Virus record (IMG/VR): IMGVR_UViG_3300025087_000291
Coordinates: 1-24,663 of that record
Source of the DNA: a virus
Length of the DNA: 24,663 nucleotides
Direction: 5' to 3' (one strand)
A model generated the notes under the pieces. That model made no database searches and had not been told where the DNA came from. It saw only the letters and a program-made list of their open reading frames with translations. The number at the start of each line of letters is the position of its first letter. Position 1 is the stretch's first letter. Of this stretch, positions 1 through 24,663 are shown one piece after another. Made by a program: the position numbers and the translations under genes.

Positions 1-288
1 CAATTCTAAAACGAATGATTCAACACCTTGTCTATCTTTTACTTTTTTATTAAAATATTTTCTTTCTTTCATTTTTCTTCCACTTTTAAAATAAGGCTCA
101 CATAATTCTTGTGCCTCCTCTTCGGTTAAATTATCCACAATCACAATTAAGTGATTTGGATATTCCATTCTCCCCCACTTATGCGGATAAGGTGCATAAG
201 CGATTATATCGCCTTTCTTTTTTCTTTTGTGTCCGCTTTCCAAATCCTCCTCATCTCGGACAGCGACTGCAAATTCAAATTTTGGCAT
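1..288 (-). CDS. Hypothetical phage protein, C-terminus cut by the window edge
   Basis: An open minus-strand frame starts at the ATG at 286-288 and runs without a stop off the left edge, giving 96 residues. The protein begins MPKFEFAVAVRDEEDLESGH and continues with a charged KRKKKGD stretch, then an IIAYAPYPHKWG segment and a hydrophobic strand LIVIVDNL followed by an acidic EEEAQEL helix. I do not recognise a family. The start has an A/T-rich context ending in AATATG, as for many genes here, and no Shine-Dalgarno. It follows the hairpin terminator at 312-332, so it may be a separate unit or depend on readthrough. Being last after the structural genes, it may be structural or lysis-related, but nothing in the sequence decides this. 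Confidence 0.75.
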   Translation of the reverse strand, partial: MPKFEFAVAVRDEEDLESGHKRKKKGDIIAYAPYPHKWGRMEYPNHLIVIVDNLTEEEAQELCEPYFKSGRKMKERKYFNKKVKDRQGVESFVLEL

Positions 289-311
289 ATTATTTTTAAA
301 ATAATTAATTC

Positions 312-332
312 TATAAAGAGCCCGAAGGCTCT
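312..332 (-). terminator. Intrinsic terminator with UUCG tetraloop
   Basis: On the minus strand the 6-bp stem AGAGCC/GGCTCT (plus positions 327-332 and 317-322) closes a TTCG loop and is followed by TTTAT. It lies 7 bases after the stop of the 123-aa gene, as expected for the end of a transcription unit. The T-run is short, so termination may be partial. Confidence 0.75.
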
Positions 333-339
333 CTAACAA

Positions 340-711
340 TTAACTAGGGTCTGCAATTCCGATTTTAAAGGCTGGACTGTTCCAAGTTTGTGAAGTTGTC
401 ACTGCTTGTGATGTCACAGTCGTTGCTGCTAGAAGAGTTGTTCCATCATCTAAAACAGCGTAAGTCACTGTTCCGTCAGCTGATGGGGTCATTCCTGTTT
501 GAGCTCCGACAGTCACTTTTCTTCCCGAAGTGTCGTCAGCAACAACATAGTCACCGTTGCCATCACCTGCCGTTAAAGTTGCAGCTGCTAAGGCTACTGC
601 GGAAATTCCTGCATAGTTAGCTGGTTGAGTTGAGCAGAAAGTTAAATGTGTGCAAGTCGCTATTTTATCTAAAGCTGCGTCTATCACATCATCGTGTAAT
701 AATTTTGCCAT
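340..711 (-). CDS. Small Ala/Thr-rich virion-type protein (123 aa)
   Basis: The product starts MAKLLHDDVIDAALDKIATC, a short helix, and then becomes a low-complexity beta-prone chain rich in Ala, Thr, Gly and Val (AVALAAATLTAGDGNGDY, TTLLAATTVTSQAVTTSQT). It has two or three Cys near residues 19-26. Such small Ala/Thr-rich proteins are common among phage head-decoration, fibre and tail accessory proteins, so a virion component is likely, but I cannot assign the exact part. It starts without a Shine-Dalgarno (TAATTGTATGGC) and is followed directly by a hairpin terminator, which makes it the last gene of the late operon or of this segment. Confidence 0.8.
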   Translation of the reverse strand: MAKLLHDDVIDAALDKIATCTHLTFCSTQPANYAGISAVALAAATLTAGDGNGDYVVADDTSGRKVTVGAQTGMTPSADGTVTYAVLDDGTTLLAATTVTSQAVTTSQTWNSPAFKIGIADPS

Positions 712-736
712 ACAATTAGTTTAATTTATTAATTTA

Positions 737-904
737 TTAAATCCCCATTCGACTAGGTGGAGCATTTGATAAATACCACCCGTTAAATAAAGAGAAAAAG
801 ATTTTGATTGGTTCTAAAAATTCCTGAATAAACACTTCTAATAAAACAATTTTTTCAATCTTAACTTCTGCAACTATATCATCTATTTGAAATGTATTAT
901 TCAT
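737..904 (-). CDS. Small hypothetical protein (55 aa)
   Basis: A 55-codon frame begins at the ATG at 902-904, overlapping the stop of the 305-aa gene by 8 bases, and ends TAA at 737-739. The product reads MNNTFQIDDIVAEVKIEKIV, then an amphipathic LLEVFIQEFLEPIKIFFSLF segment, and ends in SRMGI. The middle is hydrophobic with acidic residues, so it is more likely an amphipathic or membrane-associated helix than a clean transmembrane span. The tight overlap with the upstream gene, and the fact that it fills an otherwise empty 185-base gap, support it as a real gene. A holin-like role is conceivable but unsupported. Confidence 0.55.
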   Translation of the reverse strand: MNNTFQIDDIVAEVKIEKIVLLEVFIQEFLEPIKIFFSLFNGWYLSNAPPSRMGI

Positions 905-1814
905 AAGTTAGTGCTTCTCTATTTGACCAGACTTGATTATAAATCCCTGTGCCAGCAAACTTCGCCACTTCGTCCACTCTTTCGTCGTATCTTGTTATTT
1001 TCCAGACAGCAGAAGCAGAAGACGAACCGATAGGAGCTTGCCCAACATAAGTAATTTCAGCGTCATCTGATTTCACAGCAATACGAGTCATAAATTGAGA
1101 AAGTTGTTTAGCTTCGATTGCTGGATCAATCGGAAAATTAGAAACTGATACTTGGTGATTGTCTGGGAGTTGTTTGTCGGAGGTAGCTGGGTTTATTCTT
1201 TCCCCTGCGATATTCTTTTGCCACACTGTTTCATAAGCGACACTTCTTCCAAGACTTCTATTAAGTCCAACTACTTTAATCCCATCTTTGGTAATAAGTT
1301 CGTCTGGAATTATTTTTTTTTCCGATATTCTATTTAAAATTTCTTGAATTCTCAAAAGTTCCAAAGAATAATGTGGTTTTTCCATTATTTTCATCATCTC
1401 ATCCAGCATTAAAGTATAATCAATCACTTCCTGTTGTTCCATTTTAGGAACTTCAAGCTTAATCTTCTTGATTGCGTCAATGACTGCTTTGTTATCCACA
1501 TTGACCTCTGTCTTGCCGACATTAACAGTCATTTCCTTTTTATTCAAGGATGTTAAAAGAGCCTCTAATTTGCCCTCTAATCCGCTTATATCCAGTTCTG
1601 GGATACTTACTACTGGGATAGACTTAACAGCCTCTGTGGTGGCGTTTTGAGCCTCTAGGAGGGGTTGAATATCGGTTGGATTCTTGACTGTAATTTCAGT
1701 GGGTATTTCTTTGATAGCTTTGTCTATGCGGTCGCCAAGATACTCAACGATATTTTTCAATGTTGGATAGAGAGAGTTCTTTAATGCTTCGGTTAGATAT
1801 TTTCGGTAGTCCAT
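897..1814 (-). CDS. Putative virion protein (305 aa)
   Basis: The N-terminal 40 residues (MDYRKYLTEALKNSLYPTLK and on) look helical. Residues about 60-120 contain repeated amphipathic segments (SIPVVSIPELDISGLEGKLE, NVGKTEVNVDNKAVIDAIKK), typical of elongated phage structural proteins. A helical middle (DYTLMLDEMMKIMEKPHY) is followed by a beta-rich C-terminal half that contains INPATSDKQLPDNHQ, a turn-rich linker seen in many virion proteins, and a domain ending ITRYDERVDEVAKFAGTG. I cannot name a family. It abuts the 611-aa ejection-type gene (stop and start adjacent) and overlaps the following 55-aa gene, so it belongs to the late operon. A tail or fibre-associated role is inferred from position only. 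Confidence 0.75.
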   Translation of the reverse strand: MDYRKYLTEALKNSLYPTLKNIVEYLGDRIDKAIKEIPTEITVKNPTDIQPLLEAQNATTEAVKSIPVVSIPELDISGLEGKLEALLTSLNKKEMTVNVGKTEVNVDNKAVIDAIKKIKLEVPKMEQQEVIDYTLMLDEMMKIMEKPHYSLELLRIQEILNRISEKKIIPDELITKDGIKVVGLNRSLGRSVAYETVWQKNIAGERINPATSDKQLPDNHQVSVSNFPIDPAIEAKQLSQFMTRIAVKSDDAEITYVGQAPIGSSSASAVWKITRYDERVDEVAKFAGTGIYNQVWSNREALTYE

Positions 1815-3650
1815 TTATTTGTTAGAATCAATTAGTTTTTGTATAGATTTTTCTATTTGTTTTCTTGCTTGTGGCTTAGCCTTATCCCATTGTTGGGAAA
1901 GTCTTTTATAAGTGTCTCTGAATTGTTGAGATTTAGCGGAGATAGCTTGAGTAGAAAGTCCGACTGGTATTCCTTCCTTAAATTTATTAGATATTGTACC
2001 AACTGTTTTTTTCTCTGCTTCTGTGAGAGGTTTTCCTTGACTTCCAAACAAAAAGTTTTTTACATCACTCCCTTCTTGAACACCTTTTTCTAGTTCTTGG
2101 AACACCTTTTGTAATTTTGTTTCTGGACTTCTTAGGTTCTTAATAATCTTTGCCATAAAATTCATTCCAACTCCTTTCAACACTTGAGAAGGGTTTCCCG
2201 TTATCAATCCTACAACAGTATCAAGATTACCAAATCCTCCAACCCAGTCAGATACTCCACTTCCTATTCCTCGTGATTGTTTTTTGAATTGATTGATTAA
2301 GGCATTCTCAATAGATTTCAAATCTGAATAACTGTTTCTTAACTCCTGATATCCTTTTCCTTTAGCGTTGAATATTTTTTTATCCATAATCTCTCTAAAT
2401 AACTGCGAAGCCTTTCCAGATATTTCAGCACCAGCTTTGTCTGAAAGAGGATTTACATCTTTGTTTATATCCTCAATGAAACCTTGAATATCGGATAATT
2501 TTGTATTACCAAAAGACACTTTACCGTTTTTAACACTTCCGTAATTATCAATAATATCTTGAATCAGTCCATTGATTTTATTTTTAGTAGCACTAGTAGA
2601 ATTTTTAGCCATACTTTTAAGTCCGTCAATAACTCCTATAAAATCAGTCTTTCCAAAGTTAGCTCCAATTTCTCCAGCTTGGTTGGCTAATTCTGAATAC
2701 TTGTTATAAATACTATCCTTAGAAGTTTTAAGGGCTTGGAGAGTTTCCCCAAAAGTAGCCTTTGAAGGCTCAAATGCTTTTTCTATTCCGTCTAAGTCTT
2801 TAACGACCGTGCCTTTAGCTTCATTATAAAGAGTTTGAAAAGCTCTCTTAGCCTTAGGTATAGCCTCTAGCGCGGTTGTAGTGTTCATTTTTCCTGTCAT
2901 TCCAATTGTTTTACCAATATTTTCAGCTAAAGTACTTGTCATAGCTCTTTTAACCCCTCCTATTACTGCACCAGCACCAGGTATCACAGCACCCAATTGA
3001 GCACCGCTTCCTAATTTTGTGAAATCTAGTTGAGATGGGTCACCTGTTTCTGCCGCCATAACTCCACCAGTTGCTACTCCACTTGCCCCCATTTTGGTCG
3101 CTAATTTAGCTCCTGCTGTTAAGAAGTTAGGTACTTTTGTCGCTGTATCTATCACTCCGCCCGCTATCTTTGATGCTTTCATTGCTCCTGCTTCTGGCAT
3201 TACAAATTCTCCTACCATTTCAGCCACTCTCCCTGGGTTTGCCAAATCAACCATACTTTTTGGTTCAGCCCATTTAGAGATTGTTTCTTGAGCTTGCCCT
3301 CCCATATTTTCATAACTTTTATCTCCTGTAAGTTTACTAACCCCTTTTCCAACTAAATTAGTTAGCCCTGTAAAAGTTGACGCTGCGCCTTTAATGAATT
3401 GTCTCCCGATGTTTATTGGGTTAGTCAAAGAAGCTACTTTTTCTTGATAAGTTGAATCAGCAGTTATGTTGCCAGTTGCTTTATCATAAAATGATGATTC
3501 TTTTTTTTCTGGTTGCATAGGTTGTTCTGGTTGGTCATATTTATTCTTAAAGTCATCAACAACAAACTGGATGTTTCCATCATCCTCTTTGTTTTTAATC
3601 ATTTCCTGAACGATAGAATCGAGTTGTCTTCTTTTATCTTCTTGTAGCAT
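1815..3650 (-). CDS. Large internal-virion / DNA-ejection-type protein (611 aa)
   Basis: The first 40 residues form a charged helix ending in FVVDDFKNKYDQ, then a Pro/Gln linker (PEQPMQPEKKE). Residues about 75-240 contain many Gly/Ala-rich amphipathic segments (GASGVATGGVMAAETG, GAQLGAVIPGAGAVIGGVKR). Residues about 240-611 are long helices with coiled-coil character, ending in a Lys/Gln-rich tail. Large helical proteins with Gly/Ala-rich membrane-active segments are typical of podovirus internal core proteins that enter the cell envelope during DNA ejection. The place next to another long helical protein and downstream of the tail genes supports this. No lytic transglycosylase or peptidase motif is evident. 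The call rests on composition and context, not on a recognised domain. Confidence 0.7.
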   Translation of the reverse strand: MLQEDKRRQLDSIVQEMIKNKEDDGNIQFVVDDFKNKYDQPEQPMQPEKKESSFYDKATGNITADSTYQEKVASLTNPINIGRQFIKGAASTFTGLTNLVGKGVSKLTGDKSYENMGGQAQETISKWAEPKSMVDLANPGRVAEMVGEFVMPEAGAMKASKIAGGVIDTATKVPNFLTAGAKLATKMGASGVATGGVMAAETGDPSQLDFTKLGSGAQLGAVIPGAGAVIGGVKRAMTSTLAENIGKTIGMTGKMNTTTALEAIPKAKRAFQTLYNEAKGTVVKDLDGIEKAFEPSKATFGETLQALKTSKDSIYNKYSELANQAGEIGANFGKTDFIGVIDGLKSMAKNSTSATKNKINGLIQDIIDNYGSVKNGKVSFGNTKLSDIQGFIEDINKDVNPLSDKAGAEISGKASQLFREIMDKKIFNAKGKGYQELRNSYSDLKSIENALINQFKKQSRGIGSGVSDWVGGFGNLDTVVGLITGNPSQVLKGVGMNFMAKIIKNLRSPETKLQKVFQELEKGVQEGSDVKNFLFGSQGKPLTEAEKKTVGTISNKFKEGIPVGLSTQAISAKSQQFRDTYKRLSQQWDKAKPQARKQIEKSIQKLIDSNK

Positions 3651-3655
3651 ATTTT

Positions 3656-4966
3656 TTAGTAGTTATATTTAGTTCTTAAGTCTTCTTGATTTACACCAGT
3701 CGCCCCTTGAACATACCTACCAGCTTGCGCTTGATTTCTTTTATAATTTTCTATCTTTGTTCTTAAGTCATTTTCAAGAGCTTCAATTTTATAATAAGCT
3801 GTAGCAGGTGTATCAAGTAATGTTGCAAGAATCTTTTTATATTTTTCTTCATCTTCTTTTCTAAGAACTCCACCCTCCAAAGCTTTACCAACAACCTGTC
3901 TTACTCTGTCAACATCAGCTTGGACTTCTCTTGATTTGCTCCAAGGATTTATTTTTTGCCATCCAGATACTGGACCTAAGAATTGTTCATTCCCTTGAAT
4001 ACTTGTTTTAAGATTTTGTAAAGAATACAAAGCGTCTTCCGTTTGAGATATAGCGGTAATAGCCGTATCTGAAAGTTGCTTATTAACACCCGTGCCTAGT
4101 TCAGAAACTCTCGAAATAACTTCGTTTCTAATATTAGTCGGAACATTTGCAACTGAAGCTTGACCACTAGCTAATAAATTTGCCCACTGGTCGACTGAAG
4201 AACTTCCTCCAGAAAATGCAATCGTTTTATAATCTCTTGGATTTATAATTGTTTCGTATGTAGAATCAAATTCTTCCTTACTTCCTCCCGCTTGAATATA
4301 TTTGTTTCTTTCTTCGATGAATTTATATGGGTTTACAAAACCATCTTCACCACGGGAAGCTAAAATATTTGTTTCAGCTTGAGCCTGAACCGAACCAAGT
4401 CTTTCGCCTAATGTTCCTCCACCACCTCCTGATAAAGATTTCTGTGCCGATAGTGTTTGAAGTTGTTTCTGTTTAAAGTCTTCGGTGATTAAATCTTGAA
4501 ACTTTCCGCCTTGAATTGCTTTGGCAAATTCTCTCTTACTCATTCCGTCTGGTCTTTGTTTAGGGTCTGCTCCGTAAGTCTGAATGAATTGTTGTCTTTC
4601 GTCTTCTTTTCGTTTAAGGTCGGCTAGTTTAGTATTGTAAATTCCAGTTAAAGCGTTTAATTTAGCGGTATCTAGTTGCGATTGATGTGATGCTTCGCCC
4701 GTAAGAACTCCCATAGCTTTTGGAGCGTTCATAATTTCAACTTGATTCATTTCAGCGATTGAATTTGCTTTAGCGATTTTCTTTTCCAGACTGCCTATCT
4801 TCATATTTTTGAGGCTTTTAGGCGAATTTGTGTAAGTTTGCTGGATATTTTGAGAACTATAAACCGCACTCGGATTTACCGAAGGCATTAAGTTTAGTGT
4901 TGGTGCTACTGATTCAGTGACAACAGGTGCTACTGGGTTTAATTCTTCTTGTGTTTGAGTTGCCAT
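3656..4966 (-). CDS. Internal virion / tail-associated helical protein (436 aa)
   Basis: The N-terminus is Pro/Val/Ser-rich and disordered (NPVAPVVTESVAPTLNLMPS). It is followed by helices rich in Lys, Ala and Gln (KNMKIGSLEKKIAKANSIAE, LADLKRKEDERQQFIQTYG), a Gly-rich linker (SLSGGGGGTLGERLG near residue 180), and a mostly helical C-terminal half with LYSLQNLKTSIQGNEQFLGP and a WQKINPWSKSREVQADVDRV segment. Phage internal proteins often combine such a long helical body with flexible linkers. It ends 5 bases before the next gene's start and probably works with that 611-aa protein in DNA ejection. The start has the recurrent TTTAAACAATATGGC context and no Shine-Dalgarno. I do not recognise a family. 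Confidence 0.7.
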   Translation of the reverse strand: MATQTQEELNPVAPVVTESVAPTLNLMPSVNPSAVYSSQNIQQTYTNSPKSLKNMKIGSLEKKIAKANSIAEMNQVEIMNAPKAMGVLTGEASHQSQLDTAKLNALTGIYNTKLADLKRKEDERQQFIQTYGADPKQRPDGMSKREFAKAIQGGKFQDLITEDFKQKQLQTLSAQKSLSGGGGGTLGERLGSVQAQAETNILASRGEDGFVNPYKFIEERNKYIQAGGSKEEFDSTYETIINPRDYKTIAFSGGSSSVDQWANLLASGQASVANVPTNIRNEVISRVSELGTGVNKQLSDTAITAISQTEDALYSLQNLKTSIQGNEQFLGPVSGWQKINPWSKSREVQADVDRVRQVVGKALEGGVLRKEDEEKYKKILATLLDTPATAYYKIEALENDLRTKIENYKRNQAQAGRYVQGATGVNQEDLRTKYNY

Positions 4967-4988
4967 ATTGTTTAAATTATTTATAAAA

Positions 4989-5639
4989 TTATAATGCTGT
5001 TATTATTCCTCCTTTTACATAAATTGTATTTCCTAATCCATCTTCAAATGTTCCTGTTTGACCATCATAGGAATCTTTGGCAAAACCATCTACTGCTGTT
5101 ATTTTTCCACCTGAACTTATACTTGCCTTTAAAACTGAATCAACACTGAATGCTAAACTTTTTCCTGAACCTACTGAAAGATACAAATTTCCTATTGAAT
5201 CAATAAGCACTCCACTTGACCCAAAATAATAAAATCCTCCGTTATTAGTCTCACCATTTTGGAAAAATAATCCAGCATTACTACCATAAATACCAAAATC
5301 TGCGTGAATACCTGACAATGACCCTGCTTGTAATAATCCACTAACTGTTAAATTCCCTGTAATACTTCCACCTGTTGCCGTAATAGTTCCTGTAATTGCA
5401 GCACTCGTTGCTGTTAACGCCCCTGCATAACTTAATCTGAAAGGTGCGCCTGTATAATTAGTTGCTCCTGCAAAAACTCCTTCCTTGTTTATTTTGAAAA
5501 TCTGTGAACCCGCACCCGCAGAAAATTGCTTAAAATTGCCGAACTGATTTACTTGGAAAGGATTTTGATATTGAGGAGTTTGTTGTTGAGTTTGTTGAGT
5601 TCCGCCTACTCCCATTGCTACTGGTTGATTTTTAAACAT
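4989..5639 (-). CDS. Tail fibre-like beta-structured protein (216 aa)
   Basis: After a Gln-rich disordered N-terminus (GGTQQTQQQTPQYQNPFQV) the protein becomes a repetitive beta-rich chain: TATSAAITGTITATGGSITG, NLTVSGLLQAGSLSGI, then GIYGSNAGLFFQNGE and LYLSVGSGKSLAFSVDS. The ITGTITAT/SITGNLTV periodicity resembles triple-stranded beta-prism or beta-helical fibre shafts of phage adhesins. It ends in a compact FEDGLGNTIYVKGGIITAL. Its start overlaps the stop of the 62-aa gene by 8 bases. A short fibre or a virion-attached adhesin domain is likely; the receptor cannot be inferred. Confidence 0.7.
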   Translation of the reverse strand: MFKNQPVAMGVGGTQQTQQQTPQYQNPFQVNQFGNFKQFSAGAGSQIFKINKEGVFAGATNYTGAPFRLSYAGALTATSAAITGTITATGGSITGNLTVSGLLQAGSLSGIHADFGIYGSNAGLFFQNGETNNGGFYYFGSSGVLIDSIGNLYLSVGSGKSLAFSVDSVLKASISSGGKITAVDGFAKDSYDGQTGTFEDGLGNTIYVKGGIITAL

Positions 5640-5820
5640 CTTTTAGTTTTATAATTAGTTTATCTTCCAATTCTTCTATGCTTTCAATAATTTCCCCTTC
5701 GTTTCGGAGTTTTTCAATATAAGCCAAGCCATTTTTTTGGAGCTCTTCTTTTGTCATCAGTTTATATTCTGATGAGTTTATGGGCTTAGGTTTTAGTCGC
5801 CATTCACATATTCTGATCAT
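5632..5820 (-). CDS. Small charged hypothetical protein (62 aa)
   Basis: The product is 62 residues, beginning MIRICEWRLKPKPINSSEY and continuing as an acidic/basic helix (KEELQKNGLAYIEKLRNEGE) and a short strand (EDKLIIKLKDV). Its start overlaps the upstream stop in an ATGA arrangement, and its end overlaps the next start, so it is translationally coupled on both sides inside the tail cluster. No family is recognised. Its small size and charge would fit an assembly chaperone or a minor tail part, but this is inference only. Confidence 0.65.
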   Translation of the reverse strand: MIRICEWRLKPKPINSSEYKLMTKEELQKNGLAYIEKLRNEGEIIESIEELEDKLIIKLKDV

Positions 5821-7088
5821 ATAATTGAGATATTAGTTATTATCGGTGTACTTGAACCGCTTGAAGTCATTGTAATTCTAGCTTGCATAAATTGACAATC
5901 CGCTAAGCCGCCGTCAAAATAAACTTTTTTGTTTATTGTGTCGATAACTGGTGTTTGCGCTACCCAACCAGCTCCATTTGTTTTAGTAGAAATACCTATC
6001 CCCTCTGGATAACTTTCATAACTAACAATTACATTATTAAAACTTCCTTGAACTTGCGGAGTGTCTATTGCCCCCGTAGCTCTGTTAGTAGCGTGTCTTA
6101 AATTCACGCCATCAGAAATAGACACTATCAGATTATTATTCTGAACATCTATCGAAGTAATCGTATCGGTAGCTGTGTATTGTTGAACTACTGCTCTTGG
6201 TTGACCTGCAACCTTTCTGTGAATAGTATAAATTTTAGTTCCAACAGCTAAAAGTGGTCTTCCATTCAATACTACTGATTTTTGCCATCCGATTGCTGTC
6301 GTTTCATCTCTTAATTCCTTTTCAAATAAACTAAACTGTCCACCTGACCACTGATAAAGTCTGCCATTTGTTCCACATTGAGCCAGTATATATTCATCTG
6401 TGTTTATAAAACAGTTTATTCCATTTTCTTGCAATTCATTTGAAAGAGAAAATGAATCTGAATAAGTATCCCAAATAAAAGCTCGGCATTGTTTAACAGT
6501 AGTAGAAACTATTGTGCCGATTAAAATATTTGTATATTTATCTGGAATAATACATCTACCTATAAATTGAGCTGGTATATCTAAAGCATTAGCAGTGAAT
6601 GTTAGGGAAGAATTTACAGATGCGACATATTTCCCATCCGTAATAAATAAGGTTAAATTTTCTTCGCAAGCAGCATAGGCTTTTGAATTGGAAAAAGTGC
6701 CGTGTACATCATCAATACTAGCTTCTGTATCTTCATCAAAATGCCCGAGTTTAGAAGCTGTCCAATACCATATTTTTCCATTGTAATACTGCGCTCCATT
6801 ATGTCCTCCCGATTGAGTATTTGCAGTTATACTAGAATATTCACCAGCTGTATTTCTCTTCCATCTTTTAGTAGATGTGGTTGAAAAAAAATATTGTGTA
6901 CCAGTGGATGATGTGGTTTGAACGCAAGGTTCATCTGGTACACCTGATGTAGTGTCGGCATATAAAACCAACGGGCATTTAAGACTTCCTAATTCGGTAT
7001 GTGCATCACAATTAACCATACTGTCAAATCCAGTTTGGTCAAATTTTGAAACTCCTATGCCATTTATAAATTGATTATAATCAGGCAT
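5817..7088 (-). CDS. Tail protein with beta-propeller-like repeats (423 aa)
   Basis: The protein begins MPDYNQFINGIGVSKFDQTG and is almost entirely beta-strand-like. Recurrent short units of a hydrophobic strand, turn and aromatic residue follow each other: AQYYNGKIWYWTASKLGHFD, LTLFITDGKYVASVNSS, CRAFIWDTYSDSFSLSNE, GRLYQWSGGQFSLFE, RPLLAVGTKIYTIHRK and NNLIVSISDGVNLRHA. This spacing of about 40-50 residues suggests a beta-propeller. Podovirus tail nozzle proteins carry propeller domains, so a nozzle or tail-tip role is plausible. The C-terminal part (residues about 360-423) looks like a separate beta-sandwich. It lies between tailspike and fibre-like genes in the late operon, with overlaps on both sides. 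The propeller assignment is by eye and unconfirmed. Confidence 0.7.
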   Translation of the reverse strand: MPDYNQFINGIGVSKFDQTGFDSMVNCDAHTELGSLKCPLVLYADTTSGVPDEPCVQTTSSTGTQYFFSTTSTKRWKRNTAGEYSSITANTQSGGHNGAQYYNGKIWYWTASKLGHFDEDTEASIDDVHGTFSNSKAYAACEENLTLFITDGKYVASVNSSLTFTANALDIPAQFIGRCIIPDKYTNILIGTIVSTTVKQCRAFIWDTYSDSFSLSNELQENGINCFINTDEYILAQCGTNGRLYQWSGGQFSLFEKELRDETTAIGWQKSVVLNGRPLLAVGTKIYTIHRKVAGQPRAVVQQYTATDTITSIDVQNNNLIVSISDGVNLRHATNRATGAIDTPQVQGSFNNVIVSYESYPEGIGISTKTNGAGWVAQTPVIDTINKKVYFDGGLADCQFMQARITMTSSGSSTPIITNISII

Positions 7089-7215
7089 CTTTTTTTTCTT
7101 TAATTTGTGTTAAATTTTGCATCATCGCTATTAACTGAAACACTTGAGTATACTGGCAAGAAGCCAGATAATTGAGAATTAGATTTAATTGTTCTTCTGT
7201 TATTTCGTATTTCAT
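7081..7215 (-). CDS. Small hypothetical protein (44 aa)
   Basis: I place the start at the ATG at 7213-7215, just after the tailspike stop (7217-7219), in the context AAAATAATATG that most genes here share. A longer frame reading back to 7287 would sit almost wholly inside the tailspike gene and is less likely. The product starts MKYEITEEQLNLILNYLASC and continues QYTQVFQLIAMMQNLTQIKE, an amphipathic two-helix protein ending KEKKDA. It overlaps the start of the 423-aa tail gene by 8 bases. No family is recognised; a tail chaperone or small virion subunit is possible. Confidence 0.6.
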   Translation of the reverse strand: MKYEITEEQLNLILNYLASCQYTQVFQLIAMMQNLTQIKEKKDA

Positions 7216-7216
7216 A

Positions 7217-8359
7217 TTATTTTGCAACCCAGCCTGACGCATCAGTGCCAGATTCTTTAATATATAAAGTTGTTCCTGCTCCCCCATCTGTTCTTAGATA
7301 TAAAGAACCAATTAAGGCAGTCAATACTCCTTCTGGCGAACCAGAACCAAAAGTTATTTTTCTTAGGGTAGAAGTATTGTTTCCTAAATTTATATTTCCA
7401 GCAGTTGTTAGGTATAAGTCATCTAAAACTAAAACCTTTGTATCAGTAGTAGAGCCAGAATTTATATAAGAGTTATTTTTGGTTGCATCAGTATCGTCAG
7501 TTATTCCGTGATTAGAAGAAAAGACTATAAAATTGTAATCAGCAGTTGCTTCTAAGTGAACTGAACCAGCAGTATTAGTTTCTGTATAAACTCCAGAATA
7601 ATTACCATAATTTCCCGCAATACTTAAACCATATCCAGTATTATTTTGTGCCGTTAATCCAAGAACATAAATAGAAATATTATCCACATACATTCCATCT
7701 CCGCCATTCAAATTAACATCTATGTTTTCAAACACGCAGGCATTGGTATCTGCACCAGAAACATATATCCCAGTACCATCATTTGAAGCTGAAATAATAT
7801 CTCTAAAAGTGTTCAAGTTTCCGTAGGTATGATAAATTCCGTGAGAACCCTGATTGATAACCCTAATATTTTCCAGTATTCCTCTGCTTCCGTTAGTATG
7901 ATAATAAATGCCATAACTAGTATCTCCATTCACAGCCTTATTGGTATTGTCTAAAGTAATGCTAGATATTTTGGTATGGCTTATAGTGATTTCAATTCCT
8001 GTTCCATTAAAATCCTTGTCTAGTTTAGTGTTGTATCTATTTTCACCAAGAAGACTAATTCGTGCAGAAAGAGCAAGTGTGCTTGTAAATCTATATGTGC
8101 CAGCTGGAAAATAGACAGTATTTCCATTAGTAGTCGCAGCTGTAATAGCGGCGTTAATAGCCACAGTGTCATCACTTGACCCGTCTCCAGTCGCACCGTA
8201 TCTTTTAACATTTATAACATTATCGATTGCTGAAGTTAGTATCTTTTTACTGGTTCCAGCGGCGTCGTCAGTTGTATCAGAAACATCTACAATCGGAATA
8301 TAATCCCCACTGGCGGGAGTTGTTAGTTCGGTACAATCGGTTATTTTTTTATCGCTCAT
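7217..8359 (-). CDS. Tailspike with pectate-lyase-like beta-helix (380 aa)
   Basis: Three parts are visible. Residues 1-45 (KITDCTELTTPASGDYIPIV) match the short virion-anchoring module found at the start of many environmental phage spikes. Residues about 49-310 begin VINVKRYGATGDGSSDDTVA, the hallmark entry of the pectate lyase 3 type right-handed beta-helix, followed by NGNTVYFPAGTYRF and many short turns with Asn/Gly (GIYHTYGNLNTFRDI, NGGDGMYVDNISIY). Residues about 338-380 (GSPEGVLTALIGSLYLRTDG, ending SGTDASGWVAK) match a small C-terminal module common in tail spikes. Such proteins bind and often cleave surface polysaccharides at the cell envelope. Catalytic residues cannot be assigned by eye. 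It is 3 bases from the upstream fibre gene. Confidence 0.85.
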   Translation of the reverse strand: MSDKKITDCTELTTPASGDYIPIVDVSDTTDDAAGTSKKILTSAIDNVINVKRYGATGDGSSDDTVAINAAITAATTNGNTVYFPAGTYRFTSTLALSARISLLGENRYNTKLDKDFNGTGIEITISHTKISSITLDNTNKAVNGDTSYGIYYHTNGSRGILENIRVINQGSHGIYHTYGNLNTFRDIISASNDGTGIYVSGADTNACVFENIDVNLNGGDGMYVDNISIYVLGLTAQNNTGYGLSIAGNYGNYSGVYTETNTAGSVHLEATADYNFIVFSSNHGITDDTDATKNNSYINSGSTTDTKVLVLDDLYLTTAGNINLGNNTSTLRKITFGSGSPEGVLTALIGSLYLRTDGGAGTTLYIKESGTDASGWVAK

Positions 8360-8363
8360 ATTT

Positions 8364-9713
8364 TTAAGCTAGTTTAATTGCAATTATATACGAATTAGCT
8401 AAAACTTTTGTATCTTCGGCTACGGCAGCATTTTGCGCCCACCTAAATAAAACATTACCAGAAGTTGCTCCATTAGCCACCACCCCGTGCGCTCTAATAG
8501 TCGGATTCTGGTCGGATGTTGAAACTAACGACTGCGCAGAGCCGTAGGCTATTTCATTTGTTGTTGCGGCAGACGAGTTTTGAGTATTAAATCCTCCAGA
8601 AGCTCCAGCAGGGACGGTTATATCATACTTAAAATCGCTGGCGGCTTTATACGAAAATCTAATATACGACTGAAATAACCAAACCTCATTAGCTCCTATT
8701 GCGAATAAAAGAGCATCATCATCTTGAAGTGTATCGCTATTATTAACTGTTTCGTCGGCTGTTTTTCTAACAACTTTAATTCCTAAGTTAGTAAGAGCGG
8801 CGGAAGCGGTCGAAGCTCCGGTTCCTCCATCAACTACGGCTACATCTGTTCCACTGGGAGCGTAATAATCAGAACCTTGGGAAGCGGCTGAAATGGCCGA
8901 TCCATTGCCTTTTAAAATTCCGGTTTGCGCTGTCGTGTCTTTTTCGGCAGCGGGCATAGCGTGCTTATGATCTCGTCTGGCCGAAACGGTAGCTGAACCT
9001 GCGGCAGCCGCGTCTCCAAAGGCTTGCGTGCTTGGAACAGTAGCGTCAAAAAGAGCTTTATTCGTGTAAGCAGTTTCTGCGTTAGCTATTCCGACAACAT
9101 TTACTAACCCAGAAGCAGGGGCGGTTGCTTTAACAACAAGCCCGTGAGCCGTTGTAGAAGCGTCTAATGTCGTTATATCAGTAGCAGCAGCCAAAGTATC
9201 AATAGCTGGATTAGCGTGAATGTGGTCGCTTCTTGAGGCTTGCACTGCCGTTCCTGATGACGCTGTTCCTAACGCTGCAGGATTAGTTATATTGAATAAA
9301 TCTTTATTGGTATATGCAGTTTCAGCGTTTCCAATACCAACTACATTCAATTCATTGGCGGCGGGGGCGGTAGCTTTTAAAAGTAAGCCGTGATTTGTCG
9401 TGTTAGCGTTTAAATCTGTGTTATCGTCTGGCGCAGTAAGGTCGTCTAGTTTAGTTGCCGTTATATCGGAAGTCTTAGCCACTGTGCCTGCTCCTACGCC
9501 GTGAACTCCTGTCGTCAAAGCGGAATGAGTGGCGGTAGCACCAGAAGCCTCAGCTCCAAGAGTAGCTATGGTTATAGCTTTTGAATCAGTCCCGTCGTGG
9601 TCGTGACCTGTTGAGATATTGGTTATTTCTGTTTCCAGCGCTTGGAGTTCATCCCTTATTTCTTCGGAATTTAAAGCTGAATCATTAGCTGGAATCGCAA
9701 TAGTTCTGGTCAT
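8364..9713 (-). CDS. Tail fibre with HxH motifs and an internal duplication (449 aa)
   Basis: The N-terminal helix (residues 12-34, SEEIRDELQALETEITNIST) probably trimerises or anchors the protein. Metal-binding HxH motifs occur at 37-39, 164-166 and 249-251, as in phage fibres that bind iron or zinc along the trimer axis. Residues about 98-169 and 179-254 are tandem copies: both contain HGL-(L/V)-KATAPA, then NVVGI-NAETAYTNK-LF, and end R-DH-HA-P. The stretch GGTGASTASAALTNLGI (296-312) is a common fibre motif. Residues 320-449 form a compact beta-rich tip, probably receptor-binding. The gene is visibly richer in G and C than its neighbours, which suggests acquisition by recombination. Its stop overlaps nothing, and its start overlaps the 87-aa gene by 4 bases. 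Confidence 0.85.
   Translation of the reverse strand: MTRTIAIPANDSALNSEEIRDELQALETEITNISTGHDHDGTDSKAITIATLGAEASGATATHSALTTGVHGVGAGTVAKTSDITATKLDDLTAPDDNTDLNANTTNHGLLLKATAPAANELNVVGIGNAETAYTNKDLFNITNPAALGTASSGTAVQASRSDHIHANPAIDTLAAATDITTLDASTTAHGLVVKATAPASGLVNVVGIANAETAYTNKALFDATVPSTQAFGDAAAAGSATVSARRDHKHAMPAAEKDTTAQTGILKGNGSAISAASQGSDYYAPSGTDVAVVDGGTGASTASAALTNLGIKVVRKTADETVNNSDTLQDDDALLFAIGANEVWLFQSYIRFSYKAASDFKYDITVPAGASGGFNTQNSSAATTNEIAYGSAQSLVSTSDQNPTIRAHGVVANGATSGNVLFRWAQNAAVAEDTKVLANSYIIAIKLA
8949..9423 (-). repeat. Tandem intragenic duplication in the fibre gene
   Basis: Two units of about 72-76 codons (fibre residues roughly 98-169 and 179-254) share HGL..KATAPA, NVVGI, NAETAYTNK and a closing DH(I/K)HA.P. 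The copies have diverged at several residues, so this is an old duplication or a modular fibre repeat rather than a recent one. Confidence 0.75.
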
Positions 9714-9973
9714 ATTGGTTTTGAAATTTCAGTGTAGACTCCTACACTTGGTTTAGTTATTTCGCTATATCCTGTTCCTCCGATATTTATTTTATCGCCG
9801 TCCTGAAAAAGAAGAAATCCGCCAGCTTGGGTTAAGAGATAGTTTTTAAAAACTGGTTTATCAATATCAGCGTATCCTTCCATATCCCAAAACAAATCTT
9901 CTTCGTCCCAGTGATTGTCTGCTTCGTCCCATTTTATTGACGGCAGGCTAGGTTTTGAAATTTCTGTTGACAT
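9710..9973 (-). CDS. Small virion-type protein with three EI(S/T)KP repeats (87 aa)
   Basis: The sequence contains the same short unit three times: TEISKPS at 3-9, SEITKPS at 70-76 and TEISKPI at 81-87. Between them lies a Trp- and Asp-rich region (IKWDEADNHWDEEDLFWD) and a hydrophobic strand (NYLLTQAGGFLLFQDGDKIN). The first and last repeats nearly coincide with the two ends of the protein. This layout looks like a small beta-structured connector or fibre adaptor. It is only 1 base after the head-tail gene and its end overlaps the fibre start by 4 bases (ATGA), so it is probably co-translated with the fibre. No family is recognised. Confidence 0.7.
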   Translation of the reverse strand: MSTEISKPSLPSIKWDEADNHWDEEDLFWDMEGYADIDKPVFKNYLLTQAGGFLLFQDGDKINIGGTGYSEITKPSVGVYTEISKPI

Positions 9974-9974
9974 T

Positions 9975-10706
9975 TTATTTATAACTTATATTAGTATCCG
10001 AATAATCTATGTCCATTTTCATATTTCTTTTAAATCTATTCTTCATAAATTCATTAAAGCGTTTTTCCATTTTGGCTCGTTCCATATCAAAATCATTTCG
10101 CCATTCATTAGAGTATTTAGCTGGGTGCATCAGTCTTTCAAGATAAGCAAGGTCATAAACTAAAATATCGTGTAGATTAGTTTCAAAGTCTGGGCTACCA
10201 GTAGTTAAGTCTGATTGGCGTTTTTCATACCAAATATGAATGCCTGCCGTTACATCATCAGCAGTTGTTTTAAGCGGTCGGATAAAATATGAATCTCTTT
10301 CAAATCTAACGAAAGGATTTGATTCGCTGAAAATTGATTGGATTGAATCCTCGTTATGTTCGCTTCCACTGGTATTTTCGGCGATGTCATAAACTTGGCA
10401 AGTTCTCCAAGTCGTTCCATCATAAGAAACTTCAAATCTTACTGGATTAAAAGTATCAGTATCAAATGGATATTCGCCGTTAAATCCCAAATCTCCAGCT
10501 ACCAGTCCGTCTGTTGAAAGTAAATCTGTATAAACTTCTTTTATTAACGAATTGAAATCAACTCTTAGATTTTTAATATCTAGCGTTCGGTGTCCATAAC
10601 AAGTATTTAATTCCGCCAAAACATTTGTGGAGTTTCCGTCCAAAAAAGTTGTGGAATTTGTGTTTGTTATTCTATACGCTTTTGACAATAGAGATGCGAC
10701 ATTCAT
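9975..10706 (-). CDS. Head-tail adaptor-like structural protein (243 aa)
   Basis: The likely start is the ATG at 10704-10706, preceded by GGTGGAAG about 8 bases upstream, one of the few Shine-Dalgarno-like sites in the window; a GTG at 10721 in the same frame is the alternative. The N-terminus MNVASLLSKAYRITNTNSTT is typical of phage adaptor or neck proteins that sit under the portal, with an early helix and then LNTCYGHRTLDIKNLRVDFN. The middle is beta-rich (FEVSYDGTTWRTCQVYDIAE, FVRFERDSYFIRPLK). The C-terminus has a helical YDLAYLERLMHPAKYSNEWR segment and a Lys/Arg/Met-rich tail (MERAKMEKRFNEFMKNRFKR). Its place between capsid genes and the fibre block agrees. The specific assignment is by resemblance only. 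Confidence 0.7.
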   Translation of the reverse strand: MNVASLLSKAYRITNTNSTTFLDGNSTNVLAELNTCYGHRTLDIKNLRVDFNSLIKEVYTDLLSTDGLVAGDLGFNGEYPFDTDTFNPVRFEVSYDGTTWRTCQVYDIAENTSGSEHNEDSIQSIFSESNPFVRFERDSYFIRPLKTTADDVTAGIHIWYEKRQSDLTTGSPDFETNLHDILVYDLAYLERLMHPAKYSNEWRNDFDMERAKMEKRFNEFMKNRFKRNMKMDIDYSDTNISYK

Positions 10707-10728
10707 ATTATTGACTTCCACCAGTTGT

Positions 10729-10757
10729 TTGCTATTCCGCTAAATAACTGATATACT
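10729..10757 (+). promoter_or_regulatory. Candidate sigma70 promoter for the antisense HNH gene
   Basis: TTGCTA at 10729-10734 and TATACT at 10752-10757 are separated by 17 bases and point rightward, 28 bases before the HNH start. A TATAAT at 10763-10768 is an alternative -10 box without a good -35. This would let the endonuclease be expressed independently of the leftward late operon. Confidence 0.5.
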
Positions 10758-10784
10758 ACTATTATAATTATTAAATTTAATTAA

Positions 10785-11303
10785 ATGGACACAAAATGTT
10801 TAATTTGTAATAAACCATTGACTACAAAACAAATCAGACAAAAAGGAAAATTCTGCTCTTCTGAATGTTATCGAGCTTATTCTAAGACTCATCCAAACAG
10901 TGGAACATTCAAGAAAGGCAATCCTGCTCCTAAAACAGCATTTAAGAAAAACCAGAAAGCGTGGAATAAAGGATTGGAAAATTATTGGTGTACTGGAAAT
11001 AAAAATGTTAATTGGAAAGGCGGTAAAATAATGGACTGCGGATATATCGCTCTGTTATCACCTAACCATCCAGCGGCTAATTCTAAAGGATATGTGCGGG
11101 AACATAGGCTAGTTGTTGAAGAAATTCTAGGAAGATATTTATTTAAAGGAGAAATAATCCACCATATAAATAATATCATAACTGATAACCGCCCACAAAA
11201 TCTCTATCTTTTCTCTTCTAATTCTGAACACTCTCGGTATCACAATGCTGTTCGTTTTAAAGGAGCAAAACCTATCAAAAAATCAAACATTATCTTTCAA
11301 TAA
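10785..11303 (+). CDS. Free-standing HNH homing-type endonuclease (172 aa)
   Basis: Residues 5-28 contain a four-Cys zinc-finger-like site (C5, C8, C24, C28). Residues 41-64 (TFKKGNPAPKTAFKKNQKAW) resemble the DNA-binding repeat of homing nucleases. The catalytic HNH domain spans about 102-155: YVREHRLVVEEILGRYL, then EIIHHINNIITDNRPQNLYL with the HH pair at 126-127 and the Asn in the loop, and SNSEHSRYHN with the closing His at 149 and 153. This matches the HNH_3-type endonuclease found as selfish genes in phages. It is the only plus-strand gene within the leftward late operon and converges with the next gene, overlapping its 3' end by 14 bases. It probably promotes its own spread or marker exclusion and is dispensable for the virion. 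Confidence 0.88.
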   Translation: MDTKCLICNKPLTTKQIRQKGKFCSSECYRAYSKTHPNSGTFKKGNPAPKTAFKKNQKAWNKGLENYWCTGNKNVNWKGGKIMDCGYIALLSPNHPAANSKGYVREHRLVVEEILGRYLFKGEIIHHINNIITDNRPQNLYLFSSNSEHSRYHNAVRFKGAKPIKKSNIIFQ

Positions 11304-11673
11304 TAACTTTACAACTATGTGCACCATCTAGAGTTTCAGTTGCCGTAACTTTAATTTCTTTGAAAGTATCATTGGCTAAATCCATTGAATAAATAGCCGT
11401 TGCGTTAGCTGTTCCTGTGTCATAACTAGCCACTCTTGTTAGTCCTTCTGAAATTGCATTTACTGCGTTAGAAATCAGTTTGTTATAGGCAACAAAAGTT
11501 GTGCCGTCTACTGATGCCGTTACTGTAAAAACAGTTTTTCCAGCACTGTGATTTGCTCTTACGAACATAAGAGTTACCTTTTTAGCGTTTTCAACATTTA
11601 TCGCATCCGATGTTGTTGTCGCTGTTACTGCATCAAGAGCAGTAATAATACTTGGTTTTGTTGGTTGTGCCAT
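11290..11673 (-). CDS. Beta-rich virion-type protein (127 aa)
   Basis: The protein starts MAQPTKPSIITALDAVTATT and is a chain of beta-strands (KKVTLMFVRANHSAGKTVFT, VTASVDGTTFVAYNK) ending KEIKVTATETLDGAHSCKVI. The pattern is that of an immunoglobulin-like or jelly-roll domain in a small virion protein such as a neck, decoration or tail completion factor. The start lies in the recurring context TTAAACAATATGGC. It follows the 45-aa gene (stop overlaps within 6 bases) and its 3' end overlaps the opposite-strand HNH gene by 14 bases. The role is inferred from position between capsid and adaptor genes. Confidence 0.75.
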   Translation of the reverse strand: MAQPTKPSIITALDAVTATTTSDAINVENAKKVTLMFVRANHSAGKTVFTVTASVDGTTFVAYNKLISNAVNAISEGLTRVASYDTGTANATAIYSMDLANDTFKEIKVTATETLDGAHSCKVIIER

Positions 11674-11678
11674 ATTGT

Positions 11679-11816
11679 TTAATTAGGTTGTTTAATTTCT
11701 TCTTTTTTTAATTCCTCTGCTATTTTTTCATTACACTCACGCAACTTATTTTGCCACATTTCAATTTGTGTTATAGCATCATAGGCTTGAGCTTTTAATT
11801 CTTTTAATTTATCCAT
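11679..11816 (-). CDS. Small coiled-coil protein (45 aa)
   Basis: A short frame starts at the ATG at 11814-11816 and ends TAA at 11679-11681, 5 bases before the next gene's ATG. The product begins MDKLKELKAQAYDAITQIEM and continues WQNKLRECNEKIAEELKKEE, an almost continuous amphipathic helix with heptad-like Leu/Ile/Ala spacing, ending KQPN. It fits tightly between its neighbours, which supports a real gene. Tiny helical proteins of this kind sit in many phage head clusters. The function is unknown. Confidence 0.65.
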   Translation of the reverse strand: MDKLKELKAQAYDAITQIEMWQNKLRECNEKIAEELKKEEIKQPN

Positions 11817-11839
11817 AGTTTTTAATTAAATACTTGGTT

Positions 11840-11862
11840 GAATGCCGAAGTTATCGGCACTC
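11840..11862 (-). terminator. Strong intergenic hairpin without U-tract
   Basis: On the minus strand GAGTGCCGA and TCGGCATTC pair over 9 bp (one G-T) around the loop TAACT, between the 221-aa gene and the 45-aa gene. No T-run follows, so it may be a weak terminator, an RNA-processing or mRNA-stabilising hairpin, or a pause site. The structure is seen; the function is not known. Confidence 0.5.
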
Positions 11863-11875
11863 TAAAACTATTCAA

Positions 11876-12541
11876 TTATCCCGTGTAAGCGTTAATATAA
11901 TAGACCGTTCCATCAATCGTAATTTTGATTTTTTTGGAAGTTCCACCAGTTTCCGCTGTATCTGCGACCATTCCTGTAACAGTATCAAGAGCCATTAAAG
12001 CTGTAATTTTATCTCCTCCATAGATGTAAATTGCTTCATCCATAGTAGCAGCACCATTGTTTGTCATATAAAGCAACTGATGTGAACCAGTTACGGCGTT
12101 AGCTTGATGAGAATCAAGCCAAGCTGAACAAACGTGAGAGGCTGTAATAGCTGCACTTGCTTCTATTAAGCCATACAATCCAGCCATAAGGGAAGCTCCC
12201 GCAACTGTTCCATCGGCTCTGGCTTGCCCATAAGAACCAATAATGGTTCCTCCTGTCACTGTGTAATCAGTGGTCACTTTAGCTACTCCGAAGTTTCCAA
12301 AGACGCTTCCTGTTCCAGTTGCGTTAATATGAGCCTCGGTATTTAGACCATAATGAGAACCACTAGTAGCTACTGTTTCTGTTCTTATTTCTACAGCAGC
12401 ATCCGCAACGGTCATTAAGTGGTCGTGGAATTTACCAACCTTTGTGGCTGAACCAGACCTGTTTTGATAATATGTTCCGTTAGCGTCTACTATTGTTTGT
12501 CCACTAGCATAAAGTGGACCTTTAAAATGTGTTCCTGCCAT
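11876..12541 (-). CDS. Beta-rich structural protein, decoration/fibre-like (221 aa)
   Basis: The product begins MAGTHFKGPLYASGQTIVDA and is dominated by short strands and Gly/Thr/Ala turns (GLNTEAHINATGTGSVFGNF, TVTGGTIIGSYGQARADGTV). It ends KIKITIDGTVYYINAYTG, a closing module seen in several environmental phage virion proteins. It starts at an ATG in the context TCACAAATATGGC. Its position, directly after the capsid gene and a terminator-like hairpin, suggests a capsid decoration, head fibre or neck component made in smaller amounts than capsid. No enzyme motif is visible. The name is a guess from composition and place. Confidence 0.75.
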   Translation of the reverse strand: MAGTHFKGPLYASGQTIVDANGTYYQNRSGSATKVGKFHDHLMTVADAAVEIRTETVATSGSHYGLNTEAHINATGTGSVFGNFGVAKVTTDYTVTGGTIIGSYGQARADGTVAGASLMAGLYGLIEASAAITASHVCSAWLDSHQANAVTGSHQLLYMTNNGAATMDEAIYIYGGDKITALMALDTVTGMVADTAETGGTSKKIKITIDGTVYYINAYTG

Positions 12542-12548
12542 ATTTGTG

Positions 12549-12613
12549 AAAAAGATAAGGTTTATATAAGCCCTAAGGCGTTCCTACATTTTTACTGCGT
12601 CAACCCTTATCTT
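12549..12613 (-). terminator. Terminator-like long hairpin after the capsid gene
   Basis: Minus-strand AAGATAAGGGTT (plus 12602-12613) pairs with AACCTTATCTT (plus 12552-12562) with one bulged base, followed by TTTTTC. The 39-base loop contains a small GCC/GGC hairpin. It lies 12 bases after the capsid stop and just before the next start, a place where partial termination would set capsid above downstream proteins. Confidence 0.6.
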
Positions 12614-12624
12614 AAATTAGATAA

Positions 12625-13554
12625 TTAAGCTGTACCAAGTGAACCTACCAAACCTTCGTAAGACATTGCTCCGACTACTTCTCGGAAGCGTCCTTTGTAG
12701 GTGTAAGTATCATTTCGGCTTTGTTCGAAAGGCACGAGATTAGTATTTACTGATTCACGAACCCATCTTGTTATAGAGTGAGTATCGGAAAGTAAAAACC
12801 AAGCTGTGTCAGAACCTCCAGCGGCTGCTCCAAGATAAGGAGATGTGTAAATCTTTATTCCGTATTTATCAGAATAAACATTCATATCATTATCAGCAGT
12901 TCCACTTCGTAATTCAGATTCACAAATTTCACAAGCTGTTTTGTAAAGAGCCATAGGCACTAGAAGAACTGAAGGAATATGTCCATCAACTTCTCCGTCT
13001 TGTGCTTTTTGTTCTCCCAACATAACGATAGCGTCATTCAAAGAAGTCTCTGAAAGAGCAGCTGTTAGTTTGTTATCAATAGTATCACCATTGATATTGG
13101 TGTGAGAATCAGAAACAAGATAAGCGGCGTCAGCAGTTAAAGTGGTAGCAAAAGCTCCACGATAAACTGCGAAAGCGTTTTTATCTCGAGTTGTTCTCGC
13201 TCGTCTAGCGAAATTAGCAACCATTTTCTCGTATGAAGAATGTTTTTGGTCATCGAAAAATTCTTTCGGAATATCGACGGCTTTAGCAAACTTCACAACA
13301 GAGAAAGTTTTTTGATTGGTAATTCTAGGTGTTCCTAATGGTAAATCCTGTTCTTCGGCTGTTTGTTCCCAAGCGCCTGAACCTCCAAACAATTCCATAA
13401 TTATAGCCGAGCTGTTAGCTGTGTCTTGTTTAAAAACAGCAGCAGTTTCAGCTGTAGCTAGATTAGGTTGTTTTTGTCCGTTAAATTCTTGGTTGAAAAC
13501 ATCATCAAGAGCAGTTTTTACAACATTTGGATTGAGGGCAGAATTAAAACTCAT
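12625..13554 (-). CDS. Major capsid protein, HK97-fold type (309 aa)
   Basis: The sequence resembles Mu gpT-type and related HK97-fold major head proteins. The N-arm MSFNSALNPNVVKTALDDVF leads to a segment with TPRITNQKTFSVVKFAKAVD and IPKEFFDDQKHSSYEKMVAN, then a long spine-like helix (FARRARTTRDKNAFAVYRGA). A P-domain-like region follows (LNDAIVMLGEQKAQDGEVDG and IPSVLLVPMALYKTACEICE), then KYGIKIYTSPYLGAAAGGSD and TAWFLLSDTHSITRWVRESV. The last segment, NDTYTYKGRFREVVGAMSYE, is a typical capsid A-domain and C-terminal strand pattern. At 309 aa it is within the normal size range. It lies in the canonical order terminase, portal, scaffold, decoration, capsid, and starts without a Shine-Dalgarno. 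Confidence 0.9.
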   Translation of the reverse strand: MSFNSALNPNVVKTALDDVFNQEFNGQKQPNLATAETAAVFKQDTANSSAIIMELFGGSGAWEQTAEEQDLPLGTPRITNQKTFSVVKFAKAVDIPKEFFDDQKHSSYEKMVANFARRARTTRDKNAFAVYRGAFATTLTADAAYLVSDSHTNINGDTIDNKLTAALSETSLNDAIVMLGEQKAQDGEVDGHIPSVLLVPMALYKTACEICESELRSGTADNDMNVYSDKYGIKIYTSPYLGAAAGGSDTAWFLLSDTHSITRWVRESVNTNLVPFEQSRNDTYTYKGRFREVVGAMSYEGLVGSLGTA

Positions 13555-13572
13555 AATTTTATATTAGATTTA

Positions 13573-14064
13573 TTAAGCGGTTGCTCCAAAAGTTGCAGCA
13601 GGTCTGATAGTGAAGTAAATTACTCCCTTAGCAGGGTCTCCTCCTACAATTTGGATTCCCGATGTTGAAGCGTGACCAGCATTTTCATCGACCGTGAAAG
13701 TGGTTGAAGTTAAGTCAAATAAAACACAGTCATTAGCGAGAGCGTCTAGCTCTGCTTGAGTGTCAATATTAGCCTTCGTTGTCGCGGCACATTCGTAAAT
13801 TACTCCTGGAATAGGAATATAAACTTTAACTTTTCCAGCAGCGGCTGCTGTATTAGTTGAAGTTGTTGCGGCTATTCCTATAACTTGAGTAGTTGTTCCT
13901 ATTACTGGTTCATTGTCAGCCAATTTAATGACATCTACTGCACCAGCAGCGGATAGTTTCACAGGTTCCCCAGGGTAAATCAAAGTTGCCGAAGCAGCCA
14001 CTTGAAATTCCCTAGTAGGAACTGGAACATAACTATCCTTTATTCTTACATCATTTGCAGCCAT
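13573..14064 (-). CDS. Capsid decoration-like protein (163 aa)
   Basis: This beta-rich protein has an N-terminal strand-rich segment (PTREFQVAASATLIYPGEPV), the turn VKLSAAGAVDVIKLADNEPV, and an internal VIGIAATTSTNTAAAAGKVK before VYIPIPGVIYECAATTKANI. That sequence order (grant of properties, low-complexity Ala/Thr loop, strand) is characteristic of small capsid decoration or cement proteins encoded just before the major capsid protein, as in the DUF2190-like family. It ends in FTIRPAATFGATA. The gene sits 18 bases before the capsid start and 5 after the scaffold stop. No catalytic residues are evident. A role in stabilising the shell is inferred. Confidence 0.75.
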   Translation of the reverse strand: MAANDVRIKDSYVPVPTREFQVAASATLIYPGEPVKLSAAGAVDVIKLADNEPVIGTTTQVIGIAATTSTNTAAAAGKVKVYIPIPGVIYECAATTKANIDTQAELDALANDCVLFDLTSTTFTVDENAGHASTSGIQIVGGDPAKGVIYFTIRPAATFGATA

Positions 14065-14069
14065 AATTT

Positions 14070-14666
14070 TTAGTTATTATATTGTTTATTATATTTTTCC
14101 AGTAAGCCTGGCTTCCTCGCTAATAAGGCTCGGTCGGCATCTGAAAGTTCTCCTCCACCAGAAGTTCCAGAAATCTTCTGCGATGGTTTGGAGACTTTTT
14201 TCTCCGTCTTTTCTTTTTCTCCTGCTTCTAAAGCACGAGATTCTGCTTCCTTTCTTATCCAAGTGTAATTTTCCCAAACTTCTAAGGGGTCTAACCCTTT
14301 TTCTTTGGCAATTTCTCGGATGTCATCCATTACAAACTTTGCATTGGGTGAATCGATAGTTAGCAGTTTTTCAGCGTATTTAAACTCGCTAGGTTTAGAG
14401 ATTTCTGATTTCTCTTCCTTTTTTTTACGACCTTGTTCGGAATAGAATTTATCGGCTATCTTTTTTCTGTCGGTATTGGTTTTTGACCAATCCTTAATAG
14501 TCTTATAATCCCTTCCCTCGACTTTGTTTATTTGAGATAGAAATTTAGCTTTTTCTGCCTCTGGGTCTGATTCGTCAGCGAACAGACTTTCAAAGTCAAA
14601 GTCGTTCTCGGAATCTTCCTCATTTGGTGTAGTCTTTTGGACTTCCTTGTTTGGTGTAGTTTCCAT
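14070..14666 (-). CDS. Scaffold-like head assembly protein (198 aa)
   Basis: The protein is strongly charged, with an acidic N-terminal half (residues 17-40, NEEDSENDFDFESLFADESD), then alternating Lys/Glu helices (RKKKEEKSEISKPSEFKYAE, GEKEKTEKKVSKPSQK) and a Gly/Ser linker (SGTSGGGELSDADRALLARK) ahead of a C-terminal hydrophobic/basic tail (LLEKYNKQYNN). Highly charged, helical proteins in this exact place between portal and capsid are usually capsid scaffolds. A short C-terminal helix that binds the capsid is a known feature of scaffolds and fits the tail. No protease motif is seen, so it is probably cleaved or recycled without its own protease. It lies downstream of two RNA hairpins. Confidence 0.75.
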   Translation of the reverse strand: METTPNKEVQKTTPNEEDSENDFDFESLFADESDPEAEKAKFLSQINKVEGRDYKTIKDWSKTNTDRKKIADKFYSEQGRKKKEEKSEISKPSEFKYAEKLLTIDSPNAKFVMDDIREIAKEKGLDPLEVWENYTWIRKEAESRALEAGEKEKTEKKVSKPSQKISGTSGGGELSDADRALLARKPGLLEKYNKQYNN

Positions 14667-14680
14667 TTGGTTTGTTTGTT

Positions 14681-14716
14681 AAAAATTAAAACCCCAATTC
14701 ATTTAAGAACTGAGGT
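14681..14716 (-). terminator. Attenuator-like intrinsic terminator before the scaffold gene
   Basis: On the minus strand ACCTCAGTTC (plus 14707-14716) pairs with GAATTGGGGT (plus 14691-14700) over 10 bp including two G-U pairs, loop TTAAAT, followed by TTTAATTTTT. It lies 15 bases before the scaffold ATG, so it would stop transcription into scaffold and capsid unless read through. Confidence 0.65.
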
Positions 14717-14725
14717 GTTGCCCTG

Positions 14726-14795
14726 AACATTAAACTACTACATAAAACATTCAGAGCGACGCATCAGCTCTTAATCCTTGTAGTAGTTTATTGTT
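14726..14795 (-). ncRNA. Structured intergenic RNA element upstream of scaffold
   Basis: The inverted repeat taaactactaca (14731-14742) / tgtagtagttta (14779-14790) is a perfect 12-bp stem, extendable with one mismatch, and encloses a second stem AGAGC/GCTCT with a 9-base loop. It lies in the 132-base gap between the 94-aa gene and scaffold, followed at once by the terminator at 14681-14716. The tandem looks like a leader that controls head-protein synthesis. Function is inferred. Confidence 0.55.
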
Positions 14796-14798
14796 AAA

Positions 14799-15083
14799 TT
14801 ACTTTAATTTACCTATTATCTTATTTATCGCTTGTCTAGCCAAAACATACTGTAATGCAACTTGTCCCATTTTTTCCATATCATCGCCTATTGGTAGATT
14901 ATCCATTGAAAATGTTTCATTGACTGATTTTTCAATTATTTCCTTTAAGATGTATTTCTGGAATTTCTTGCTATGTTTAATTGTTTCAAGATATTTAGCC
15001 CTGTCATCTGATTCAGATCGTTTCTTTATGATAGCTTCGTTTTCTTTATTTAGTTGTGATTCATCGGGTTTTATAACGCTCAT
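14799..15083 (-). CDS. Small helical charged protein (94 aa)
   Basis: The product is 94 residues, beginning MSVIKPDESQLNKENEAIIK and continuing with alternating Lys and Glu (KKRSESDDRAKYLETIKHSK), then a hydrophobic segment near residues 75-90 (QVALQYVLARQAINKIIGKLK). It overlaps the portal stop by 4 bases (ATGA), so it is co-translated with portal. Helical proteins between portal and scaffold are common in phages and often act as assembly chaperones. No family is recognised. Confidence 0.7.
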   Translation of the reverse strand: MSVIKPDESQLNKENEAIIKKRSESDDRAKYLETIKHSKKFQKYILKEIIEKSVNETFSMDNLPIGDDMEKMGQVALQYVLARQAINKIIGKLK

Positions 15084-16987
15084 ACCATTGGATTATTAGT
15101 TGCGAATTCTTTACCTGGTGTCATTGGAGATGGCACGCCTAAGCCTGTATTTTCAATCGCAGTCTTTTGTTGAAGCATATCCATTTCGGCTTTTATTTCT
15201 TCTGGTGTCTTTTCAAAGGCTTTAGGGTTTTCTCCCATTAAGTCCATTAAAGTCATATCTATTTTTTTACTTGACAATTCAGTATTTTGTCGCATTGCTA
15301 GAAGATTCTGTATCTTAGTGTTTTTATCAAACGATTCATTATTAACATAAAACTCAAACGAATAATTGAGATGTTTAAGCACTTCCTTTTTTAATTCTGC
15401 CCAGCGTTTATCACCAAACTTTTTAAGTTCATCTAGGTTTCCTTGAATTTCAGCCTCTTGGATTCCCTCAAGCATATTAACATCAGCCCAACTAACATCT
15501 CCTTTGGCAGTTTCTATTTCCTTGTATCTTCGTTCAGAATTTCTTAATGCCATTTGTTCTGTGAAGAATTTATCCAGCTCTTGAATTTCAACCTTATCGC
15601 CCGAAACCATAATCAAGTCTTCGGCGGAAAGTTCGTCTAGGATAGTTTCCAAAAAGAAATCATCAAACAATTCTGTAAGGAAGATAGACACTTGCTCGAT
15701 AGCGTATTCAAAGGTTGTCTGTTGTGTTTGCTTGTTTAGAACGGCTGTCGTAGCGGTTGTGGTGGCTGGCATATCAATACCAGTGCCTGACATTGAAACT
15801 CCGATGATTTGTCTAGCGAGTTCAAATAGTTTATCTGTGCTTGCGAGAAGTTCACCTGTTTTGGTATCAATTATAAGTCTTTCTAAATCTTCGTCTATTT
15901 CCATTTCGACCACTGTTCCGTTTTGAATGTTATTAAGGAGCTGTTGAGCGATTGATGGACTGTTATTATTCTTTTTGTGCTTAAATACTCCCATTAAATC
16001 TAGGATGTCTTTCTTGTCGTGGAGATTCATCTTGCGGTTGTAGGCTTCAATTATTCCCGAGATAAGTTCAAATATACTGAAAGCTAGTGTTCGTCCTGGC
16101 ACTTTAATAAAATGCAATTCCTTATAAGGATAAAGTTCTTCATACTCTCCGAGTTTATCTCGCATTCTTTTTGAGGTTCTTTTCTTTTTGTGTGGAGTGA
16201 TAAATCTTTCCAATTCTAGGTAGGGTTGCCATTCGCTAGGCTCTTGTGTTCTTGTTCTATCGTTTGGTTCAGTAAATTGAATATCTAAATACTTGATACA
16301 GCCCTTGTGTGTTTTATATTTTCCTTCTTTTAATTCGCTTTCTGTTGGACATTCGTTTTTATCATTAAAAGCGTGTTCGTTCCAGTATTCGTAGACTATA
16401 AAATCCTTTACTTGCTTCTTGTCCATTAAAAGTTTTAGTTTTTCAATTTCAGTCCAGCTATCTTTCCATTCTGTTTTATGTGATTGCATATCTTGCCAAG
16501 AATATAAAACCTTTTCGCCAATGCCTGTTTCCTGTACTGTTCCACCATAAGGCGGTCTGACTATATTATGATTATTACATATTACAGGCAAACCATCAAC
16601 TATCTTAACATAAGTCGTCCCATCTTTAAGAAAATAACAAAGGTCGTTTAAAAATGTGCCAAACTTTATTCTTTTTAAGTAGGATTGAATTGCCAGTCTT
16701 AATAAGGCAATGGCTTGTATTCCTTTACCATTTAGGCTGTGCATTTGAATATCTTTTGTTCCGATTGTCTTTACAATAACCTGAAAAACTGTGCGGAATA
16801 TTACAAATCCGATATTATAAAATATCTTAGTAAATGTGCCGTCGGTTGGATTTTCAAACTTTCCGTGAAAAAGCTCGTCATTTTTATTTATGACATCTCT
16901 AATTTTATAACTAATCTTATCAGTTATTTGGAGTTCAGCGTTTTCCCACGCTCCTATAAAATCATTAAATTCTTGTGATGTTTTCAT
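15080..16987 (-). CDS. Portal protein (635 aa)
   Basis: The length and layout fit a portal: an N-terminal helical part (residues 1-110), a region with LNDLCYFLKDGTTYVKIVDG (about 113-132) and a core with ELHFIKVPGRTLAFSIFELI (about 290-309) leading into GIIEAYNRKMNLHDKKDILD. The last is the long-helix crown-to-stem pattern in which the peptide ring contacts DNA. Residues about 400-420 are a loop rich in Ala/Thr (GTGIDMPATTTATTAVLNKQ), like the tunnel loop of portals, and the C-terminal 150 residues are helical. It lies directly downstream of the terminase and a small coiled-coil gene, exactly where a portal is expected. At 635 residues it is on the long side, as in podoviruses. Twelve copies would form the vertex channel. 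Confidence 0.82.
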   Translation of the reverse strand: MKTSQEFNDFIGAWENAELQITDKISYKIRDVINKNDELFHGKFENPTDGTFTKIFYNIGFVIFRTVFQVIVKTIGTKDIQMHSLNGKGIQAIALLRLAIQSYLKRIKFGTFLNDLCYFLKDGTTYVKIVDGLPVICNNHNIVRPPYGGTVQETGIGEKVLYSWQDMQSHKTEWKDSWTEIEKLKLLMDKKQVKDFIVYEYWNEHAFNDKNECPTESELKEGKYKTHKGCIKYLDIQFTEPNDRTRTQEPSEWQPYLELERFITPHKKKRTSKRMRDKLGEYEELYPYKELHFIKVPGRTLAFSIFELISGIIEAYNRKMNLHDKKDILDLMGVFKHKKNNNSPSIAQQLLNNIQNGTVVEMEIDEDLERLIIDTKTGELLASTDKLFELARQIIGVSMSGTGIDMPATTTATTAVLNKQTQQTTFEYAIEQVSIFLTELFDDFFLETILDELSAEDLIMVSGDKVEIQELDKFFTEQMALRNSERRYKEIETAKGDVSWADVNMLEGIQEAEIQGNLDELKKFGDKRWAELKKEVLKHLNYSFEFYVNNESFDKNTKIQNLLAMRQNTELSSKKIDMTLMDLMGENPKAFEKTPEEIKAEMDMLQQKTAIENTGLGVPSPMTPGKEFATNNPMV

Positions 16988-17283
16988 TTCATTTCTTTTA
17001 GTTGTTTTTTAATAAGTTTCTCTTGGCTCTTCTGCTCCACTTTATCTCTAATTTTGTATTTATCAGCCAATCTTTCAGCGATGATTTGTTTTTCAATACT
17101 TAATGCGTTTATTGAAAGTTCATTCAAATCATACACTACTTTATCTAAAAATATCCCTCGCTCTCTAATCAAAGCAACAACTACATACAAAGCAAATTCA
17201 TTAGCTAATTTATCCTGATATTTTTTCTGAAAATTATCTATGCTTTTTTTTATCTTTTCTAAATCTTTTGCTAGTTGCTTCAT
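16984..17283 (-). CDS. Small coiled-coil protein between terL and portal (99 aa)
   Basis: This 99-residue protein is nearly all helix: MKQLAKDLEKIKKSIDNFQK at the start, then YVVVALIRERGIFLDKVVYD in the middle, and a Lys/Gln-rich end (EKQIIAERLADKYKIRDKVE). Its start overlaps the terL stop by 4 bases (ATGA) and its stop overlaps the portal start in the same way, so translation of terL, this gene and portal is coupled. The function is unknown; such helical proteins might act in portal assembly or packaging. Confidence 0.7.
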   Translation of the reverse strand: MKQLAKDLEKIKKSIDNFQKKYQDKLANEFALYVVVALIRERGIFLDKVVYDLNELSINALSIEKQIIAERLADKYKIRDKVEQKSQEKLIKKQLKEMK

Positions 17284-18659
17284 AAATTTATTGTTCCTTT
17301 GTAAACATTAGCTTTTACTAGATTTGGCTGTTTGGCTATCGCTAGTTGGTGTGCCAAAGAATCTATTAAATCGTCGTGTATCCCCCTTGGAAATGTTATC
17401 ATTTCATCAATTAAGTCTGTAAATTCTCTTTTAAAATAAATTGTTCCATTTTCAAATCTTGGCAATATTCCCTCAATTCTTTTATTTTTAGCAGTTCCAG
17501 CGTCTTTTAATTCTTCGATTGTAAAAAATATGTTTCGGCGTTTCATTTCATCCACTAAGGCTACCTTGATTGTGTATTCATAAGCTTTTTGTTCGACTCC
17601 AATTTTATCAGGCGACCAGTAAGATTTTAAATCAAATATCTTATCTATTAAATCTTTTTCAGTTCCCTTAAATCTTTCTGCTTGCCTAACATACCAGTTG
17701 TTTTCTTTATCAACGCTCACTACAATCACGCCTGTAAAGTCCGCGGTCTTATCTAGCGAATAAGCTCTATCGATTGTAATGAATGTATTTAATTGTTTTT
17801 TTTCTATTTCTTTGTCGTCGTAATATCTAAACTTTTCTATTTTAAATTTTCTGTATTCGTCTGATACTGGGTCGTTTTGATATTCTTGATAAAATAAATA
17901 TCCTTGACCTTTGGAAATATAATCTTGTTTTATTTTTTCTAATTCTTGCAGATTAAGATGTTCTTCCCACAAAGCTTTTCCATTTGAAATTGCTTTATAA
18001 GTTCTTTTGTAAAATTCGGTATATTTTTTGTTATCTAAAATCTTGCATAATAAGCTATCGTAATGAAGTATCGTGCCAATCATAATCAATCTACCATCCT
18101 TATCCATACTTGGAACTAACGCCCCATTGAACCATCTTTCGAGTTTGTCTCGTCTTTCTTTGTTTTCAACTAACTCATCATTTTCCAAATCATCAACTAC
18201 AATTAAATCTGGTCTTGATTCTCTAAACTTTAATCCTCTAACTTTCATTCCAGCGCCTAAGGCTTTTATCATTATTCCATTAACTACAATTTCTCCTTCG
18301 CTCCAATTCTTGGAAGTCATATCGCCATATAGTCCTTTCAACTTATCATTTCCCTCAAATTCCGCTTTCAATGCTTCTAAAAATAAAACCGATTGTGAAT
18401 AAGTATCCGATACTAATAAAATAAACTTTGCTTTTTTATGAACTATTATCCACGCCAGATAAGTAAGTCCTACTAATGTGCTTTTAGCGTGACCTCTCGG
18501 CGCTCCGATTCCAATTCTTTTTAACTCTCCTTGTAATACTTTATAAATCTCTTTATGAAACTCTGGTGTTTTTTTATTTAAGTGATTCGGAAAAAGTAAT
18601 TCTCCAAATGCTTGAATATCTTTACTAGCTATCGCTTTTACTAATGATATTTTTTCCAT
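17280..18659 (-). CDS. terL: Terminase large subunit, packaging ATPase-nuclease (459 aa)
   Basis: All hallmarks of TerL are visible (numbering from the TTG three codons upstream). A Walker A-type motif IGAPRGHAKST lies at about 54-64. Walker B LIVVDD at 155-160 is followed by a conserved Glu, and the coupling motif RLIMIGT lies near 193-199. The C-terminal RNase H-like nuclease has FITIDRAYSLDKTADFTGVI with D300 as first acidic residue, IGVEQKAYEY with E359, and IHDDLIDSLAH with D432/D433. It packages DNA at the portal and cuts concatemers. I prefer the ATG at 18657-18659; a TTG at 18668 is in frame. The gene overlaps terS by 35-44 bases and ends with ATGA into the next gene. Confidence 0.92.
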   Translation of the reverse strand: MEKISLVKAIASKDIQAFGELLFPNHLNKKTPEFHKEIYKVLQGELKRIGIGAPRGHAKSTLVGLTYLAWIIVHKKAKFILLVSDTYSQSVLFLEALKAEFEGNDKLKGLYGDMTSKNWSEGEIVVNGIMIKALGAGMKVRGLKFRESRPDLIVVDDLENDELVENKERRDKLERWFNGALVPSMDKDGRLIMIGTILHYDSLLCKILDNKKYTEFYKRTYKAISNGKALWEEHLNLQELEKIKQDYISKGQGYLFYQEYQNDPVSDEYRKFKIEKFRYYDDKEIEKKQLNTFITIDRAYSLDKTADFTGVIVVSVDKENNWYVRQAERFKGTEKDLIDKIFDLKSYWSPDKIGVEQKAYEYTIKVALVDEMKRRNIFFTIEELKDAGTAKNKRIEGILPRFENGTIYFKREFTDLIDEMITFPRGIHDDLIDSLAHQLAIAKQPNLVKANVYKGTINL

Positions 18660-19092
18660 AAGTGTCAATCATTTTTTTTACTTCTTCATCTGAAACATTT
18701 TCAATTTTTATCGCCTTCCCTTCTTCTCCACCGTCTAAACCAACTGTCATTCTTGATTTGCCTAATACTCTGTCGTTTATTTCTTTGATTGCTATTAAAT
18801 CTCCGTCTATTCCTTTTTGAATTAGGACTGGGTCAATCTTTGGCAAAGCTTCTGTTAATCTGTTAATGTAGTTTTCTTTTATTTCTTTTAGTGCTTGTCT
18901 TTTAATCTTTTCTTCTTCGGTTTCAGTTGGGCGACCTTCTGGGTTTCCACTAACTCCTTTAATCCACCTTCCCTGTTCGTCCCTAATATTTCCTGTTTCA
19001 ATTCCTTCAGTATTCTTAATAGCAACAGATTGTTCTTCTGCTGTATCGTTAAGATTTGGATTGAGTTCTTCATTTTCTTCCATATTAGACAT
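18625..19092 (-). CDS. terS: Terminase small subunit (155 aa)
   Basis: The motif KGVSGNPEGRPTETEEEK in the N-terminal half is the WxxGxSGNPxGRP signature of a DUF5681-type small terminase/DNA-binding family. It is preceded by RDEQGRW and followed by long helices with charged residues (KIKRQALKEIKENYINRLTE). The C-terminal part (GKAIKIENVSDEEVKKMIDT) is acidic and overlaps terL. The ATG at 19090-19092 (MSNMEENEELN) has an AGGTAGGAAG stretch just upstream and is preferred; a TTG at 19122 and an ATG at 19083 are alternatives. TerS recognises the packaging site in phage DNA and recruits TerL. It is the first gene of the late operon, preceded by a 560-base non-coding region. Confidence 0.82.
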   Translation of the reverse strand: MSNMEENEELNPNLNDTAEEQSVAIKNTEGIETGNIRDEQGRWIKGVSGNPEGRPTETEEEKIKRQALKEIKENYINRLTEALPKIDPVLIQKGIDGDLIAIKEINDRVLGKSRMTVGLDGGEEGKAIKIENVSDEEVKKMIDTYGKNIISKSDS

Positions 19093-19246
19093 TCTTCCTA
19101 CCTGCTTATTTATTCTTTCCAAGGAATAACTAATTTATTGCAAGTAGAAAACAGTTTTATAAAAACATTATCAAAAATCAATTTTCTCATCCAGCACTCA
19201 CTTAATCTTTTATCTCTGGGAGCGATATGTGATGAATATAGGTAGG

Positions 19247-19471
19247 AGCTAGTTGCAGTCCGGCAGAGCTAGCTTTTTGTCTTTATCCACCACTCGATTA
19301 TTCGTTCTTCCAACTAGTGGCTGTTGATTTTGCCTCTTCTGATATTGGAGTTTTTGAATAGAAGCCCCAAAAACTATTGATAATGTAAATTTCTAATAGC
19401 TCGCCACCTTAATTGGACTGCTCTGCAACCCCCGAGCTATGGAGGGGCAAAGGTGGCCCATTATTAGAAAT
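19247..19471 (-). ncRNA. Structured non-coding element upstream of terS
   Basis: The region between the terminator at 19487 and terS holds no gene, but several perfect helices in the minus-strand sense. ATTTCTAATA/TATTAGAAAT (plus 19462-19471 with 19389-19398, 10 bp) and GCCACCTT/AAGGTGGC (19450-19457 with 19403-19410, 8 bp) are stacked through a 4x4 internal loop. They enclose a G/C-rich hairpin (19424-19449), followed by AGTTTTTG/CAAAAACT (19349-19356 with 19368-19375), CCACT/AGTGG (19290-19320) and AGCTAG/CTAGCT (19247-19274). The last hairpin's loop carries GGACTGC, complementary to GCAGTCC (plus 19415-19421) in the first domain. It may be a structured RNA or the TerS packaging (pac/cos) site. 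Confidence 0.5.
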
Positions 19472-19486
19472 CTAACATTGCGAAAT

Positions 19487-19516
19487 AAAAAAACAGAACC
19501 TTAAATAAGCCCTGTT
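19487..19516 (-). terminator. Intrinsic terminator between late promoter and terS
   Basis: In the minus sense AACAGGGCTT (plus 19507-19516) pairs with AAGGTTCTGTT (19492-19502) over 10 bp with one bulge and two G-U pairs, loop ATTT, and a run of seven T (19487-19493). It lies about 160 nt after the promoter at 19652-19680, so a transcript from that promoter would end here unless the terminator is suppressed. Confidence 0.75.
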
Positions 19517-19645
19517 GTGCTAATACCATTAAAATACAAGTTGTGTGTTAAACCGTTCAATTTTTTGTATTGGGTGATAAAAAAATTATTCAAGCTTTTT
19601 TTGGTAATGTCTCCCGAGAAATACTCTAAGACTTATATTAGCTTT
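19487..19645 (-). ncRNA. Putative late leader RNA, about 160 nt
   Basis: Promoter and terminator bracket a short transcription unit without a convincing gene. In its predicted RNA AATACAA/TTGTATT (7 bp), TTGAA/TTTAA and TACCA/TGGTA could pair, and A7 and U7 tracts could form a hairpin. The arrangement of promoter, leader RNA, terminator and terminase is like lambda pR', 6S RNA and tR'. A 21-codon ORF (19464-19529) overlaps the terminator. The exact 5' end is estimated from the -10 box. Confidence 0.5.
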
Positions 19646-19651
19646 TACTTA

Positions 19652-19680
19652 ATTATACGCTTTTTTTTCGGTTCTGTCAA
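19652..19680 (-). promoter_or_regulatory. Perfect-consensus sigma70 late promoter
   Basis: On the minus strand TTGACA (plus 19675-19680) and TATAAT (plus 19652-19657) are separated by exactly 17 bases, an ideal sigma70 promoter, and the spacer is A-rich. It lies immediately downstream of the 58-aa gene stop and points at the late operon. Confidence 0.85.
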
Positions 19681-19682
19681 AT

Positions 19683-19859
19683 CTAAAATATTCGCGCTAA
19701 AATAATCCCAATTAAGAAGCCAAATAAGGCACTAATAAAGCAAATAATTGCCCAGTATTCTATTTCAGTTCTTTGGTAGTATTTTTCCAGTCTTTCCAAA
19801 GCTTCATAATATTCTGGATTTTTTAGTTTTAATTTGTAGTCTTCAGTCCAATTATTCAT
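19683..19859 (-). CDS. Small single-span membrane protein (58 aa)
   Basis: A 58-codon frame starts at the ATG at 19857-19859, overlapping the stop of the 50-aa gene (ATGA), and ends TAG at 19683-19685. The first 34 residues are charged and helical (MNNWTEDYKLKLKNPEYYEA), and residues about 36-58 are one hydrophobic span (WAIICFISALFGFLIGIIL) closing with ARIF. A cytoplasmic N-terminal tail plus a C-terminal membrane anchor is expected. Its position at the end of the replication/nuclease operon, just before the late promoter, and its size would allow a holin- or spanin-like or superinfection-exclusion role, but nothing in the sequence decides this. Confidence 0.65.
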   Translation of the reverse strand: MNNWTEDYKLKLKNPEYYEALERLEKYYQRTEIEYWAIICFISALFGFLIGIILARIF

Positions 19860-20008
19860 TTTAGTAAATTTAATTTTTTACCTGATTTTTTATATTTTAT
19901 TTTTCCACACTTTTTGCAGATATAAATAAATTCTTCTGCTAAGCCATCTATTTTACCAGATAAGAGCGTAATAGCTTCATCCCTTATCCATTTGTGTTTG
20001 CACTTCAT
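19856..20008 (-). CDS. Small putative zinc-binding protein (50 aa)
   Basis: The frame starts at the ATG at 20006-20008, which overlaps the stop of the HNH gene by 3 bases (ATGA), and ends TGA at 19856-19858 in an ATGA overlap with the following gene. The product begins MKCKHKWIRDEAITLLSGKI and carries C3, H5 and a C31-x-x-C34 pair (ICKKCGKIKYKK), a possible zinc-ribbon arrangement, with a basic Lys-rich C-terminus. Small zinc ribbons of this kind occur in phage early/replication regions. Coupling on both sides supports a real gene. Confidence 0.65.
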   Translation of the reverse strand: MKCKHKWIRDEAITLLSGKIDGLAEEFIYICKKCGKIKYKKSGKKLNLLK

Positions 20009-20421
20009 AGTTTTAATATTTTAATTTGATTATCGAGTTCTTTTTCTTTTTTCTGCCAAAAGATAATATCGCATTTAACTGATTTCCAACTTCTTTCTTT
20101 TAGTTCTTTGGAAAGTTCTGGATAAGTGTCTTTAAACCAGTCAGCCATTTCCATCGGGTTTTTATGAAAGCTTGGCTCTTTGGAGTTCCAGCTACTTGAA
20201 TGGTGAGTGAAACAAACTGTAATTAAATTATCTATATCTGCCGACATTGAGCGATGACAGCCCTCGTTGTAAATGTGATGTGAGTGAATTGCTACTTGTG
20301 GTTTAGTTCTACCGCAATACTTACAGCGATAACCGTCTAGTGTTTTTGAAATTAGCTTGGCTTTTTTTACGCATCGTTTGCGGACTTGTTCAGTCAGTTG
20401 TTGTTGTGTTTTTGTTTTCAT
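20005..20421 (-). CDS. HNH-type nuclease, NinG-like (138 aa)
   Basis: Residues 33-36 form a CxxC pair (YRCKYCGRTK). Residues 44-50 contain IHSHHIY, the conserved His cluster, and 63-74 DIDNLITVCFTHH gives the Asn, Cys and His pair that complete a beta-beta-alpha-metal HNH fold and its zinc site. The order CxxC, H-x-H-H, N, C-x-x-H-H resembles phage NinG recombination nucleases and packaging-associated HNH proteins. The last third is basic and helical (ELSKELKERSWKSVKCDIIF). It lies in the replication operon upstream of the terminase cluster, so a role in recombination or in packaging with terminase is plausible. It starts in the AGAACAATATG context, no Shine-Dalgarno, and overlaps the previous gene by 32 bases. 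Confidence 0.8.
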   Translation of the reverse strand: MKTKTQQQLTEQVRKRCVKKAKLISKTLDGYRCKYCGRTKPQVAIHSHHIYNEGCHRSMSADIDNLITVCFTHHSSSWNSKEPSFHKNPMEMADWFKDTYPELSKELKERSWKSVKCDIIFWQKKEKELDNQIKILKL

Positions 20422-20572
20422 ATTGTTCTAGTATTTTATCATTTACGATTAAGTAAGAATTTTCTAAACCAATAACTGAAAATGTTTGTCCGTTAATAGA
20501 TTTCTTTTCAGCTAGTTCAAGAGCGTCTGATAGTTTTTTAATGTATGTGCCGATGAGGCAAATCTTCTTCAT
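20390..20572 (-). CDS. Small hypothetical protein (60 aa)
   Basis: The product is 60 residues, beginning MKKICLIGTYIKKLSDALEL and continuing AEKKSINGQTFSVIGLENSY, then LIVNDKILEQYENKN and a Thr-rich tail (TTTTD). The alternation of strands and one helix suggests a small alpha/beta fold. The start is in the TTAAAACAATATGAAG context, overlapping the stop of the 83-aa gene by 4 bases, and its end overlaps the HNH gene by 32 bases. The long overlap with HNH makes the C-terminus (or the downstream start) less certain. No family is recognised. Confidence 0.6.
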   Translation of the reverse strand: MKKICLIGTYIKKLSDALELAEKKSINGQTFSVIGLENSYLIVNDKILEQYENKNTTTTD

Positions 20573-20820
20573 ATTGTTTTAATTAAATTATATTCCTTAA
20601 AAAGTCTTTGTTCTTCTCCTTTTAAAAGTCCACTTAAATTTCTGCTTTTCATTTTGTTCCAGTAGCTTGCTGTTTTGCCTTTCAAAGCAACAGCCTTGTT
20701 TATTTTTAGTTGCTTCGGAGAAATGTATTTATATTGCGGATACATTTCGTCATAAGTTTTTTTAGCTATAATATCTTTCTCCGTCGATAAGATAATAGAG
20801 CCATCCATTTTCGTCTTCAT
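20569..20820 (-). CDS. Small basic hypothetical protein (83 aa)
   Basis: The sequence is MKTKMDGSIILSTEKDIIAK, then KTYDEMYPQYKYISPKQLKI, with Lys-rich stretches (NKAVALKGKTASYWNKMKSR) and a helical end (GEEQRLFKEYNLIKTI). It could be a small DNA-binding or replication accessory protein, though no motif is visible. It starts 15 bases after the helicase gene stop and is coupled by ATGA overlap to the following gene, so it belongs to the replication operon. A downstream ATG (residue 5) is an alternative start. Confidence 0.65.
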   Translation of the reverse strand: MKTKMDGSIILSTEKDIIAKKTYDEMYPQYKYISPKQLKINKAVALKGKTASYWNKMKSRNLSGLLKGEEQRLFKEYNLIKTI

Positions 20821-20835
20821 AGCACATATTGTTAA

Positions 20836-21867
20836 TTATAAATCTAATCTACTTAAATCTGTATAATTTTTATTATCGTAAATTGTTGGCACGCCTATTT
20901 TCCAAGAAAGTTCGTCGGTATATTTTCCAGTCATTGGGTCAAACCTTACATCAATTTTACCCTCTCCCCCCATATCCCTTGTTTTAGAAATAATGAATTG
21001 TGTTTTGTATCTTTCTTCTTCCGCAATTCCGTCTTCTCTGTTTCTCCAAATATTTATAACTGTTGAGGAGTTTTGCACAATCGAAATACTATCTTTGAAA
21101 CTATCCAGCGTTGGTCTGTTGCCGTTTAGTTTTCTATAATGGGCGACAATCACGATTGATACATTTAATCTTCTGGCTAACGCTCCCAATCTAACCATAA
21201 CATCTTCAATAAAATCTGCTTTTGAATTTTTTCCTGAAATCAAATCAAAGGAATGCAGATGGTCAATCAAAAATAATTTAACCCCGTCCATAACCGATAA
21301 CATTTCAATTCTTTTTTCTACAAGGTCGATTGTTATTCGTTTGTCTATTTTTTGGAAATAAGGATATTTTCTTTCCTTAAAATTTTCATAAGCCTTGGCG
21401 ACATAATCTAAAAATTGTGGTTGTTGATTTAATTCTCCCCTAACATAAGCATTCCAAGGATATTGTTTTTTACCTTCCATTCCTCGTATCTTTCCTATTT
21501 CAAAATAAATTGCTTTCTTTCCATAATCTTCTAAGCGTTCTTCTAAGGCAAATACTGCGGTTGGTTTTTTACAATTATAAACCAGTGATATTGAAAATGT
21601 TGATTTTCCAGTTCCGCTTTCTCCACCAATAAGAATTATTTGTCCAGGAAAAATTCCTGATAGCTTATTGTCTAGCCAATCATAGCCATAACTTATGATG
21701 TCATCTGGATTAGTAGTTTCAATTTCCTTAAATGCTCTTTTAAAAACTTCTTTTGTTTCAACTGATTCAATATTTAAAGCATCACCGAAGTTATTATCGA
21801 AATCTATTTTTTCTTTTTGCTTTTGTATATACCAGCTATCAGTTCCAATTTTGTTTTTGTTTTCCAT
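20836..21867 (-). CDS. DnaB-like replicative helicase / RecA-fold ATPase (343 aa)
   Basis: The central RecA-like ATPase is clear. Residues 57-74 (IISYGYDWLDNKLSGIFPGQ) match the entry of DnaB-type helicase cores, and Walker A lies at 81-90 (GGESGTGKST). FALEER (106-111) is the helicase motif with its Glu, followed by Walker B LFLIDHLH (198-205) and the sensor-type IVAHYRK (240-246). KDSISIVQNSSTVINIWRNR near 258-277 resembles the DnaB C-terminal motif. At 343 residues it lacks the long DnaB N-terminal domain, so it is a shortened phage form. It would unwind or load at the phage replication fork, and it follows directly after the initiator-like gene. The start is AATAATATGGAAAAC. Confidence 0.88.
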   Translation of the reverse strand: MENKNKIGTDSWYIQKQKEKIDFDNNFGDALNIESVETKEVFKRAFKEIETTNPDDIISYGYDWLDNKLSGIFPGQIILIGGESGTGKSTFSISLVYNCKKPTAVFALEERLEDYGKKAIYFEIGKIRGMEGKKQYPWNAYVRGELNQQPQFLDYVAKAYENFKERKYPYFQKIDKRITIDLVEKRIEMLSVMDGVKLFLIDHLHSFDLISGKNSKADFIEDVMVRLGALARRLNVSIVIVAHYRKLNGNRPTLDSFKDSISIVQNSSTVINIWRNREDGIAEEERYKTQFIISKTRDMGGEGKIDVRFDPMTGKYTDELSWKIGVPTIYDNKNYTDLSRLDL

Positions 21868-21868
21868 A

Positions 21869-22567
21869 TTATTTATTTAGATATTTTAAAATTGTTTCGA
21901 GTGTCCATTGATTAGTCATTTTATTAGCTTCCACTAATGCCTTTTTTCTTCTTTCTGGCGGATAGTCTTTTAGGAGTGTGGCTACTTTCATATTTCTCCT
22001 AAGTTCTGCTTCAGCGGTCTTTTTAGTTGGAAAGTCCATTTTCTTAATTTTCATATAATTCCCTATAAGGTGGATGTGGTCTTGCTTATCGGCGCAACAC
22101 TTGTTAATCCATTCACTACTAACAAAAGGAACATCTGTGGCTTTAGCCACAATAGTATTCTTAGTGCTTACTAATGCTTTATCATTATTGTTTGTTTCTT
22201 TTAGAGTTTCATTTGAGTTATCATTTGAATTCTTTTTGAGTTTAACCTCTTGATAATCTTCCCAATTTAATATAGTGATAATGGTGTATTTGTTAGTTTT
22301 TTTGAGTTTAACCATTCCTTCACTCTCTAAAAAATTGACCCAATAATGGATAGTAGAAACTGCTAAATTCAATTCTTCTTTTGATTTATTAAGTCCCATA
22401 ACAAATTGTCCCTTGTTAATTGTTATTTTATTTCTCCCCAATAAAAATGTTTTATCTTGATGGTTTGCTCTTAACAAACACCATATCCATATTTTCAAAC
22501 ATTTTTCGTTTCCAAAAACTAAACTACTAAGTGTTTTCCTCCAAAGGCATACATATCCTCTTTTCAT
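21869..22567 (-). CDS. Replication initiator-like HTH protein, DnaD-type (232 aa)
   Basis: The start at the ATG at 22565-22567 is preferred because a TTG at 22612 would place the frame inside the leader hairpin. The N-terminus KRGYVCLWRKTLSSLVFGNE and KCLKIWIWCLLRANHQDKTF match phage DnaD/replisome-organiser domains. A winged helix follows at about 52-100 (GQFVMGLNKSKEELNLAVST, IHYWVNFLESEGMVKLKKTN, KYTIITILNWEDYQEV). An Asn/Lys-rich linker (110-135) leads to a helical C-terminal domain with TKKTAEAELRRNMKVATLLK and KALVEANKMTNQWTLETILK. Such proteins bind the phage origin and help load the helicase, which is the next gene (1 base apart). Regulation by the leader described next is expected. 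Confidence 0.8.
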   Translation of the reverse strand: MKRGYVCLWRKTLSSLVFGNEKCLKIWIWCLLRANHQDKTFLLGRNKITINKGQFVMGLNKSKEELNLAVSTIHYWVNFLESEGMVKLKKTNKYTIITILNWEDYQEVKLKKNSNDNSNETLKETNNNDKALVSTKNTIVAKATDVPFVSSEWINKCCADKQDHIHLIGNYMKIKKMDFPTKKTAEAELRRNMKVATLLKDYPPERRKKALVEANKMTNQWTLETILKYLNK

Positions 22568-22674
22568 AAAATTACGACCAAAAAAGCGTATACCACATCG
22601 GCGAAGATGCAAACGGTATACGCTTTGTTGGCAATAAGTTTTATTGAATTGTCGCCGATGTTTATAGTTTGCAT
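22564..22674 (-). CDS. Leader peptide ORF through the attenuator (36 aa)
   Basis: An ATG at 22672-22674, in the context TATCAATATG that is shared by many real starts here, opens a 36-codon frame ending TGA at 22564-22566. The stop overlaps the initiator ATG as ATGA. The frame reads through both arms of the terminator and its U-tract. The product starts MQTINIGDNSIKLIANKAY, ends with a hydrophobic stretch (YAFLVVIL), and would probably be unstable or membrane-seeking. I interpret it as a regulatory peptide or a translation track that melts the terminator, not as a classical enzyme. Whether it is translated is unproven. Confidence 0.5.
   Translation of the reverse strand: MQTINIGDNSIKLIANKAYTVCIFADVVYAFLVVIL
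22583..22626 (-). terminator. Attenuator terminator in the replication leader
   Basis: Minus-strand AAAGCGTATACC (plus 22615-22626) and GGTATACGCTTT (plus 22583-22594) pair perfectly over 12 bp around a 20-base loop; six T end at plus 22580. This is a strong intrinsic terminator only 13 bases before the initiator start. The loop halves GTTTGCAT (plus 22607-22614) and TCGCCGATGT (plus 22595-22604) are complementary to upstream leader segments at 22667-22674 and 22652-22661. Confidence 0.8.
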
Positions 22675-22686
22675 ATTGATATTCCT

Positions 22687-22715
22687 ATTGTATATTATTT
22701 TTAGCTTTTTGTCAA
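22687..22715 (-). promoter_or_regulatory. Sigma70 promoter of the replication operon
   Basis: TTGACA (plus 22710-22715) and TACAAT (plus 22687-22692) on the minus strand are 17 bases apart. The -35 box overlaps the stop codon of the 59-aa gene. It would start transcription near 22680 and drive the leader with the attenuator. Confidence 0.8.
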
Positions 22716-22891
22716 ATATGTCTTAATCGCTTTAAAAGCTCGTCTTTTGAGTCGGGAGCAAATAAGAAATTATCACAAGCTTTTTCAATAAGTTTTTCAA
22801 ATTCTTTCTTGGCGTCTTCAAATCCTTGCTTATAACATTCACAAGATTGTTCGCCGTCGTTATATCTGCAAATATGGTTTTCGTGTTTCAT
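22712..22891 (-). CDS. Small hypothetical Cys-containing protein (59 aa)
   Basis: The frame starts at the ATG at 22889-22891, in an ATGA overlap with the stop of the previous gene, and ends TGA at 22712-22714. The product begins MKHENHICRYNDGEQSCECY, with C8, C17 and C19 that could bind a metal, then a long charged helix (KQGFEDAKKEFEKLIEKACD) and a basic end (DELLKRLRHI). It is the third of three tiny genes on the leftward early transcript. Its stop codon lies inside the -35 box of the next promoter. Function unknown. Confidence 0.65.
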   Translation of the reverse strand: MKHENHICRYNDGEQSCECYKQGFEDAKKEFEKLIEKACDNFLFAPDSKDELLKRLRHI

Positions 22892-23070
22892 TTTTTTGGT
22901 TTATTTAAGTCGCCGAAAATACTATTTATATCTCGGATTATTTCTGGGCGATACTCTGTTTCCGCTACTCCTGTATAAGTACCACAGTTCTCGCATTTTC
23001 CTAGTGCGTATCTTATTGGGTGGTAGTCGGGATATTTTTCATTGCATTCAGCACATAATTTTTTATTCAT
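22888..23070 (-). CDS. Small zinc-ribbon protein (60 aa)
   Basis: Two CxxC pairs are visible: C6-x-x-C9 (KLCAECNEKYPDYH) and C26-x-x-C29 (GKCENCGTYTG). Together they form a small zinc ribbon, with a following charged helix (IIRDINSIFGDLNKPKK). It is about 60 residues and overlaps the previous gene by 8 bases and the next by 4 (ATGA). Zinc-ribbon proteins of this size in phage early regions often act on transcription, translation or host functions, but no specific function can be assigned. Confidence 0.75.
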   Translation of the reverse strand: MNKKLCAECNEKYPDYHPIRYALGKCENCGTYTGVAETEYRPEIIRDINSIFGDLNKPKK

Positions 23071-23200
23071 AAAAATCTAAAATAGCGTCCTCTCTACATT
23101 GAGGACAAATTATTTCTTTGTGTTTATTATTTAGTTCTTCTTCGGTGTAATATTCATCATCTTCGAAATCACGCTTACATCTATCGCATAATATTTTCAT
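23063..23200 (-). CDS. Small zinc-ribbon protein, first early leftward gene (45 aa)
   Basis: A 45-codon frame starts at the ATG at 23198-23200 in the ACTAATATG context and ends TAA at 23063-23065, overlapping the next gene by 8 bases. The product begins MKILCDRCKRDFEDDEYYTE and ends REDAILDFYE. It has C5-x-x-C8 and C32-x-x-C35 (IICPQCRED), a minimal zinc ribbon with an acidic middle. It is the first gene after the leftward promoter at 23317-23345 and its hairpin leader. Tight coupling to the next gene supports it. Confidence 0.7.
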   Translation of the reverse strand: MKILCDRCKRDFEDDEYYTEEELNNKHKEIICPQCREDAILDFYE

Positions 23201-23220
23201 ATTAGTTTTATTTTAATAAC

Positions 23221-23303
23221 TCTTGAGGAGGATTGAAAAACTCTATAGAATTTACTTTTCAGGCGTGAAAAGTTAGCGAACCGTTTTCAATCTTCCCTCA
23301 AGA
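23221..23303 (-). promoter_or_regulatory. Hairpin leader of the early leftward operon
   Basis: The leader pairs tcttgag (23221-23227) with ctcaaga (23297-23303) and gattgaaaa (23231-23239) with ttttcaatc (23284-23292). It encloses the perfect 8-bp hairpin acttttca/tgaaaagt (23254-23273) with a GGCG loop. It spans about 83 bases between the promoter (23317-23345) and the first ATG (23200), so most of the 5' UTR would fold into one long rod. A regulatory or stabilising function is inferred. Confidence 0.6.
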
Positions 23304-23316
23304 ACTATCCGAGATA

Positions 23317-23345
23317 ATGGTAGCAAATTTTTTTGATATTGTCAA
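23317..23345 (-). promoter_or_regulatory. Sigma70 promoter, early leftward
   Basis: On the minus strand TTGACA (plus 23340-23345) and TACCAT (plus 23317-23322) lie 17 bases apart; the -10 box matches four of six bases. It faces the 45-aa gene and sits back to back with the rightward promoter. Confidence 0.65.
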
Positions 23346-23361
23346 GAAAGATATTTGACAA
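23339..23361. promoter_or_regulatory. Candidate operator between divergent promoters
   Basis: TTGTCAA (23339-23345) and TTGACAA (23355-23361) form an inverted repeat with a 9-base centre that carries both -35 boxes. A dimeric regulator bound here could close both promoters at once; the adjacent 53-aa HTH gene is the obvious candidate. Part of the symmetry is simply the two -35 boxes facing each other. Confidence 0.35.
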
Positions 23362-23383
23362 GATGAAATAAATCATTTATACT
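23355..23383 (+). promoter_or_regulatory. Sigma70 promoter, rightward, for the HTH gene
   Basis: TTGACA (23355-23360) and TATACT (23378-23383) are separated by 17 bases and point rightward, 27 bases before the HTH gene start. Confidence 0.8.
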
Positions 23384-23410
23384 AGTGTAGTAAGTATATA
23401 AACAACAACT

Positions 23411-23572
23411 ATGAATAGACAAGAACGCAAAGCAAAACAAATTGAATTCGAAAATGAGGTAAAAGAGTTGAATTCAAAAGGAATAAAAGCTGTAGATATT
23501 GCAGAGCTTAAAAAAATAACTAGGGCTAGAGTGTATCAGATTATAGGCTTAAAATCGGATAAAAATGAATAG
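23411..23572 (+). CDS. Small helix-turn-helix regulator (53 aa)
   Basis: The frame is 53 codons, ATG at 23411 and TAG at 23570-23572. The first 20 residues are charged (MNRQERKAKQIEFENEVKEL). Residues about 24-48 (GIKAVDIAELKKITRARVYQ, then IIGLK) form a typical helix-turn-helix with the AELKK turn and RARVYQII as recognition helix. A short C-terminal SDKNE ends the protein. It lies alone behind its own rightward promoter and next to the divergent operator, so a Cro-like or repressor role in setting early transcription is plausible. The start has no Shine-Dalgarno. Confidence 0.75.
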   Translation: MNRQERKAKQIEFENEVKELNSKGIKAVDIAELKKITRARVYQIIGLKSDKNE

Positions 23573-23585
23573 GTTGTAAAATCAC

Positions 23586-23614
23586 TTGACAAGTCCTAAA
23601 TAATTTGCTATACT
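23586..23614 (+). promoter_or_regulatory. Sigma70 promoter, rightward, second
   Basis: TTGACA (23586-23591) and TATACT (23609-23614) are 17 bases apart. The site begins 14 bases after the HTH stop and drives the 95-aa and following genes. The leader of about 100 bases contains an AGGC-a-GATA/TATC-GCCT hairpin and a GCC-TTCG-GGC hairpin just before the gene. Confidence 0.8.
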
Positions 23615-23717
23615 GTCCTTAGATGATAAAAAAGCGAGTGCAGGCAGATACAAATATATTATCGCCTCCCGCCTAAAGTCATTAAATAATAATTAAAGCC
23701 TTCGGGCAAAAAAAAGT

Positions 23718-24005
23718 ATGGTAAAAATAACAAACATAAATATTTCTAATGCAGAACTGACTGGGTTTAGAATTGACTTAAAAGATGATAAACCAGAAAT
23801 ATCAGCAACGATAGCATTAAAAACAGACGGTGGTAAAAAAATAACAGAATATTCTATTTCTACTGACGCTTGGAATGAAAATCAAAAAATGGTAGTCCCT
23901 ATAACAATAATAAATCCAATAATGAACATTGCAAAAATTCTTGAACAAGTCGTTGCTGAGCATTGCGAAAACACCACTAAACAACTAAATGAAATAAATG
24001 ACTAA
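23718..24005 (+). CDS. Hypothetical protein (95 aa)
   Basis: The product begins MVKITNINISNAELTGFRID and has beta-strands with lysine-rich turns (PEISATIALKTDGGKKITEY), a Trp-containing middle (SISTDAWNENQKMVVPITII) and a helical C-terminus (IAKILEQVVAEHCENTTKQL). I do not recognise a family. It is the first gene after the promoter at 23586 and overlaps the next by 8 bases. No Shine-Dalgarno is present, but the leader hairpin ends about 10 bases before the start. Early accessory or anti-host functions are common for such genes, but that is only context. Confidence 0.7.
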   Translation: MVKITNINISNAELTGFRIDLKDDKPEISATIALKTDGGKKITEYSISTDAWNENQKMVVPITIINPIMNIAKILEQVVAEHCENTTKQLNEIND

Positions 24006-24294
24006 ATTATATTATACACCGCCAAGACAAGAATTATTCGAAGCGGTAAAAAGTAGAGCAATGGAATTATGGAAAGAAGTTGACACTGATAATGATAAAT
24101 ACGGCTATGCTACTAGCAAAATAAATCAGATAAAAGATATTGAGAATGTAGGAGATAATTTTATGTATATAGTCGCAATGTTTGATATAAACAATCAGAG
24201 AAAACTTGCTGATAGATTAGCACAAGAAACAAGAGATGCTGTTAGAGAAAGAATGATTGACGGTGGAAATCCAGAAGAGTATATAGTGTTTTAA
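23998..24294 (+). CDS. Hypothetical charged protein (98 aa)
   Basis: The product begins MTKLYYTPPRQELFEAVKSR and is mostly helix: AMELWKEVDTDNDKYGYATS, INQIKDIENVGDNFMYIVAM, then FDINNQRKLADRLAQETRDA and an acidic end (ERMIDGGNPEEYIVF). I do not recognise a family. It overlaps the upstream gene by 8 bases and precedes a membrane-protein gene, in the same rightward operon. The only structural comment I can support is that it is probably a small soluble helical protein. Confidence 0.7.
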   Translation: MTKLYYTPPRQELFEAVKSRAMELWKEVDTDNDKYGYATSKINQIKDIENVGDNFMYIVAMFDINNQRKLADRLAQETRDAVRERMIDGGNPEEYIVF

Positions 24295-24336
24295 TTAAAA
24301 TAAAAGCAAACGGGTGATTGCGTAAAAACAATCAAA

Positions 24337-24663
24337 ATGAAAAAGTTTATAAACGAAATAGCATATAGTGCATTACTAATTATGCTAAGCGGAAGAAAGA
24401 AAGTTTTGAAGCACATTTTAAACACAAGAGGAGGATTTTTTGTAGCCGGTATAATCTTGTCCGTTTCTTCTATAATTATTTTACACGAAGTTAAACCATG
24501 CATAGATTATATTACCGAGGGCTACTCATACACAGTTCCGCTTAATAGAGCTTCTGCGGAAGTATCACCACAAGTGGGCGAAGTGGTGGAGCAATCCACT
24601 GGGTCGTTAGCAAATAATTCAATGGAGCAAAACTCCAACTCGAAAGAGATAAAGGATTTAGTA
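24337..24663 (+). CDS. Single-span membrane protein, C-terminus cut by the window edge
   Basis: An open frame starts at the ATG at 24337 (AATCAAAATG, no Shine-Dalgarno) and runs to the window end for 109 codons. Residues 1-32 are basic (MKKFINEIAYSALLIMLSGR and KKVLKHILNTR), residues about 33-50 form a transmembrane segment (GGFFVAGIILSVSSIIILHE), and the remaining residues are polar and Ser/Asn-rich (ASAEVSPQVGEVVEQSTGSL). The basic N-terminus followed by one hydrophobic span suggests a signal anchor with the rest of the chain outside. It could be a lysis, exclusion or envelope-directed protein. The end is not in the window. Confidence 0.75.
   Translation, partial: MKKFINEIAYSALLIMLSGRKKVLKHILNTRGGFFVAGIILSVSSIIILHEVKPCIDYITEGYSYTVPLNRASAEVSPQVGEVVEQSTGSLANNSMEQNSNSKEIKDLV

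Follow-up and report, generated by a model that had tools for sequence, protein, structure and literature searches.

A helicase-loader gene encoding a DnaD-like protein is preceded by a leader that is very probably a real switch, an RNA of about 100 bases with two competing folds that would set the amount of replication protein. We base this on other phages, in which the letters of the paired segments differ and the pairings are preserved. The leader lies in the window, a 24,663-base stretch that is the whole of a virus record and possibly a fragment of a phage genome. Its elements recur before loader genes of other phages, covary there and follow a predicted order of folding. Our best reading is that they form a family of two-state leader RNAs, without a match in Rfam, that controls phage replication genes. 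That the window leader is a two-state RNA acting as both an attenuator and a translational lock for its loader gene is a reading we favour with some reserve. For phages outside the model systems, little is known about the control of the dose and timing of replication proteins; a conserved architecture with freely varying pairing letters before far-apart loader genes would amount to a shared replication control device.

The replication genes of the window are on the minus strand, the loader gene being followed by a DnaB-type helicase gene, and their features are collected with those of the leader in Table 1. All elements reported by a first-pass annotation of this DNA (promoter, 36-codon ORF, 12-bp stem, two-segment loop, U-tract and ATGA overlap) were found where it had placed them. 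Its hairpin at 22583-22626 contains the perfect 12-bp stem, but its extent had been underestimated, the predicted pairing being longer (22648-22563). The 20-nt loop (22614-22595) consists of GTTTGCAT (A'), CT and TCGCCGATGT (B'), and the argument that both loop-leader pairs keep the same order, and so cannot form one continuous duplex, is correct for the window. Promoter sites of the quality found here (11/12) number five in the window versus 1.05 in shuffles, and the transcript is predicted to start near 22680, about 6 nt before the first AUG. It is unlikely that an AGGA ahead of the leader ORF serves as a Shine-Dalgarno site, since transcription would start near 22680 and the genes of this phage generally lack such sites. 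Window-wide, gene starts are mostly without Shine-Dalgarno sites and have A-rich sequence before them; high-quality sigma-70-like promoters are nonetheless present. The loader start codon (ATG at 22567-22565, minus strand) sits in a T-rich context, unlike other starts in this phage. Four-base overlaps of the ATGA type are its commonest junction, and the nine between minus-strand genes suggest widespread translational coupling. Two further window genes (7081-7287 and 7217-8359), on the same strand and in different frames, overlap by 71 nt.

Table 1. Features of the replication leader and adjoining genes in the window.
Feature	Position	Strand	Sequence or evidence
DnaD-like helicase loader, gene that the leader would control	21869..22567	-	phrog_2514, E = 2.4e-30
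DnaB-type helicase, next gene after the loader	20836..21867	-	PF03796, 5.6e-22
Sigma-70-like promoter TTGACA-17-TACAAT	22687..22715	-	TTGACA 22715-22710, 17-nt spacer, TACAAT 22692-22687; match 11/12
Segment A, RNA 5' end, includes ORF start codon	22667..22674	-	ATGCAAAC; complementary to A' at 8/8 positions; a two-sided change in L191 preserves the pairing
Segment B	22652..22661	-	ACATCGGCGA; 10/10 complementary to B'; in L191, 7/10 pairs altered on both sides
Stem 5' arm (S5')	22615..22626	-	AAAGCGTATACC; 12/12 with S3', perfect
Loop segment A'	22607..22614	-	GTTTGCAT; complementary to A
Loop segment B'	22595..22604	-	TCGCCGATGT; complementary to B
Stem 3' arm (S3')	22583..22594	-	GGTATACGCTTT; versus L191, 6 two-sided changes, 0 breaks
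U-tract TTTTTT, then GG	22580..22585	-	sequence; U5-U6 tract and G near loader start recur in relatives
Leader ORF, 36 codons plus stop codon	22564..22674	-	codons 22674-22567, TGA 22566-22564, ATGA overlap with loader gene
Extended terminator/sequestering hairpin, encloses U-tract and loader AUG	22563..22648	-	predicted fold, -34.0 kcal/mol

The complementarity between loop and leader in the window is not due to chance. Only 5e-5 of shuffled leaders matched its two-segment sum, and none of the 4,411 50-nt window pieces tested equalled the real leader in pairing with the loop. Among 76 hairpins from 18 phage sequences, the window hairpin also had the longest complement between a loop and its upstream sequence. 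The 143-nt piece holding the extended hairpin gave a z of -4.1, with equally stable folds in 0/200 shuffles, and an ATG ORF of this length in that frame has a chance of about 1.3%. The motif TCGGCGA was considered as an iteron and rejected; its window-wide excess (44 vs 23) is spread over the whole window, and segment B differs in relatives.

Relatives came from scans with alignments of the N-terminal part of the loader, and many of the loaders found belong to environmental phages. Leaders were then selected for a stem plus U-tract by an explicit stem search with criteria independent of complementarity; it replaced a minimum-energy hairpin finder, which had missed the window, L075 and L191. 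A stem and U-tract directly before the gene was found in 14 of the 87 distinct DnaD-type leaders. Exact pattern scans with the loop and stem gave no match, nor did tblastn with the 36-aa leader peptide. A search for relatives of the DnaB helicase found none, and terminase-related phages (L010-L018) contained no match to the window loader or helicase. A first scan of bacterial genomes yielded no loader relatives, and a second yielded distant loaders only, with ordinary leaders. Patescibacteria were tried as a source of relatives and dropped, as 380 genomes gave no loader match except in the seed genome. No Rfam family matched the leader at gathering score, and no published description of it was found in the literature searched, whose coverage was incomplete.

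Some further features near loader genes were noticed. At L001 2056-2236, and at homologous positions in L002-L007, the leader of a related loader gene, without an Rfam match, has two hairpins in tandem; their loops (GATGCAACTG) hardly vary, and their stems differ between copies with compensating changes. A third hairpin there has a GTGGTTA loop complementary to TAACCAC just upstream. An int-alpA RNA match (RF02996), barely above gathering score, lies at L192 600-665, about 0.8 kb before the loader gene. L034 has a different loader leader, with a 22-codon cysteine-rich ORF (MSECCDAIIIKGGHCGSCHEPC) directly before the loader gene at 2998.

A MAFFT alignment of members with several hairpins was unusable as a structural alignment, and pairing was therefore tested by comparing each leader with itself and with the others. 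Across the 14 leaders, the longest match between 5' segment and apical region was 7.2 in self pairing versus 4.65 in cross pairing, and the two-segment sum averaged 11.6 versus 3.1. The permutation p value (~1e-5) was unchanged when the window and L191 were left out. A Fisher-combined shuffle control gave 8e-13, and a control with pieces of the same contig gave 1.4e-12. The closest relative, L191, has a loader about 60% identical over 108 columns and a clearly homologous leader. In a comparison with the window, none of the 30 pairs in A, B and the upper stem is broken, and 14 of them carry compensatory changes on both sides; when B of one phage is set against B' of the other, only 3/10 positions pair. 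Likewise, L141 pairs TAACTAC with GTAGTTA and L197 pairs TTACTAC with GTAGTAA. The covariation among related phages that the first-pass annotation had named as a test of its proposal is thus present, and the loop-leader pairing it described is real and maintained in the leader of a replication gene.

Pairing of the loop with the ORF start codon, which had also been proposed, proved less general. It is present in L191, L075, L144, L169 and L192, partly so in L141, L073 and L062, and absent in L197 and L215, which makes the transcript's 5' end, not the start codon, the more general pairing partner. The window, L191, L075 and L215 have the segment order A B A' B' and apical loops of 20-38 nt. A larger apical part with small hairpins is found in L062, L073, L141, L144 and L197, whose order, in those with two scored leader segments, is A B B' A'; the second segment of L144 (TCTGAC/GTCAGA) was read from the sequence, not scored. 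L169, L188 and L192 have one complementary segment only, and L204 and L042 have no significant loop-leader complementarity. On the loader tree, members cluster in the window clade and also occur elsewhere (12 members, 9 label changes; as low in 9/500 shuffles). As members also sit outside that clade, loaders may have exchanged the leader, or it may have more than one origin. At L062 1361-1503 and L144 1352-1494, the leader flanks are alike and the loaders only 37% identical, and exchange of the RNA element as a module is possible.

We next considered the order of folding, using minimum-energy folds of growing transcripts for 11 leaders under a nearest-neighbour model that ignores kinetics and pseudoknots. 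When the RNA stops at the apical region, its 5' end is paired to that region; with the 3' arm added, the long hairpin displaces this pairing. At least one leader-apical helix appeared in the early minimum-energy fold and was gone once the 3' arm was made in 11 of the 11 leaders. In the window, A-A' is predicted to form first and B-B' second, followed by the stem, and A and B are single-stranded in the final predicted fold. The leader thus has features expected of an attenuator, a promoter followed by a stem and U-tract upstream of a gene, together with an earlier, exclusive alternative fold predicted in all 11. On this basis, the RNA would begin about 6 nt ahead of the first AUG, and state 1 would form first, A and B pairing with the emerging A' and B' so that the 5' arm of the stem is held from its partner. 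State 2, the last and most stable, would arise when hairpin S closes, presenting a terminator-like stem with its U-tract, burying the loader start codon and releasing A and B. Output would be set by the state met by RNA polymerase at the U-tract and by ribosomes at the loader start; one input, in most members, is probably a ribosome on the short ORF from the 5' AUG. We infer termination, antitermination by state 1, coupling to translation, the direction of control and the signal. Several features count against a two-state attenuator: the U-tract lies within the extended stem, the loop is large for a terminator, and some leaders have a single complementary segment (L169, L188, L192) or no significant complementarity (L204, L042). 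Furthermore, A' and B' share no bases with S, so in the members with long linkers (window, L191, L075) loop pairing and S could partly coexist as a pseudoknot, which would weaken the either/or view.

How far translation drives such a device bears on the proposal that the terminator is melted by a ribosome on the leader ORF, which then reinitiates at the ATGA of the loader gene, loop pairing to the ORF start codon switching off both ORF and loader. The first AUG closely follows the -10 box in most members, several of these promoter matches being weak, and the leader RNAs would consequently be nearly leaderless. In 8/10 AUG-bearing members the AUG frame stays open beyond the apical region, versus 5/20 other frames (p = 0.006), and ORFs of 26-45 codons occur in 8 members. 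Segment A on or beside the AUG in most members, the ATGA junction so common in this phage, and a loader start of unusual T-rich context inside the hairpin all agree with ribosome-driven melting. However, the ORFs of L144 and L192 have 7 and 3 codons, L197 has none, and no conservation was seen when leader peptides were compared among members; the ORFs of L062, L073 and L191 end inside the 3' arm, short of the U-tract. Moreover, melting by a leading ribosome cannot be assumed, because in E. coli a terminator can still work efficiently when it lies no more than 100 bp into a coding region (PMC4824070). We consider ribosome-driven melting, one of the two main rivals of our reading, improbable. 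Because the peptides are unconserved and three members (L144, L192, L197) have no such ORF, translation is likely an input to the two-state device, not its core. A -1 frameshift at T TTT TTG from the ORF into the loader was also considered and rejected, the frame relation differing among members (frame +1 in L075, frame 0 in L073) and not being conserved.

The pairing might instead operate between molecules, the terminated leader RNA acting in trans so that its loop pairs with the 5' ends of other leaders and keeps them terminated or untranslated. By analogy with plasmid copy-control RNAs and the P4 CI RNA, this could provide feedback by genome number or superinfection exclusion. In L062, L073, L141 and L197, only about 0-4 nt separate segment B from the foot of a stem longer than 20 bp, and on geometric grounds a leader's own loop would hardly be reachable once S had closed. 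That A and B are single-stranded in the final predicted fold is consistent with action in trans, as is the hypervariability of the pairing sequences, which is expected of specificity determinants. Nevertheless, a cis helix accounts for the same data, and lysogenic immunity is not indicated, since a tyrosine integrase match occurs in only 1 of 10 records and a large serine recombinase match in 0 of 10, in records that may be fragments. We consider action in trans, the other main rival, improbable. Equally improbable, in our view, is a broader reading, a widespread and previously undescribed family of phage leaders with hypervariable pairing segments, whose apical loop is antisense to their own 5' end and whose short terminated RNA could also act in trans. 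If it acted in trans, such a leader would resemble plasmid copy-control RNAs but come from the same strand, and it could have a copy-number or incompatibility role for phage replication genes. At the DNA level, replication initiators often act near their own genes, and the inverted repeats A/A', B/B' and S/S' might serve before the loader gene as a replication origin or as protein-binding sites. This is very improbable given that promoter, U-tract and ORF keep a fixed orientation among relatives, that in 10/11 leaders the sense strand gives the more stable fold (35 G-U pairs against 5 A-C mismatches), and that the letters of A and B vary among relatives, which sites fixed by a binding protein would not do. 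It is scarcely credible that the terminator is an ordinary one and the complementarity a matter of chance; ordinary terminators do stand near some loader genes (L204, L042), but the self-versus-cross difference (p ~1e-5), the covariation with L191 and a promoter that fires straight into the stem all argue against it.

The two-state leader can be compared with several known systems. Like it, the pT181 countertranscript attenuator places transcription attenuation ahead of a replication gene, but it requires an antisense promoter. An antisense RNA of this type, raised as an alternative by the first-pass annotation, is not borne out in the window, as no promoter-like site was found on the plus strand at 22347-22668 and the sense fold was the more stable in all but one of the 11 members. 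Further examples are the rep leaders of IncI, IncB and IncFII plasmids, on which papers are cited in PMC10724649. They combine a leader peptide, loop structures and alternative pairing. In these systems, including ColIb-P9 repZ with its repY pseudoknot and R1 repA, the mRNA of a replication initiator carries a leader; unlike the window leader, whose loop pairs with the 5' end and for which no opposite-strand RNA is indicated, they are regulated by an antisense RNA from the opposite strand. The IsrK/orf45/anrP leader of the Gifsy-1 prophage likewise yields a short terminated RNA and a read-through mRNA from one promoter, has two alternative structures, and contains a small upstream ORF whose translation is coupled to that of the following gene (PMC4825925). 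There, however, the ORF follows the terminator, the short IsrK activates in trans, and an antirepressor and antiterminator are controlled rather than a helicase loader; no sequence relation was seen. In the c4 antisense RNA of P1/P7, segments in the loops can pair with sites that surround a ribosome binding site (PMC12197685), but its target is the antirepressor (ant) mRNA in lysogens, and the window leader has no Rfam match. In the P4 CI RNA (seqA/seqB/seqC), and also in phi-R73, replication genes are turned off by premature termination in the leader, brought about when an RNA segment pairs with complementary leader segments (as summarised in PMC4825925; related list in PMC7567579). CI differs in being processed and trans-acting, whereas the window leader carries a terminator-like stem within the element and integrases are mostly absent. 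The arrangement that marks P4 CI and c4, loop segments complementary to leader segments, is found in the window leader and in its relatives.
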